Below are positions 1 through 64,000 of a stretch of 64,000 nucleotides of DNA, piece after piece. The position numbers and the translations under genes were made by a program. The stretch covers positions 310,001-374,000 of the forward strand of contig JASNGC010000003.1 in the NCBI GenBank assembly GCA_038659295.1, written 5' to 3'. Every line of letters starts with the position of its first letter. Positions within the stretch are counted from its first letter, which is position 1. Below the pieces are notes generated by a model that worked only from the letters and a program-made list of their open reading frames with translations, did not search any database and had not been told where the DNA came from. The DNA is from Enterocytospora artemiae (lineage: Eukaryota; Microsporidia).

Positions 1-591
1 GAGGATGATGAATCCACAGTGAATATCCCAGAGGACGAGAGTTTTGATGGTGCTATGGAATCATTTGCCATAATAGAGGAGCCCAATAACGAGAACACTA
101 TTGCGATTCCCTATCTTTTTAATCTTATCCCTTTGAGACTATTTTCGTTTAACATTCCAGCCTATAAAGATGAAGGATATTTTATTGTTTTTATTTTGAA
201 CAAGTTGTTGAGTGGTTCCAAGCTCACAATTTTGACAAAAGAAGTTCAAAAAACCAAAATATTCTGTGAAGTCCTAAAAATAGAGGCTGAGATAATTGAG
301 GAATTGGACTATGGAAAGATATATGAATGTTTAATAATAATGGGAAGGAATAACTGTCTTCACAAATGTAATATCACGAAAGATAACATTGGTGAAGGTG
401 CAAATACCATTGCCGCAGATAGATTGTTCGTAGTTGGAAATGACACTCTTAATTTGGAAAGATTAACTATCAATATTGACGATATCGGGAAGTACAAATA
501 CAGAATTACTGATCTGTTACACTCCATAAGCCCTGCAGTGGTAAAGGGAAGAAGGAAGTTTGACTATAGTAGGTTCAAGAATATAGAATAA
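1..591 (+). CDS. C-terminal part of a DBP9/DDX56-like DEAD-box RNA helicase (5' end outside window)
   Basis: The frame is open from base 1, so the start lies upstream of the window. The visible 196 residues resemble the second RecA-like domain and tail of the nucleolar helicase DBP9/DDX56, which acts in large ribosomal subunit assembly. The clues are a stretch like strand-helix Ia of helicase domain 2 (KLTILTKEVQKTKIFCEVLK) and a tail reading YKYRITDLLHSISPAVVKG, which matches the FRYR-x-D-x2-RSVT-x3-V-x-EAR signature of DBP9. The DEAD and SAT motifs would be outside the window, so the ATPase core cannot be checked. AATAAA at 587-592 overlaps the stop codon. Another helicase family is possible. 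Confidence 0.5.
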   Translation, partial: EDDESTVNIPEDESFDGAMESFAIIEEPNNENTIAIPYLFNLIPLRLFSFNIPAYKDEGYFIVFILNKLLSGSKLTILTKEVQKTKIFCEVLKIEAEIIEELDYGKIYECLIIMGRNNCLHKCNITKDNIGEGANTIAADRLFVVGNDTLNLERLTINIDDIGKYKYRITDLLHSISPAVVKGRRKFDYSRFKNIE

Positions 592-592
592 A
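587..592 (+). terminator. AATAAA poly(A) hexamer overlapping the stop codon
   Basis: The AATAAA hexamer includes the TAA stop (589-591) of the DBP9-like gene. The same arrangement recurs at many genes in this window and implies very short 3' untranslated regions. Confidence 0.5.
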
Positions 593-793
593 TATTTATA
601 AACATTAAATACTTAAATGTTTGTGTTCCCTGAACCATAGAAATAATTTCTAAGGATTTTAATAGACCAGTAGCTATTCGTTGGTTCAATTCAATGGATG
701 AGTAGTGATAGTTTACTTGTTTGATGATTGTCCAGCATCCATTGGCACCATCTATCATTTTATATAAAGAATACTTTCCAGCCCTTTTTTGAA

Positions 794-1210
794 ATGAATT
801 CCACAAACTCATCATTTTATGAAAAGAGTTTTGTCAGTGTTCAAGTAGAAATCAACATTGCCATTGCACCCAGCTCCATAAACGATCCATTTCAAAGTAT
901 TATGGAAAGACTTTCTAAAATACTATTTAAATATTCGAAACTACTGAAAGGATTTCCTCTTTCATTCTCAATAAGCGGAATTCGGAATAAAGGACACATT
1001 CTATCAGATGGGCATGTGTTAGTAAATACCCTCGTTGAGTTTACAGTAATAAAGGTGTCTGACAATGACATAATCGAGGTGCACGATGGAATGTTTTTGG
1101 GATCAATCGAATGTAGGGAAAAGTGCAATGAACAAACTCCCAGCACGGGAAAGTTTATTATCTCAGGAATTGATGATGTTCACACCATAAATGTCGTAAA
1201 ACTACAGTGA
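794..1210 (+). CDS. RNA polymerase I subunit RPA43-like (RPB7/SHS2 N-terminal domain)
   Basis: This 138-residue protein resembles the N-terminal half of RPA43, the RNA polymerase I counterpart of RPB7 in the stalk that contacts Rrn3. The support is the early FEK-type beta strand (SFVSVQVEINIAIAPSSIND), then LSKILFKYSKLLKGFPLSFS, which fits the family pattern L-x3-LLKYSEELGGV-LAYS, then an OB-like second half. An in-frame ATG exists at 728, but an AGCCC run at 780-784 sits 10 bases before the ATG at 794, so 794 is preferred. It is short compared with yeast RPA43 and has no acidic tail. RPB7 or RPC25 are less likely alternatives. Confidence 0.5.
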   Translation: MNSTNSSFYEKSFVSVQVEINIAIAPSSINDPFQSIMERLSKILFKYSKLLKGFPLSFSISGIRNKGHILSDGHVLVNTLVEFTVIKVSDNDIIEVHDGMFLGSIECREKCNEQTPSTGKFIISGIDDVHTINVVKLQ

Positions 1211-1431
1211 ATTGAAAATGGCGATCACTTTCTAGATGGGTATTCTAGACCTTTGAGGTGTAATAAACGAATTCTAATATCTTCTATTAGCTGTCTACAA
1301 CTTGAAACAAACCTATTTATGCCATATGGGTGTTAAAATATTTCAGATGACATAATGGAATATTTTACAACAGTTCATATATTTACTACTGTCTCATTTA
1401 TTAATACCAGCCGTCTATTATCCCTTATAAC

Positions 1432-2028
1432 TTATACCTTCCTATACTGGGTCAGGACTGGGTAAATATTTTCAAATGCCTTAAAAATATCTTCTCTTTC
1501 CTTGGCTCCCGTCAATACTATCTTCCCACTGACAAATATCAACAAGACTATTTTGGGCTTTACCATCCTATAAATCAGCCCCGGAAACAACTCTGGTTCA
1601 TACGAACAGTAATTGGAGTGGGCATAGGCCAGCCCCTCCAGCTTTATGGAAAACTTCAAATCGCACGAGCTTACTATATTCTGCACTTTAAATTCGGTAA
1701 ACTGGGCATTGAATCCCAACTTATGGATTATCTTTGCATATCTCTGAGATGCCAGCTTCGAAGCCTTTTCCGACTTGGCTCCCGTAACTACCATCTTCCC
1801 CGAAGCAAAAATAAGGGCTGTTGTTTTAGGATCCCGAATTCTCATAATCACTGCCGCAAATCTCTTTGGATTATATTCCGCATTCCTAGCATGAAGTGCT
1901 ATACTCTTAAGATCCAATTTGCAATTTAGATTCACTGTAGCCACTACATTTTGCAGGATAGGAACTACTCCACTTCTTTGAGCAGCCGAAGTTTCTTCAA
2001 CTGCTAAATCGTTTAGTTCATTTTCCAT
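1432..2028 (-). CDS. TBP: TATA-box binding protein (TBP)
   Basis: This is the general transcription factor that nucleates initiation for RNA polymerases I, II and III. The 198-residue product has a short variable N-terminus (about 20 residues) and then the two imperfect TBP repeats. Repeat 1 runs [19 protein letters not shown] to [10 protein letters not shown]. Repeat 2 runs from [20 protein letters not shown] to PVLTQYRK. The repeat signatures [17 protein letters not shown] and [18 protein letters not shown] are both intact. The length fits a core-only TBP. A CCC run lies about 10 bases upstream of the ATG. The repeated halves and the conserved SGK-x-V-x-TGAK blocks make this secure. Confidence 0.97.
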
Positions 2029-2456
2029 AAAACAAGGGCTTTAAAAATTCAGGAAAATACTCAAAGAAGAAAGGGAATTGAAAGAAATATTGGCTGTAAT
2101 AAGGGATATTCAGATAGAATTTCAGAAAGTATAGCTGGTTGTATGGGTAGAACAAACAATCAAGTCCCACTACACTTACAAGAATAGACCATCTTGTCGA
2201 GTAAATACATCTTTCTGTTATGTTTATGGTTGTAGTGACTTAAATACAATGACCCAAACCATCACTTATCCGATGCTAAAAGATAATATACGAATTTTAC
2301 CACGATCAATGTATCAGTATCCCTTGGAAGATTTCTTGGCCAGCTCAATTTATCTTTCAAACTCAAAATAAACAATGCAATTAAGAACAGCAATGCCCAT
2401 TTTTTACATGTATTGTTCTATATGTCAAGATTTGTAACATATTTAATTAATATTTC
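2029..2456. other. Spacer between TBP and the transposase-derived gene
   Basis: AT-rich, without an ORF that carries a start signal. I see no tRNA-like T-loop and no terminal inverted repeat that would mark the edge of a transposon. Confidence 0.5.
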
Positions 2457-3338
2457 TTATTCGATATATGTAGCATAGTGTCTTTTAATAGAATCGATGA
2501 TAAACCACAGGCGTTCACACTCGGAGAGAGAGAAATATATCAGTGTGTTGATGTGACTTATCATATCATCAACAGTAACTTCAACAGCCTTCTCAAATTT
2601 CATCTTAATAGACTCCAATTTCTCATCAATTCGCAGTTTTCTGAATGTGTAATTGTTTTCCTTACTAAAATCGAGAAAATTACCAATCTGAAGCTTTGTC
2701 ATTACCTTATCTACAGATTGTTTCAATTCGGATTTGGTTGATTTGTGTATTATTGCTAGAGAATTTATATTGGCAATCATAAACTTCTCCAAGGTGGATC
2801 TTGGAACTGAGTTTTCCACCAGTAAAAATCTCACCTGTAAGGTTTGAACACCGAGAAGTCCCAGTAATGTGTAGTGCGACTTGGAGTTGATCGTGATTTT
2901 TATATCAGAATATTCAACTACCGCCCCATTCGATCCCAAACTGTAAAGCTCCAGATTGTGGAGTTGCTCTGAAATAATTGCCTGAAACTTATGAAACCAT
3001 TTGTTGGTAACTGGCCCACTTACCTGGCATAGTTCTGACGCCTGTGACACCTGGCATCTTGTGGCATAGCAGTACATTAGCTTTATGACCTGTGATATTT
3101 TTAAGTGAGTCCTAGAAAATATTGAATTCCTAAATACACTAATCTTTTTTTTACATACTCCACTTCCACATCTCCACGAAGCATATATCCCATCTTTCTT
3201 TTTTGATTTATCTAAATAAGTTTGATGGCCACAATGTTCACAGACCACTGGTGTGGAGTTTAAAATTCCGATTTCCCTAGCATACTCAACTGATTTCTCT
3301 TCTGTGGAGAGCCTTTCCCTAAGCTCTGGACATGGCAT
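2457..3338 (-). CDS. Transposase-derived protein of the IS1595/ISXO2-like (Merlin) family, catalytic triad apparently lost
   Basis: The 293-residue product begins with a zinc ribbon: C-x2-C at CEHC, then WRCGSGVCKKKISVFRNSIF, the Merlin/IS1595 pattern of a C-x-n-C half followed by S-V-R-x-G-S-x-F. A helical segment (LKISQVIKLMYCYATRCQVS) follows, like the family's HTH region. The RNase-H-like part is degenerate. Where the family has VEIDES, this reads VVEYSDIK. The second aspartate block (normally I-I-S-D-x-W) reads LAIIHKSTKSEL. No third acidic block is clear. The frame is intact, and CCCCC lies 2 bases before the ATG, as at normal genes of this window. I infer a domesticated or inactive transposase relative; its function is unknown. 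Confidence 0.6.
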   Translation of the reverse strand: MPCPELRERLSTEEKSVEYAREIGILNSTPVVCEHCGHQTYLDKSKKKDGIYASWRCGSGVCKKKISVFRNSIFSRTHLKISQVIKLMYCYATRCQVSQASELCQVSGPVTNKWFHKFQAIISEQLHNLELYSLGSNGAVVEYSDIKITINSKSHYTLLGLLGVQTLQVRFLLVENSVPRSTLEKFMIANINSLAIIHKSTKSELKQSVDKVMTKLQIGNFLDFSKENNYTFRKLRIDEKLESIKMKFEKAVEVTVDDMISHINTLIYFSLSECERLWFIIDSIKRHYATYIE

Positions 3339-3345
3339 GAGGGGG
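3339..3345 (-). promoter_or_regulatory. C-run start signal of the transposase-derived gene
   Basis: The reverse strand reads CCCCCTC directly before the ATG at 3338. This is the C-run signal shared by most genes here, and it suggests this ORF is expressed like a resident gene. Confidence 0.5.
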
Positions 3346-3660
3346 TGTTCCGGACTACTCCTCCAAAACTAATTTTGGGAAAAGCGATTTAAATTACACC
3401 AAAAAATGATAATAAAATACATACAAAAAGAAGTATGCCATATCAGGAAAGCTCTTCTCTTCACAAAACAATCTACAAATACCAACCATATTTGGTTTCA
3501 TTCCTATAATATGCAATTGGTAATGTATGGTATATTGATTGAACTCCGAGGTTCTAGATACCCAGATGCACACTAGTTTTCAAGGCTTCATATTTCTAAT
3601 CTACTGCCTGTATTGATTTTTGAGGTGTGAAGCATTTAATATCCATATTCTTTTTCGCAG
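3346..3660. other. Spacer between divergent genes
   Basis: AT-rich region separating the divergently transcribed transposase-derived gene and LSM4. No ORF, RNA gene or repeat is recognised. Confidence 0.5.
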
Positions 3661-3669
3661 CCCTCTTTT

Positions 3670-3912
3670 ATGTATCCCCTCACCCTAATACGCCTGTGTA
3701 GAAAACGCAATATTTCATTGGAATTAAAGAACTCTTCAAAAGTGCATGGGTATCTGGTAAGTTGTGATGTGGCTATGAACATGCATTTGAGCAATGTAAC
3801 CATAAGTCTTAATGGCATTGATTATTTTATTAATGAATGTTTTTTGAAAGGCCAAAACATCAAAATCGTGCAGCTTGAACCATGGGTATTGCACAAGCAA
3901 CATTGTTTTTAG
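3670..3912 (+). CDS. LSM4: Sm-like protein LSm4
   Basis: An 80-residue protein made only of the Sm fold. It begins MYPLTLIRLCRK and continues with the Sm1 motif (LELKNSSKVHGYLVSCDVAMN) and Sm2-like segment (ECFLKGQNIKIVQLE). The combination PL-x-LL, ELKN, GYLVSCD-x2-MN and EC-x-[IL]-[KR]-G is characteristic of LSm4, a member of the LSm1-7 (mRNA decay) and LSm2-8 (U6 snRNA) rings. SmD1 is the closest alternative but lacks the GYLVSCD and EC(F/Y)(I/L)(K/R)G pattern. CCC at 3661-3663 lies 6 bases before the ATG. The C-terminal tail found in yeast LSm4 is missing. Confidence 0.8.
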   Translation: MYPLTLIRLCRKRNISLELKNSSKVHGYLVSCDVAMNMHLSNVTISLNGIDYFINECFLKGQNIKIVQLEPWVLHKQHCF

Positions 3913-4203
3913 CATGATCTTAGTAGTTGATCTACAAAATAATAAATGCTTTTGTATCGGATTTCTCCTGTAGGTAAATATTAAATTACTAATATGATAT
4001 TCTGGAGGACCTATATTATAATAATATTGCTGTTGTCCAACATTTAGCTTGACCCGTATTCTCCAGTCATCAGATGTTTTCGTGGTTCTCCTCAACTTCA
4101 ACTGAAAAATCCAGATTGTTTGGAACAATCACCAAAATCCCAGCGGTACTGTAGAGAAACTTTCTAAATATTGGTTATAATGGAAAATAGTTTATTAAAA
4201 CTG

Positions 4204-5811
4204 TTAATTAAACACAATGGTCTCATTAATCCTCAATAGTGAGATTGCGGCCTCAGTTGCAGATTTAAGTGCCTTTAGTTTGTAGACTGTAGGCTCAACC
4301 ATCCCATATTCCAAATTATTCTGAATTGTACCATTTACTACATCTAATCCGACAAATTTGTTGCACACAAACCCTGCAGCCTTCTGAGCCTTAAGTAATT
4401 TACTTACATACCTCCCACTATCCAAGCCTGCATTTGTGCAAAGGATTTTGACCAATTCCAATAAACTTTCTGAATATCGATGAATTGCCACATGTTCTTT
4501 CAGGTTCAAGTCATTGCTAAACTCCTCCAGTACAAAATAAAGTGCACTCTCAACTGTCCCCCCGCCAGGAAGGATGTTTTTATTCTTTAAAGACCTCTTT
4601 ATTACCTGAAGTGCATCGTTTAAACTTCTATCGATTTCCTCCACAACCTGGTAGTTTGGACCTTTTATTAGGATTGTACTCGATGAAATGTTTAGAAGGA
4701 GGCAAGAAAACGAATTGGAAAATGTCAATAAGCGAATTCCATCGATTGTAAAAGGACAAATCGCTGAAGATAGCCCATCAATGTTTGGTTTGGTTTCATA
4801 AGTTCCCTGATCGATAGTTTTATGAACCTTGCCGCTTGTTGCCTCTGCAATTCTTTCTAAATCAAATCTCGAGACCCTCTTTATAGCCACAATACCATTA
4901 TCTACAAATTTCTTCACAAACAACTCATCAATCCCACCGGTCACCAAGATCAGCTTTGCACCTAAATCTATAAGAAAATTGCATCTGTCTTTCGTTAATG
5001 CAATCTCCTTCTCCCTAATGGCCTCTATCTCGTCTGGTGTTGACGAAATATTTACCGAAAGTGGCATCTTTATAATATTCAAGGACAAATCAAGAAGCAA
5101 GCAGGATACAGAGCCCATATTTGCATAGGACTCCATCAAAGGAGAGGCCAGCGAACAATTTAATATGAATCCAGGATAGAAAGTAGAGTCAGCCATGGAG
5201 CCCCCTACGGATTTAATCACATTCACAGAATCTAGTGATTTGGAGTTATCAATACACTTGTTGATCAATCTAACAAACAAATCAGCCTCTTCATTAACGA
5301 TTTTTGAGGAAATGCTTGTCCTGATTAAGCAGTCTGTGAGTTTTTCTGAAATTGCCTCTTTTTCCTTATCTCCGCACTTTATCTTAAAACTCATCTTATC
5401 CTTAATATATCTTACTGATTCGTTGTATGCCAATCTATAGCCATTCACAACTGTGGATGCGTGAACACCAGCCTTAATAAGTTCAAAACCTTTCTCCACC
5501 AAAAATGTAGCCAATAAAACTACAGTTGTAGTTCCGTCGCCAACTTCCTTATCCTGTTCAAGAGCTAAGCTCACCAGCAGTTTTGCCGTGGACGAATTAA
5601 GTAGCATATTTTTCAAAATTGTTGCCCCGTCGTTTGTTATAAGAACCTCCCCAGAGGCACTGACACACATCTTGTCAAGACCTAGCGGACCATATGAAGT
5701 GTTGACTGCAGAAAATATCTTCTTGATCTCTTGCAAATTCCTTTCTAGAGAATTTTCATTTTTATAAATATCACATCCAAGAAGCAGAGAACTTGTAGAC
5801 AGCGATTTCAT
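4204..5811 (-). CDS. CCT1: T-complex protein 1 subunit alpha (CCT1)
   Basis: A subunit of the cytosolic group II chaperonin that folds actin and tubulin. The 535-residue product has the chaperonin signatures YGPLGLDKM, TNDGATILK and the ATP-binding GDGTTT, followed by intermediate and apical domains and a GGG-x-VE motif near residue 395. The alpha-type tail reads GLDVVNGT, then MVEPTVYKLKALKSATEAA and LLRI, and VVNGYRLA matches the alpha subunit pattern ISGYRLA. A longer frame opens 20 codons upstream, but CCCC lies 5 bases before the ATG at 5811 and the family start agrees with it. A different CCT subunit is possible but less likely. Confidence 0.85.
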   Translation of the reverse strand: MKSLSTSSLLLGCDIYKNENSLERNLQEIKKIFSAVNTSYGPLGLDKMCVSASGEVLITNDGATILKNMLLNSSTAKLLVSLALEQDKEVGDGTTTVVLLATFLVEKGFELIKAGVHASTVVNGYRLAYNESVRYIKDKMSFKIKCGDKEKEAISEKLTDCLIRTSISSKIVNEEADLFVRLINKCIDNSKSLDSVNVIKSVGGSMADSTFYPGFILNCSLASPLMESYANMGSVSCLLLDLSLNIIKMPLSVNISSTPDEIEAIREKEIALTKDRCNFLIDLGAKLILVTGGIDELFVKKFVDNGIVAIKRVSRFDLERIAEATSGKVHKTIDQGTYETKPNIDGLSSAICPFTIDGIRLLTFSNSFSCLLLNISSSTILIKGPNYQVVEEIDRSLNDALQVIKRSLKNKNILPGGGTVESALYFVLEEFSNDLNLKEHVAIHRYSESLLELVKILCTNAGLDSGRYVSKLLKAQKAAGFVCNKFVGLDVVNGTIQNNLEYGMVEPTVYKLKALKSATEAAISLLRINETIVFN

Positions 5812-5975
5812 AAGAAGGGGTGCAAAAACAATGAAGTGTAATTGGGATCCAGGCACTGATTGTAACAACACACTGATAAATGCCTTAAATAAAGTCCCAT
5901 CCAGAAAAGGAAAATCATGTGAGGATTATCAACACAGTAGAAATGTTCTTCATGTTTTTGAAATCTATAATTTAT

Positions 5976-6332
5976 TTAAGGATTATATGAAAATATTTTC
6001 TTAGGGTACTTTGCCGAGTTAATTCTTTGGAATCTAGATTTCAATCTCATCTGACGAGGCGTGAGTTTCATCCGAAGATTCTTGTTGAGTTTCGGCCTGA
6101 GCTCCTTGGGAAGCATCTTCTTTCCCATGTATTGCTTAACCAACTCATTGATCCTGTTTTCCTTTTGGACTTTCTTGATAGATGCAATATTCTTTCTGAC
6201 ACATCTTATGGCACCAGGCTCAACTTTATTAGAATGTTTGGTTTGATACAATTTTTGCAAGTTCTCTTCATTGGCTTTGAGATTCAACTGCAAGTCCTCC
6301 GGGGATAAATTTCTCAAATCCTCAAGTAACAT
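5976..6332 (-). CDS. RPL35: Large-subunit ribosomal protein eL/uL29 (L35)
   Basis: This 118-residue protein matches L35 (uL29), which sits at the polypeptide exit tunnel. It begins MLLEDLRNLSPEDLQLNL, equivalent to the family's ARDLR start, and has the central VRKNIASIKK (family VRKSIARV) and the basic tail PKELRPKLNKNLRMKLT. No intron is visible, although ribosomal protein genes are the usual place for rare introns in microsporidia. A CCC run is 4 bases before the ATG. The stop codon is followed at once by AAATAAA, giving a short 3' end. Confidence 0.92.
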   Translation of the reverse strand: MLLEDLRNLSPEDLQLNLKANEENLQKLYQTKHSNKVEPGAIRCVRKNIASIKKVQKENRINELVKQYMGKKMLPKELRPKLNKNLRMKLTPRQMRLKSRFQRINSAKYPKKIFSYNP

Positions 6333-6872
6333 AAGGGTAAAATGCAGAAAAATTTTTAAAAAAATCTATAAATTGTATGGTAGACAAACTCTAACAACTG
6401 GTGGTCCATCTTCAGGAAAATACCATTATTACGTCCTTATACAAGTAGATATTGTTTAAAAAAGGAGGTGGAAGGTTCTATCTGGTGAAAGGACATTGAT
6501 TTTGAAATAGGTTAATATTTAGCTTTTAAAATGCAATTCAAAGGGATATATCATCAAATCTCTCCAATATTCCACTTAAACAAAAAATACTATTGGTTAA
6601 TTTACAAAGTATTGTATTCAAGCAAATAATATTCTCGACGTTATTCTACTAGCCAATGATTTTTTAAGTTATGAATGGCAGACTTCCATAGTAAACTTAT
6701 AATTTAAGGAGTCACAACAATATACTCGAAAGAAAGACTGTTGTACAAAAAGAGTGTGGGCTTGAGATTATGGTGCTAAAGCACAAAATACCGAAAATTT
6801 TATCTATCACAAAAATCAATCTATATTACTGATATATTAAGGAGGGAGTATAAAATTACTTTGAAGTTAGGA
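6333..6872. other. Long spacer between divergent L35 and ZPR1-module genes
   Basis: About 540 AT-rich bases between divergent promoters. Short ORFs occur, but none has a C-run start signal or a recognisable protein. No tRNA or structured RNA was recognised. Confidence 0.5.
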
Positions 6873-6877
6873 CCCCC
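6873..6877 (+). promoter_or_regulatory. C-run start signal, first ZPR1-module gene
   Basis: CCCCC abuts the ATG at 6878. Confidence 0.6.
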
Positions 6878-7492
6878 ATGAATAAAGATACCGGAAAGAT
6901 TGTCAAGGGTGTCTGGATGTACAATGTGAAATGCAAGACATGTGGGGAAACTGCAACACTAAGGGCAGACATGATAAATGATGGCATTTGCCCATTGAAG
7001 CTTGATTTGATAAGTCGCTGTGATAGCTGTAAGACACATGAAGCAAATGAATATGAGGTTGTCTCCAACGATTATGGGGTTGAAATCACATGCCACTTTT
7101 CAGAACATGAAGATTTAGATCATTGGGTTTATATCAATTCTGGAGCAGAAATTAAACTTTTTGACGCAAAGGAGCTCATATACGAAATAAAGTCGGAAGA
7201 ATCTTACATCGACACTGTTGCTACATTGCTTAACCGAATTAAAGAGGAAAATGAGCAGAAATTTGACAATTGTGATGATATACCCCTTGACACCGAGATC
7301 CAGATCAATAAGGGTTTAAAAGCCATTGACCATTGGCTCAAGACAGGAACCTTCAATATGTCCATTTCGGATAACAGTGGATTTTCAAGGGTATGTCCCA
7401 AGGGGAAAACCTATAAGGACATAAAGGGCACCGAGCCGGAAAACCTAAATGAGGATCTGAAGATCAACCACTGCAAGGTGAATAAATGGTGA
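6878..7492 (+). CDS. Single-module ZPR1-type zinc-finger protein, copy A of a split pair
   Basis: The 204-residue product is one ZPR1 module. A C-x2-C-x25-C-x2-C zinc finger lies at about residues 19-51 (CKTC and CDSC), with exactly the ZPR1 spacing. It is followed by the A/B domain with YGVEITCHF, DLDHWVYINSGAEI, a TVATLLNRI segment (family TTVEGLL-x-I) and FNMSISDNSGFSRV (family F-x-LIIDDPSGNS). ZPR1 is an eEF1A-folding and eIF2B/SMN-linked factor and normally has two such modules in one chain of about 460 residues. Here each module is its own gene. Together they make 398 residues, and each has its own C-run. Confidence 0.8.
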   Translation: MNKDTGKIVKGVWMYNVKCKTCGETATLRADMINDGICPLKLDLISRCDSCKTHEANEYEVVSNDYGVEITCHFSEHEDLDHWVYINSGAEIKLFDAKELIYEIKSEESYIDTVATLLNRIKEENEQKFDNCDDIPLDTEIQINKGLKAIDHWLKTGTFNMSISDNSGFSRVCPKGKTYKDIKGTEPENLNEDLKINHCKVNKW

Positions 7493-7539
7493 TTGGAGAG
7501 ACTAATGAAATTTCTAAAAATATTTTAAACATTTTCTAT

Positions 7540-7543
7540 CCCC
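7540..7543 (+). promoter_or_regulatory. C-run start signal, second ZPR1-module gene
   Basis: CCCC lies 7 bases before the ATG at 7551, inside the 58-base spacer between the two ZPR1-module genes. It indicates independent initiation rather than a frameshifted single gene. Confidence 0.6.
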
Positions 7544-7550
7544 TGCTGAA

Positions 7551-8135
7551 ATGTCAGAATTGATCGAACTGGTCAAAGAAGATAAAATGAGCTGCTCTGG
7601 CTGTGGAGCAAGGGCAGTTAGTTCTTGGTTTTTAATAAAAGATACCAAGCCATGGAAAATGATGACACTTATCAACTGTCCATCATGTGGATCAGTGGAT
7701 AAAAAACAACTAGACTACATAGAGCTAGATTATGGAGTCGAAATAGTTGCAAATTTCACTAGCAAGCCCACCTCGGATAGGCTTTGTTTCATTAACAATG
7801 AGGCAATGATTTCAATTTTTCGATATGATCAAAAACTGATCGAGTTTAAATCAGAAGACTCATTTGTGGACTGCATCGAAAGCCTCCTTCTTAGAGCACA
7901 AGAGTTGATTGAGGTTGCATTTTCAAAAGATTACCTGACAGATCCAGTTATAGAGGATGCTTATGATAAAATAATACAGTGCCAAAGAGATGGGATTGTA
8001 AAAATAGTGGTTATTGATGGTAGTGGATATTCTAAGATATGTCCATGCGGAAAGGAATATACTGAGTGTCAAGAATGGGCATTTGAGGATCTAAACGAAG
8101 AAGGAGTGGTAGAGCATGTGCAAGTTCCAAAGTAG
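7551..8135 (+). CDS. Single-module ZPR1-type zinc-finger protein, copy B of a split pair
   Basis: The 194-residue product is a second ZPR1 module. CSGC and CPSC are spaced by 24 residues near the N-terminus, followed by DYGVEIVANF, a region ending FVDCIESLLLRAQEL (family TTVEGLL) and VKIVVIDGSGYSKICPCG (family IIDDPSGNS). It lies 58 bases after copy A, in a different frame, with stop codons between. Both copies share a GKxY block just after SG-x-S-x2-C-P that is not typical of ZPR1. I infer that an ancestral two-module ZPR1 underwent gene fission and that the products probably work as a heterodimer. Independent single-module duplication is the alternative. Confidence 0.78.
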   Translation: MSELIELVKEDKMSCSGCGARAVSSWFLIKDTKPWKMMTLINCPSCGSVDKKQLDYIELDYGVEIVANFTSKPTSDRLCFINNEAMISIFRYDQKLIEFKSEDSFVDCIESLLLRAQELIEVAFSKDYLTDPVIEDAYDKIIQCQRDGIVKIVVIDGSGYSKICPCGKEYTECQEWAFEDLNEEGVVEHVQVPK

Positions 8136-8649
8136 ATGAGAAGAGGTGATTTCAATAGATAGAATCAACTGCATTGTGTATATGCTGTTTATAATGCCTG
8201 GCAAGATAAATTATTGTTGCATTTCAACAATTTGTTGATTATTCTGTCTGATAATGTAATAAATGGTCTCAATTACTACAATTATTTCACTCTCGTCTAA
8301 AATTGGCCAGTTATTTGGAGAAAAAGTAGTTATTAACTGATGATTGAAGATATTAGTTTTCATAGAATTCTTACCTTAATTTTCATATTACAATAACATA
8401 AGAGAAAGCTAAAGATACACCATTACACCTTATGGATGGTGTTGAAGACCTGAATCAATCAATAGTCTCTACTTTCATTATTGACATTGAAGATAGAAAA
8501 TATAGGATAATTTCCAGTGAGTATCAAACAACACGATGCTATTCAATATGTCCAAATGCCATGCCTCTGTATACTTATTTTAAATACCGCATTAGTGTTT
8601 CTTTTGACCAGCTTTAATTTATGTATCATTTCTCATATTTTTTTAACCC
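8136..8649. other. Spacer upstream of the SND2-like gene
   Basis: AT-rich. It holds one ATG ORF of 61 codons (8432-8617) that has no C-run start signal and no recognisable motif, which I do not accept as a gene. Confidence 0.4.
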
Positions 8650-9195
8650 ATGCGAATTTCCTCTAAGTATAAGAAGATCCTCCGTACCAATAGTTCTCAG
8701 CTTTGCAATCTATTGTTATGTCTTGTTGTCTCCAACTCAGTGTGTGGTTTGTTGTTTTACTTCAAACTGAATCTTAGGATTTTCCTGAAATATTCAATTC
8801 CTGAAATAATAGGTCTTTTCTTATTGCAACGTATAATAATCCCCAAGGTAGAATATATTGAAGCAAAAGATGGTGATAAATGTGACTTCACTGACGAATG
8901 TAGTACAATGTCAAAGAAAAAACCATCCAGGGGCTTTCTCAGTTGTATGAGAGGTTTGGTTAATAATTACGAGTGCCTCAATGACAAAACCTGCAAGATT
9001 GTTTCTGTGAGAAGTTTTACTGACGGTGGTCTACCCTCATTCTACCTGGATTGTATTCTGTTCGGCTCCATTATGAAATTCCTTCGTCCATGGAGTTCAT
9101 ACAGTGTTGTTGTGTTTATTATAGGAATATTTCTTTCAGCATTCAACGAAGTATTTTATAAGCCATATGCTGCATTGAATAAATTAAAAAAATAA
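8650..9195 (+). CDS. SND2/TMEM208-like ER membrane protein
   Basis: The 181-residue protein has about four hydrophobic segments, in two pairs, separated by a cysteine-rich hydrophilic stretch (about residues 78-118). The start resembles TMEM208/SND2, a component of the SRP-independent ER targeting route: RTNSSQLCNLLLCLVVSNSV against the family N-x-RQLKNLHLTLIVSN. GGLPSFYLDCILFGSIMKFL is in the place of the family's GLTEYMFDVIYLTW. AACCC abuts the ATG. The cysteine-rich middle (KCDFTDEC, LSCMRG, YECLNDKTC) is unusual for the family. The assignment rests on short similarities. Confidence 0.45.
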   Translation: MRISSKYKKILRTNSSQLCNLLLCLVVSNSVCGLLFYFKLNLRIFLKYSIPEIIGLFLLQRIIIPKVEYIEAKDGDKCDFTDECSTMSKKKPSRGFLSCMRGLVNNYECLNDKTCKIVSVRSFTDGGLPSFYLDCILFGSIMKFLRPWSSYSVVVFIIGIFLSAFNEVFYKPYAALNKLKK

Positions 9196-9501
9196 ATCTT
9201 ACTAAGAAGAGATTTTCAACGGATATTTGTTTGATAAGATTTTTGTTGGACGAATACTATCGAATCGATAGCATCTTCAAAACACGTGTGTATTAATACA
9301 CGGAAAGATAGTTTTTTGTCCAAGGCATCATCTTGGCAGTAGAATAAATTGGCAAATACCCAGGATTATCTGAACATTGATAACCGATCTATTTCGTTGT
9401 GAAAAGTTAATCTATCATAGTCTCATCATCTTTCCTATTTTGGACGTTTCAATGTATTTATTTACTCTTATTAAAATATTTTTTATGAACATCATCACAC
9501 A
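9196..9501. other. Spacer with two short palindromes upstream of the antiporter gene
   Basis: The spacer holds an inverted repeat CTATCGA-A-TCGATAG at 9257-9271 and a perfect palindrome GTGTATTAATACAC at 9288-9301, which overlaps ACACGTGT at 9282-9289. No ORF is supported. Confidence 0.5.
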
Positions 9502-10929
9502 ATGGACGATCTGATAAAACTTATCTTTGCCTCTTCATTTTTTATATTGTTCTACTCCATGGTTGGAAAGTATGTCAGAAATACCCTAAATTTAACAGAT
9601 CCCATGATTACAATAGCCTACGGAATGGTAATTGGCCATCATGGTCTCTCCATACTGAATACTCACTATGTTTATTCCAAATTGATTGTCTTGAATTTTT
9701 CCAAGCTGGTTCTATGCCTTCAAACCATGAGCATCGCATTAAGTATTCCCAAAAAATACCTGAAAATAGATTTTCTAAAATCAAACTTAAAACCCCTTTC
9801 GAATTTGATCTTTACTATTGGATTTCTGAAGTGTTCCTGTACATTTCTCCTGCTTAAGCTTACAACACACTTCAATGCAAGCACAGCCTGGGCCTTAAGT
9901 GCTGCATTGACCCCAACAGACCCAATTCTAAGTTCTAGCATCATCAGAGGCGAGTTTTCGAGGAAGAATGTGCCTGAAAAATTGAAGCATCTACTAAATG
10001 CTGAGTCTGGAATAAATGATGGGATAGGAATTATATTGCTGTATATTTCATTGGATATAATGAGACACCTTACAGAAGAAGACAAAGCGATTTCTAAGGG
10101 CGGATATCTATTCTCCAGTGGTTACAAGCTCGCCATCCTTCTAGAAAATTACCTATTTCACACAATTTTTGTCAAACTGCTCATAAGTGCTGCTATAGGC
10201 TGCATTCTGGGATCTATTACCAGAATTATTGCTAAACTAAGCTATAAAAGGCAGCTTATCAATTCAGATATTTTACTGATTCATACATTTTCCTTGACTG
10301 CCCTGTCTCTCTCAATCATGACATTTATTAATGGCTCTGAACTAATCTGTATATTCTTTTGTGGAATTTATCTTAATCTTGATGAATGGTACACTACAAC
10401 AAAGATATCCGATGTTATCGAAAATGCATTTACAAATTCACTTTTTGTCTTTCTAGGGTCTAGAGTTGACTTTTATAGATTCTCCCCCAGGATGTTCTTG
10501 GTCTGTTTTATTATCTTGTTTATCAGACCTGTGCTGGTATATCTGTGCAGGAACATCATCAGAATAAATATCCATGCAGGAACTAATTATTTGGCTGGCA
10601 GAAATAGTATAGTAAGCACTGTCTACAACGGCCATTCTACTGATGAGATGAATAGCTACCAAGTACACAGTGATACAGAAAATATCAGTTCTCACACTCT
10701 AACGGATGTACAATCAACAAAAACAAGGGAAGCATTGTTTATTGGTTGGTTTGGACCGATAGGTGTTGGTGCAATATATTATAGTCTTCTGTATGATTGT
10801 AAAGTGGAAGCCCTTACTGTCGATTATGCCATGTGTGCAGTGCTTTTAAGTATACTACTCCATGGTCTATCTGTACCTACATATATTTTATTTAAAAAGT
10901 TAGATGAGGGACAGTTCGCACATAGATAA
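9502..10929 (+). CDS. Na+/H+ antiporter, CPA1 type, related to fungal NHA1
   Basis: The 475-residue polytopic membrane protein (about 12 hydrophobic spans) exchanges protons for Na+ or K+. Key blocks are ALSAALTPTDPILSSSII (family ALTPTDPVLA-x-SIV), EKLKHLLNAESGINDGIGII with the ND pair of the ion-binding site, and a long cytosolic loop near residues 360-405 before the last two spans. The pattern after LTPTDP, with GEFSRKNVPEKLKHLL, is closest to the fungal plasma-membrane NHA1/SOD2 group. The long C-terminal tail of yeast NHA1 is missing. No C-run precedes the ATG. It may serve ion balance in the spore or in the host cell. Confidence 0.85.
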   Translation: MDDLIKLIFASSFFILFYSMVGKYVRNTLNLTDPMITIAYGMVIGHHGLSILNTHYVYSKLIVLNFSKLVLCLQTMSIALSIPKKYLKIDFLKSNLKPLSNLIFTIGFLKCSCTFLLLKLTTHFNASTAWALSAALTPTDPILSSSIIRGEFSRKNVPEKLKHLLNAESGINDGIGIILLYISLDIMRHLTEEDKAISKGGYLFSSGYKLAILLENYLFHTIFVKLLISAAIGCILGSITRIIAKLSYKRQLINSDILLIHTFSLTALSLSIMTFINGSELICIFFCGIYLNLDEWYTTTKISDVIENAFTNSLFVFLGSRVDFYRFSPRMFLVCFIILFIRPVLVYLCRNIIRINIHAGTNYLAGRNSIVSTVYNGHSTDEMNSYQVHSDTENISSHTLTDVQSTKTREALFIGWFGPIGVGAIYYSLLYDCKVEALTVDYAMCAVLLSILLHGLSVPTYILFKKLDEGQFAHR

Positions 10930-11086
10930 ATTATTTTTTGAGATTAAGACAAACACATTAGCCCGTTCCAAGAGAACAACCTTTACAAATTTAATGTCAC
11001 TGAACACCATCCTAATGTATTTCTATAGATATCGCTTCTAATATTAGGGATTCTGTTGTTTTATACAAAATATTTTGTGTTTATTT

Positions 11087-12403
11087 ATGCATTGGTACCG
11101 AATAGAGAAAAAGCAATGTAGTTGCTATGGCAATCCATGTGTTTGTACGATTCCAAACTGTGAGTTGGTGAAGCAAGCTCGTACAATATTACAGATTATG
11201 GATTCCTTTGCAGCTATACACCATAAAGAAGTTTCTAGCACTGTGTCGACATGTTCACCTGAGTCGGCATTAGAAGATGATAAATCCGAAATAATCCTGC
11301 AAAACAACGGCGAATATGTTCAGGCCAAGTGTTATTTCAGAGCAGAATCTTGCTTGTACAAACAATTGTGCACTTCAGATAACTCTACGTTCCTGTACTC
11401 TCCCTCTGCAATGGGAAAATCTTCATCAATTATTTTCTTTACTGGGAATTTCAAATATGCCATAAAGGTAATCCGTAAGAATGAGTTTACCCTACTCTTG
11501 GACAAAAATCCCAGGTTCCTTGAATACTTCAAGTTAAATCCACAAAGCTATTTAGCAAAATACCTGGAGATTTATGAGTATAGAACAATTAAAACACAGG
11601 TAGAAAGAAAAAAAAGTGGAATGAGTGCAAGAATCATGAGTGCGAATTGTTGTAGCTTGCCACCTACTTCGGAAACTGTTTATTTTGTGGTGATGGAGAA
11701 TATATTTCAATCTATGCCTGATCACATATATGATCTGAAGGGATTGCATGTAAATAGAACACCGATAGAGGGTGTGAATTACAATATGGATATAAATATA
11801 CGGGGTATTTGTGAAGAACTCCTAGACAATAGCCTAAAAGATCAATGTAGTGGTAATATCAAGGAAAAATCAAGAAAGGCCTATTCCATTAAATGTGCCC
11901 ATGAAAACACATCCAACACCCATAGAGGAGCACCAGCCCCAAAAATAATTCCAAATCTACTTGTTGATCAACTCTTTAAAGATATTGATTTTTTAGCTGA
12001 ATTGAATATGATGGACTATTCCCTAATTATTGGAATTGTTAGAAGCAGCCAGGATATTAAAAGAGAGTTAAATAGAAGGTACAACTCTCCAGTTAGAAAT
12101 GCAGGGCTTAGTATGGTAGATAGGGTGAATGGAGAGGATGCTAGGCGTGAAACAAAAGATAGCAATATGCATGATAGTGTTCAATACCTTCAGAATTGTT
12201 CTAAAAGTAGAGCTGATGGCAGTATAATTAACATTTCGTTTGGAATTGTTGATACCTTGACAGTATTTTCATTCAGAAAGCGTATTGAACGTCTCTGGAA
12301 TATGTTAACATGTAACTGCGAAGGGTCTGCAGTAAATCCAGAAATGTATAAAAACAGATTTAAGGAAATGATTGAAAATATGGCAAAACAAAAAACTGAT
12401 TGA
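11087..12403 (+). CDS. Phosphatidylinositol-phosphate 5-kinase (MSS4/PIP5K family)
   Basis: The 438-residue protein makes PI(4,5)P2 from PI4P at membranes. It has a cysteine-rich N-terminus (QCSCYGNPCVCTIPNC), then the kinase fold. GKSSSIIFFTGNFKYAIKVI holds the glycine-rich loop and catalytic lysine. NPQSYLAKYLEIYEYR, VYFVVMENIF, YDLKGLHVNR, LNMMDYSLIIGI and the metal-binding GIVDTLTVFSFRKRIE (family GIID) follow in order, and it closes with AVNPEMYKNRFKEMI. The first in-frame ATG is at 11087; there is no C-run. It is much shorter than yeast MSS4 but keeps the whole catalytic core. A polar insert lies between DYSLIIG and GIVD. Confidence 0.85.
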   Translation: MHWYRIEKKQCSCYGNPCVCTIPNCELVKQARTILQIMDSFAAIHHKEVSSTVSTCSPESALEDDKSEIILQNNGEYVQAKCYFRAESCLYKQLCTSDNSTFLYSPSAMGKSSSIIFFTGNFKYAIKVIRKNEFTLLLDKNPRFLEYFKLNPQSYLAKYLEIYEYRTIKTQVERKKSGMSARIMSANCCSLPPTSETVYFVVMENIFQSMPDHIYDLKGLHVNRTPIEGVNYNMDINIRGICEELLDNSLKDQCSGNIKEKSRKAYSIKCAHENTSNTHRGAPAPKIIPNLLVDQLFKDIDFLAELNMMDYSLIIGIVRSSQDIKRELNRRYNSPVRNAGLSMVDRVNGEDARRETKDSNMHDSVQYLQNCSKSRADGSIINISFGIVDTLTVFSFRKRIERLWNMLTCNCEGSAVNPEMYKNRFKEMIENMAKQKTD

Positions 12404-12822
12404 ATAGCATTAACATAGTTGTAAACTTGCGATATTATGCACACACTACCCTGCAGATATGTCTGGAAAATACAAATGGTTTTTATAGCGGACATTATCC
12501 AAATCCAAATTATCAAAATTTCCCTTAATATATGAGCAAATAAAAGTCTATCTCTGAAATGTTTTTCCTGCAGTTAAACTTCTAGATTATCATTATTTAA
12601 CAAAATTTCAACAATATATTTGAAATGACCAGCATTGGGTATCAAATGCATCAAATTAAAACTATACATCTTCCGTTTTTGAGAACACTCTTTGGAATTG
12701 CATCTGCTATTAATCACCACTCGTCTTCTAACAATATTTTATGTTCAATGGAAATAGTTTTTTGATGTAAATATTCAGCTTTTTAATTTATAGACATAGT
12801 ATTTATTGTTTTACTTATATTC
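12404..12822. other. Spacer between convergent genes
   Basis: AT-rich region between convergent gene ends. No supported ORF, RNA or repeat was seen. Confidence 0.5.
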
Positions 12823-13014
12823 TTACAGAGTATAAACCACATAATCCCTTGGATGTTTTGACTCTTCATCAAGGTTCTTTCTATTTATTTGTTTTAGCAA
12901 TCTATCGAAGTCCTTCCTATTCCTTAATAAGCTGAGGTAAACAGAAATCGTGAAAATAATAAGAAAGGAAAGCTGAATTACACAAGCGATTTTCAAAGCA
13001 GAGTGTGGATTCAT
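12823..13014 (-). CDS. Small single-pass membrane protein, unknown
   Basis: A 63-residue protein with one hydrophobic span (about residues 10-30, ACVIQLSFLIIFTISVYLSL) followed by a charged tail (RNRKDFDRLLKQINRKN). An in-frame ATG lies 9 codons upstream, but the sequence ACCCTCAG immediately before the ATG at 13014 is the start signal used elsewhere, so the shorter form is preferred. The layout (short N-terminus, one span, basic cytosolic tail) suggests a tail- or signal-anchored subunit of an ER or mitosomal complex. I do not recognise the family. Confidence 0.55.
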   Translation of the reverse strand: MNPHSALKIACVIQLSFLIIFTISVYLSLLRNRKDFDRLLKQINRKNLDEESKHPRDYVVYTL

Positions 13015-13318
13015 CTGAGGGTAAAGAAACAAAAAATTCATATCAAAATATTGGAATTGGTAACAAACACAAGGTTGTTAACCACCCAAATATGGCAAAA
13101 GATTGTACTCCCTATGTAGTATCCTGCATATTACTAAAAATAATTTTGGTTATTAACTACATATGAGTATTGGCATCTTCTAAGTCATATTTATGAGGTA
13201 TTTTGTAATTGGGGATGCTCATAGTTGCTAGATGTACAGACTTAGAATGGTGAATTCTTCTTCAATGTATTGATTCTTGGCATTATTAGTCCTCATACCC
13301 CCATGCTGCAAATGTAAA
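13015..13318. other. Spacer between minus-strand genes
   Basis: AT-rich. No feature is recognised. Confidence 0.5.
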
Positions 13319-14476
13319 TCAATTATGCATTGATTCATCTTTCCAGCGACCTATCATCCTGTCTTTCTTCGTAAATAATTCTACCAAAAACTCTCTTCTC
13401 TTGCTTTCTTCGTCTAGATAGTAAAACTCTCTATGGATCCGCAGCTTGTATGCCTTGTTTCCAATTATGAAATCTAATCCAGAAGGTGTTGTATTCTTAT
13501 ACCAAATGGTAAGATCAATTAGGCTAGATGGCGTAAAAGTCTCTTCCACCGTATCATCCCTAATTTCAGGCAAAGAATTACCTCGGTCTGCTATTTCTGA
13601 TGCCATTTCTAAGTATCCTTTTACTCTGGGATATAATATATTATTCATCTCCGTTAGTCCTTCTTTTCTGCAATATTTTATGGATTCAGCGTGCTTTTTT
13701 TCCGTAAATCGAGTCCCCTCCGGAAATATCACAAAGCAGTAGGGAATACTCAACATAATACATTCGCGGATGACCTTCCTAATATGTTTGGCATCCTTAT
13801 TATAGTTTCTACATAAAACCAACATATTTGCCAACGAACAGATCTGATAGAAAATAGGAACAAACTTCAAGGAATCTTTGAAGGTATACTTGCAGTGGGC
13901 CATAAACCTTGGATTACGAATATTATTTGTTATGGGCGTGTCTGTCGTGCAAGTTATACCGTTTGCTAAGTAATTTGTTATCAAAAAATCTGATGAAGCC
14001 AGATGGTTAGAGACCATCAAGCTACAAGGCATGGCACAATTGGCTAATTTCATTTGCCTTCCTGTTCTGGGCCCCTCATTGTTTATTTCTACCTCGACTG
14101 TTTCTAAAAATAACTTCTCAGAAAGTATCCATCCAAAATAACACAATCTGGAGGCAAATGCAATAGACCCACGAACAGAAAATAGACGGATTAGTAAGGT
14201 AACTCCCATCAATGGAATCAAGATTATGAAATATAGAACTATCAAGCACGAAATTAGTATTTTATACCATCGACGAGATTTTGGAATATTAGTAACAATA
14301 TATGATGGACTATTGGATATGCCATTGATATAGTGTTCATCGGATTTTTTAGATTCACCGCCGTCTACCGTTTTGGAAATTTCTCTAATTATACTTTTTT
14401 CTGATATTTTCTCATCCATATTATCTTCAACCAAATCATTCACCACGGACTCTTGTTCCTTAGAAAAGCTGCTCAT
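13319..14476 (-). CDS. Membrane-bound glycerolipid acyltransferase (PlsC/LPAAT-like)
   Basis: The 385-residue protein is expected to acylate lysophosphatidic acid or another lysophospholipid at the ER. It has a polar N-terminus, a hydrophobic span near residues 70-100 (KILISCLIVLYFIILIPLMG and following), the catalytic NH-x4-D motif (NHLASSD), the FPEGTRF substrate motif, and between them FMAHCKYTFKDSLKFVP. The order and spacing fit the CST26/LCLAT1 and AGPAT3-5 branch. A longer frame begins 17 codons upstream, but CCCC lies 3 bases before the ATG at 14476. The exact acyl acceptor cannot be read from sequence. Confidence 0.82.
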   Translation of the reverse strand: MSSFSKEQESVVNDLVEDNMDEKISEKSIIREISKTVDGGESKKSDEHYINGISNSPSYIVTNIPKSRRWYKILISCLIVLYFIILIPLMGVTLLIRLFSVRGSIAFASRLCYFGWILSEKLFLETVEVEINNEGPRTGRQMKLANCAMPCSLMVSNHLASSDFLITNYLANGITCTTDTPITNNIRNPRFMAHCKYTFKDSLKFVPIFYQICSLANMLVLCRNYNKDAKHIRKVIRECIMLSIPYCFVIFPEGTRFTEKKHAESIKYCRKEGLTEMNNILYPRVKGYLEMASEIADRGNSLPEIRDDTVEETFTPSSLIDLTIWYKNTTPSGLDFIIGNKAYKLRIHREFYYLDEESKRREFLVELFTKKDRMIGRWKDESMHN

Positions 14477-14899
14477 TATGGGGTAATTTTTATTAGAAAG
14501 AATAAGTGTTGTTAATAAAAATATCAAATAGTTAAAAAATACATAACATTGATATTGGACCCAACCAGGGCTACTATTTTACTATTTTGTTTGCTACTAC
14601 AAGTAACAACAGGAATATCGAGTACCTTTGTGCATTTTCCTATTCTGTTGTTGTTTACAGAAAAATATTCAAAGTCTAGAAAATTTAAAGTGCATTCATT
14701 ACCTGATTACTGTCATATTTCCCTCCAAATGTAAATTAACAAACAAAATTAAATCACGAATTCTATCCAACAAGCACATATTTTACCACAAATAAACAAA
14801 GTATCAGAACTATTGTGCCTATCAGTATGAATTTGTGGATATGGTATCAGAGAGGGAATTCATCTCCAAGCATTTAGTCTTTAATGCTAAAAGCTCCCA
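14477..14899. other. Spacer between divergent genes
   Basis: AT-rich. One ORF here (14549-14734) has only a TTG start and is not accepted. Confidence 0.45.
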
Positions 14900-15085
14900 A
14901 TGATTTTTCCTTATCAATATTGGATTTCTTTCATCTCAGCCATTATGTTTCTTTTAATTGCTCCTTTTCCTTGCCACTCCTTTATTGTTTACCTTAATTT
15001 GATCAATCTTTTAAATTATTTATTAATCTTCAGCAGCCCCTTAAATGCCACTCTGCTTAAAGAAGATCGAAGCAGCAATTACTAA
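14900..15085 (+). CDS. Possible small two-span membrane protein overlapping the next gene
   Basis: This is a 61-codon ORF with CCC at 14896-14898, one base before its ATG, which is the usual start signal here. The product is strongly hydrophobic: two spans (about residues 7-23 and 27-46) and a short charged tail. Size and topology are reminiscent of the small V-ATPase subunit e, but no diagnostic residues are clear. Its last 41 bases overlap the start of the next gene, in another frame. The C-run and hydrophobic pattern favour a real gene; small size and overlap argue against it. Confidence 0.35.
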   Translation: MIFPYQYWISFISAIMFLLIAPFPCHSFIVYLNLINLLNYLLIFSSPLNATLLKEDRSSNY

Positions 15086-15743
15086 GATGGATCATACATA
15101 CGATGCCAATTTCGGAGAGTGGATTCAAAATGAAAATAACTGTAAAATAGTAGGAACTCACATCCGCAAGTATATTAGTCATTACAAAGACTCTGATTTC
15201 ATCACCGTGGTAAAATGGATTGTAAAGGACTGGACATTGAAGGGAATAATCCTATTTGCTAAAAAACTCATAATTGATGATTTGTTTGAAATCGAAGCAA
15301 ATGGCATGAAAAGCAAAACATCCAATGTTAAAACCAGTCCACTTGCCGATACCCATGGAAATAAAAGTAACCATTTAGGTTCTAGAAATATAAGCAATAC
15401 CCATTACATCAATCTTTCCGAGTTATCGAATAATTCAGTCTATCGGTCGAAACTCAAAATTTTGAGTGGCTTGATTTACACGTGGAATCCAATTTTCATA
15501 TCGGAATTCCTGCTGGCTGCAACCACGGAATTTTCTCTTGAGGAAAAATGCGAATTCTACTTCCGTATTTTGGATGTTTTTGATGCGAAGAAATTGTCTG
15601 AAATACTTTCTCAAATGGAAAATAAAACTGATTTGACCACAAGAGATGCTATGATTGAAAGATTTAGACAGAATATTTACAAGGATACTGAAGATAAATG
15701 GAAAAGAACCAACAGCTTGACAGATGCATTCAATCTGATATAG
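15045..15743 (+). CDS. Unknown alpha-helical protein
   Basis: A 232-residue protein I do not recognise. CCCC followed by TTAA precedes the ATG at 15045, which marks this as the start; a second in-frame Met follows 14 codons later. It has a helical N-terminal half (about residues 20-85), a low-complexity Ser/Asn/Thr linker (about 90-135), and a second helical block (LKILSGLIYTWNPIFISEFL and EEKCEFYFRILDVFD) ending with a charged segment. No membrane span or catalytic motif is visible. Confidence 0.7.
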   Translation: MPLCLKKIEAAITKMDHTYDANFGEWIQNENNCKIVGTHIRKYISHYKDSDFITVVKWIVKDWTLKGIILFAKKLIIDDLFEIEANGMKSKTSNVKTSPLADTHGNKSNHLGSRNISNTHYINLSELSNNSVYRSKLKILSGLIYTWNPIFISEFLLAATTEFSLEEKCEFYFRILDVFDAKKLSEILSQMENKTDLTTRDAMIERFRQNIYKDTEDKWKRTNSLTDAFNLI

Positions 15744-15981
15744 AAAATAATAAAATGTATATAAAAGAAGAAGTAGGTATTATAAAATGTTTTTATTAAT
15801 TGGGATGGAAGCGTTAGTAGCTTTCTATGCTACTGAAGACATCTGTTGTTTTTGTACAAAATATCTAATATATTACACAGTAGTTTCACAATATTGAGAA
15901 GCTATTATAGAAACAAAGCTTTTGAAAGCTGATCACGTCCAAAAACCTAGTCTCACTTAAATCTATTTTTAAGCCCTTTTC

Positions 15982-16851
15982 ATGCCCAACCTTGTGCCCT
16001 CGATTTTTCCCTCTGGTTCTCCCCTGAGCAAGTACACAGACTTGGAGAAAATCCAGAATCTTGAATACTCTGTAGATGGATCCTGTATTTCTTATAACAC
16101 GTCAGACAGATTAAATCTCCTTTCTAACCTCGGTACACTGAAAAATATCATTACAATACAGATTGACACATACAAATTCTTTACAAAGAATACCATAATT
16201 TATGCCAGAGGCCCAGACATGTATTATTTAAGTGTGTATGACAACAAATGCATGAAGATTATGCCTGGAAAACCTCTTTTGCAGAATAATATCAGGAGCA
16301 TTTCTATAGATTGTGTATCAGATACCATAATGGGGACCTCTATTTCTAATGTGTCTCTCTGGGATATTAGAATGAACAATCCCATAAAAAGAATTCCTTG
16401 TAGTGATTCTATAGCATGTCTCTCAACTTCGACAGATTATGCCATTGCGAACTGCTGCTTCATTAAAATATTTGATCGTAGGAATGATTTTGGAGTGAAG
16501 GTCCAAAAACAAATCCCTGACAACTCCTATAAAAAGATCGGTTATTCTGCAGACAATTCAATAATCAATTTGCAAACGAATAGCGAACATACCTTTTTAA
16601 ATAGCGATGGGGATTTTATCAATAATATAGGAATGGAACATGAAAATGACGGTGATCTTACGGCAGATTCTAAGTATCTTATATGTAACAGTAGAAAATG
16701 GGTCTTTGCATACAGAATTTCCGATAGGAAGAAAGTAGGGAGTATGGAAACACCTAACCTTGAGACCAAAATGATTCGGACAAATCCAAGTGGAAATCAA
16801 ATGGCAGTTGGATCTGAAAATGAAATACGATTGTTTGATTTGTGCAAATAA
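15982..16851 (+). CDS. SWD2/WDR82-like WD40 protein
   Basis: The 289-residue beta-propeller resembles SWD2, a shared subunit of the COMPASS H3K4 methyltransferase and the cleavage and polyadenylation factor. The most telling block is YYLSVYDNKCMKIMPGKPLL, then IRSISIDCVSDTIMGTSISN and VSLWDIRM. It tracks the family sequence LSLHDNKYLRYF-x-GH, V-x-SLS-x-SP-x-DD-x-FLS-x-S and VRLWDLR. IKIFDRRNDFGVKVQK fits the next blade. Later blades are degenerate. An AGCCC run ends 7 bases before the ATG. Another seven-blade WD40 protein is possible. Confidence 0.6.
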   Translation: MPNLVPSIFPSGSPLSKYTDLEKIQNLEYSVDGSCISYNTSDRLNLLSNLGTLKNIITIQIDTYKFFTKNTIIYARGPDMYYLSVYDNKCMKIMPGKPLLQNNIRSISIDCVSDTIMGTSISNVSLWDIRMNNPIKRIPCSDSIACLSTSTDYAIANCCFIKIFDRRNDFGVKVQKQIPDNSYKKIGYSADNSIINLQTNSEHTFLNSDGDFINNIGMEHENDGDLTADSKYLICNSRKWVFAYRISDRKKVGSMETPNLETKMIRTNPSGNQMAVGSENEIRLFDLCK

Positions 16852-16982
16852 ACTATTGAAACGAAATCTCTCAGCAATCTTGGGGTAGATATAGAGGCAT
16901 TGGTTAGGCATTACTTTCCAATAAATCACGTGAACTGTAGAGAACCTAGCCAAAAATTTAGTGTTTGGAATAATCTCATTTA

Positions 16983-17414
16983 TTAATCTAACTCCTGAAG
17001 CTCATCTCTATTGCTGTCCAAATTGTCACAAACTGTTTTAGTTTCTCTATTTGTATCCTCATTGGTATCATTATGCCCTCCACGGTTCATACCAATCTTC
17101 TTGAGGTCTGATTCTACGTCCTTTGGTATTTTTTTCAAAATGTCATCTTGCTTAGCTATGGTTTCATTTCCTGTCACCACGAAGCACATATTTTTTTTTC
17201 CTCTTGTAATTGATTGAATATTTGGATGTTCAATGGTGTGAATTTCATCACCACACTTGAAAGAGCAGGTTTTAAGAATTGTTGGCGTCAGTGATCCCTT
17301 AAACCCATCTAAAACACTTTTTAGATTTACTTGGGGTGCGGAGGGCTTTGTTACTGGCCTTCTTATGTTTCCCACCCGCTTTGTTTCCTTGAAAATTTGA
17401 GATTTTCTGTCCAT
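16983..17414 (-). CDS. EGD1: Nascent polypeptide-associated complex beta subunit (BTF3/EGD1)
   Basis: NAC beta binds emerging chains at the ribosome exit tunnel. The 143-residue product begins MDRKSQIFKETKRVGNIRRP, which aligns with the family start M-N-x-EKL-x-KL-x2-VRIGGKG (the ribosome-binding basic patch). Its NAC domain has FKCGDEIHTIEHPNIQSI and MCFVVTGNETIAKQDDIL, the family's VIHF-x-NPKVQAS and TF-x-I-x-G-x2-E. A Met 14 codons upstream would give a longer frame, but the family start favours 17414. The acidic tail is typical. TAATAAA overlaps the stop. Its partner NAC alpha is not in this window. Confidence 0.75.
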   Translation of the reverse strand: MDRKSQIFKETKRVGNIRRPVTKPSAPQVNLKSVLDGFKGSLTPTILKTCSFKCGDEIHTIEHPNIQSITRGKKNMCFVVTGNETIAKQDDILKKIPKDVESDLKKIGMNRGGHNDTNEDTNRETKTVCDNLDSNRDELQELD

Positions 17415-17923
17415 CGGTAAATTTTTACAGAAATGAATAAATTTCATTGAAGACACTAAAAATGCTTTCCAGAAACCGACAGGTATTATTTACAGAATGG
17501 TTTCAATATTCTGGTGCAGGATTTCTAATATAAATTTAGACATTTATCCAATATTTATATTGTATAGAACTTAATAAATAGTTATTACTGTGTGGAATTG
17601 CACTATGAGAGAATTCCCTCTGTTAGAGTTATTATTAATCCTTGTTATTAGTTCTCCAGATGTATTGATAACATATTGAAGAAATAATAAATCTATCATG
17701 GAACATATATTAATGACTGTTATTTTTAGTATTTCCCGATAATAATGGGAATAGATTAGTAAAAGCTTCGCCAAAACTAAAAGGACAATATTCCAAATCG
17801 GGAAATCTTTGTTAGTATTGTTCATTAAACCATTATAGCATCTTGTAATCCGATCGAAGTCTTTCCCTTCTGAGAATATTTATGCATAAAGTGATCTTCA
17901 AAAGTTCTAATTTTTTATAGCCC
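17415..17923. other. Spacer between divergent genes
   Basis: AT-rich. A minus-strand ORF at 17571-17825 (84 codons, hydrophobic) has an ATG but no C-run signal and is not accepted. Confidence 0.4.
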
Positions 17924-18349
17924 ATGACTGATGCTTCACATGCAAGTGGATTCTTCGATAACATTTTTTCTGGGTTGAGTAATATTAAGAGTGATTCTCA
18001 TGTCTGTATGGTTATGATAGTTATCGTTCCGTTGGTGTTTTTCTACTCAATTTTATTGAGATATATGCCATATAGAGACTTTAAAGGTGATTTTAGCAGG
18101 AGGCATCTCGGCTGGTCTTGGATGCTTCTTTTCTTGGAGCTTATTTTCATATATCTATTTTTCAATTATACAAGATTACTTGAGCTTGTATTTATTTATG
18201 AGAAAGCGTTAATGCCACTAGTGATTTTCATTCCCATATATGCTATAGCCTGGTTCAATATTTTCTTTGCTTATGTATGGGTGCACTGTCTTGATGAGGT
18301 AGAAAAGGGGAGACTACAGGCTACACAATATAATGATAATTCGATTTAG
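17924..18349 (+). CDS. Small multi-span membrane protein, unknown
   Basis: A 141-residue protein with AGCCC abutting its ATG. A polar N-terminus of about 25 residues is followed by three or four hydrophobic segments (roughly 27-46, 64-92 and 95-122) and a short polar tail. FSRRHLGWSWMLLFLELI between the first two spans is the only distinctive stretch. AATAAA follows about 40 bases after the stop. No family is recognised; a small ER or Golgi membrane protein is plausible from the topology alone. Confidence 0.7.
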   Translation: MTDASHASGFFDNIFSGLSNIKSDSHVCMVMIVIVPLVFFYSILLRYMPYRDFKGDFSRRHLGWSWMLLFLELIFIYLFFNYTRLLELVFIYEKALMPLVIFIPIYAIAWFNIFFAYVWVHCLDEVEKGRLQATQYNDNSI

Positions 18350-18497
18350 AGTTGAGGAATATGTCGCATATTGTTGAATCATTATAAATAAACTATTTTA
18401 TTTCCTTTTTGTCAATTATTCTGGTTATATATAAGAAACCACTACGGAAAACTAGTTTTGAAGAGGAATATCATACAGCTTTCCTCTAACCCCCTCA

Positions 18498-18833
18498 ATG
18501 CTTCTTCTTCCCAAATCTCCAAGATTTGGACATATCTATCAAATTGTTCAGAATATCTCTGCATTTAACTCCAAGAACTGTTTGATTATTCAGACATTTT
18601 CAAAGAGAATTCCTGGGTCCATTTTGTGTTTTGGAAGAAACTCACTATTAAACATTTTATCAAAGGCAGACAAGGATATAGTTATTTTTACCATTTCTTC
18701 ATTCTTTGTAGATGATGAAATATATACATATTTGAGAAGATTAAACTGTAAAGGGATCAACATATATTTATATTCCCTGGAAAAGTACAAGCTGTGGTAT
18801 GTTGATGAAATATTGTATGACATAAGTTTATAG
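18498..18833 (+). CDS. Small protein of unknown function
   Basis: A 111-residue protein with AACCCCCTCA directly before its ATG, a strong start signal. The middle (SKADKDIVIFTISSFFVDDE, then a helix and GINIYLYSLEKY) has the beta-strand, helix, RG-like turn, beta-strand layout seen at the start of phospholipase D domains. There is no HKD catalytic motif, so this is only a faint fold resemblance. It lies between an unknown membrane protein and the 3' end of the convergent ABC transporter gene. I do not assign a function. Confidence 0.6.
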   Translation: MLLLPKSPRFGHIYQIVQNISAFNSKNCLIIQTFSKRIPGSILCFGRNSLLNILSKADKDIVIFTISSFFVDDEIYTYLRRLNCKGINIYLYSLEKYKLWYVDEILYDISL

Positions 18834-18929
18834 AGTTAATCCTATTATTTAAACCTGCGTAGTGAACCTTAATATGTGATAAATCGATTTATTTACCAAA
18901 TTTAACTTTCTATAATTTAAAATCAGTAT

Positions 18930-20666
18930 TCATATCTTCTCAATTTTTCTGGATACTGCAATCTTATTTCTGGTTTTATAATGAAGAGCTATCGCACCAA
19001 TAACTGTCAGAATGAATGAGTATACCAGGATAATACATATGCAAGGCCACACCCCTATTCCAGAGAGCCCGAAGCTGGAAATAATCTCCTCTCCAGATTG
19101 ACCATTATTAGTGACTCCGGTCAGTTGGTTCTGAATCACGGCTCTAAAAGCATATTGAACGGGTGAAATCCACATTATCCATCTGACAAACGATGGAATT
19201 GTGGATGGCTGGCTAAATCCCCCGCTATAGAGAACAAACAATATACTAAATGTGATTCCAAGTGCCTGTGCAGTGTCTGGAGTCGAAGAAATTGTACCCA
19301 CAGTCAACCCTAGTGCAATTCCAAAAACACATTCACTGATCAAAATGATAAGGAATGTAATATACCTGAAAAAGTTATAGTTTAACCCAACGGTGTAGTA
19401 TACGCAGGTTATGTATGGAATTTCAAAACACAACAACGTTAAGAATTCAGAAAGAAACTTAGAGTAGTATGCCTCATACCCTGAATAAAATCCCGACTGT
19501 CTTTCTCTCGTAATTATTTTAATTTCTTGAGGAAACGCATTTAATAACGGCCCACTTATCCCAAACAGTTCATTTATTACCAGAAATGTGAGAACTCCTC
19601 TAAAAGTGTATAGATTGACTGTGGAGATATCAAGTTGAAAGAATGTAAATCCAAACAGGAAGGCAATAAAAACCCTCTGTGCTCCTCTCACTCTCATGTA
19701 TGAGGAATTTCTAAAGATGTTTTTTAGATTCCTCATTATTATATTGGGCATAGTGATCCTGAAGCCTCTTTTTGGTGGACATCTTATTCTACTCGATATT
19801 CTCGGCTGGGTTTCTCTCTCAATACTATTCCATCTAGATTTTAAGATATTAATTGTTTCAATGCTCTTTTTCGAGGCATCGGATGTTCGATAATCGACTG
19901 CTATCGTGTCTAGAAAATGGTCGGCTGGGTTGGTATTCTCAGGGGTCTGAAATCCAGCATTATTAAAGAAATGGATGCAGTCGTCTATGGACCCGTCGAA
20001 AATAACTCCCCCAAGCGACATCAGATAAATTTTATCGAAATATTTTAGCATTTTGTATGAGGGCTGGTGAATTGTGACAATTACTGTTTTACCCATGTTA
20101 GATATCTTTTTCAATAACTCCAGAATGTTGATTGCATTAAAAGAGTCCAGACCACTAGTTGGCTCATCTAGGAATATAAGAGGGGGATTCCCAATTAATT
20201 CCAACCCCACACTTAAGCGTATTCTCTCCCCTCCACTCAACTGGCTCACATATGTGCTTCTCGAATTGGTCAGACCCAATAAACTTAGTAATTCGTTGGT
20301 TCGGCTGTGTGTTTCTTCATCCGTAAGACCCTTCTCGATGCATGCAAAAGATAGGGTCTCGAAAACAGTCTGTAATTCATACGATTCAAAACTCTGATTC
20401 ACATACGACATAATTCGTGGCCATGACTCCGGATCTCTATTGCTTCCATTCAACAGGATATCTCCATTCAAACTTAGCCCATCCATATTCCTCCCAGACA
20501 AAACATTCATCAATGTGGTCTTTCCTGCACCACTGGATCCCATAAGAGCTGTCATTGTCCCGGGATTGATTTGGCCACTTATGTTATTCAGAAGCTGCTT
20601 TCCTTTTGGTGTTGTCAAAAGTATATTTCTCCATGTAATCTCCGCCTGCAACTCTTCGGCTTTCAT
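18930..20666 (-). CDS. ABCG-type (White) half-transporter
   Basis: This is a 578-residue ABC half-transporter with the order ATPase then membrane domain. The ATPase has Walker A GSSGAGKTT, signature LSGGE, Walker B LIFLDEPTSGLD and the H-loop TIHQPS. The membrane domain has about six spans starting near residue 325 and ends with a basic tail. It should dimerise and export lipids or other small molecules. A frame running 66 codons further upstream exists, but CCCC lies one base before the ATG at 20666, and family members begin close to this point. Microsporidia are known to carry several ABCG half-transporters. Confidence 0.93.
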   Translation of the reverse strand: MKAEELQAEITWRNILLTTPKGKQLLNNISGQINPGTMTALMGSSGAGKTTLMNVLSGRNMDGLSLNGDILLNGSNRDPESWPRIMSYVNQSFESYELQTVFETLSFACIEKGLTDEETHSRTNELLSLLGLTNSRSTYVSQLSGGERIRLSVGLELIGNPPLIFLDEPTSGLDSFNAINILELLKKISNMGKTVIVTIHQPSYKMLKYFDKIYLMSLGGVIFDGSIDDCIHFFNNAGFQTPENTNPADHFLDTIAVDYRTSDASKKSIETINILKSRWNSIERETQPRISSRIRCPPKRGFRITMPNIIMRNLKNIFRNSSYMRVRGAQRVFIAFLFGFTFFQLDISTVNLYTFRGVLTFLVINELFGISGPLLNAFPQEIKIITRERQSGFYSGYEAYYSKFLSEFLTLLCFEIPYITCVYYTVGLNYNFFRYITFLIILISECVFGIALGLTVGTISSTPDTAQALGITFSILFVLYSGGFSQPSTIPSFVRWIMWISPVQYAFRAVIQNQLTGVTNNGQSGEEIISSFGLSGIGVWPCICIILVYSFILTVIGAIALHYKTRNKIAVSRKIEKI

Positions 20667-20883
20667 TGGGGAACAAAATTTGAAAAGTTTTAGAACAAGT
20701 TTTGTAGTAAACGCTTGAGTGGTGTTGGTTAATACAATGCTATCCAAGTTATAATGGAGTTTTGGTTCATTGATTATAACATCAAAAGCTCCGACAATAA
20801 AAATAAAACACAATGGATTGATAAACGAGTGCCTATTCAAGCAGGATATGCTATCATGATTCACAAAAGTCTTTCAAAGTAAT

Positions 20884-21711
20884 TTATATACCAAAATTCG
20901 TGAGAAAATAATTTGCTCCCTTTTTGACTAATGGATGTCTTTTCTTACCTTTACGTGGTGCTTCAAAGTATTCCTCAATGTCCTCAATTGGGTATCCCAT
21001 CTCCACCAAAGCCTTTAAATAATTTTCTATTTTCTCTTCTTTCCCAAATCTTTCCAGCATTTCCTCGACCTTGCTCAAAATATCTCCGATGTTGAAATTT
21101 CCAAGGAATTCCTCCTGGGATTTTAATTCTGATGCCTTTACAAACCTTGCAGGAATTTGATCCTGAACAATATCTTGAGATTCACCAATAGGAACATTCG
21201 TTGAAAATCTGTTCGAACAGATGCTACCTTTATCCTCAAATGTCTGTCTAGCCTCATAGTTTTTGTCTTCAAAAACTGTATTTCCAATATCTTTGATAAG
21301 TATGGAGTTAAGTTTATTTGGTTCCTGATTAAAAACAGAACCACATCCATTGCACAATCTTTTGAGAATTCCACCAACAACCACAAATTTTGTTTCTGGA
21401 TTTCTGCATTCTCTGCAGAGCACAAAGATATCTATAAAGTCGTACAATACAGATTGGAGCTTCATGTCCTCGAAATTTCCATTTAACACAAACTTCTCGC
21501 TGATTTTGTCGTTTTTCCCGGAATTTGTAATCTGCGTACAACCTAAAACATTTCCCATAAATTTCAAAATGTGATTTGGATCTCTGAAGAGTGATCTCGA
21601 TATTGTATTGAGATTTTTCAGAACCGTTTTGTTTGATTCAAATGAAACTGCCAATTCTGGCATCTTATATCTGTAAAACCTATCATTCGTGGATCTGTCG
21701 ATGGGAATCAT
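20884..21711 (-). CDS. TIF5: Translation initiation factor eIF5, without a clear C-terminal W2 domain
   Basis: eIF5 is the GTPase-activating protein for eIF2 in start-codon selection. The product begins MIPIDRSTNDRFYRYKMP, with the arginine-finger region and the FYRYKMP signature of eIF5. The zinc-binding pair of CxxC motifs (CREC and CNGC) closes the N-terminal domain near residue 120. Length is 275 residues against about 400 in yeast. The acidic/aromatic W2 (HEAT) domain that binds eIF2-beta and eIF3 is not recognisable. The last 70 residues form a helical segment and a basic tail. CCC lies just upstream of the ATG. Confidence 0.88.
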   Translation of the reverse strand: MIPIDRSTNDRFYRYKMPELAVSFESNKTVLKNLNTISRSLFRDPNHILKFMGNVLGCTQITNSGKNDKISEKFVLNGNFEDMKLQSVLYDFIDIFVLCRECRNPETKFVVVGGILKRLCNGCGSVFNQEPNKLNSILIKDIGNTVFEDKNYEARQTFEDKGSICSNRFSTNVPIGESQDIVQDQIPARFVKASELKSQEEFLGNFNIGDILSKVEEMLERFGKEEKIENYLKALVEMGYPIEDIEEYFEAPRKGKKRHPLVKKGANYFLTNFGI

Positions 21712-21824
21712 TCAAGGGCTATGAAAATGCTTTGATTTTATTTTTTACAACATATGGTGCCAGAACTTGATTATAAGTTTAGATCAGCCACATAACATTT
21801 TACTCATCTAGTTCTCTCCCCAGA

Positions 21825-24317
21825 ATGTCAAAAAAGTTTTGTGTAAAAATCTCCAGAAAGACCACAGATCCTTCAAAGTATAAGAAGAAAGACAAATGTA
21901 TCGAAAATGAAAATTCCCATATGCACAGTATTTCTGAGAATAATATGAATGGAAATTATGATATTGAAGATATGGCCATAAATAAGGAAAGTAATAATAC
22001 TGGAATTCTTATGGATGATTCCATAGAATATCTTCTTCAGTATAGAATTGATCCACGCTCTGATATTTCCATATATAAAAATGGAGATCCTCCTCTAAAG
22101 AAATTAAGAACTCCGACAGCTTCAGAGGTAAAGAAAATTAACAAGAGAAAGTCTGAGGATCATGGAATTTATAAAATACACTCTGAGTTGTCAGATCTGG
22201 AATCCAAGGTTTGTACAGTTGATTTTGAGGAACCAATTGATAGCTCAAGTAAAGAAGGGAGAAATTCCCTCCTTGGACACAAATCAATCCCAGTTCTTAT
22301 GAAACATCAGAGATATGGAGTTGAATGGATGAGAAATAGAGAGAACTCCTATGTTTCTGGTGGAATACTTGCAGATGAAATGGGTTTGGGCAAAACCATT
22401 CAAATTCTTTCACTAATTCTGGGTGAACCTCCCGATCGGTTGAATTTAGTTGTTGTTCCTGCTGTAGCACTGGCCCAATGGGTTTCAGAGATTGAAAATC
22501 ATTTCCCTATTCATTTTGAAATAATAAATTGCCACTCTACAAAGATTAAGTCGAATTCTACTGGGAGGGCATATGCTTTGAATCCGGATGTTTATGAAAG
22601 CAATAGTTGTAAGATAAATAGCAATGACCCAGTGGCTTTCACTAAGAATGAATGTGACTTGAAAGTTTCCAGAGACACAAACGGAGTTAGCCTTACAAAA
22701 GATAGTTTGACCCTTCACAAGCTATATATAACCACCTATGGGACTCTTGAGAGCCAATATCGTAGAAAAACAAGCAAATTACATGGGATGGATTTTTACA
22801 GGGTTATTCTTGATGAGGCTCATTGCATAAAGGATGCATCTACCAGCACGAGCAAGGCTGTATGTGCTTTAAGGGCACAGAAGAGATGGGCTTTAACAGG
22901 CACACCCTTACAAAATAGGGTAAACGATCTGCTGTCGCTATTGAGATTTCTCAACATAGATCCACATGGATACTACTTTTGTAAGAAGTGTAACTGTAAA
23001 AGCAACAGCTGGCTGAGAAGGCACGAAGTAGACAACAGCTCTACTATAAACAGCAGTGACAATGCCATGAGGATTAATGGGCCTTCAAACAACAATACTG
23101 CCACTCTTCTTGGCGGTTATCGTTGTAAGTGTGGCCATTCAGCTTCATCCCATTTTGGATGGTGGAATCGAAATATCTCAACTCCAATAAAGGATTTTGG
23201 CCATACTGAATATTCAGTGGAAGTCTTTAACAAGCTGCAGCTTCTAACCAATAAAATCATTCTCCGTCGCACAAAGTTAGGCTTGGAAGAGGAATTGGGC
23301 CTACCTTCCAAGGTGGTTTATATTAAAAAGTGCATCTTTAGCCCGGAAGAGAACGAATTCTACACCTCGCTGTATACAGATACAAAGATGGAATTTAACA
23401 GGTATGTTCAGAAGATGGATGTCAATAGTTTGAATTATGTCCACATCTTCGATTTATTAAACAAAATGAGAATGGCAGTTAATCATCCATACCTACTAAT
23501 TCCTAAGAGTGAGCGTACAGCATTCATCTGTGGAATTTGTAATGAAGAAGCAGAAAATCCGGTGAAGTCCAAATGTAACCACTATTTCTGTATGAAGGAG
23601 GCAGAAGAGCTCTTCATTCGTTCTGGCAAATGTGATGTCCAGAACTCAGTCCCCAATGTTACCATCTGTCCAGTGTGTAAAATTCCATTAACAATTGATT
23701 TTAACTACATAGAGAATGGCACAGGAAGTAATTTGGGAACTGCCAATTGGGTTACCTCCACAAAAATTGAAAAGCTCATAGAAATCCTGTATTCAACGAA
23801 AAACAGAAAAGAAACAACCAATGAAAATGACCCTCAGCAGCTTTCTCCAAGGTCTTCACCAAAATCTATTGTGTTTTCACAGTTCACCCAATTTTTGGAA
23901 ATTTTAAGATGGAGGCTAGAAAGAGCCGGATTCAGAGTGGTGAAAATATATGGAAATATGTCGGTTACCCAAAGAGCTGCAGCCATAAAGGAGTTCAATG
24001 AAAATCCAGACATTACCATTTTCTTAATTTCTCTAAAGGCCGGTGGTGTAGCTCTAAATCTAACAGCAGCAGAACAAGTCTTTCTGATGGATCTGTGGTG
24101 GAATCCAGCTGTTGAGGAGCAAGCCATGGATAGGATCCACAGGATTGGACAATTCAGACCCATAAAAATCTACCGAATTATTATTGAGAATTCAATCGAA
24201 TCTAGAATACTGGCATTACAGCAAAAGAAGAGGGCATTGTTTGAAAGTACCGTGGACAATGACCATGATGCGTTACAAAGACTAACACCCGATGACCTGA
24301 TGTTTCTGTTTAACTGA
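21825..24317 (+). CDS. RAD16: SNF2-family DNA repair ATPase with RING finger (RAD16)
   Basis: RAD16 works with RAD7 in global-genome nucleotide excision repair. In this 830-residue protein a basic N-terminal region is followed by the SNF2 ATPase ([28 protein letters not shown]). Then comes a RAD16-type zinc insert (CKKCNC, then [20 protein letters not shown], the family's C-x2-CDC and CGH-x-n-H-x3-FN-x2-M). An embedded RING follows (CGIC, CNHYFC, CPVC near residues 565-625), then helicase motifs IV-VI ending [16 protein letters not shown]. The order is diagnostic for RAD16. CCCC precedes the ATG by 4 bases. RAD5 would have an N-terminal HIRAN domain, which is absent here. Confidence 0.93.
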
Positions 24318-24843
24318 TAATACCACAATTAGGTATAACCTCTGTATACACACCGGCATATCAAAATGACAGTCGGGACAGTATTTTATCAATCAGATAA
24401 TGACTGGGTTAAGGATTTTACAGTAGACAATATATTAAACAGATTTTAATATGCTAATATTAGTAATACCATTATTACTATTTACATCTGATATTTGATG
24501 TGAAAAATCATCTTCCCATTTTCTAACTGTCTCTGAGATGTTTATTCGAGAAATATTGGAAATATAAGTCTCCACTTGCTGTTCAAACAAATTGTGTGCG
24601 TTCTGAATTAATAAATGATTATTCATATCAGTATCGGAAAAATAATACATAAGATGCTCGTAGAGTTAGAAGATTTAAAACCAATTGGGTTATATCTTGA
24701 CAATATACCAGAGCTGTGTGATTATGGAATGATACAATATTTCATTTACAAAGAAGTTTATTATGATATAATTTACTATTTTTATATTTCCTTACATAGA
24801 ATATTAGTCCATAATAAATATGATATTTTTGAGGAGGGATATC
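24318..24843. other. Spacer with overlapping short ORFs on both strands
   Basis: AT-rich. It holds a possible small minus-strand gene (listed separately) and an antisense plus-strand ORF that I reject. Confidence 0.4.
24435..24650 (-). CDS. Possible small helical protein
   Basis: A 71-codon ORF whose product is mostly amphipathic helix (HNLFEQQVETYISNISRI, then ISETVRKWEDDFSHQI). There is no C-run upstream and no family match. It could be a small coiled-coil subunit, but chance cannot be excluded. Confidence 0.2.
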   Translation of the reverse strand: MYYFSDTDMNNHLLIQNAHNLFEQQVETYISNISRINISETVRKWEDDFSHQISDVNSNNGITNISILKSV

Positions 24844-25275
24844 ATGGTAAAGAAAACTCCATCTGGTGAAGCCTCTTCTCCTCATGATAATACCAAACCT
24901 CCTGATGAAGCCTCTTCTCTCACTCTTGATGACAAAAAAACCTCTTATTTCGACATAATCATGCAATCTCTGTATCAACATAAGGTGGTACTAGTATTCA
25001 TGATTATTACAATCGCTTTATCTGTGGTAATCATGAAATGTCTACCAGTACATAAGAAAGATACCAAATTTCCTGGGAAACGATATACATGTCTTATATT
25101 AGGTGTGCTTACTATGTCCATTTTCCCATTTTTATTTTTGAGTTCCACATACGCTGTTATTATGGGAACTGTGATGTTCTTAGGTGGTAGTGGCTGGGTT
25201 TATTACCTTGCTCAAAGGAGGGCACATGATATTGCAAGTAAGCACATTAGAGATGGTTCAATACACTTTCCTTAA
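24844..25275 (+). CDS. Membrane protein with a short repeated N-terminal segment, unknown
   Basis: A 143-residue protein with a polar N-terminus, three hydrophobic spans (about residues 43-62, 78-95 and 98-118) and a basic C-terminal tail. The N-terminus carries an imperfect repeat of GEASS/DEASS, reflected in the DNA as two copies of GAAGCCTCTTCTC about 38 bases apart. A second in-frame ATG at 24820 would add 8 residues; neither has a C-run. No family is recognised. Confidence 0.6.
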   Translation: MVKKTPSGEASSPHDNTKPPDEASSLTLDDKKTSYFDIIMQSLYQHKVVLVFMIITIALSVVIMKCLPVHKKDTKFPGKRYTCLILGVLTMSIFPFLFLSSTYAVIMGTVMFLGGSGWVYYLAQRRAHDIASKHIRDGSIHFP

Positions 25276-25560
25276 TGATTTTTGATCATCACAATCAATA
25301 AAAAAGTACTTAGATTTAATTGTTTGGTAATAAAAGAAGTTTTTATGAAAGCTCTGAAAAATATTCTTTAAAATGAATAAATGAGGCTGGTAACTGTGTT
25401 CAATAAAACCAGTCGAATACTTTGCAAATCGTTGATGTGTTTCCCTGTACTTATCACCTTTCTCACCACAGGGACCACATGAGTTATCCAATTTGGGTTG
25501 ATATTGTAAATTTAATCAAGCTCACCAACTTTATTAGTTGTTTAACCCTCTATTCTTTCA

Positions 25561-27270
25561 ATGGACTCGCTTTACAATGATTCTAAACTTTTTTATAAAC
25601 AATTAATTCACAAAATCGTGTCAAAAAATGCTGCTTTTGTTGATGGAATGAAATTGCAGTCTCTTCCAAGAGAAGAGTTGGTTTTTTTAAGAAATCGCTC
25701 CATAATACCGCCGAGAGACCCAGACCCTAGGAGTACTTTTTTAACAATTACAGATATTAATTTATACACCAAAGATGATCCAATATTGAGATTTCTTCCG
25801 TCTGTAAAAACAGACTGTCCAACAGAAATTAACTGGTATGAAGGTACTGCCATGGGTGATAGACCATTTGATGCTCGGGACACAATTGACAAAATATTTT
25901 TAACAAAATGTAGACAATTTGGGAAAGAGGATGCTGGAAGGCGTTTTCTAGGGATTGGGGATGAGCATTTGGACAGCAGATTCCTAAAAGAGTCAGAGAA
26001 ATATAAGGCTTCAAATGAGAGGAAAAACACTCTGGCTAGTTTTTTCTGCAATGTTTGTTTGATATTTAACTGTGGATTTCACACAATAAATCCCGGGAGA
26101 GTTTTAAAATATAACGAAACTGACGGATGCATCTGCAACTATATTCGAAGTCATGATGGAGCAAATAGAGAAAAGAAAGATTGCTGTAATGGAAACCAGC
26201 CAGAAGATGACCATTCGGGTTATGTAACGAGGAATATACCATGTAGAAGTGCATATCTTCCCTCAACTACTTCTGGCACTGAGTTTTTGTCAAAGAATGC
26301 TCTCTATTTAAGTTTGAAAGGATGTGTGATAAAAATGATCGCTGATCTCATAGATTCACCACTTATGAATATGGATTGCTGTGAGCTTCCAAATGAAAAA
26401 ATTCCCATCAAGGCAATTTCTAATTCCACAAGAAAGACAGCAATTATGGAATACTTTACTCCATGCAACCATACTGGCCCATGCAGGAGGGATATCTGTT
26501 CCTGTGCTGCAAGGGGGGTTGCATGCGAATTAAGTTGTTTTTGCATTAGGTGCAAAAATATGAGATACTGTAGCTGCAACTCAGACTGTATCCTCTCGGA
26601 ATATTGTTTTTGTAATGATCATGGAAGAGAATGTACAGAGTTATGTGGCAATCAAGTATCGAATGAGCCTGACAAAGGCAAATCTAATGAGATAAAGGGT
26701 AGAAAGCCTGTGGAGTCAAGTGAGTTAAGTAGGTTTATGTATAGTAGTAATACGAAGTCCACCGAAAAGAATTATAGGGCAAGGAATAATAATGGTTTAG
26801 TTAGAAATCAGTCCCAGACATGTAATTGTGCCAACAGACCAATTCAAGAGAAAATCAAAAAGTCCACATCAATATACAGGTCGAAATTTCACGGACTTGG
26901 ACTCTTTTCTAATGAGTCGATAATTAAAAAAGGTGAATTTGTTTTTGAATATACAGGGGAGATCATTTCAGATAAGGAGGCAGAAAGAAGAGGCAACTTC
27001 TATGAAATCAACCACTGTTCGTATTTGTTTGATTTGGTAAAATTTAATGGAGATTGTTTGTTTTCTATCGATGCATTTTCATTGGGAAACACATCAAGAT
27101 ACATTAATCACTCCAGCAAAGATGAAAATTTAGACTCTGAGGTTACAATAGTAAATGGCCTGACCAAAATCGGTTTTAGAGCAAAGAGAGATATTTACAA
27201 GGGAGAGGAGCTGTTGTTCAATTACCGTTTTTCAGAAGAATGCAAAGCCAGGCATGGTATTAGAGATTAG
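25561..27270 (+). CDS. Enhancer-of-zeste (EZH2/KMT6) histone H3K27 methyltransferase homologue
   Basis: A 569-residue SET protein with the E(z) layout. Near residues 155-180, ASFFCNVCLIFNCGFH matches the E(z) MCSS block (LFCRRC-x-FDC-x-LH). A CXC domain lies near 300-365 (CNHTGPCRRDICSCAARGVA, then CSCNSDCILSEYCFC). The SET domain spans about 436-562, with SKFHGLGLFSNE, YTGEIIS, the E(z)-specific CSYLFDL, RYINHSS and GEELLFNYRFSEE (family GEELFFDYRYS). The usual NPNC after NHS is replaced by KDENLDS. AACCC lies 13 bases before the ATG. E(z) is the catalytic subunit of PRC2; EED and SUZ12 are not in this window. Confidence 0.85.
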   Translation: MDSLYNDSKLFYKQLIHKIVSKNAAFVDGMKLQSLPREELVFLRNRSIIPPRDPDPRSTFLTITDINLYTKDDPILRFLPSVKTDCPTEINWYEGTAMGDRPFDARDTIDKIFLTKCRQFGKEDAGRRFLGIGDEHLDSRFLKESEKYKASNERKNTLASFFCNVCLIFNCGFHTINPGRVLKYNETDGCICNYIRSHDGANREKKDCCNGNQPEDDHSGYVTRNIPCRSAYLPSTTSGTEFLSKNALYLSLKGCVIKMIADLIDSPLMNMDCCELPNEKIPIKAISNSTRKTAIMEYFTPCNHTGPCRRDICSCAARGVACELSCFCIRCKNMRYCSCNSDCILSEYCFCNDHGRECTELCGNQVSNEPDKGKSNEIKGRKPVESSELSRFMYSSNTKSTEKNYRARNNNGLVRNQSQTCNCANRPIQEKIKKSTSIYRSKFHGLGLFSNESIIKKGEFVFEYTGEIISDKEAERRGNFYEINHCSYLFDLVKFNGDCLFSIDAFSLGNTSRYINHSSKDENLDSEVTIVNGLTKIGFRAKRDIYKGEELLFNYRFSEECKARHGIRD

Positions 27271-27450
27271 CCTAAGCAATTGTGTCTTCAGTCTATCATA
27301 CCTGCTAAATACAATTTCCATGTGCTATTGAATAAATTGATAATGAAAAGTTTATCGGATTTCACTGTTTTACAACATTGTAATAGTGTGGTATTCTATT
27401 TATACAGGTGTCAATACTTATTGGCTCATTGCCTTTTAGCCCTCAGTTAT

Positions 27451-29160
27451 ATGATAGAAATTATTTCAGAGACAAAGATATCTCAAAAAGCTATTAAACA
27501 AGTTGTCTGTAGTCCATATGCAGTTGGAGGACACGACCAGTCTGTTACAATCTTGGAGAATGGCAAGCAGTCTCATTCTCACCCGATAATCAAATTTGTC
27601 TTCCAATTGGCGGCAAACGTTAACTCAATGGCAGTACATGATGGCAAGATGGTTATAGGTCTTCAAGATGGACAGGTGGGGTTGAGACAAGTCGATGGAT
27701 CCCTCTTCACAATTTATAAGCATACACAGAATGTATGTAGCATAGATTTCAACCATGGCTGTGTTCTAAGTGGATCTTGGGATAATTCGGCAATATTTTA
27801 TAAAAATGGCATATGCTATCCTCTTTCCCATCCTGCCTCAGTCTGGACAACACTTATTCTGTCTGAAAACAGCTTCCTGACTGGATGTGCCGATTCCCAT
27901 CTAAGGATTTTCTGTGCCAAGGAGGTAAATGGCTGTGATGGTCAGGAAGGCTTACATCAATCTATTTCTCTGTTGAGTGATTTCAGCCTGCATACAGCTC
28001 CCATTCGAGGAGTGGCTTGGTTTAATGGATTTATCTATTCTGTGGACAATTTAGGAAAACTTCTAAAGGTTTCTATGGCTGGGGATATTTTGCAAAGCAG
28101 GAACTTATCGAATTTTTGCTATTGTATCTGTGCATTCCTGGATTATTTAGCTGTTGGGGGAGAAGATGGATGGATTTATATTGTCGATCAGCATCTTGAA
28201 CTATTGGATAAGATACAAATTTCAGGAATACTCTCTATATGGGATATATGTGAGGTTGAAGGGAGTCTCAACGTTGTTGGAGATAATGGAATACTGTATC
28301 AGTTAAGGTTTAGTAATAAAAGAAAGACCCAGGAGAAGTCATCAATAGATGTTAAGAAAACCGTTTTAGATGATGCATCTCCAAGATCGAGTAACTCATG
28401 TAAATATAAATCAGGAGATGATTCTCTGAAGGTTGAAAATGGAAATGTATATGTTAGAAGAGGTTCAGAATGGGAATTGATGGGAAAGGTTAGCAGTGAG
28501 AATGTATGTGCAGAAACAGAAACTTTTGACAATTCTTTTAATGTCACGCTGAATGATAGACAATACACCCTGTCTTTCAATGATTCCGAAGATATTGAAA
28601 GTGTTGCAAGCCAGTTCCTGAAAAAAAATAACCTGGAAAGCTACTATTTCCAGGAGATTGTAGATTTTATCAGAAAGAATTTTAAAAAGTCATCTCATTT
28701 CAAAAAGTATGATAATCTCAACACTTCAGGCATTAAAAAGATGTTGAGAGATAGAAAGGAAGCTATTTCTATGGAGATGATTGAACTAATTGAAGAGGAG
28801 ATTCTGGCTAACAAAAAGATATTCAGGGAATGGAGCCTTTGTAGCACTGAAGACGATAAAGGCCCTACCCTTCATGATTTAGAAGAATGGCTTAAAACTA
28901 TTCCTACATTCATACGCCTTGATATCTACAAATACTTGGTCTTCAAAAATTATCTTGTAGATTTATCGTTCTTGACCAGTCTCAAAATTAATAATTCCAA
29001 GGAGGCCAAGACATTGTGCTTTCTAGTCACAAACATGGTTGAAAATCCACCGTTCAATATGGATAAGCTTTATAGATATTTGGAAAAGCTGAAAGACAAA
29101 GGCTTATTATCTGATAAGGATACGATCAATCTTAATGAAAATAGGGCATTGGCTAAATAG
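27451..29160 (+). CDS. DOA1: DOA1/UFD3/PLAA: WD40-PFU-PUL ubiquitin-binding Cdc48 cofactor
   Basis: A 569-residue protein with an N-terminal WD40 propeller (about residues 20-300, beginning VVCSPYAVGGHDQSVTI), then a PFU domain and a helical PUL domain to the end. The PFU domain is FDNSFNVTLNDRQYTLSFND with FLKKNNLESYYFQEIVDFIR, matching family FDV-x-L-DG and FL-x-KN-L-x3-YL-x-Q-V-x-FI. DOA1 binds ubiquitin and Cdc48/p97 and supports ubiquitin recycling and sorting. An open frame extends 57 codons upstream from a non-ATG codon, but AGCCCT sits 8 bases before the ATG at 27451 and the propeller begins there. Confidence 0.85.
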   Translation: MIEIISETKISQKAIKQVVCSPYAVGGHDQSVTILENGKQSHSHPIIKFVFQLAANVNSMAVHDGKMVIGLQDGQVGLRQVDGSLFTIYKHTQNVCSIDFNHGCVLSGSWDNSAIFYKNGICYPLSHPASVWTTLILSENSFLTGCADSHLRIFCAKEVNGCDGQEGLHQSISLLSDFSLHTAPIRGVAWFNGFIYSVDNLGKLLKVSMAGDILQSRNLSNFCYCICAFLDYLAVGGEDGWIYIVDQHLELLDKIQISGILSIWDICEVEGSLNVVGDNGILYQLRFSNKRKTQEKSSIDVKKTVLDDASPRSSNSCKYKSGDDSLKVENGNVYVRRGSEWELMGKVSSENVCAETETFDNSFNVTLNDRQYTLSFNDSEDIESVASQFLKKNNLESYYFQEIVDFIRKNFKKSSHFKKYDNLNTSGIKKMLRDRKEAISMEMIELIEEEILANKKIFREWSLCSTEDDKGPTLHDLEEWLKTIPTFIRLDIYKYLVFKNYLVDLSFLTSLKINNSKEAKTLCFLVTNMVENPPFNMDKLYRYLEKLKDKGLLSDKDTINLNENRALAK

Positions 29161-29349
29161 CACCTGGCTATTAACTGCAGACAATGTAGTATTTCTAATC
29201 ATTGGTCAATAAATATGCAATACATTTATTATGAAACTGTATTCATACTGGCTTTATTAAGGTCAGTAGAGTTGTTATAGTATCTTTTGGAAGACATATA
29301 GATGGCAAAATTAAAAGAGATATCAGAAGCACCACACTATTTTAACTGT

Positions 29350-30642
29350 TTATTCAAAAAATAAATTTAATTTGTCTTTAATTTCCACCTTGGCAAGTTC
29401 GAGACATTTTTTGGAAAACCCCTCCTTCCTCTGTAGTAACGATCCAATTAAATATTCAAAATCATAATTCTTCATTCTTAGTCTGGACTTTATGAGATTT
29501 AGATTTTCATTTGTGATTTTAATTTCATAGAATTTATTAAACACTCTTTTCTCTAGAGCATCAAAAATATAGAGAATCAGGCTTTCTAGTATTGTACACA
29601 GATCTGCCCTGGATTTTGACAGATCTGTGTACAGCTGATCCAACAACTCAGCAAATACTTCCAAGTAATCAAATAATTCATTAATGACACCCTTGATATT
29701 CTGAATTTTATTGATATTACACAGCCCTTTTTTAAACTTTAATGTTACAAAGCTCTTAAATGCGGCATCTGGGACTGTAGACGCATCCAACACATACTTT
29801 AGATCCTCAAACGAGTATATTGGCAGTTTGGAGACATCTAATTGAGTATTTTCAAATGAGCTCAAATACCTCGATAGTTTCTTCATTTGTTCTGTTTGAA
29901 TGTAGTATTTGATCAAATTATTGTCTGGTGATGGTGTTTCATTTATTTCCATTGAATATTCATAAAATATTTCTTGGAATAGATTGTAGAACTCCTCTAG
30001 TACGGAGTAGTCTTGGTTCAATATGTATTTAATTCCACTAGATTCGATTTCTATGAATGACTTTTTGGTGCTAGGGTTCTTCTTGGTATCGCTTTCATGA
30101 CACTCCATTTTATTGATATTTGTGCATTCCTCATCCTTAAACAGGTGAACCTCAATGGTTCTAGTGTTAAATGAATTTCTTAATTTATACTTTGACGAAT
30201 TTTGATCGAGTTCACCGATAAACAGCAAATCATTGGTTAAAAGACAGATGATTCTATTCTCATTAAAATACTCTGTAGAGATTAGATACCTTCTTTCTGT
30301 AATGAAAGGATTCATGTCATCAATAAAGTTGGAGCACTTCTTCTCAAATTCCAAACATTTGTCATGATTAATGCTGGTTTCTATTCCATCTGGAATTTGA
30401 TTAGGCAGTGAGAAAGAATCCAAGATATTGTAGCAATATTGGTATGTGTCCAGAATTTTCAGCAAGGAGTCACTGTTTTTGATGAAGGAACGGTAAAGTT
30501 GCTCATTAAGCTCCTTTTGATATTGTCTTAAGTTGTGCATTTGGTTTTCAATGACAAATTTGTCGGATGTCTTGTGGGTTTTATTCAAGTATTCTACCAA
30601 ATTCAAGTTGCCAAACTGCATTATTTTTTCATGATGTTGCAT
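29350..30642 (-). CDS. EXO84-like exocyst subunit
   Basis: The 430-residue product is largely helical with an embedded PH-like segment (about residues 120-225: RIICLLTNDLLFIGELD, like the Exo84 block HLFLLNDHLLIA, ending with a helix EEFYNLFQEIFYEYS). The N-terminal coiled region includes YQKELNEQLYRSFIKNSDSL. The order coil, PH, helical rods is that of Exo84, an exocyst subunit that tethers secretory vesicles at the plasma membrane. CCCC lies 2 bases before the ATG at 30642, 16 codons inside the longest frame. Another tethering-complex subunit with a PH domain is the main alternative. Confidence 0.5.
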   Translation of the reverse strand: MQHHEKIMQFGNLNLVEYLNKTHKTSDKFVIENQMHNLRQYQKELNEQLYRSFIKNSDSLLKILDTYQYCYNILDSFSLPNQIPDGIETSINHDKCLEFEKKCSNFIDDMNPFITERRYLISTEYFNENRIICLLTNDLLFIGELDQNSSKYKLRNSFNTRTIEVHLFKDEECTNINKMECHESDTKKNPSTKKSFIEIESSGIKYILNQDYSVLEEFYNLFQEIFYEYSMEINETPSPDNNLIKYYIQTEQMKKLSRYLSSFENTQLDVSKLPIYSFEDLKYVLDASTVPDAAFKSFVTLKFKKGLCNINKIQNIKGVINELFDYLEVFAELLDQLYTDLSKSRADLCTILESLILYIFDALEKRVFNKFYEIKITNENLNLIKSRLRMKNYDFEYLIGSLLQRKEGFSKKCLELAKVEIKDKLNLFFE

Positions 30643-31021
30643 CCGGGGCTTGAAAAATGTTAATTGAAAGTATTTTAAACTAGATGGCAAGAAGCCAAGG
30701 TTATTAATGTATTGGGGATGGATGTTCCTTGCCCATCACTTATCAAATTAGTTTCCAGACTTTTTGATGAAAGCAACAGCATTGTAAACACCTATCTAAT
30801 AAGATAGTTGTAAATGAGTCAATATACTTGATAGACCAGTACAATTTAGTGCCAGATTGATTCAGATATGTTTTAATCAAAAAGGCGATTCATATTTATC
30901 AAATGTATCAACTAACAAATTGTTATGAGACTATTTACGATACTTCCAGAAATATAACTTGGGCTATATCACTTCAACTAATTTACGATAAGAAAAAATA
31001 ACTGTTATAATTTGATCCCAA
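30643..31021. other. Spacer between divergent genes
   Basis: AT-rich. A TGATGA at 30765-30770 looks like a C box, but no matching D box (CTGA) is found close by, so no snoRNA is called. Confidence 0.4.
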
Positions 31022-31303
31022 ATGGACAGCTCATGGATAAAATGGGGACTACTCTCAATACTCTCCTCTCTCTTCTTCTATTATGCCTGTAGAGTATCTA
31101 TTGTAGCATTATTAGTTGATTTTTCTCTATCAAGATGGATAAACTTTATCCAAAGGTCATCCACAATTTGTGAGTTGGCCCAAATCATAAATACCAACTT
31201 AGATGAAAGTTACATCAAAAACAACTTTTATTTTGTAGATTCTACCAGTTTTAGTAGTAAGTCTGACGAAAAGTTCGATGAAGAATTGAATACTACTACC
31301 TAG
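31022..31303 (+). CDS. Small single-span membrane protein, unknown
   Basis: A 93-residue protein with ATCCCAA directly before its ATG. It has one hydrophobic segment (about residues 9-35) right after a short N-terminus, then a polar, Ser/Asp/Glu-rich C-terminus. The topology fits a signal-anchored protein. The family is not recognised. Confidence 0.6.
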   Translation: MDSSWIKWGLLSILSSLFFYYACRVSIVALLVDFSLSRWINFIQRSSTICELAQIINTNLDESYIKNNFYFVDSTSFSSKSDEKFDEELNTTT

Positions 31304-31489
31304 AAAATAATTATATGGTCAAAATGTGGGGCATTTCCCATTCATCAGCTGAGTAAAACACACTGAAGTTGGATCAGATTCATGAGTACTATTCGACAAT
31401 CTCTTCCAAATCTTAAAATAAAAACCAACTATTTATTTTCATCTGTTTCAAAAAGGCTCTATTTATAAAATATTTATTTATTGAATATA

Positions 31490-31846
31490 ATGATCAACGA
31501 ATGTATATTTGAAATTTCAATTCCTTCTCACCAAACTATTCAGGGCCATACCGAATACCAGATCGTGATAGTGGCTGATCATGAGGAATTATCTACAAAT
31601 TATATCCGAATTTTCAGAAGATATTCCGAGTTCTTGGAGCTACATCAAAATCTGTCCAAGGAAATACCATACTTACCTTCATTTCCTCCTAAGGTTTTTC
31701 TGAAATTAAAGAAGACTGTGGTTGAAGAGCGTAGAAGAAAGTTAGACAACTATCTGAAATTTGTTTCACAGTTTATTGTAAGAAACAAGCTTGAAAAAAC
31801 AGAGTCTGGAAGAGCTTTCTTAAACTTCATAACTTCTAAAAAATAA
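31490..31846 (+). CDS. PX-domain protein (small sorting nexin)
   Basis: The 118-residue protein is a PX domain and little else. It has EYQIVIVADHEEL, the phosphoinositide-binding arginine in FRRYSEFLELHQNL, a proline-rich turn (IPYLPSFPPKVF) and the basic helix VVEERRRKLDNYLKFV. The usual second arginine of PI3P binding is available. It should bind PI3P on endosomes. PX-only sorting nexins such as SNX3/Grd19 or a retromer partner are the likely class. The upstream three codons lack an ATG start, and there is no C-run. AATAAATAAA overlaps the stop. Confidence 0.8.
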   Translation: MINECIFEISIPSHQTIQGHTEYQIVIVADHEELSTNYIRIFRRYSEFLELHQNLSKEIPYLPSFPPKVFLKLKKTVVEERRRKLDNYLKFVSQFIVRNKLEKTESGRAFLNFITSKK

Positions 31847-31979
31847 ATAAAGATACAAACAACTAGGTTGTGTTGAATTAAAAATCCACAAAAGTCTGCC
31901 TGTGATTATTCACTGGCATATGGAGCTCTACAAAGCATCTGGAGATGGAAAATGGAAATTCCATAAATACCAAATGTCA

Positions 31980-33092
31980 TTAATACTCCCTTATCAACTT
32001 ACTCTCATATACTCGGTGCTTTCTACCCATTTCCAGCTTTTTCTTCAATTTACAATCTAACAATATCAACAAGTTGTCCTGATGAAATTTGACCATCTTG
32101 TTGGCCAAGAGTGTGCCAATGATATCGTCCTCGGAAATATGGGTCTTGTTGGACATCTCCTTGATATTGAATCTGTTGGATTCTCTGATTTCGGACAGAA
32201 TTACTTCCAACCAGTAGGCTCGATAAGACAGCAAGCCCAAATCACTCAATGGCTTCTCAGGCCCACTTATTAAATTTTCCTTCTTGCTAAGCATATAAGA
32301 AAAGTCTATCAAAATCTTCCCGTAGCCCTTTCTTTGTTCCGATGGGAGAGTCAAAATACATGCAAGATTATACCCCTGTTCAGAAACCTTCTCCTTAGAA
32401 AAGTATCCCACGATCTTGTATCCATCTGGCCGGTCTGCATCTGCATTTCTGGTGTCTACCTTCTCTCTACGGCACAAAACATAGAATAGAAATGCATCCA
32501 CATCATAGTAAAGCGATTTGTGATCCAGAAACAATTTCGATAAAAGAGCCAGATTCCTGCAGTAGTTTTTTTGCTTATATCCGTCGATTTCAAAAAACGA
32601 CAGATTGTTCTCTTCGTCGTTGTAAATTTGTGTTCCGGGTGGATGGCGGAGATCGCAGCTCACACAGTGATCATTCAGTTGATTCTGGGAAGCAAAATAG
32701 AACAAACAATACTCACAAATATAAACTGTCTTATCTCTTATAACTTCCTTGGGATATGGACTGAAATACCATGTATTCATGCTGTGATTCCCAATGATAA
32801 TCCTTTCAAAATTTCTTACCTTTAACTCCTCCTCAACCTTCTTTACATCCTTTTTGTCATCCATTTTCTTCTTCTTTCTGGGAATTTCTATTTCGGACAA
32901 ATCCTTCAGAATAAGTTCGCTTCCATCTATCCAAGTGTCATATCTTTTGTTCAATTCACAGTAGTGGATATAGAAGGAGGGTGTAGTGGACGTCTCGTGT
33001 ATAGCCACAATCTCACACTTTATCGTTTCCAAATCGTTTAGAGGACTTTTTGTTGGGACTTTATAACCAACTTCAATCTCAGAGATATCCAT
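31980..33092 (-). CDS. ESA1: MYST-family histone acetyltransferase Esa1 (Tip60)
   Basis: This is the catalytic subunit of NuA4, which acetylates histone H4 and H2A. The 370-residue product has an N-terminal chromo-barrel (about residues 5-70; YIHYCELNKRYDTWIDGSEL), the MYST C2HC zinc finger (CEYCLFYF, then a His and Cys) and the GNAT core. The core contains the catalytic cysteine in ACILTLPSEQRKGYGK, the acetyl-CoA loop QRKGYGK and the catalytic glutamate in GPEKPLSDLG. CCC abuts the ATG. It is shorter than yeast Esa1 (445) mainly in linkers. Confidence 0.95.
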   Translation of the reverse strand: MDISEIEVGYKVPTKSPLNDLETIKCEIVAIHETSTTPSFYIHYCELNKRYDTWIDGSELILKDLSEIEIPRKKKKMDDKKDVKKVEEELKVRNFERIIIGNHSMNTWYFSPYPKEVIRDKTVYICEYCLFYFASQNQLNDHCVSCDLRHPPGTQIYNDEENNLSFFEIDGYKQKNYCRNLALLSKLFLDHKSLYYDVDAFLFYVLCRREKVDTRNADADRPDGYKIVGYFSKEKVSEQGYNLACILTLPSEQRKGYGKILIDFSYMLSKKENLISGPEKPLSDLGLLSYRAYWLEVILSEIRESNRFNIKEMSNKTHISEDDIIGTLLANKMVKFHQDNLLILLDCKLKKKLEMGRKHRVYESKLIREY

Positions 33093-34046
33093 GGGCAGAA
33101 GAATATTGGAATGATAAGAAAAAATAGGGTTTCGCCTTAAAGCATGGGACTTATGGATTATAAAGATGAAAGAGAGGCTTGTTTGACATGGAGCAATGTA
33201 TCATATAGCATTAATTGTTCAAAAAAATATTTTAAAATCCTTAATGAATTTCAGAAAACTATAACTAAAAATTAATGTGTTTGTAGAAAAAGAATTTTGA
33301 ATTTTATTTATAGTTATGAGGGCATCAAGGCCACTATCAGCAAATGTAGACATTGGTTGTTGGAAAACAATTTAATTTCATGAGAATGAATATTGATGTG
33401 TTTTTTGATTTCATAATCCGCATGCCCTTAAGTATACTCTTTAAAATATCCTAACTTGAGTGGAGAAGCGGAGAACGTATAGTCCATTCTGGGGACTTTT
33501 ATCCAAAAATTCTATTGATAAAAAATTCAATAATGCTTATTTAGATGAAAATGAGCCAAGCTTAGCTAATATGAATAATGTGCTATAAATATATCACCAA
33601 AGTAGCACAAGATTATTTTGAAATCTGGATATCTATAGGGATTTTGACTGTTGGCATAACCATAAAGGTTCTGCCAGAGAAATATGTTATATAGAAGAGC
33701 AAAAACATCCTGCTTTGGTAATAAGTATGCTATCGAATGTAATGTTTATTGCTATTATTCTTCCACTAAATGTCCATCCAATCTGAAACTTATTATAATT
33801 ATTGGCTTATTATATGTCATGGGTTATGCAACAGAATTACTACTGCAGGTGATGAAAAATATCTACTTCCACACAATTCTGTTTGGTACCGAATGGTGTA
33901 AATAAACTTTTGTCTGATTGCCTTCTTATTAAACAGTATCGACATTTTCATTATTAGTTACCTTTTCCACATCGGTAGATCTGAAACAGATCTCCTTTAA
34001 CATTATTGGGCATCTTCTATTGTTATAGATTTTCCCTTTTTAACCC
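33093..34046. other. Longest spacer of the window (about 950 bp)
   Basis: The region is AT-rich and lies between divergent genes. It contains a 38-codon ORF at 33578-33694 with one hydrophobic stretch and a 73-codon ORF at 33684-33905. Neither has a C-run signal or a recognisable motif. No tRNA or other RNA gene is visible. Its size is about three times that of typical spacers here. Confidence 0.5.
34044..34046 (+). promoter_or_regulatory. C-run start signal of the first Sec12-like gene
   Basis: AACCC ends at the base before the ATG at 34047. Confidence 0.5.
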
Positions 34047-35411
34047 ATGATTGATGTCAACATGCCTCTCTTTGATATAAAAGCCACCGAAGAGCTAATT
34101 ATTATCGCTGGTGGAGGAGGAAGTAAGGATTTTGGAGTAGAGAATGGAGTAACTGTTCTGTTGAAGGATAGCCAGGAAAAAAAGGTATTCCATGAGACGG
34201 AAGATATCATTACTGCAGTAGAGGTTTATGAATGCGACTCAGAAGAGGAAAATAGTATTGAGGAAAGTAACGAAAATGAAGCTGATATTTCGAAGGCAGA
34301 TGGGAGTAGTGAGGAAAAAGAGTCGAGTGAATCTGAGATTAGTACAATTGAACATTCTGAGAATGAGGAGGACAAGACAAAAAAACATAGAAAGTCAGCC
34401 AAGAAGAACATTGATGTTGAGCTATTAAAAGATATTAGAAGAAGAAATGTTGGAGATGCTGAGAATGAGAGCGTTGATCAAAGCAGGGAAACGTCACCTA
34501 AATCTAAGGGGTCTGAGAGCTCTGATGATTTTCCAGCAACAAGAAAGGTAATTATCGCAGCGATTGGGGAGAATTTTTTGCATGTTCTGAAGTTTGACGG
34601 TAAATTCCATAGTTTGAGTAAAATTAGAAAGGGAGTTAAGAAGGTGATTCTTTCGAAAAATATGATAGTACTTGCAGACAATAAAATTTACGGCTTTTAT
34701 GATGTAGAGCACAATCCTCATTTAACCATTCCGAGGAAAGGAACAAGTGCAAAGATATCAGAGGCGGATATCTCCAGGGTTGAAGAGGAGGATAAGTCCA
34801 TCACAGAAGAGCCTAACATTTTTAAGCTGGCCAAGAGACATAACAAAGTTGTATGCATGGATGTAAGTGTTCCGAATGCTGCTACTCCAGATCTATCGAC
34901 AAACTGGGACAATTTCTTTATAAATGGCTCAGAAATACATAAAGTTATCTACAAAGGTAACCAGAGCACCTTTACATATGATGATTGTGATGCAGAGGTT
35001 TCAGGCAAAATATCAAAAATTATGTGTGAAAGTAAAATCCTGGTGTTTTACTCACATCATGACAAGAAGAGTAATCTAAATATCAATGGCAGAGATATCA
35101 CTATGGAGAAAATTACAGCCCTTGCAATGCATGAGAATATTGTGGCTGTCTCTACGGTTTCTGGAAGTATAGTGTTTTTTGAGAATGGGAAAAAATCTTC
35201 TGAAATGAAGGTATCCGACCTGCCCATAACAGGCATTGCAATTGATAAGAAGAAGATCCACTTCACCATCTTGAATGGTGTGATGGGAACAGTGAATACT
35301 AGAAAGATGAGGGGATTTAATATATTTGTTATATTTGTTCTTATATTTATGCTGATTGGAGTTTTGATAGATTTCTTGTACAACAAGGAGCAGAAAGAAA
35401 TATCTTATTAA
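34047..35411 (+). CDS. Sec12-like ER guanine-exchange factor for Sar1 (copy A, intact K-loop)
   Basis: The 454-residue protein starts MIDVNMPLFDI and has a beta-propeller followed by one membrane span (about residues 423-445) and a 9-residue lumenal tail, the Sec12/PREB topology. The glycine-rich loop at residues 22-34 (GGGGSKDFGVENG) matches the Sec12 K-loop (GGGG-x4-G-I-P-N-x), which binds K+ and acts in Sar1 nucleotide exchange. A very acidic, Ser/Glu-rich insert with a basic patch lies at about residues 64-165. Sec12 starts COPII vesicle budding. A related gene follows 250 bases downstream on the same strand. Confidence 0.7.
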   Translation: MIDVNMPLFDIKATEELIIIAGGGGSKDFGVENGVTVLLKDSQEKKVFHETEDIITAVEVYECDSEEENSIEESNENEADISKADGSSEEKESSESEISTIEHSENEEDKTKKHRKSAKKNIDVELLKDIRRRNVGDAENESVDQSRETSPKSKGSESSDDFPATRKVIIAAIGENFLHVLKFDGKFHSLSKIRKGVKKVILSKNMIVLADNKIYGFYDVEHNPHLTIPRKGTSAKISEADISRVEEEDKSITEEPNIFKLAKRHNKVVCMDVSVPNAATPDLSTNWDNFFINGSEIHKVIYKGNQSTFTYDDCDAEVSGKISKIMCESKILVFYSHHDKKSNLNINGRDITMEKITALAMHENIVAVSTVSGSIVFFENGKKSSEMKVSDLPITGIAIDKKKIHFTILNGVMGTVNTRKMRGFNIFVIFVLIFMLIGVLIDFLYNKEQKEISY

Positions 35412-35663
35412 AAATAAATAAACTTATCAAGTAAACAGACTTTAGAGATCTTCATTGATGGGGACAATATTGTTAATTTGCTGCTTTCATATATTACAAA
35501 AATGCATAGGGAATATCATTCTTCTAATTTATTTTCGTAGTATTAATTGACAAGTAGTCAATATTGCCTGCTTTTAAAATTAATCTTTTGAATTAATTAA
35601 CTCCTTAATGGGAGGTTTTTATTGGCTGGTTGTCAAATAAAATTTAAATTGATAAGACAGGGG

Positions 35664-36791
35664 ATGCAAAAGTTTAAAATGCCGCTTTTTGATATTGAGT
35701 CTACAAAAGATTTTATATTTGTAGGAGGGGGAGATGGCATTAACAATGGCGTGTCTGCAATATACAAGGGAGATCTGTCTGGTAAAAGTGAGGTCACATT
35801 TGCTACAGTAGATAGAATTCATTCCATAGAAGTGTATGACAAGTATGATAACACTGTCGATATGTTAGATTACGATGAAGACGAATTGAGAACCAATGAT
35901 GAGCGACCTCCTAAGAATGAATCTGTCAAGACAGGCGATGGATTGGCTAAGAATCTGGAAGTTGACATTCAAACAGATTCAAACTGGATCCTGATAGCTG
36001 CAATTGGAGACGAGAACTTTTATCTATTGAGATGGAATGAAGAATTTCAATTGCTCAGGCAAATAAATCGAAAATTCACCAGGGCTATTTTGGCTAAGCA
36101 TTTGATTCTACTGGATGGATATGACATATATGGATTCTATGATGTAGAGAGCACATCTCCCATACAGATGCCACAGCAGCAGAACGATAAACCAATGCAT
36201 GTTAATAAGCTCAAAAAGGTGGGCAACAATTTAATATGTGTAAATGAAAATCCAGATGATTCGTTGGGAGCCTGGAATGATGCCTTTGTAAAGGATGGAA
36301 AATTACACAAAGTCTCTTTCCTGAAAGAACTATCTGTATTTGAGTTTGATGGTGTTGATGCAGAGGTAGACGGAAACATAGAGGAAATTACATGTAGAAA
36401 TGGGAATCTTGCGTTCTACACAGCCTTTTCCAGTGGTTCCCTGCTGGACATAAATGGAAAGGATTTCAGACTGCCACTGATATCAGCCATTGCAAATGAT
36501 GGAAAGCATGTGATTGCAGCCTCCAAAGAGGGAAATATCTATGTGTATGGTAATGGTGAGCTACTGAATCGACTGGATGGTTTGCCAAAAAATATAACAG
36601 CCTTATCAATTTATGGCACCCAACTGAACTATACGTGTGATGAAGGTTTTGGAAAGTGCGAAATGCTGGATAGAAAGCTTGATATTGGGAAGATACTTGC
36701 TGCTATGGGAGCATTAGTAATTCTTTCAATTTTAATTTCTTTAATATTTAACTATGGTTCAAGTACCTCCTACATTAATAAACTCGATTAA
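35664..36791 (+). CDS. Sec12-like protein, divergent tandem paralogue (copy B, shortened K-loop)
   Basis: A 375-residue paralogue of the upstream gene. The first 20 residues (MQKFKMPLFDIESTKDFIF) align with copy A without gaps. Both share the block IYGFYDVE, a conserved pre-span region and a single span (about residues 341-363). The K-loop is shorter (GGGDGINNG) and lacks the G-x2-N-G spacing of copy A, and the acidic insert is reduced to a short DYDEDEL stretch. The start at 35664 is chosen because it matches the start of copy A; there is no C-run. It could be a non-catalytic or altered-specificity Sec12. Confidence 0.65.
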   Translation: MQKFKMPLFDIESTKDFIFVGGGDGINNGVSAIYKGDLSGKSEVTFATVDRIHSIEVYDKYDNTVDMLDYDEDELRTNDERPPKNESVKTGDGLAKNLEVDIQTDSNWILIAAIGDENFYLLRWNEEFQLLRQINRKFTRAILAKHLILLDGYDIYGFYDVESTSPIQMPQQQNDKPMHVNKLKKVGNNLICVNENPDDSLGAWNDAFVKDGKLHKVSFLKELSVFEFDGVDAEVDGNIEEITCRNGNLAFYTAFSSGSLLDINGKDFRLPLISAIANDGKHVIAASKEGNIYVYGNGELLNRLDGLPKNITALSIYGTQLNYTCDEGFGKCEMLDRKLDIGKILAAMGALVILSILISLIFNYGSSTSYINKLD

Positions 36792-36988
36792 AATGTTTTA
36801 ATTACATACCTGACCAAAGTTTTAACTTACAGCAGGTATATAATGGTTTTATCTTAAACATTGCTTATATCAAGCCTTAGCAGCTCAAAACCGGTGATGG
36901 TTGATTCTACATTTATACAACATGGTATGGTGTTGACGAGGAAAAAAGATATTATCCAATGTAATTCTGCGGTATGTCAAAGTATATA

Positions 36989-38104
36989 TCACTGCCAGCT
37001 ATCAAAAAATATTTTTTTCTGGGAAACCAACTCAGGATTTCTTTCTCTTATTTTTTCAAAAACCGTTCTCTGCATCTTTATGTTTCCACAAACAAGTACT
37101 GACATGTCTGTTCCTTCAATCGCATCTAAGAATCCATAAACATACTCTCCATTAGAGGATTTTGCCTTAATAACAGACACATTTGATTTTTCTTGGCAAT
37201 AAATGTCAAAAAGATCATCCTCATCACTTCTGAATCCGTAAATAAGTTTCAATTCGCGATGTAAAGGAATGTTGTTATACAGTGAAATAAATAGAGCAAT
37301 GCCTGTTCCAGTGCATAAACAAGTTAGATTTCCTTCCACACCCCTCAATAGGGTGTTTTTCCTAAATGAAATTTGTAATTCGGAAATATTCCCTGCATTT
37401 TCTGTAATATACCTACTAACATGCCCCAACTTATCATCTTTAGATAGTATCCCCAAAAGTATCTCTCCTTTCTCTCCGTTTTCATTTATAAGTGTATAAT
37501 ATCTAGGCTTGATAAAATCACAGTTGATTATCAGCTCTTCCAATGTGGGCCTACAACCAAACTCTTCAATAATATCTATCAAGCTAATCCAATCAAACCC
37601 CAATCGGCAATAGTCTCTTGTGCCTTCCTTGCTAGACAGGTACTCCATATGTTCTGCTTTGTTTGAAGATTTTGACAGATTAAGAAGCGCAAGTTTTCTG
37701 GGAATTCCAGAGATGTCCATTTTGTACTTAAAAAAGTCTCTTAAAGTACCACAATATCTAAAGGGCTGCAGTCCAGTCCTTTCAATGATAATTCTTTGAT
37801 CTTGCAGATCCAGAATATTTAATAGGTGATCAACCATTTGATCGGAATTAGGAGCAATTATACCGACTGCATCTCCAAGATCATAGGTGTATTGTTTATC
37901 TAGAACAACTTTAAATACTTTCTTCCATGTGCATTTCAACATTTCAATTTTTTCAACTTTTATCATTTCACTATGTGGTTGATTGTGATGATCAAAATAA
38001 TTCTGATCCGATGGAACATCAGCATTTATGATTTTAATCTGGTTGTATTCTTTTACTGGGATTCTTGTGTAATTTGAGTTGAAAACATAATTAATTTTCG
38101 GCAT
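36989..38104 (-). CDS. FAD/NADPH reductase of the diflavin (P450 reductase/NDOR1) family lacking the FMN domain
   Basis: The 371-residue protein has the connecting, FAD and NADPH modules of diflavin reductases but no flavodoxin domain. Visible blocks are YDLGDAVGIIAPNSDQMV (family Y-x-PGD-x-IGI-x-P-N), FIKPRYYTL (FAD-binding RxYS-like), CTGTGIALFISL (family GPGTGIAPF), LIYGFRSDEDDLFD, VLVCGNIKMQRTVF and a terminal aromatic FFDSWQ that stacks on FAD in the family. Full-length relatives include NDOR1/Tah18, P450 reductase and methionine synthase reductase. It may have a separate electron acceptor. CCC lies about 10 bases before the ATG. Confidence 0.75.
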   Translation of the reverse strand: MPKINYVFNSNYTRIPVKEYNQIKIINADVPSDQNYFDHHNQPHSEMIKVEKIEMLKCTWKKVFKVVLDKQYTYDLGDAVGIIAPNSDQMVDHLLNILDLQDQRIIIERTGLQPFRYCGTLRDFFKYKMDISGIPRKLALLNLSKSSNKAEHMEYLSSKEGTRDYCRLGFDWISLIDIIEEFGCRPTLEELIINCDFIKPRYYTLINENGEKGEILLGILSKDDKLGHVSRYITENAGNISELQISFRKNTLLRGVEGNLTCLCTGTGIALFISLYNNIPLHRELKLIYGFRSDEDDLFDIYCQEKSNVSVIKAKSSNGEYVYGFLDAIEGTDMSVLVCGNIKMQRTVFEKIRERNPELVSQKKIFFDSWQ

Positions 38105-38405
38105 GGTATGAAGAGGGCTTTTTTCAAGGCCATGTTAAAAATTATAGAATAAAAGCTTATTCATGGATGGTTTTAGAAAAGTCATTTACTTCTGACATGT
38201 ATATCAATGATCTATGGTTAATTCGATGTACATGCATTGGTGAAAGTATCCTTTGTGATTCATTTATAAGTCATGTTGGAAATCTTTTGGATAGTATGCG
38301 TTTACTAGTTAAATAATGTATTCTTTATAGATAAACAAAAACATACAACTATCACATCTACCTCAAATTCTTCACTGGAAATCTTTCTATATCAATACTT
38401 CTTTG
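38105..38405. other. Spacer between minus-strand genes
   Basis: AT-rich. No feature recognised apart from the CCC run near the downstream gene's start. Confidence 0.4.
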
Positions 38406-40001
38406 TCAAAATTGAGATACTCTTGAAATTATTTCATGGTCACAATAGATATTTTTCGAGAGAACTGATAGCAACTCATCCCTCGAAAATGTCCTATTGT
38501 TCAGCAAATAGTAGCATGCCTCCTCAACTATACTGTCCCAGGTAATCAATTGAAGAGCCCAGACAATATTGCTCTTGAGAGAATTTCTTATGGATAGCAA
38601 AAAATACTGCTTCAGGGAATTCTGATCATTTCTCGCAATTGACTTCAGGGTGTCCAGTGTGTTTTCTAAATCCTCTAGCCTATAATAGCAGAAACTAAGA
38701 TTTTTGGAAATATTTACACTTTGAGGATTTCCCAATTTTAGTTTCTTGAAAACACCTATCGCATCGGCAATTCTATCCAGTTCAACCAAAATACATCCAT
38801 ACGAATAAAGAATCTCTTCATTTTCGGGTGCTAGACTCAATGCTTGTTCCATGGCCAAAGCAGCTAAATCAAATTTCTTTTGATTAAAATAAAACAACCC
38901 CTTTGCTCTATATGGCTCATAAGATCTAAAAATGTCTGCTGCAATGTCATAGTATGCAGGGTTTTGACAGATATGGCCTAACTTTATATTTAGGTTAGAT
39001 AGTTTCATACTATCGACTCTATTCTTGGGAGTACCTATTTTGAGTATATAGGAATTTATCTCATCAACACATCTTTCATATGATTTCATGGCAATTAAGC
39101 AAGTGATTCTTTGACTACGAACAACATAATTCTGCAAAATACCGTAGGCTCCAGAATAGTCAAATTCGTTCATCAATGATGTACCCAGGGCAATTAAAAC
39201 ATCAAATTTGAATAAAATTGGCAACTCAAAGGTTTTTTCCGTGATGTTGATTTTATAATCGACGAATTTCGATAATTTTCCCGATTGGTTGAAAATAGTA
39301 GAATAAAGCTGTCTAAACACTACCTCCATGTGGATTCTAATGTCTAAATCAATAAGAAATGTTCCGAGCACTTTATCATCTTTTGGAACGGCTTCCTCTA
39401 ACTGCCGAACCTCATGATCAAAGGTTGCCAAACCATCTTCTTGCAAATCAAACAAGGCCCTGTTTACATACGCTTCAACATAAGTTTCCAAAAGAGATGG
39501 ATTTTCTTCAGTTGCTATAATTTCCTTGAGTTTGATATACAGATGGATCATTTGATAAATATCAAGTCTAAACACCTTAAAATCAGGAAAGGAAGCATGG
39601 TTTTGAGTGTATGGTGTTTCTTTTTTCAGACCCGGAGAAGTAATGTCCAGTACTGTGGTTACAAATTTGTTTCCCACTCTACTTTCTGCATCAGCCCCCA
39701 TCATCTGATAGTCCATGTCCAAATTCAGAATATTATAGGCTGAGGAGAAGTCTAGAAAAGAAACATACATTAGACTTCTTTCTACTACAGGCAAGTCATC
39801 CGGAACATCAAAGCTTTCTGGTGACTTCAAACATAAGTTCTTAATATACAAAAATCTTGCGCGATTTATAGGACTCAAGCTACTTGGGTCTGTGTTTTCT
39901 AAGAAGCAGATATTAGATACACCCTCCCTATATATCTCGAATTCCTCATTTGATGCTGACTGATTGCAGTTTAATTCTAAAAAGTGTTCGAAATCAGCCA
40001 T
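38406..40001 (-). CDS. TPR protein related to EMW1/TTC27
   Basis: A 531-residue helical protein with TPR repeats in the second half. KSYERCVDEINSYILKIGTP, LGHICQNPAYYDIAADIF and AKGLFYFNQKKFDLAALAME match the TTC27/Emw1 pattern of LGDLTKDP-x-YY-x-KAW, then R-x-LG-x-YYF-x-KKEYEKA. Two further TPRs follow. TTC27 is an essential protein linked to cell wall integrity in yeast and to large GTPase assembly in animals. ACCC lies about 10 bases before the ATG at 40001, 6 codons inside the longest frame. Another TPR protein is possible. Confidence 0.55.
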   Translation of the reverse strand: MADFEHFLELNCNQSASNEEFEIYREGVSNICFLENTDPSSLSPINRARFLYIKNLCLKSPESFDVPDDLPVVERSLMYVSFLDFSSAYNILNLDMDYQMMGADAESRVGNKFVTTVLDITSPGLKKETPYTQNHASFPDFKVFRLDIYQMIHLYIKLKEIIATEENPSLLETYVEAYVNRALFDLQEDGLATFDHEVRQLEEAVPKDDKVLGTFLIDLDIRIHMEVVFRQLYSTIFNQSGKLSKFVDYKINITEKTFELPILFKFDVLIALGTSLMNEFDYSGAYGILQNYVVRSQRITCLIAMKSYERCVDEINSYILKIGTPKNRVDSMKLSNLNIKLGHICQNPAYYDIAADIFRSYEPYRAKGLFYFNQKKFDLAALAMEQALSLAPENEEILYSYGCILVELDRIADAIGVFKKLKLGNPQSVNISKNLSFCYYRLEDLENTLDTLKSIARNDQNSLKQYFLLSIRNSLKSNIVWALQLITWDSIVEEACYYLLNNRTFSRDELLSVLSKNIYCDHEIISRVSQF

Positions 40002-40101
40002 TTTTAAGAGGGTCTCCAAGTATTTGATTGAAAATTTCCCGTAATTTTTGAAAAATTACACACACCACAAGTGGAAGAAACAGCCACCTCAATCTCTCTT
40101 A

Positions 40102-40107
40102 TTTATT
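40102..40107 (-). terminator. AATAAA poly(A) hexamer containing the GAPDH stop codon
   Basis: The reverse strand reads GTGAATAAATAAGAG, with the TAA stop within the hexamer. Confidence 0.5.
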
Positions 40108-41074
40108 CACTGTACTTTTCATTGACGTATCTCACCAAATCTACAACTCTACAAGAGTATCCATGCTCATTATCATACCAGCAGATCAACTTGAAAAATT
40201 TCGGATTGAGCTGAATAGATGCATGTAAATCAAAGATAGAACTTCTTGAATTTCCTATAATGTCGGAGCTAACGATCTCTTCAGTAGTCAGCTCAATAAC
40301 TCCAGACTGTTTTCTAATATCTTCGGCAATCTGTTGTAAACTAGTTTCCTTTTCAACTCTTACCACCAAGTCGACAACCGAAGCATTCTGCACTGGCACC
40401 CTGAAAGCCATTCCATCAATCTTGCCTTCTAACTCTGGAATTACATGGCTGACTGCCTTAGCTGCACCTGTACTGGCAGGGATAATATTAAACGCACTTC
40501 TGGAACTTCTCCACTTCTTTCCCTTTGAGTCTACAGTAGATTGGGTTGCAGTCAAAGAATGAACTGTTGTCATCAATGCCTCCTTTATTGTATACCTGTC
40601 ATTGATCAGCTTGGCAATAGGTGCCAAACAATTTGTTGTGCAACTTGCAGCACTAATTACCTTGTCATTCATGTCAACTTCAGTATGGTTTACTCCATAG
40701 ACATACATCTTAATATCTGTGGATGGTGCGGTTAGAAAGACCTTTTTACATTTATGTCCTGAAGAACTTTCTGCATCTAAAAACACACCACTCGATTCTA
40801 TAACATAGTCTATGCCATATTTCTTCCAGGGAATATCCTTTGGACTCTTTTTCCTGCTCAAAATAGTTTTGACTCCCTGGTAAACCACAGAATCTCCTTC
40901 TATCTCTACCGATTGGCCCTCACCATAGAAGACAGAGTCATGCTTCAACAAATATTTTAAGTATTCCAGGTCAATAAATGGATCATTAACAACAGGAACA
41001 TCGATTCCAGATTTCACAAGAATTTTGTATATGTTTTTTCCAATTCTTCCAAACCCATTTATACCAACTTTCAT
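40103..41074 (-). CDS. GAPDH: Glyceraldehyde-3-phosphate dehydrogenase
   Basis: This glycolytic enzyme oxidises glyceraldehyde-3-phosphate with NAD+. The 323-residue product starts with the Rossmann motif GINGFGRIGK. It has the catalytic cysteine in ISAASCTTNCLAPIAK, the catalytic histidine in TTVHSLTATQ, the phosphate-binding STGAAKA and the cofactor-contact WYDNEHGYSCR near the C-terminus. Length fits the family (about 335). CCCC precedes the ATG by 4 bases. The stop codon lies inside AATAAA (40102-40107 on the reverse strand). Glycolysis is a core energy route in microsporidia. Confidence 0.97.
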   Translation of the reverse strand: MKVGINGFGRIGKNIYKILVKSGIDVPVVNDPFIDLEYLKYLLKHDSVFYGEGQSVEIEGDSVVYQGVKTILSRKKSPKDIPWKKYGIDYVIESSGVFLDAESSSGHKCKKVFLTAPSTDIKMYVYGVNHTEVDMNDKVISAASCTTNCLAPIAKLINDRYTIKEALMTTVHSLTATQSTVDSKGKKWRSSRSAFNIIPASTGAAKAVSHVIPELEGKIDGMAFRVPVQNASVVDLVVRVEKETSLQQIAEDIRKQSGVIELTTEEIVSSDIIGNSRSSIFDLHASIQLNPKFFKLICWYDNEHGYSCRVVDLVRYVNEKYSE

Positions 41075-41333
41075 CCAAGGGGATTGGTGCTGAAGATAAA
41101 AACTTTATTAAACTAATAGGATTTTTTATTTTTAAGGGGTTAGCGTCTGAAGTAATCTTCTACAAATATCAGCATCTCAACTGTATTATTGGCTGGTAAT
41201 AGCAAAAATTAAAAGTTGTTTATTGGTATTACTGATGTTCACAGTCAGACGAGTTATCACCCAATTAACTGAGATTTTCATTGAAAAAATATGTAAACTC
41301 CCAGAAACAGACTTTTGATTAGAAAGTATTGAT

Positions 41334-43364
41334 TTACTTGGTCGAGTTATCGGCTTCCGGAAGCATCGACAATAGTCTCTTCATCGTTAGCCCTGGTGTA
41401 AAATCAATTTCATTGAAGTCAGAGTTCTGTTGCGATAATTTTTCATAGTCTAGCTTGTCACAGGGATATATTTGTGTAGTTTCTGTGAAGCAGTCCAAAA
41501 TCCCACACTCCTTCATTACATCTGGAATGGAGGTTGTTCCGAAAACAAAAAGCTTCTTTTTCCCCTCATGTTTGATGAATATTTTCAAGGCCTGCAGCAC
41601 AATATTGCTGAATCGCGGACCAATATTGACATACTCTATCAGTGACTCAATTTCATCCAATATAATAATTGACTCCTCAGATTTGTAAGCATCGGAAAAT
41701 CTTCCCTTTATGAAATTAACCTTTTCGTATTCATTCATTCCAACTAAATCCTTAGGGCTTATGATCTTAATAAACGGAAACTGGCTATTAATGGCAATTC
41801 GAACTGCAAGTGTGGTCTTTCCCGTCCCAGTGGCTCCGTACAAGAGTAAAGAACTGGTATTGTATAGGTTGGTGTTCTGTAATTTAGTCAAAAGCTCATT
41901 TCCCAGATTGATTGCAGCTATAAACTGATCTGTTTCATAAAATACCTTACTATATGTTGAATATTCATCTTCATCCACTCCGAAGGCAGGCTTCGTCTCA
42001 TTCAGTGCCTCCATCATATCAGCCATCGTGATGTTGATTCTATCGTTCTCCACAACTGTCTTATCGCCTTCACTCCTAACTTTTCTTTCAAGAGCAAAGG
42101 AGCCTGCTCCCCTCACAACTGCCGAAATCTCAGCACCAGTGTAGTTTTTGGTAAGGGAGGAAAGCTGCTTCAGATCAACATCATCATTCATAAACCGATT
42201 CCCGATCATTTGCTTGGTGTGAATTTGGAATATTTCTAGCCTACTTGATTCGTCTGGCAAGGAGATTTCCAGGTGAATTTCAAATCTACCAGGTCTGAGC
42301 AAGGCTTCATCGATCAGATCCAGTCGATTGGTCATACCAATAACCAAAATGTTATTTAAGCTCTCAACCCCATCGATTTTGCTGAGGAGTTGATTTACCA
42401 CCTGGTCACCAACTCCAGTGGAGTCAGACCCTCTCTTTTTACATATCGCATCAATTTCATCAAAAATAATTATATGCAGCGGGCTATTTTCTTTTTTGGA
42501 CTTGTAATCTTCCTCTGCCTCGTGGAACAACTTTCTAATGTTCTCTTCACTCTGCCCTACATACTTGTTTAGAATCTCAGGCCCGTTAACGATTTTAGGA
42601 GGCAGTGCATTCAGAAGGGAGCCCAGTTTTCTGGCAATCAGCGTCTTACCAGTACCCGGTGGTCCATATAACATAATGCCTTTTACATGCGGTATACCCA
42701 TTTTTTTAATTGTATCTGGATCAAATAGACGTTGAACAAAAGCTCTTCTAAACATTTGTTCAAACTCCTTTTTCAAGCCACCTATTTCCAGCTTTTCAAA
42801 GCTGAAATTTGGCTTGAGGAGGTTACTCTGAAGATTGCTGTTTTTTATACTAATTCTTGATGATGTGGAACTAACAAATATTTCCGTATTTTCAGAAATA
42901 ATACCAAATGCATTTGGCTCATCAAACAGAATATCCTCCACCGTAAGAATAAGTTTTGTTCCAGAATAGGGTATGATTAGCTTCTGGTTGAAGTTTAGGG
43001 GGATTTTATAGATTTCCCCCTTTAGGTACTCTGTAAATTCCACAGCATCTATCTCTAAATTTACAAGAGCCTGAACTTCAGCCTTGAACTTGGCAATCTT
43101 TATTTCTTCGATATATTTGGAGTCGAATGGAAGAAGAGAAATTTCAGAGCCCAAATTTTTGTTCAGAAACTCTCTCTGAATTTTGTTTGCTTGAACGTAT
43201 TCTACACCAACTTCCGGATCAAATTCACAGAGAAAAAGCATTGAATTTCCGACAAAAACATACGACTCCTCATTGATCTTCAAACTGGAATGCTTATGGT
43301 TTACAAACAAAACGTTTCTTGTGGATCTTTCAGGTGTGGTTTTCTGCAAAATGAGATCCTTCAT
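41334..43364 (-). CDS. SEC18: NSF/Sec18 membrane-fusion AAA ATPase
   Basis: Sec18 disassembles SNARE complexes after fusion. The 676-residue product has an N-domain (about 1-185) and two AAA modules. D1 has Walker A GPPGTGKT, Walker B IIIFDEIDAI, LLRPGRFEIHLEI and the SRH. D2 has GATGTGKTT and IILDEIE and is less conserved, as in the family. IGGLKKEFEQMFRRAFVQRL just before D1 and MGIPHVKGIMLYGPPGTGKT are Sec18-specific. A longer frame opens 14 codons upstream, but CCC lies 4 bases before the ATG at 43364. Cdc48/p97 would have two equally conserved modules. Confidence 0.93.
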   Translation of the reverse strand: MKDLILQKTTPERSTRNVLFVNHKHSSLKINEESYVFVGNSMLFLCEFDPEVGVEYVQANKIQREFLNKNLGSEISLLPFDSKYIEEIKIAKFKAEVQALVNLEIDAVEFTEYLKGEIYKIPLNFNQKLIIPYSGTKLILTVEDILFDEPNAFGIISENTEIFVSSTSSRISIKNSNLQSNLLKPNFSFEKLEIGGLKKEFEQMFRRAFVQRLFDPDTIKKMGIPHVKGIMLYGPPGTGKTLIARKLGSLLNALPPKIVNGPEILNKYVGQSEENIRKLFHEAEEDYKSKKENSPLHIIIFDEIDAICKKRGSDSTGVGDQVVNQLLSKIDGVESLNNILVIGMTNRLDLIDEALLRPGRFEIHLEISLPDESSRLEIFQIHTKQMIGNRFMNDDVDLKQLSSLTKNYTGAEISAVVRGAGSFALERKVRSEGDKTVVENDRINITMADMMEALNETKPAFGVDEDEYSTYSKVFYETDQFIAAINLGNELLTKLQNTNLYNTSSLLLYGATGTGKTTLAVRIAINSQFPFIKIISPKDLVGMNEYEKVNFIKGRFSDAYKSEESIIILDEIESLIEYVNIGPRFSNIVLQALKIFIKHEGKKKLFVFGTTSIPDVMKECGILDCFTETTQIYPCDKLDYEKLSQQNSDFNEIDFTPGLTMKRLLSMLPEADNSTK

Positions 43365-43638
43365 ACTTGGGTAGGTAAAATTAAAAATATTTTTGAACCG
43401 AAACAATCAAAAGCCAATAAATTTTTAGTAATAGTATTTATAAATAAATATAACTCAACAAAATATTGATACCCAGTCCCATTATGGTTAATAGTCTGGA
43501 AATATAGGCCAACCTTGTCTGGAGAGGGAGAAATTGTACCGCTGCAGAATCGTATGTTTAAGGTGTGTGTGATGCAAAAACATATGCGGTTTACATATAA
43601 CAAGATATCCAGTCTATTTTTCCAATCCAGTGTATTAA

Positions 43639-43824
43639 CTATTTGTTTACTTTCATTATTCTATCAATCTTCTCCTTAATGGTAACAGCAGCATCCTCGG
43701 TAATAAAGATTTCAGTGTCATTGGCATCATACACTATGAAATTCTCAGTCTCACCGAGCTTAGCAATAACCTCCTTGATACTTGGTTCTGTTTCTATCAA
43801 ACAGCATTTTTTTATTTGAACCAT
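43639..43824 (-). CDS. TFB5: TFIIH subunit TFB5 (GTF2H5/TTDA)
   Basis: A 61-residue protein that matches TFB5, the smallest TFIIH core subunit, along its full length. It begins MVQIKKCCLIETEPSIKEVI (family [20 protein letters not shown]), continues FIVYDANDTEIFITEDAAVT (family FIIQDLDDTHVFV) and ends with a helix IKEKIDRIMKVN (family LQERVGELMDQN). TFB5 stabilises TFIIH through p52/TFB2 and is needed for nucleotide excision repair. The gene sits 113 bases downstream of RAD2 on the same strand, so two NER partners are neighbours. No C-run precedes the ATG. Confidence 0.82.
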   Translation of the reverse strand: MVQIKKCCLIETEPSIKEVIAKLGETENFIVYDANDTEIFITEDAAVTIKEKIDRIMKVNK

Positions 43825-43937
43825 TGAAATAAGGAATATCTATTTCAGATTTTAAAATAAATTGTGGAATTGTATAAAAGTGAGATATAGAATATAGGAG
43901 ATACTAAATATCCTCGAAGCAACCATTGGTAAGGCAC

Positions 43938-45965
43938 TCAATCTTCAACAGTATTGGGTGGTTGTATCCGCTCAACATGAAATATTATTTCTTCTGCTTT
44001 TCCTTCATCGATATCGTTCTCTCTTAAAAGATTCTTCAACTTTGTTACATTTACTCTACCGTTTTCAAATGAACCAATGTTTTTGGCCACAGGGTCTGTG
44101 TATATTTTATAGATTTTCAAACCCAGTTCCTTATTAACTTCAGGGTATATTGCATTGAGTATACTAACTATACACCTATCAGATAGAAGAGAATTGCTCT
44201 TATTGGGGGAGTATTCCTTTCTAGCACATTCCTGATTTAGATATGTTTTCCTATCTGGGGCAGAACTGCAATGAGTATCGGTGGTAAGGTTGTTAGTATT
44301 CAAAAATCCTCCACACACATCCTCAGAATCAGATATTGGATCACATCTTGTGTTGTGTTCGAAGTCCTCTTCTGTTTGAATCTGTCTAGTTTCCTCTGTA
44401 CACCTGTAATGTCTTTTATACTCCAAAATCTTTTTGTACGCCTTTTTAATACCCACATTCTTAACTCCTTCTGTATAATCAGATCCCAGAACCATAGACA
44501 TTAATATCAGATCATTTTGGTTCAGATTCATTTCTCTGGCAATATTATCTATGGAATACTCCAGTATTGGTTTATTCTTGGAGAAAAAGTTTTTGTAGAT
44601 CCTGGCACCATACAAGAGAATATCATTGTCTTCAGAAACTACGCCATCCACAACACCATTTAGGAACAGGTGTGCACATTGACTATCGGATTCCAGGGGA
44701 GAATCAATGTATCTAATATTAAAAATATCCAAAATAGATTTGAATTTGCCTGTGATATCTGAATTTTGTCCAAAGATATGGAAAGGGATCGTCATAGAAA
44801 CACCACTTTTATGAATATTCATATATTTGAGATTCAGATACTCTTTGATTTCTTCCAAACTTCTGCATAGAACTTGATCATTCTCTAATATAATATCATT
44901 ATTTTTGTGTTCTGCAGCCATTTCGCCAACTTCATCCCGGTTAGTGCTGTCATAGCGATCTTTGTATTCCCGAACCAACAATCTATAGTCCCCCATAATA
45001 TCATCGATATTCACCGACCTTTTCACATCCAGGTCTGCCTCTATATCTTCAATATCATCAGTGGAGCTTGTTACTCTGCCCTTCAAATTAGTCCTGCTCT
45101 TGTTAACATTATTCTTTGACTCATTCCTTATTTCTGCAACTATTTTACAATCACTCTGAATTGGTCTACTTTCTCCATTGAGCTCTCTTATCAACACATT
45201 GACCATATTTCTTCTTTTTACATTCTCCAATTGACTTTTCACAAAATTAATGTCACTGCTGTTATCAAGTGGGAGAGGCTCTTTGCGCTTTATACGCATT
45301 TCTATTAATCTCTTCAACTTCCTTGACTTAGACAAGGATCCATCGGGAAGATCATAAGAACTACCGTACTTGGACATTATCTGATGATTGTCCAACACAT
45401 TTTCTGTTATATCAACAACTTCTTGATCATCTGAGTACGAGCTATCATTTTCATCACCCCAATTATAGCTGTGGTTTTTTAGTTTCTCAGTCACTATCTT
45501 CTCAGTCTTCCCTAGAATATCAGACCTTATCTCTCCTCCATGCTCACATACCCGCATTTTGACATTACACACCTTACATATTCTGTTTTCAATAATTCCC
45601 TTTATTATGTTTTTCTGCTCACTTTCCATCAGCACTGCTTTCCTTTGAATAATCGTATCTCTCTTCAAAGCAGGTGTTCCTCCATCAAAAACAAATATCG
45701 GAACAATATTGTTATAGAGCAATTTGATGATTCTATTTATGAATAATACAATGGCAGTATTGCTTGACGCATCGTTGGTGTTGAAAGAGGAATTCTTTGG
45801 CATAAGAGAGTTGTTAGTTCCAATACGATCTCCTTGATTGGTGCTTGAAATTCCCTTAGTTAGCTGATGGATCCAGATCGATGCATCTACTGCTAATCGT
45901 TTGTTTTTTGGAATTGCTTTTACTCCACAGGGCTTGAGCAGTTGCCAGAGATTCGATACTCCCAT
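43938..45965 (-). CDS. RAD2: XPG/RAD2 structure-specific repair endonuclease
   Basis: RAD2 makes the 3' incision in nucleotide excision repair. The 675-residue product has the N region (MGVSNLWQLLKPCGVKAIP, KRLAVDASIWIHQL, VPIFVFDGGTPALKR), a long polar spacer, the I region (SPLESDSQCAHLFLNGVVDG, SEDNDILLYGARIYKNFF) and the helix-hairpin-helix (MVLGSDYTEGVKNVGIKKAY). ASIWIHQL, the TPALKRDT block and the long N-to-I spacer are XPG type rather than FEN1 or EXO1. The acidic residues of both metal sites remain. It is shorter than yeast RAD2 (1031), mostly in the spacer. CCC lies 4 bases before the ATG. Confidence 0.9.
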   Translation of the reverse strand: MGVSNLWQLLKPCGVKAIPKNKRLAVDASIWIHQLTKGISSTNQGDRIGTNNSLMPKNSSFNTNDASSNTAIVLFINRIIKLLYNNIVPIFVFDGGTPALKRDTIIQRKAVLMESEQKNIIKGIIENRICKVCNVKMRVCEHGGEIRSDILGKTEKIVTEKLKNHSYNWGDENDSSYSDDQEVVDITENVLDNHQIMSKYGSSYDLPDGSLSKSRKLKRLIEMRIKRKEPLPLDNSSDINFVKSQLENVKRRNMVNVLIRELNGESRPIQSDCKIVAEIRNESKNNVNKSRTNLKGRVTSSTDDIEDIEADLDVKRSVNIDDIMGDYRLLVREYKDRYDSTNRDEVGEMAAEHKNNDIILENDQVLCRSLEEIKEYLNLKYMNIHKSGVSMTIPFHIFGQNSDITGKFKSILDIFNIRYIDSPLESDSQCAHLFLNGVVDGVVSEDNDILLYGARIYKNFFSKNKPILEYSIDNIAREMNLNQNDLILMSMVLGSDYTEGVKNVGIKKAYKKILEYKRHYRCTEETRQIQTEEDFEHNTRCDPISDSEDVCGGFLNTNNLTTDTHCSSAPDRKTYLNQECARKEYSPNKSNSLLSDRCIVSILNAIYPEVNKELGLKIYKIYTDPVAKNIGSFENGRVNVTKLKNLLRENDIDEGKAEEIIFHVERIQPPNTVED

Positions 45966-46081
45966 TTTGGGATATGTAAAAATAACTAATTTGTATCAAC
46001 AATATATATGAATGGGATATCACTTGACTAAGTAATGCACTTAGGCCTACTGTCTCTATGTAAAGTAACATTTGCCTTTAG

Positions 46082-47113
46082 TTATTTATTCTTTGCAATA
46101 AATTCCAATATTTCTGACAATTTGAGGCCCTTTTTGAACAAAAAACTACTTATACCACATTTTACTCCGTCTATGTAGACAGCGTTGTTTACGACTCTCA
46201 AGTTTGTTGAGGTATTTTGGTGCACTTGATCATTTGATAAAATTTGAGTTTCGGTCTCATCAGTAGCCTGTTTCTGGGTCTGGTTGAAAACTTCATTGAC
46301 AGTATCGCCATCAATTCGATAATTTGTTTCATAATAATATTCGTTTCCTTCCGGAAGTACTGTTAGAAGATTCTTTTGAAATTCTTCGATTCCAAACAAG
46401 CATTGTAAATTAATTAAACCAGTGAAGTTAATTGGTAGGGAAATTATTGCACTGAAGTTGGATAAGGCATTAGAAGCATTGTCGTGTCGAATACCATTGT
46501 TGATTGATTGGGCCCCGTCACTATTTTCGTAAATTATAAGATCATCCTTACGATGTGAAAATATGTTGATCTCTGTATCACAGGATATTAGATCTGGAAT
46601 AATACAGTATGTATCTGTAAAAATACAACCACAAATGGATTGATGTTCCAGCCTTACTTTAGAGTACACTTGAGAGGTCAATTCATCCCTGGCATATGCA
46701 ACAGCTTCATCGGTTGAACCCAATGAGTTGCTTTTCTTGGAAATTACGAATAAATACTTCAATAGAAAGTAGAATACATCCATTCTATTTGTAAAGTGTT
46801 GTAGATATTTCTGAATATATTTAAAACGATTGTTTATAGAATTTTCTACAAAGATTACCGAAACTATTAATTTATCACTTATGTCTACAATAGCATCGTG
46901 GGATGAAATGGTATATACAGCTGATGGTGTTGGATGCCCATGCGTTATTGAAGCTGTCTTATGAAACAGATGGTCATAGCCTGCACCTGCATTTGGTATG
47001 TCAGAGAAAAAATCTAAATGTAAAACTTCGGATATTGCTTTTATAGAATCTTCCAAAGGTAGCCAATTTGACTTTAGGAGTAACACCAGGGCTTTTTCAT
47101 CATAAGTAGCCAT
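46082..47113 (-). CDS. Unknown protein
   Basis: A 343-residue soluble-looking protein I do not recognise. A CCC run lies 5 bases before the ATG at 47113, 13 codons inside the longest frame, and sets the start. The N-terminus is helical (ALVLLLKSNWLPLEDSIKAI). The centre has beta-like hydrophobic stretches (IISLPINFTGLINLQCLFG), followed by a polar linker rich in Gln/Thr/Asn and a final compact segment (NNAVYIDGVKCGISSFLFKK). AATAAATAA overlaps the stop. There is no membrane span, zinc site or nucleotide-binding motif. Confidence 0.7.
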   Translation of the reverse strand: MATYDEKALVLLLKSNWLPLEDSIKAISEVLHLDFFSDIPNAGAGYDHLFHKTASITHGHPTPSAVYTISSHDAIVDISDKLIVSVIFVENSINNRFKYIQKYLQHFTNRMDVFYFLLKYLFVISKKSNSLGSTDEAVAYARDELTSQVYSKVRLEHQSICGCIFTDTYCIIPDLISCDTEINIFSHRKDDLIIYENSDGAQSINNGIRHDNASNALSNFSAIISLPINFTGLINLQCLFGIEEFQKNLLTVLPEGNEYYYETNYRIDGDTVNEVFNQTQKQATDETETQILSNDQVHQNTSTNLRVVNNAVYIDGVKCGISSFLFKKGLKLSEILEFIAKNK

Positions 47114-47409
47114 TCTGAGGGCAAAATTAAGATATTCCCTTTGGTCATGCAAAAAATTAAATTATTGGAAGATACCGAGGAATACAAACTAAGTGAATAT
47201 TAGCAAAAGATATCGAAAGTCATATGAAACATAGCTTTTTTAAAGCATACTACTTCAATCAACTTGCCATATTAAGTGGAATAACGAGTATTGATTTAGT
47301 TACAATTAGATGCAAATTCAAATCAATGATTCTATTATACAAGAGTTAGATATTTTGGAACATTATTTATTAAAATGGATCTTCAACAGCTAATCAATGC
47401 GACAACGGA

Positions 47410-49356
47410 TTATTCACGTGGCTTTTTCAGCATATCCTTTTGGATATGCTTTACATCATTTGGAAGTGCAACCACAATATCCTCACCATCGAATACAAAG
47501 TTTTCATCAACTATCTCATCTCCAAGAGTCTTGATAGAGTAGTTATACACATCACCTGCAAGGACATCCGACACCTTCCATTTTATTATGTATTTTCCTG
47601 TAGAGGTTATAATAAACTTGTCTTTTTGGTCAAACTTGGCCGTGGTAAAGTGAATATCAGAATCCATCATGGAAAGATGCTGTGGCTTCAGCTGGAGTCT
47701 CTTCGGAGTTAACTTGATCTTATTTGCAATTCCGTAATCTGAATTGACCCTGTAAACCAGAATATATTTTTTACATGTGCACAGCACTATGCTACCGTCC
47801 TTAGATGTATCAATCCCCTCAATTTTGTCTCCAAATCCGTCAAATAAGGACTTGGCTCTTTTATCAATGCTATTGTACAGCCGTAATTTGTCACTGGCTA
47901 TAGCTACACCCCCGTTTTCTGTGGCAATCCCGACATTGAAGTTGTTTTTTGTTTTATACTCCTTCTTCTCTACAATCTTGTTCTTGACCCTTGGATCTAT
48001 TCTAAACAGATTATAATCTCCAATTCCCACCAATGTGCCTGTATTATCTCCTCTATGACTGTCAAAGTAATCATTCATATCTTCAAGTGTCCAGGTCTCA
48101 ATCACCTCTCCACGCTCTAAATCCATTAGATCAAGCTCACCACTTCTTTCCCGATTCTGAATAAGTAGATTTTGCTTTCCATTATGAGTAATCAGTTTTG
48201 TTGGATCTGTAAATGCATTTTTAATGTGGGCTTGGAACTTTAAATCCTGATCAAAAACCCCTAAAGAAGATCCTCTGGTTACAAATACCTGGTCTACACC
48301 CACCAATAAATGCTTGTTTATATATTTGGATGTATCCTTAGAATAATTAGATGATTCTGCAACAGAATTACCAGAGGAAGTAAGTGGGGACTCTGCCCAA
48401 ACATCTTCGTCACCCAAGATATCCTCATCTGAGTCAGGGCATCTTTCTTTCTCCACACAAAAACTAGACTCTCGTTCCTTATCTTGGATGTCTTCTGAAT
48501 TGTACACACCACCACTTGCTATCTTGACATATTTGGCCTGAAACTCCAAAAATTCAATATTCTGTTTAAATTTGATACAGAATGTTTTGAAACCTTCATC
48601 TTTGAAGATGGACCAGATAAAAGCCCTCGTAGATTGATCCAAATAATACTGTATATTTGAAGAAATTTGTTGAAAATGAAGAATCTCATGATTATCTTCG
48701 ACACGCAGGAAATACTTAGTTGGACTAGTGAGAGTTTCCAAATTTGATGATATTTTATTTTTGGATGAGGTATCACTTGACTGTGTCTCCAACGCAGAAC
48801 AGGAATGGCTATCATGGCCTTCTTGTTGACCCATCATCAAGCCTGTATTTTTATTGTCCTTAGTACTACTTGATTTTGTTGCCTTTTCTATAAGGACCAT
48901 TTCTACATCCCTATCTCCTTCAAATGTTCTCTTTTCTGTGCTGTAGACTGAGTAGGATACCTTAGCGTGGAATGAGCAATAGCTGTTATTCACAACCATG
49001 GCACTTAAGGTTTCATAGAGTTCATAATTACTAGTGTAGAAAATATATTTTTTCGATCTGTAATCAAATGAGAACGAAGTAATAAGAGTATCAATATCCT
49101 TTCCTAAGGTGGTATTGTTGGGAGAGATGAGCTTACTGCTGGTGGTGGAATTGCTTTTGACAGTGTTTTTCAAAACAGAGTCGGTTGTTGTTTTCAGATT
49201 TTCAATTTCTCCTATAACTATCGGAACATCATCGAAATATAAAATATCTCCATCGATCTTGGACTTAACAGTTCCAAATGACTTGCTTTGAATGGTTAAT
49301 TCACCTTGACTTTTGTCAGATTTCACAAAAATATTTTTCAGCAGATTTAAAACCAT
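47410..49356 (-). CDS. VID27: VID27-family WD40-like protein
   Basis: The 648-residue protein matches VID27, a fungal and plant protein of the vacuole import and degradation group. The N-terminus has a PH-like segment (about residues 60-250). The C-terminal propeller has VFVTRGSSLGVFDQDLKFQ, LDLMDLERGEVIETW (family LYRMDLEYGKVVEEW), LVGIGDYNLFRIDPR (family FIGLSHNALFRIDPR), NFNVGIATENGGVAIASD and DGSIVLCTCKKYILVY (family DGRWILATCKTYLLLI). An acidic stretch (about 285-310) precedes the propeller, as in yeast. CCCC lies upstream of the ATG. Its biochemical role is not established. Confidence 0.85.
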   Translation of the reverse strand: MVLNLLKNIFVKSDKSQGELTIQSKSFGTVKSKIDGDILYFDDVPIVIGEIENLKTTTDSVLKNTVKSNSTTSSKLISPNNTTLGKDIDTLITSFSFDYRSKKYIFYTSNYELYETLSAMVVNNSYCSFHAKVSYSVYSTEKRTFEGDRDVEMVLIEKATKSSSTKDNKNTGLMMGQQEGHDSHSCSALETQSSDTSSKNKISSNLETLTSPTKYFLRVEDNHEILHFQQISSNIQYYLDQSTRAFIWSIFKDEGFKTFCIKFKQNIEFLEFQAKYVKIASGGVYNSEDIQDKERESSFCVEKERCPDSDEDILGDEDVWAESPLTSSGNSVAESSNYSKDTSKYINKHLLVGVDQVFVTRGSSLGVFDQDLKFQAHIKNAFTDPTKLITHNGKQNLLIQNRERSGELDLMDLERGEVIETWTLEDMNDYFDSHRGDNTGTLVGIGDYNLFRIDPRVKNKIVEKKEYKTKNNFNVGIATENGGVAIASDKLRLYNSIDKRAKSLFDGFGDKIEGIDTSKDGSIVLCTCKKYILVYRVNSDYGIANKIKLTPKRLQLKPQHLSMMDSDIHFTTAKFDQKDKFIITSTGKYIIKWKVSDVLAGDVYNYSIKTLGDEIVDENFVFDGEDIVVALPNDVKHIQKDMLKKPRE

Positions 49357-49466
49357 TTTTCTAAGAAGGGGTCAGCTAAACAAAACCATATAATCCTGAT
49401 CAAGAAGGTCAAAAAATCACACAACTTAACAAATGGCAGAACTCAGTCCAGTATACATCTTTTTTA

Positions 49467-50147
49467 TTAAAATCTTATGTAATATATTGATAATATAGTT
49501 TCCATCCCGGCTAGTGCAAACACAATGGTCACTTTAGGCAAATTATTCACTGCCGGTTTTAAGCATCGGGAGAAGAAAACGAAATATGCAACTAAGAGAT
49601 AGATGGAGATGGGGAGCATAAGAAGACGAGGAAGGATCATGCATAGAAGAGACACTGTCAGAATCGTAACGAATTTGTAACCTGAAAATGCCAGTAGCGA
49701 AAGATAAGGAGTTGTGGCGCTAGAGAGATACATCACTAACTTGTAGAATAAAGCTGTCAGGACATTGATAACAATGGTCCGAGATGACATGAGCAAAAGA
49801 GATTCTGGATGGAATTTGCCAGTTGACCCCAGTCTGAAAAGAATAAGAGATATTATAAATACAATTGGAATATAAAGATCAGGCCTATAAATGGCCGGGT
49901 TGAGACTATTGGACATACTGGATGGATTCGTGGGTTTCGAATATTCGAACTGAGGAGTATTACTTCCACTACTCTCCAAACTCTTGGTTTCATAAAATGG
50001 ACACAAAATCAGCATTGTCTTATTAATGATATATGAATTGTTTACATTAAAGTACCCTCTGAGAACTTTGTAGTCCACCCTATCTAACTTATCATAAACG
50101 TAATTTTTTGATGCTGAAACAGCCTGCTTAGTAAGATCGAGATCCAT
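49467..50147 (-). CDS. YIF1: YIF1 (Yip1-interacting factor) Golgi membrane protein
   Basis: YIF1 pairs with Yip1 and Rab GTPases in ER-Golgi traffic. The 226-residue product begins with a helical region, then LRGYFNVNNSYIINKTMLIL (family YF-x-V-x-N-x-YVL-x-KL-x-LLL-FPF), IYRPDLYIPIVFIISLILFR (family APDLYIPLMAFITYIL), FHPESLLLMSSR and FSGYKFVTILTV, ending in membrane spans (about five in all). CCCC lies 6 bases before the ATG at 50147. An open frame upstream adds 20 hydrophobic residues but breaks the family alignment. Confidence 0.85.
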   Translation of the reverse strand: MDLDLTKQAVSASKNYVYDKLDRVDYKVLRGYFNVNNSYIINKTMLILCPFYETKSLESSGSNTPQFEYSKPTNPSSMSNSLNPAIYRPDLYIPIVFIISLILFRLGSTGKFHPESLLLMSSRTIVINVLTALFYKLVMYLSSATTPYLSLLAFSGYKFVTILTVSLLCMILPRLLMLPISIYLLVAYFVFFSRCLKPAVNNLPKVTIVFALAGMETILSIYYIRF

Positions 50148-50380
50148 GGAATGGGGTAGCAAAACCATAGAAAAATTAAGTAACCTTCTCCAAAACAATA
50201 AACACATTTGGATCCGGTGCTAAAATAAGGGTATACGCTACACAAGAGGAACAGGTATTCAATGAGATGTTTAAAATATCTATCCGAAGAACGATTCAAT
50301 TCAAGTGCTGTTCTGGAAAATCAAACAACACATCACTAAACAACTACAAATAGTAGGGTATTTCTTCCTCTGCAATTTAT

Positions 50381-50605
50381 TTAATAGTGTGCTTTTCCTC
50401 CATACGTGTTGTATATTCCAGATGTCCTGTCTAATACCTCAATAAGCTCCCTGGTTTCCTTAATATATTCCTTCTCGTTAGTCATTTTCGAGTGATTTTC
50501 GTTAGCTTTTCTTGTAAAATACTCACGAAGCGATGGGGAAACAAACTTGGCTGCTGATTTCAAAAGTGTAGAATGAAGCTCATTTACTCTTTGAATTGAA
50601 GACAT
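50381..50605 (-). CDS. ISD11-like LYR-family protein (mitosomal Fe-S assembly)
   Basis: A 74-residue helical protein resembling ISD11/LYRM4, the partner that stabilises the cysteine desulphurase Nfs1. It has VNELHSTLLKSAAKFVSPSL, then LREYFTRKANENH (family LYR-x-LL+-A-x2-F and REYARRRIRDAFREN) and a third helix KETRELIEVLDRTSGIYNTY. The LYR tripeptide itself has become LHS. No classical targeting peptide is visible, as often in mitosomes. A CCC run lies about 10 bases before the ATG, and TAAATAAA overlaps the stop. Another LYR protein cannot be excluded. Confidence 0.5.
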   Translation of the reverse strand: MSSIQRVNELHSTLLKSAAKFVSPSLREYFTRKANENHSKMTNEKEYIKETRELIEVLDRTSGIYNTYGGKAHY

Positions 50606-51239
50606 TTGTTAAGGGTGGGTTATTGGTAGTAGAATAAATAAAGGATTGTTTTATTTTTGGGATAAATTGGTGTTAAGACATGTAACACATAAGCCTTATC
50701 TTTTATTCTTTCAAAAAGTGCAAACTTCAGTTTCTGATAAACCAATTATGTTTTTGCAGTATATTTCATATTCTGTAACAATTTCGTCCTGCATGTGTTT
50801 CAAGCATAGTACCCCTATTATGCATTCGGATCAATACTAGCATAGATCTCTAAAGTTCCTTAACCCATACTTCTTTATCTTTTAAGTGATTAAATGTCTT
50901 GCAAATTAAAATTTGAAACTTTTTAAGGCAAATTAATATTATAATAATAAAGCTAACAACACCTGATAGTTATTTTGCAAGCTTTACTATTGGATAACTT
51001 CCCCTGCAGAGTACTTTTTATTGCATATGGAGCTCGACAGTTTCCCTCCTTTTTAGTGAAGTGCCAAACAACTCATTACAAATGGTCCAATTAGTTGCAA
51101 CCTTTTACAGGATTATAACCAGATCACTATTGGAAATCAAAACATCGAGTAATATAATATTTTAAGTAATTGAATAATTTAATAAATGAGCTTTATCATT
51201 TTTTAGATTTTTTATCAATATTTTCAAAATATTTTTTAA
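50606..51239. other. Long spacer between divergent genes
   Basis: About 630 bases, AT-rich. A 64-codon ORF at 50646-50840 lacks a start signal and motif. No RNA gene recognised. Confidence 0.45.
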
Positions 51240-52082
51240 ATGGATGCATTATTGTTCAACCCCCAAATGGGCGAGATCTCAGACCAGAATAGCATGGTGT
51301 TCTCTACTGATGATCAAAGTAAGCAAATAAATTCTGCTGCCAACCACGACAATAAGGATTTATCGATTGCTGCAGATTGTAAATTGTCGGATAGAATTAA
51401 GGAGGAGATAACACTCTCTACTACGACTGTAAAGATGAAAAATGAAGTCTTTATACACGGAAAAGGAAAAAATAACAAAATAAAAGAAAAGGAGAATGTT
51501 GCTGGCAACTGTAATTCAGACGGAAAGGATATCGCAGGAACAGAATCAAATTCCCCTGAATATAATATGCATGAGGTTTCTTCAGTTCAGCCTCATATAG
51601 ATTCGATCGGATCTGAAGACAATACTGTTCCATTCAGAACACAGAGTAGAAAGAAAGTGTTTTGGTCTCGTGAGGAAACGAAAGCCTTAATAAGGCATGT
51701 GGAGGCTTATGGGTTTCAGTGGAGGAAGATTTTGGATGAAAATCAAGATGATTTTTCTCCAAGTAGAAGAATTATCGATCTAAAGAACAAATATAACATG
51801 ATAACCAAGTCCAATACGTTCTATACGACACCAAAGAGAAATTGGGTAGAAGTGGCGGATGGAAAACCTAAGAGGGATTCAATGGGGGAAATCATCTGTG
51901 CGGTTGATAGATTCCCATACAACGCAGCCAAAAAGCTGGCAAAGGCCCAGAGATTCTCTGGATATGAGTCCTACACTATGTATATTGCAGATGAGACAGA
52001 TATAGAAAAGCTACATATTTATACCGTTACTGTAACGCAAGATACTTACAATGTTAAGAAGATGAAGAGAGGAACTGAATAA
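51240..52082 (+). CDS. Telobox-type Myb-domain protein, possible telomere-repeat binding factor
   Basis: The 280-residue protein has a disordered polar N-terminus (about 1-135) and one Myb/SANT domain (about residues 140-190). The domain reads VFWSREETKALIRHVEAYGF, W in helix 2, and IIDLKNKYNMI, which matches the telobox VDLKDKWRNM of TRF1/TRF2, Taz1, Tbf1 and plant TRFL proteins. A conserved-looking C-terminal region follows (about 200-270: YTTPKRNWVEVADGKPKRDS and FPYNAAKKLAKAQRFSGYES). DNA-binding specificity is inferred from the telobox only. There is no C-run before the ATG. AATAAA overlaps the stop. Confidence 0.65.
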   Translation: MDALLFNPQMGEISDQNSMVFSTDDQSKQINSAANHDNKDLSIAADCKLSDRIKEEITLSTTTVKMKNEVFIHGKGKNNKIKEKENVAGNCNSDGKDIAGTESNSPEYNMHEVSSVQPHIDSIGSEDNTVPFRTQSRKKVFWSREETKALIRHVEAYGFQWRKILDENQDDFSPSRRIIDLKNKYNMITKSNTFYTTPKRNWVEVADGKPKRDSMGEIICAVDRFPYNAAKKLAKAQRFSGYESYTMYIADETDIEKLHIYTVTVTQDTYNVKKMKRGTE

Positions 52083-52408
52083 ATTAAAGTCATCAAACAA
52101 AAGAGGTATTATGTAGTTGTGGGTGATGGAAAATTATATTTGTAAATGCTTTTGATATAATTTATTCCCTTGAATCATGGGAAGTTTTTTAAAACTCCGC
52201 TTGTCTGATAGAAATGACATGTAATATTATTAGTATCTTATCAATTTGTTACCTCTCTAAGAAAAACGATTGATCGTGCATTCTTAGCATACCGCCTGCA
52301 TAGTGCCACTTGGGAGTGGCTCAGATCCGCATGAAAAAACTCTCTAAAATTTAAAATACATAACTATATCTTTAACTAAAGATAGATAATAAAGGCTCAT
52401 TTATTGTC
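52083..52408. other. Spacer with a GC-rich hairpin
   Basis: An AT-rich spacer between convergent ends, interrupted by a small GC-rich island at about 52291-52335. The island holds a perfect 6-bp stem GCCACT (52305-52310) and AGTGGC (52315-52320) around a TGGG loop. It may be part of a structured RNA, but I match no known class. Confidence 0.45.
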
Positions 52409-53770
52409 TTATAATTCTTCCTTTATAGGCTCTGAGATTACCTCCTCTTCTTTCTCATGGTGGCAAGTCTCACTGTGAACATGCTCGTCTTTAATTTCCT
52501 CGGAACCATTCTGCTCGAAATATTCCTTGAAGTCATTAACGTTGATCTTAGAAGAAACACCCTCGTTGCTGAGGAATGTCAGCCAATCAACAATCGTCCT
52601 TCTGGAACTGATGTCAACCAGCTCTGCTGAGTTTTGCTTCTTAAAATAAATTGTAGGAACACCTTTTATATCCAAGCTGGAAATCGGTTCATTCTCAATG
52701 GTATTGTATTTCCCAATGAAAATCGGAACATCTTTGTTCTGCAATGTCTTTGCAAATGATTCAAAAACTGGGTCAAGCTGATTGCAAATTCCACATCTTG
52801 GCGAGCTGAAGAAAATGATCTTGTCCACGGATTCATCATTAATAACCTCAGAATATGTGTGGGTGTTGATCACCTTAACAGGCCTGCTGGCATTGTCATC
52901 TGGTATAATCGATGAAAACAGAATCCTATCAGCACTTCCATCCAGCAAGGATTTGACTGACTTTTCAAACCCATCAGCCGTAACATTTTTCACAATTCTT
53001 TTATTATCATTTTCTACAATCAACACAACTGGAAAGTCGGTTTCTTTAATATGTGCCAAGCCAATAAGATACTTCACCTCATCCTTATCAAAGTAAACAA
53101 CTTTGGCCAGAGAAGAAAATTTCTTGGCTGTTTGCCCATATTGCATCTTGGATTTCTCGAAGGATTCATTGCTGGTAATAAAATAGATTATTTTCTGTGT
53201 CAGAGTACTGAAATCTCCGAAGTTTTCTGATGAGATCTTGGAGAATGCATCCAAACTAATTGCAGACATGAGTGTCTTCGGTTCCAAGGAAAACTCAAAT
53301 TGGAGAGTATTTTTATCAGAAGCATTATAGCCCATTATTCCTGGAAATTGAGCACCAAGTTTGGCTGCTTCTTCCTTATCTGTTGATACAATGACCTTGA
53401 AATTCTTTGGTACATCCAATTCTGCAATGGCCTTGATATGCTCCTGATTATCTGTAAAAAATGTAATAATATTGAAGACTCCACTCCTTAAATCTGATTC
53501 AAAAGATCTTTCCTTAGAATTAACTTCATTAATGATTCCAACAAAATCCCCCGGCAGGTTATTCATATGTTTTAAACCATCGTACAGGGTCTTAACCTCG
53601 TCTTCAGATTTGCATTCAACATTTACTCCTTGAACAGAAAGAAGATACTTGCTTTCTTCAACGGAGTTGTCTTGCACATACTCAATTTCCTTGAGCATTT
53701 CTGAATCAGGCTTGTTTGATTTCAACACCATCGATAGTGCAGTGATTTGTAAAATGTTTGCTACAAACAT
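52409..53770 (-). CDS. Protein disulfide isomerase with one CxxC site and a KEEL tail
   Basis: An ER folding enzyme of 453 residues. It has a hydrophobic N-terminal segment (about residues 2-16) that could be a signal peptide, several thioredoxin-like modules and a C-terminal ER-retention motif KEEL (variant of KDEL/HDEL). Only the last thioredoxin domain has an active site (SPRCGICNQLDPVFESF, in place of APWCGHCK). The cis-proline is in IKGVPTIYF. The first domain has no CxxC. CCC abuts the ATG. Canonical PDI has two CGHC sites, so this is a reduced form, with CGIC at the remaining one. Confidence 0.88.
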   Translation of the reverse strand: MFVANILQITALSMVLKSNKPDSEMLKEIEYVQDNSVEESKYLLSVQGVNVECKSEDEVKTLYDGLKHMNNLPGDFVGIINEVNSKERSFESDLRSGVFNIITFFTDNQEHIKAIAELDVPKNFKVIVSTDKEEAAKLGAQFPGIMGYNASDKNTLQFEFSLEPKTLMSAISLDAFSKISSENFGDFSTLTQKIIYFITSNESFEKSKMQYGQTAKKFSSLAKVVYFDKDEVKYLIGLAHIKETDFPVVLIVENDNKRIVKNVTADGFEKSVKSLLDGSADRILFSSIIPDDNASRPVKVINTHTYSEVINDESVDKIIFFSSPRCGICNQLDPVFESFAKTLQNKDVPIFIGKYNTIENEPISSLDIKGVPTIYFKKQNSAELVDISSRRTIVDWLTFLSNEGVSSKINVNDFKEYFEQNGSEEIKDEHVHSETCHHEKEEEVISEPIKEEL

Positions 53771-53983
53771 GGGCTAAAGAATTCAAACTTTTTAATAAAT
53801 TTATTTGTTTATATAAAATTTGGAAATAAATTGTTAATAACTGGTTTGTTTGTCTTAACAAACAAAGGAAGAAAACCGTGACGAGATGGCTGCACTGTCG
53901 TGATTGAACGCAAATAACGCTTCATATATACAGATGTGGAGTCAGGGATTTATTTGGGATTACATAATATTACTTATACGTAC

Positions 53984-54589
53984 CTACAGCATGTTTGATG
54001 GATGTAAAATCATTTCAATGCTGTGTTGCTCTGTTGGTGAGCTTCTTACAAATCCAAGCTTTCTATACAATCTTTGTGCTCTTTTGTTGGTACTATAAAC
54101 ATTCAATGTAATTGACAATCCACCGTAAAGCTTTTTTAGATGATTAACCATGAAACTACCAATTCCCAGCGACTGAAAACTCCCTCCAACAAATAGTTCA
54201 TAAATATGGAGATGTGATACAGCCAACATAAACATAATAAATCCTACAATAGTGTTGGAAACATGGCCAGTATTCCTATCTTCGGTATGCTGACTAGTGG
54301 GATCAACAGTTTCATCTTTTCCGCCCCCATTATTTGGGACGATTGCATCAATTTCAAGGTTTCTCAAGCTACAAATATCTCTAACAATAATATATTGGTT
54401 GACTTTATTGTTGAGGGCTGTTCTTTTCGAGCTCAACAATAAGTTCGGAACAGCATTATAGGGCTCCAACCCTTTACATATCATTGATAACATATTTACT
54501 CTATCATTTTTAGTAGGACGATCTGTCTCCACAAGAGTGAATTTTTTGGTGGAGATTTCTATGTCTGATGATCTTGAATACATTTGCAT
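53984..54589 (-). CDS. GNAT N-acetyltransferase, NAA40 (Nat4)-like
   Basis: The 201-residue product has a GNAT core: VGFIMFMLAV strand, LHIYELFVGGSFQSLGIGSF with the acetyl-CoA loop (QSLGIG, family RRKGLG), ITLNVYSTNKRAQRLYRKLG and a closing RSSPTEQHS. IYEL before the loop and SSP after the core fit NAA40, which acetylates the N-termini of histones H4 and H2A. CCC abuts the ATG at 54589, 21 codons inside the longest frame, so the shorter form is chosen. A polar insert (about residues 85-113) precedes the core. RimI-type acetyltransferases are the main alternative. Confidence 0.55.
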   Translation of the reverse strand: MQMYSRSSDIEISTKKFTLVETDRPTKNDRVNMLSMICKGLEPYNAVPNLLLSSKRTALNNKVNQYIIVRDICSLRNLEIDAIVPNNGGGKDETVDPTSQHTEDRNTGHVSNTIVGFIMFMLAVSHLHIYELFVGGSFQSLGIGSFMVNHLKKLYGGLSITLNVYSTNKRAQRLYRKLGFVRSSPTEQHSIEMILHPSNML

Positions 54590-54786
54590 GGGTCCAAGGA
54601 CCAATTTTAAGGCGGAGGGTGCCATATTGTATTTGATACAAATCAGCATCAAATCCTAGCCAATAACTTACAGAAAATATGAATAAATACCACAATGCTA
54701 CAAGGAAAAGTGCCTATACATCTTTAAATGAACATTTATAGAACCATTAAGAGCCTTTGTATAACTTTTCGAACCCTTTCTTGCTC

Positions 54787-56460
54787 ATGGAGATATTTGT
54801 TAGTAACAATTATGCAGGAGATATTCTTCGGTTAGATGTGTATCACACCATCCCAGACGCCTTTGGCTGCTACATCAAACTGAACGGATTTCTGGATACT
54901 CATTCTGTCAGATTACAGCATTTTGGGTGTGAATATCACTTTGAACCAAGTCAGAAAGTGAGAAGTTATTGTCCAGTGAACAGCGATTCAGAAAAAGATT
55001 TGGACCTATCAAAAAGTGATGTAGATATTATCAATTCCGTTTTGGAGCTTGATATGAGTGATAAAAAAATAGCCCAATATCATAATGCCTTGTATCACAA
55101 TTTGAATGCTGACAATACCCAGTTTGTTTGTAAATTCTTTATGAAATTGCCAAAAACAATTCCTCCTTCGTTTCAGAGTAAGAACTTTTCTGTTTCGTAT
55201 TCTTTGGACATCATTATGATTTATGCGAAATCCAAGAAATATTTCACTTCAAATATTTTATTACATAATCATTCCATGGTCGATTTCTCCAAGGTAAATA
55301 GAATTAATTCAGGAAGTGGCGATGGCATATCTTTGGAAGGGGAATTTATGAGTTATCAGGAAATTATTGGTGAATACTTAAAGAGAAAGAAAGAAATTTG
55401 CAAGATACTGTTGAAGAATTATGAGAAAGTGGTGATAAGGGAGAATTATGGGGGAGTAGTTGGAAATAGTAAGTATCTAGGGAGTATGGAAAATAGTCTG
55501 TCTAGTAACAAGCCTGAAACTGATGAAGACATACATCCAGAACTTCAAGCTGTTGCAGCAAAAAAATCAGAGGAGGAACTGCAGTTTATTGCTAATGGTT
55601 CACAGAGCTCTCATTCCAAACCATCAAGCCATGACTTTTCCATATCAGCTGAGATGCTGCAACTTAATGAGGAAATCGATAGGATGTTTTATGAGCATTG
55701 TAGTATAACTGAAAAGATGAACGATGATCATATATATGAAAGCATCGAAACAGCCTCAAGTTCTTACCCATCATCACCTGTGAATAATATATCGACTCCC
55801 ATGGTTTCCAATCCAACTAAAGAATATTCTTCAACTGTAGTAGATGATCCATCATCACCAACAGATGATGAAGCTCCTTCAAATAGCTCTGAAAATTCGG
55901 TGGTAAATACCTTGTCTAAATTATCTGTTTTAGAAAACATTCCACAATTTAGTGACCCGAATATTCTTAAAATATCATCCGATCCGGTCAAATTTAAAAT
56001 CAAAAATGAGAATGATTTTCTGGGGATCTTAGAAGTTCCGGAGTTTCTGCACTATAGAGATCAAATTAGAATAATTTATAAAACCAAAGTAAAGAAAACA
56101 AAAGTACGTATCCATAGACAAGACATAGAGTATACGAGACAAGGGAAATCTGAGGGGAATGGAGAAAAGGTCTATGAGAATCGAAGTAGTGGTGGGAATG
56201 ATACTGTTGCAATGGAGCTATCCAATAAAAGCATCACCCCTCGTTCAGAGACGTTGATTGACTTTCAAGTCATTTTAGATGAGACCTATAATTCAGAAAG
56301 AACACTAGAGAGGGTTATTAAGGTGCATTTTGACACATTCAGTATAAGGACAGAGCTGTTTGAAGTAAAATATACATTAAAGATAAAGTTGGATGAATTT
56401 GAAGTGAATTTACCCATAAGCGTTCTAAATCTCCGAGGCAAAATAAAATACACATGCTAA
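54787..56460 (+). CDS. RGP1-like protein with arrestin-like halves
   Basis: The 557-residue protein has beta-rich ends and a long disordered centre (about residues 240-405, rich in Ser, Pro, Asn and Asp). The first half contains KLPKTIPPSFQSKNFSVSYS, like the RGP1 block LPPS-x-KG-x-S-x-Y-x-L. The end has FDTFSIRTELFEVKYTLKIK and NLPISVLNL, like the RGP1/arrestin C-terminus. RGP1 with RIC1 forms the exchange factor for Ypt6/Rab6 at the Golgi. CCC at about 54774-54780 precedes the ATG at 54787, and the longer frame adds only 10 residues. Other arrestin-fold proteins are possible. Confidence 0.4.
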   Translation: MEIFVSNNYAGDILRLDVYHTIPDAFGCYIKLNGFLDTHSVRLQHFGCEYHFEPSQKVRSYCPVNSDSEKDLDLSKSDVDIINSVLELDMSDKKIAQYHNALYHNLNADNTQFVCKFFMKLPKTIPPSFQSKNFSVSYSLDIIMIYAKSKKYFTSNILLHNHSMVDFSKVNRINSGSGDGISLEGEFMSYQEIIGEYLKRKKEICKILLKNYEKVVIRENYGGVVGNSKYLGSMENSLSSNKPETDEDIHPELQAVAAKKSEEELQFIANGSQSSHSKPSSHDFSISAEMLQLNEEIDRMFYEHCSITEKMNDDHIYESIETASSSYPSSPVNNISTPMVSNPTKEYSSTVVDDPSSPTDDEAPSNSSENSVVNTLSKLSVLENIPQFSDPNILKISSDPVKFKIKNENDFLGILEVPEFLHYRDQIRIIYKTKVKKTKVRIHRQDIEYTRQGKSEGNGEKVYENRSSGGNDTVAMELSNKSITPRSETLIDFQVILDETYNSERTLERVIKVHFDTFSIRTELFEVKYTLKIKLDEFEVNLPISVLNLRGKIKYTC

Positions 56461-56737
56461 TACTCACAAGCTAACCATTATGCACTCTGGAAGCTTGGAC
56501 CTGAACACACCCTAATAATATGACACTCAGGTAGATGCAGTCTTGTTGGGTAGCATATGAGTGCATATAAATCTATCAAAATTTGTTTCTATGTATATGG
56601 CATCACCCTGTTTGAAATGTGCTTCAGAAATCAACTGATTTGATTTACCCAGTGATCAAATCCAGTTTCATCCACAAACCAATGGCTTTTTATAAATCAT
56701 TCGACTCTTCAATAAAAAATATTTCCAAAGACTAGCT

Positions 56738-57430
56738 ATGTTCTGCTTTAATTTTTTAATAAAGGATGAAGCTGATGAGATTTCCTTCAAAAAGTCTTTA
56801 CAGTTGTCTGATGATACCTTGGGAATGTACAAAAGCATCGAGAACAGCTATTTTGATCTGAAACACAATCTGAACGATAAGAATCCGATTCCTGCTATGG
56901 AGAATCTACTACAATTTTACCTGAACTCTGAAATCTTTGTCATGAGTATTTTAAACGAAATGTTAAGGAACAGCTTCTATGAAACTATAGAGACGAAGAA
57001 ATCTTTATTTAGCATTTTGAACAGGATTTTGAAGCTTTGGATCTCTGTCGATTGCAATCTGATTATAGACAGAAAGCTCTTCTTCAAATATACAGAATAT
57101 AAAAATAGCATGAACTATGAGAATCTACAGTTTACTCTACTAAGCATATCTCCCATTCCAATGGGAAGGTTGATGATTTCGTTGTTTGCCAATGACCACC
57201 TGGAATTGTATTATCCAATTGCACTTAGCAAAAGACCACGGATTTTTTTGAACAACCAAAAAGTCAAATATCTGAGAACCTATACAAAATTAGCCTCTAA
57301 ATTAAACATGTCTCATATCGTAGTGTATTTTAATGCCATTTTGAGAAGATTTGAAGGGTCTGATGAGTATTCAAGATATTTCGGTCAAAGGTTGAAGAAT
57401 TATGGTGATTTGATGCAAAAAACTAAATAG
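56738..57430 (+). CDS. Unknown helical protein, faint MO25/Hym1 resemblance
   Basis: A 230-residue helical-repeat protein. MENLLQFYLNSEIFVMSILN with NSFYETIETKKSLFSILNRI is faintly like the MO25 helical repeats (LAQE-x-Y, FEARKDVVQIFN-x-LLR), and LLSISPIPMGRLMISLFAND resembles the later block of that family, but no long match exists. MO25 would scaffold a Ste20-type kinase. No C-run precedes the ATG. I regard the protein as real from its length and codon pattern, and the family as unknown. Confidence 0.5.
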   Translation: MFCFNFLIKDEADEISFKKSLQLSDDTLGMYKSIENSYFDLKHNLNDKNPIPAMENLLQFYLNSEIFVMSILNEMLRNSFYETIETKKSLFSILNRILKLWISVDCNLIIDRKLFFKYTEYKNSMNYENLQFTLLSISPIPMGRLMISLFANDHLELYYPIALSKRPRIFLNNQKVKYLRTYTKLASKLNMSHIVVYFNAILRRFEGSDEYSRYFGQRLKNYGDLMQKTK

Positions 57431-57488
57431 GTTGATCACAGATCATTCATTCTGTAACAAATTGTGTTTCATCAATTTGATATGAAAA

Positions 57489-59132
57489 TCATTTATTATA
57501 GCACATCTCTACAGCACTCTTAACATTGGAAATAGTCAGCCTTAAATTACGAACTGCTGGGTTCAAAGAATACATTAATTTGTATGCATCATCCCTATCA
57601 CACAAATACAGAACATGCGTAGATCTATCCATCAGTGCTATTTTGAAGTCAAGTAGAAAAATTAAGTAGCTATCTGTCCTACCTAGTGTTCTCTTAAGTG
57701 GGCTAAACAGATATCTATTCTCTGTTTCCTCGAGCTCCTTCTGGTGTATGTTTTTATTTGGAATATCCACCTGTCTCCGCTTCATCGCACTTAAACTATC
57801 AATTTTGATACGGTCATTCTTTAGCAATGTGTTCATCTCACTAATATAGTCTCTTAAAGTCCCTGTGACTATGACAGAATCCACCAAGAAATTAAGAAAT
57901 TCTAATCTGAGGGACAACAAATTATTATTCTTCGGCACATGTAAAGTTTCCTTGTTCATGCTTTCAGATTCTTTCTTGAAAATATCACAAAATCTCATAA
58001 ATTGTGGACAATCGTCAGTGGCAATAGATTCAATGAATTGTTTCGTTGCCGATTTCCATGTCTCTCTAAGAAACGCAGTCTTTTTCCCTCCTACAATTTC
58101 TTGCTCACTGTTCTCAACGTTTGGCAAATTTGACAGGTAAAACTTGAAAAGATCAATAAACTTGGTTCGGCTTGATTTCAGCTCATTTTCTATAATGCAT
58201 ATCATCTTTGAATGTATAGTAAATAGAAGATCTTTGTTGTATTCTGGATCTAAAATACCTTGTGCAAGACTTGTAAGTGTAAAAGAACCAATTTGTAGAA
58301 TAGGATTGAAAGATGACAGGAACTGATAAATCTTTACCAGTCTCAATAGGTTATCCCCCTCAAAACAGTCAATTTTTATAACCTTTGAAGAGCTTGCAAC
58401 AAACTTTTCTTCTCCCTTTCTCTTCTTCTGTGATGCACTGGTCTGTTTCACGACATTGTCGTCGAACTTGTCATTGGTCTGAGGAGAACAATTTGTCTTG
58501 TTACTCTGGGATTCTTTGTTAGGACTAAGCTGATCTGGATGATTATGCAGTCTAATTTGGCTATCTCTTATACGATTCAAATGTGCATTGGTATGAGTGT
58601 TTTCTGTCGGCCTATTGGGTGATCTGTTATTTGGAGCTTGAGAAAAAAATGGATCCAAGAATGTTTGGCCGGCGATTCTTTCCTCATATATACCTCTACT
58701 AATATTCCTTCCTTTGGGAATTTCCCTGGTTTTCCTCATTGGCGTAGACATCGCCTCTTCACCAAAATTCTGATCCATGATTTTATCAAACACATTCTCT
58801 ATTAAAATTGGACCAAAAGGCGTTTGCCTGGTAATTTTATCTAAAAACACAGAAACATCATCCAGTGAATAGTCGCTGGCCCTTCTAAAACTTCCAGACT
58901 CCAAGATGACTTCCTCATTATCCTTCATCACAGTATAAGCATTCCTTTCCTTATTACACCTTATAATGGTGTATATGCAGTCACTTCCACCAATGAGAAT
59001 ATGTTCATTTACAAAAAACCTGGTTTTGATTAGCTCTATAACCTTTTCAGCAACCCCCTCTAAACCTATTCTACTATGCTGCATAAAAGTTTTTATTATG
59101 AATTTCCTTAAAGAAATGCTGTCAATCCTCAT
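57489..59132 (-). CDS. DDT-domain chromatin protein, ITC1/ACF1-like ISWI partner
   Basis: The 547-residue product has an N-terminal globular region (about 1-100) that could be a reduced WAC or ITC1 head. A basic, disordered stretch (about 125-250) follows. The DDT domain is at about residues 263-325 (LLRLVKIYQFLSSFNPILQI, SFTLTSLAQGILDPEY), and a WHIM-like helical region to the end includes RTDSYLIFLLDFKIALMDRS. DDT-WHIM proteins bind the ISWI ATPase and act in nucleosome spacing. A CCC run lies one base before the ATG. AATAAA overlaps the stop. RSF1 or BAZ-family relatives are alternatives. Confidence 0.6.
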   Translation of the reverse strand: MRIDSISLRKFIIKTFMQHSRIGLEGVAEKVIELIKTRFFVNEHILIGGSDCIYTIIRCNKERNAYTVMKDNEEVILESGSFRRASDYSLDDVSVFLDKITRQTPFGPILIENVFDKIMDQNFGEEAMSTPMRKTREIPKGRNISRGIYEERIAGQTFLDPFFSQAPNNRSPNRPTENTHTNAHLNRIRDSQIRLHNHPDQLSPNKESQSNKTNCSPQTNDKFDDNVVKQTSASQKKRKGEEKFVASSSKVIKIDCFEGDNLLRLVKIYQFLSSFNPILQIGSFTLTSLAQGILDPEYNKDLLFTIHSKMICIIENELKSSRTKFIDLFKFYLSNLPNVENSEQEIVGGKKTAFLRETWKSATKQFIESIATDDCPQFMRFCDIFKKESESMNKETLHVPKNNNLLSLRLEFLNFLVDSVIVTGTLRDYISEMNTLLKNDRIKIDSLSAMKRRQVDIPNKNIHQKELEETENRYLFSPLKRTLGRTDSYLIFLLDFKIALMDRSTHVLYLCDRDDAYKLMYSLNPAVRNLRLTISNVKSAVEMCYNK

Positions 59133-59331
59133 AGGGCATCAAAAAAATTTTATAAAATAAAAGTGAAACGAGCATGATATATTAATTGAGAAAAATTTTG
59201 TCCAGACACATGCCTAAGGTACCATAAATTGACTACGCGACCAAGAGAGACTTTCAATGATAGAGTCACCTTTGATATCATTTTCACTGTAGATGCTTCA
59301 AACCATTGATTATCTTGTGAAAAAATATTTA

Positions 59332-61515
59332 TTAATGTCTTCTTCCCCTAGCTCTTCTCCTTACAAACCCTTCATCTTCATCCGATTCTATTTTATCCAC
59401 ATTGAATAAGTTATTATTAAATGGATTTGTGCTGATTGGAATGGCTTTGTCAGCTGTTATATTGCTGAATGGATTGCTGAACTCCAATGAGCTATTGAAT
59501 GGATCGTTGTTAACTGGTGTATTGCCTAACAAATGGCTATTCATTGAAGAACCTTGTGAAATAATATTCTGAGAAAAGGGATTGGAATAACTATTTGAAA
59601 AAGGATTTGTAATGACTGGAGATGAACCATGAGTTCCACTGTTATTAAATGGATTGTCTGTAGTTTTTACTTCAGAAGTATTGGGTATTCCGCCAGGGCC
59701 TTTGGAATAATCATGTTTTCTTTTACCAACAGCTGGAGCGTGATTTTGATCATAACTTAAATCATTCTTCAAACTATTTTGAACATGTAAAAACGGATTC
59801 CCATCTGTATTCTGTTGAAAGGGATTACTAATGGACATAATTGGATCTTTTTCATGATGAAATGGATTGGATATTGTATTTTCATTAGGCCTTTCCTGAA
59901 TGAAGGTATTTGAAGTACCATTATTATTTGAAAATTTGGACATTTCTTCACCCTGATTTTGACTTTTATAATCAAATACAGCTTGATTATGAGCCACAAA
60001 TGGATTTGTGGGTTGGATGGGAGGTATCGGGTATAAAGTATCATTGTTAGAATCAGCAAATTTTGAAGCCTGGTCGTTGCTGTCTGGTATGCTTTCAAGC
60101 GTTTTCTCCTCAGGATTAGTCTGGAAGACGTTGATATCACTCTTCAAAATTGATCCATTATTATTTGTATCATCATGACCAGTCAACCCCACATCCTTTT
60201 CTAGGATGTTTACATTTGATGTATCCTGATCAAATATATTACTGTTTTTATCTAATTGGTTGATAACTTCACTTTTTTCTTTAATTATCCCTTCATTGAT
60301 AGTATCTTCATTGGTTATTTTGGAAGGTACATTGATGTCTGTAGGATTAAAGAGTGAAGGTGTAGTAAATGTGGTGTTTTTATCCTGTGATGTATCATCA
60401 TTAGATTTGTTGGATAAAAACGACGGAGTAATATTCAGTGGTGTGCCAATAAATGGATTGGATAACGGATATAATCCTTTGGTGTTGATTGGAATATCAC
60501 TCGTATTTGCAAATGGGTTGGTTAGTTTTTTCTCTTCTGAAGAATAAGAAAGACTTTGGTTCCTGATGTCTTCAACTACAGGTGTCTGCTCCATATCATT
60601 GAGTTTATTTTTTGAATTACTCTCTTTCCACCACAAATATTCCTCTTGTTCTTCTGTAGTTGCATCCTTGAATTGATTGTAGCCCATTTCCGTGGGTTTC
60701 CCAATTTTTGTATTAAGTGCCTTTCTTGTTGATAGATACCTATTCCTACTCGTGGGTTCTCGTCTCTTTTCCTCATCTTTTCGTCTGTATTGTTCTTCAA
60801 AAACAACTTGCATAGCCACTTGTCTACGCATATCCACAGCCAGGCACTTTAAGCAGTCACCCTTACAATTTCCAACGCTGCACTGTTTGTAGTCTATAAT
60901 CCAAGGCAAGTGGCTGTAAGATTCTCTGGGAATATCCACATTAAAGATAGAGTTGAATTCCAAGCTGTTCAAGTAGTTGGTTATGTTGCTGCCTCCATCG
61001 GTATCATCATCGCGGACCCCATTGTGTCTTTTAATCTCCTTCTTATCCTTGTCTATTGCCAAATAGTCCAAGATATTGTTACTCATTCCGTTTGTAGCAG
61101 TATCATCCTTTTGTTTTTCAACATCTATATTACGTAACGTATTAAAAAATCTTTCTGAGAAGTAGAAGGGAATATCTTCTTTTTTTACAAGACATTCTTC
61201 GTTTATCCATGCATTTGCTCCACACAATGAATGGTCAAGCTTTATAAATTCAGATTCCTTTGACTTTATAATGTTTCTAAAAATGATAGAATCAAGAATA
61301 AGTTTCTTGTACAACCCAATATCAATACATCTACTGTTCGTTCCAGCCCTCTCAGGCCCTGTGCTGTTCTTTATTAGTTCAAATATCTCCAATAGCTCTG
61401 ATCGGGTCAGCATTGAGTTCTTCTGGAGAATACTAATTATTTTTGAAAATGCATTTACTGTGAGGTCTGTCGAAGATTTGAATTTCTTGAAAGTATCAAA
61501 AAGAAATTGAAACAT
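59332..61515 (-). CDS. NPF-repeat protein, possible EH-domain ligand in endocytosis
   Basis: The 727-residue protein has a helical N-terminal domain (about 1-150) with no recognised family, a small cysteine cluster (CSVGNCKGDCLKC, about residue 215), a charged helix, then a disordered Asn/Ser/Thr-rich half with 11 NPF tripeptides and one DPF from about residue 335 to the end. It closes with a very basic tail (GFVRRRARGRRH). NPF is the ligand of EH domains (Ede1, Pan1, Eps15) and DPF binds AP-2, so an endocytic adaptor is inferred. CCCC lies 6 bases before the ATG at 61515, 28 codons inside the longest frame. Confidence 0.65.
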   Translation of the reverse strand: MFQFLFDTFKKFKSSTDLTVNAFSKIISILQKNSMLTRSELLEIFELIKNSTGPERAGTNSRCIDIGLYKKLILDSIIFRNIIKSKESEFIKLDHSLCGANAWINEECLVKKEDIPFYFSERFFNTLRNIDVEKQKDDTATNGMSNNILDYLAIDKDKKEIKRHNGVRDDDTDGGSNITNYLNSLEFNSIFNVDIPRESYSHLPWIIDYKQCSVGNCKGDCLKCLAVDMRRQVAMQVVFEEQYRRKDEEKRREPTSRNRYLSTRKALNTKIGKPTEMGYNQFKDATTEEQEEYLWWKESNSKNKLNDMEQTPVVEDIRNQSLSYSSEEKKLTNPFANTSDIPINTKGLYPLSNPFIGTPLNITPSFLSNKSNDDTSQDKNTTFTTPSLFNPTDINVPSKITNEDTINEGIIKEKSEVINQLDKNSNIFDQDTSNVNILEKDVGLTGHDDTNNNGSILKSDINVFQTNPEEKTLESIPDSNDQASKFADSNNDTLYPIPPIQPTNPFVAHNQAVFDYKSQNQGEEMSKFSNNNGTSNTFIQERPNENTISNPFHHEKDPIMSISNPFQQNTDGNPFLHVQNSLKNDLSYDQNHAPAVGKRKHDYSKGPGGIPNTSEVKTTDNPFNNSGTHGSSPVITNPFSNSYSNPFSQNIISQGSSMNSHLLGNTPVNNDPFNSSLEFSNPFSNITADKAIPISTNPFNNNLFNVDKIESDEDEGFVRRRARGRRH

Positions 61516-61682
61516 AGAAACAGGGGCTTGAAAAATACAAAAATTACGGTCGAATATCTGCAGAAACTGTAGTATGGGATTATACACGATACTCATCAAT
61601 ACTCAAGACACCATTTTTAAAGGATATCAATAAAAAGGCGCACCACAATATATCATACCACTGTTTTCCAAAAGACATTTCT

Positions 61683-62957
61683 TCACTTTAATTTATTATT
61701 TTTAAATGCAAATTCATCACAGTAAGTCTCAACTTTCACACTATTCAACAGGAAGCTGGGTGTCGCTTTGGAAATCTTGCTGTTACATATTATAGTCTCA
61801 TCAATTACGCCATCTGATTCTTTATCTTCAGAATCACTTTCTATCATATCATTTAAACTTCCTGATGTTGCCGATTCATCACTCTCATCAACAGAAGGCT
61901 CCAGTTCAAATGTTCCTTCGTCCCAATCTTCAGAAGAACTGTAATCGTAGTCTATCACATCAGGGAGTCTGTGAAAACTATAGACACCTACGTTACAGTC
62001 AGAATTGGCACCATCGCCACAAATCTTAAGCCTAAATTCTTCATCAATCCGTCTGCTTATATGCTTAATGTATTTTACTTGACTGAGCTGGTATACTACT
62101 GGTCTCTTTTGATCCCACCTTTTTATAAACTGCAACTTTCTCTCTCGTGTTAAATCCCCTCTCTTACGCTTGGTTACATAATCTATATTGTTCTTATCAA
62201 ACACATATATCCCACTTGGAAAAATAACAGGTTCAAACTTCTTATAGGACTTCTTCGTTATGTATCTCTTAACAAAGTTAAGTGTATTGTTCTGTGAGGC
62301 GATTGTTCGTTTAATGGAGAATCTTTTTACATTGGACGATACAGAACAATTGAAATCACTGAAGTTGTTTGTAAAGCTCCTGTCCAGAAGATCGACGCTG
62401 TTGCATATAGAATCACTCACCTCCATATTGGTATCCCTGTCGGAACATATTATTCCTCTTGATGCAATTGTGGCATTTGGAAAAACTTTCTTCAAAGTAG
62501 GAATAATTATCCTACTTTCTCCAACAATCTCTCTATTCACAGCATCTTCAATGAAATTCGACGATTGCTCCTCCAGTTCAAGAATAAGAGTGCTTGATAA
62601 TTCATCTGATAATCTCAAAGGTAGGCTCTTCCGATTCTCCAATATCAGTTTCGTGGTGAATTCACTGAGATATGAGAGTTGCTCCTCTTTTAGAAAGCAT
62701 GTATACTTATTCGTGACAGGATGAACACACTTATAGAACAACTCAACAATTCTTTCTTTCAAGGGAACAAGTGTATATGAAGGAGTGTTCTCAGCATTCT
62801 CTCGTATTTTGTAACTGTACAAAATGTCGTGGACTAGATCGAAAACTGCATTTTCAGTATTATCAAGGATTAGAGCAAGTAGATCTAGATCAGGAATGTG
62901 TTTTGCTGAATATTTGAAATCGGCCAGGAGTTTGAGAGTCAATGGGTGGAAAAGCAT
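61683..62957 (-). CDS. CAF-1 large subunit-like protein (Cac1/CHAF1A)
   Basis: The 424-residue protein has a C-terminal half typical of the CAF-1 large subunit, which deposits H3-H4 behind replication forks. The pattern is RERKLQFIKRWDQKRPVVYQ (family KLLQF-x-EN-x-RPPY-x-GTW), then a spacer and the acidic VIDYDYSSSEDWDEG (family LDYE-x-DSDEEWEEE), and a long acidic Ser/Asp/Glu tract. The N-terminal half is helical. The PCNA-binding PIP box and KER coiled coil of larger relatives are not obvious. A CCCC run lies about 6 bases before the ATG. Confidence 0.6.
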   Translation of the reverse strand: MLFHPLTLKLLADFKYSAKHIPDLDLLALILDNTENAVFDLVHDILYSYKIRENAENTPSYTLVPLKERIVELFYKCVHPVTNKYTCFLKEEQLSYLSEFTTKLILENRKSLPLRLSDELSSTLILELEEQSSNFIEDAVNREIVGESRIIIPTLKKVFPNATIASRGIICSDRDTNMEVSDSICNSVDLLDRSFTNNFSDFNCSVSSNVKRFSIKRTIASQNNTLNFVKRYITKKSYKKFEPVIFPSGIYVFDKNNIDYVTKRKRGDLTRERKLQFIKRWDQKRPVVYQLSQVKYIKHISRRIDEEFRLKICGDGANSDCNVGVYSFHRLPDVIDYDYSSSEDWDEGTFELEPSVDESDESATSGSLNDMIESDSEDKESDGVIDETIICNSKISKATPSFLLNSVKVETYCDEFAFKNNKLK

Positions 62958-63050
62958 ACCAGGAGGGGTCGTTTTGTAAGTTAAAGGGAAAATACACTCT
63001 GTCTAGAGGACTTCTGTGAAGAAATTATTGTATAATAATCAAATTATTGA

Positions 63051-63848
63051 TTAGTAAAATATTTCAGATCTAATTACATCAATACGGTCCCTGTCAAACG
63101 TGGAACATGTGATTATTTCTAGTAAATCTAAATTCTGATCGTTAAGTGTGGCAATACACAACTCAGGAACATCTATCAAATCTCTGGTATTGTTTGTAGT
63201 ATTTTTAATAAAAGCCACCTTGTTTACTCTTTCATCACAAAATATCAGATCAAGTTTTGCTTCATACGATGACATATCAGCAGATATCATGCGACATAGA
63301 TTGGAAAACATAACTCGAATGTCTGGAATATCAAAATTGAATCCAATTGCTTCGCATATTTTACTTTCTGCCATTCCATCCAGCCTATAACCTGAAATAT
63401 TTTCAAAATGAGAGGATGAAACACTGTAGTCTGCAATTTTACATGCAAGGAACACAGATTGGCAGAGAATTGGAAAATATGGAACAGAATTTTGCCATAA
63501 TATGAAATCAGATGTCGAATCAATAGATGATACAGACGAACTTGGATCTTTACTAATGCTACCCTTGGGATTGTTGGTATCTGTGTTATTCGATTCTTTT
63601 GTTGAGGCTATTTTATCTATAGCTTTAACAGTAGCCTCCTTGTTTTCCAAAGCTGTCGGAGAATTACTTGTGTCACCGGAAGAATGGTTTCTCCATCTAT
63701 TCCTACTGCTATCAACAAGCCATCTTTCTTTATCTGTAAGATCTTTTATAGCATATTGATAAATTATCTGTGCAAGATTCCTAGCATAAGTCGGTGCTCT
63801 TAACTTACCAACAATGGAGAATATTGCATTATTGGCAATGGAATGCAT
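63051..63848 (-). CDS. Cyclin-like protein
   Basis: The 265-residue product has a helical start (YARNLAQIIYQYAIKDLTDK), a Ser/Thr/Asn-rich insert (about residues 55-112) and a cyclin-box-like helical segment (PILCQSVFLACKIADYSVSS, MAESKICEAIGFNFDIPDIR). ACKI-x-D for AAKIEE and E-x-KI-x-EAIGF for E-x-IL-x-LGF are the best matches. It would activate a cyclin-dependent kinase, perhaps a transcriptional one (cyclin C, H or K type). CCCC lies 6 bases before the ATG at 63848, one codon inside the longest frame. The first cyclin helices are weak. Confidence 0.4.
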   Translation of the reverse strand: MHSIANNAIFSIVGKLRAPTYARNLAQIIYQYAIKDLTDKERWLVDSSRNRWRNHSSGDTSNSPTALENKEATVKAIDKIASTKESNNTDTNNPKGSISKDPSSSVSSIDSTSDFILWQNSVPYFPILCQSVFLACKIADYSVSSSHFENISGYRLDGMAESKICEAIGFNFDIPDIRVMFSNLCRMISADMSSYEAKLDLIFCDERVNKVAFIKNTTNNTRDLIDVPELCIATLNDQNLDLLEIITCSTFDRDRIDVIRSEIFY

Positions 63849-64000
63849 CAATAAGGGGTTATTCGATGCAGCAGCTTAAATTAATGAAAGTTTGGTAAAT
63901 GCACTACTACTTTAGCCCAGAAAATTTCCATTGTAACTCAAAAACTTAAAATATATGTAGCAGCATGCTATATCCAACATCCTTTGGGTGAATAATTTGT

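Follow-up and report, generated by a model that had tools for sequence, protein, structure and literature searches.

In yeast, Zpr1 is described as a dedicated chaperone for the folding of eEF1A (PMC10869706, in excerpt). The two modules of eukaryotic ZPR1 lie on one chain, and the mouse structure (2qkd) shows them joined, whereas archaeal ZPR1 has one module per gene. Here, we analyzed a window of 64,000 nucleotides from the microsporidian Enterocytospora artemiae (contig JASNGC010000003.1, positions 310,001 to 374,000), in which two neighboring genes, A and B, each encode one module with the zinc finger, predicted beta domain and helical hairpin, and S-G strand in the same order as in mouse 2qkd and yeast Zpr1 (there an S-G/GNS strand), although on two genes instead of one chain. 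As in the archaeal form, each gene carries a single module, and the tail after G-x-S spans 33-34 residues, compared with 29-36 residues in eight of the 14 archaeal rows. In contrast, the archaeal genomes held one matching place each (15 with a match among 30 searched) rather than two diverged tandem genes, and the motifs kept in archaeal ZPR1 are eroded in A and B. The best joint explanation, to which we assign a probability of about 0.6, is that A and B are single-module ZPR1-like proteins, each with a start of its own, that probably arose through module loss and duplication and share a putative ZPR1 role.

The two adjacent single-module genes of 204 and 194 residues that a sequence-only reading had described are both present (Table 1), on the same strand and in different reading frames. 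Its account of the intervening region also held: the 58-base spacer contains stop codons and, 7 bases upstream of the start of B, CCCC. Each of the two ATGs has a CCC signal in front of it, which supports separate start signals. Within the window, 33 of the 45 non-overlapping ORFs of at least 100 aa, including A and B, carried CCC (32) or GGG (1) within 20 nt before the first ATG, against 15.6% of intergenic 20-mers (7.3% for CCC alone), in agreement with the CCC- or GGG-like start signals known from Encephalitozoon and other microsporidia (PMC2803860, in excerpt).

Table 1. Features of the A-B locus (positions within the window; residue numbers refer to the encoded proteins)
Feature	Position	Strand	Description
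Start signal of A	6872-6877	+	ACCCCC; abuts the ATG of A
ORF A	6878-7492	+	204 aa; stop TGA at 7490-7492; one ZPR1-like module; zinc-finger cysteines 19-51, beta domain, helical hairpin 114-156, S-G-F-S 167-170, CPKGKTY block
A-B spacer	7493-7550	+	58 bases; A+T-rich; stops in all three frames
Start signal of B	7540-7543	+	CCCC; 7 bases upstream of the ATG of B
ORF B	7551-8135	+	194 aa; stop at 8133-8135; ZPR1-like module, paralogue of A; zinc-finger cysteines 15-46, S-G-Y-S 158-161, CPCGKEY block

The neighbors with Pfam matches were, to one side, a TCP-1/cpn60 chaperonin and uL29 and, to the other, a Na/H exchanger and PIP5K. In accord with a microsporidian genome, the top two among 43 PDB chains matching uL29 were 7qep, from Encephalitozoon cuniculi, and 6zu5, which is titled as the ribosome of Paranosema locustae. 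Three further ORFs of 181-293 aa in the window (2457-3338, minus strand; 8650-9195 and 15045-15743, plus strand) had no Pfam match at E 0.001. Elsewhere in the genome, the microsporidian SSU rRNA model of Rfam gave full-length matches of approximately 1179 bits at five places, such a match being no proof of microsporidian origin in itself because the model also exceeded its cut-off in nine of 14 prokaryote controls. These copies (C1:783561-784839, C1:9500-10778, C2:8039-9317, C3:9425-10703, and C4:27291-28569; 5 of 45 candidates scored) had nearly equal scores, and the location of four of them, 8-29 kb from contig starts, suggests subtelomeric rDNA.

The kinship of both genes with ZPR1 was invisible to Pfam, and profile-profile and fold comparisons were needed. 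Neither protein reached the curated cut-off of PF03367 or PF22794; A had no match at all in the Pfam search, whereas those of B all stayed below threshold (best E 0.02). A sequence search of the PDB yielded no chain with A and two insignificant chains with B. The two proteins are themselves homologous, sharing 30% of their aligned columns (56 of 187; E 1e-26). A profile built from A and B matched the archaeal plus primate and yeast modules over the whole module with an hhalign probability of 97.6 and a score of 79.9, compared with a maximum of 21.3 among 100 column shuffles. At the level of fold, the model of A retrieved the ZPR1 crystal structure 2qkd by Foldseek at E 1.3e-9, with the next match at 0.19, whereas the model of B was poor (pLDDT 51.8) and placed 2qkd first by Foldseek at E 0.02 and at rank 20 by VIA. 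A and B are collinear, very diverged ZPR1 modules, and the profile match well above the shuffles, together with the fold match of A, supports the family assignment of the sequence-only reading.

All four zinc-finger cysteines are kept in both proteins, and each carries, as had been noted, one CxxC...CxxC finger followed by an SG-x-S block. The two CxxC pairs are separated by 25 residues in A (CxxC-x25-CxxC) and by 24 in B (x24); the spacing was x22-28 in the 20 comparison rows and x25 in all six eukaryotic module rows (primate, marsupial, and yeast; modules 1 and 2). GNS, TTVEG, and IPEL signatures are typical of ZPR1. Both A (SGFS) and B (SGYS) have S-G-x-S without the GNS signature and, compared with eukaryotic ZPR1, also lack the TTVEG-like and IPEL-like patterns, which were found in 20/20 comparison rows when defined loosely and fitted to those same rows. 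The GKxY that the two copies were said to share after the SG motif, without a counterpart in typical ZPR1, indeed occurred there in none of the 20 archaeal and eukaryotic module rows; one row (L096) has a GKxY, but earlier, within the zinc-finger region. The motif is part of a CPxGKxY block common to A and B and likewise absent from all 20 rows. Because the beta-domain and tail lengths of the eukaryotic rows end at borders that we chose, this block is not claimed as an insertion.

The sequence-only reading had attributed the pair to gene fission. Under true fission, A would be module 1 (M1) and B module 2 (M2), their order unchanged and a new start signal having arisen where the linker had been. 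The gene order A-B would then correspond to M1-M2, and the models point the same way, A aligning on module 1 of 2qkd (residues 47-225) and the poor model of B on module 2 (248-398), each a single best alignment in which the modules were not contested. However, if A derived from M1 and B from M2, each would be expected to resemble its own module more closely than it resembles the other copy, and the opposite was observed. The A-B identity was 29-30%, above that of A with M1 (16-19%) and of B with M2 (14%, or 17.6% on 165 complete columns); A with M2 (14-17%) and B with M1 (16%) likewise fell within the 14-19% by which primate and yeast modules resembled A or B. The two modules of eukaryotic ZPR1 were 31% (primate) and 33% (yeast) identical to each other. 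In a maximum-likelihood tree of 22 rows (LG+C20+F+G4), A and B were sisters with a support of 100/100, and tree tests rejected grouping A with M1 (p-AU 0.0002) as well as grouping B with M2 (7e-6). No other row in the comparison is as close to A or to B as the two are to each other, and the CPxGKxY gain and TTVEG/IPEL loss common to both also argue against fission.

Of the best 120 ZPR1 proteins, two entered the trees, P0001 (listed as Aotus nancymaae, the primate rows) and P0111 (Macrotis lagotis); P0105 was dropped for unmatched module borders. Archaeal sampling began from 80 EF-1A loci, from which 30 genomes were taken into the ZPR1 search, and 14 of the 15 matched genomes were used; locus L097 was dropped because no ORF was extracted. 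The trees did not single out one module as the source of the pair: the best tree joined the pair with M1 at unstarred support (54/77), and joining it with M2 was not rejected (p 0.325). In leave-one-out trees, the remaining copy moved to the archaeal side (A 83/100, B 41/65, unstarred), with neither module rejected. Aligning each copy against both modules, a check proposed along with the fission claim, did not give M1 for A and M2 for B, as single-sequence hhalign scores were 26 on M1 and 29 on M2 for A, and 23 and 22 for B; the two-row A+B profile scored 40 on M1 and 30 on M2, which was not counted as deciding.

Since the branches of A and B are long, we ran a control of 500 alignments simulated on the best fission tree, covering 165 complete columns for 12 rows taken from the 22-row set. 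None of the 500 simulations attained the observed four-point excess of 28.8, but the margin was small, with a simulated maximum of 28.2 and a mean of 10.4; the A-B identity by itself was attained in 11/500. The simulation is rough, with branch lengths at the program limit and simulated identities that are too high (A-M1 mean 26 versus 18). This case against fission could still be misled by long branches or by intermodule gene conversion, and conversion before the split would look like duplication. We consider true fission unlikely. Judged from the alignments and trees, the pair is more readily read as one half that was duplicated than as a whole gene that was divided, and loss of one module with tandem duplication of the other, or fission accompanied by gene conversion, fits better.

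A and B together are the only ZPR1 detected in the genome. A full-length ZPR1 elsewhere, which would have spoken against the split arrangement, was not detected in the 3,015,070 bases (five contigs) with family, human, or archaeal queries. These queries also missed A and B, so an equally diverged third copy unlike either would escape them. Protein collections yielded no other microsporidian relative, either with A (73 candidates, none at E<=1) or with a chimeric query that combined a portion of A with the whole of B (430 candidates, none at E<=10); a human ZPR1 query gave 4,410 matches among 7,995 scored candidates, the named ones among the best 120 being mammals. Viral-contig scans with B and with A+B revealed no relative, nor did the two human modules when used against genome contigs. 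In the literature retrieved on microsporidia and ZPR1, ZPR1 appeared only within a reference, and in that on gene fission in microsporidia, it was absent from the titles and the abstracts shown.

By analogy with yeast Zpr1, A and B together are likely a putative two-subunit eEF1A-folding chaperone. An ancestral two-module ZPR1 may have lost one module, or may have been split and then homogenized by gene conversion, and the remaining module would have been duplicated in tandem to give A and B. The two proteins would pair, most simply as a heterodimer, or act in turn, replacing the two linked Zpr1 modules, and would fold newly made eEF1A through their zinc fingers and helical hairpins. The predicted hairpin of A comprises helices 114-130 and 137-156, and the weak model of B has two helices at 109-125 and 132-147. 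An EF1A homologue lies at C5:200429-201781 and is 38% identical to Thermococcus EF1A over 421 residues, which is low for an EF1A. A second EF1A match at C4:202014-203270 (31%) may be an Hbs1/eRF3-type relative. More tentatively, a eukaryote may have returned to a single-module ZPR1 and rebuilt the chaperone as a putative obligate heterodimer of tandem duplicates that coevolves with a diverged eEF1A. That A and B are a diverged ZPR1-derived pair no longer doing ZPR1 work would accord with the eroded signature motifs, the lack of a Pfam match over threshold, and the lack of relatives of A or the A/B chimera in the protein collection, but we regard this as improbable given the retained zinc-finger cysteines, a full-length collinear profile match far above the shuffles, and the lack of any other detected ZPR1 that could take over.

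Less probable still is a single spliced gene, in which an intron would join A to B into a normal two-module ZPR1. A U6 snRNA (C1:329689-329789) exceeded the Rfam cut-off at 57.6 bits, whereas seven of 14 prokaryote controls responded and none passed the cut-off, indicating that spliceosomal splicing may be retained, and one GT...AG pair (7489-7591, 103 nt) keeps the frame open through both modules. However, no other pair joined the two when donors at 7400-7499 were combined with acceptors at 7480-7619. The donor of this pair reads GTGATT, and removal of the intron would leave no linker and would take with it the ATG of B, which has its own CCC signal; moreover, the C-termini of A and B end at the same place in the alignment. 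That shared end, together with in-between stops in all frames, which leave two ORFs and no uninterrupted frame across the junction, also led us to reject readthrough or a simple assembly frameshift.

The preferred reading, two single-module proteins from module loss and duplication, would amount to a naturally occurring reversal of the transition from the single-module genes of archaea to the two-module genes of eukaryotes. Two unlinked sister modules would allow a direct test of the task of each module and of the need for their linkage. In a microsporidium, a gene of this kind can go unnoticed by standard domain searches, and reported absences in fast-evolving genomes therefore need profile-profile or fold checks.
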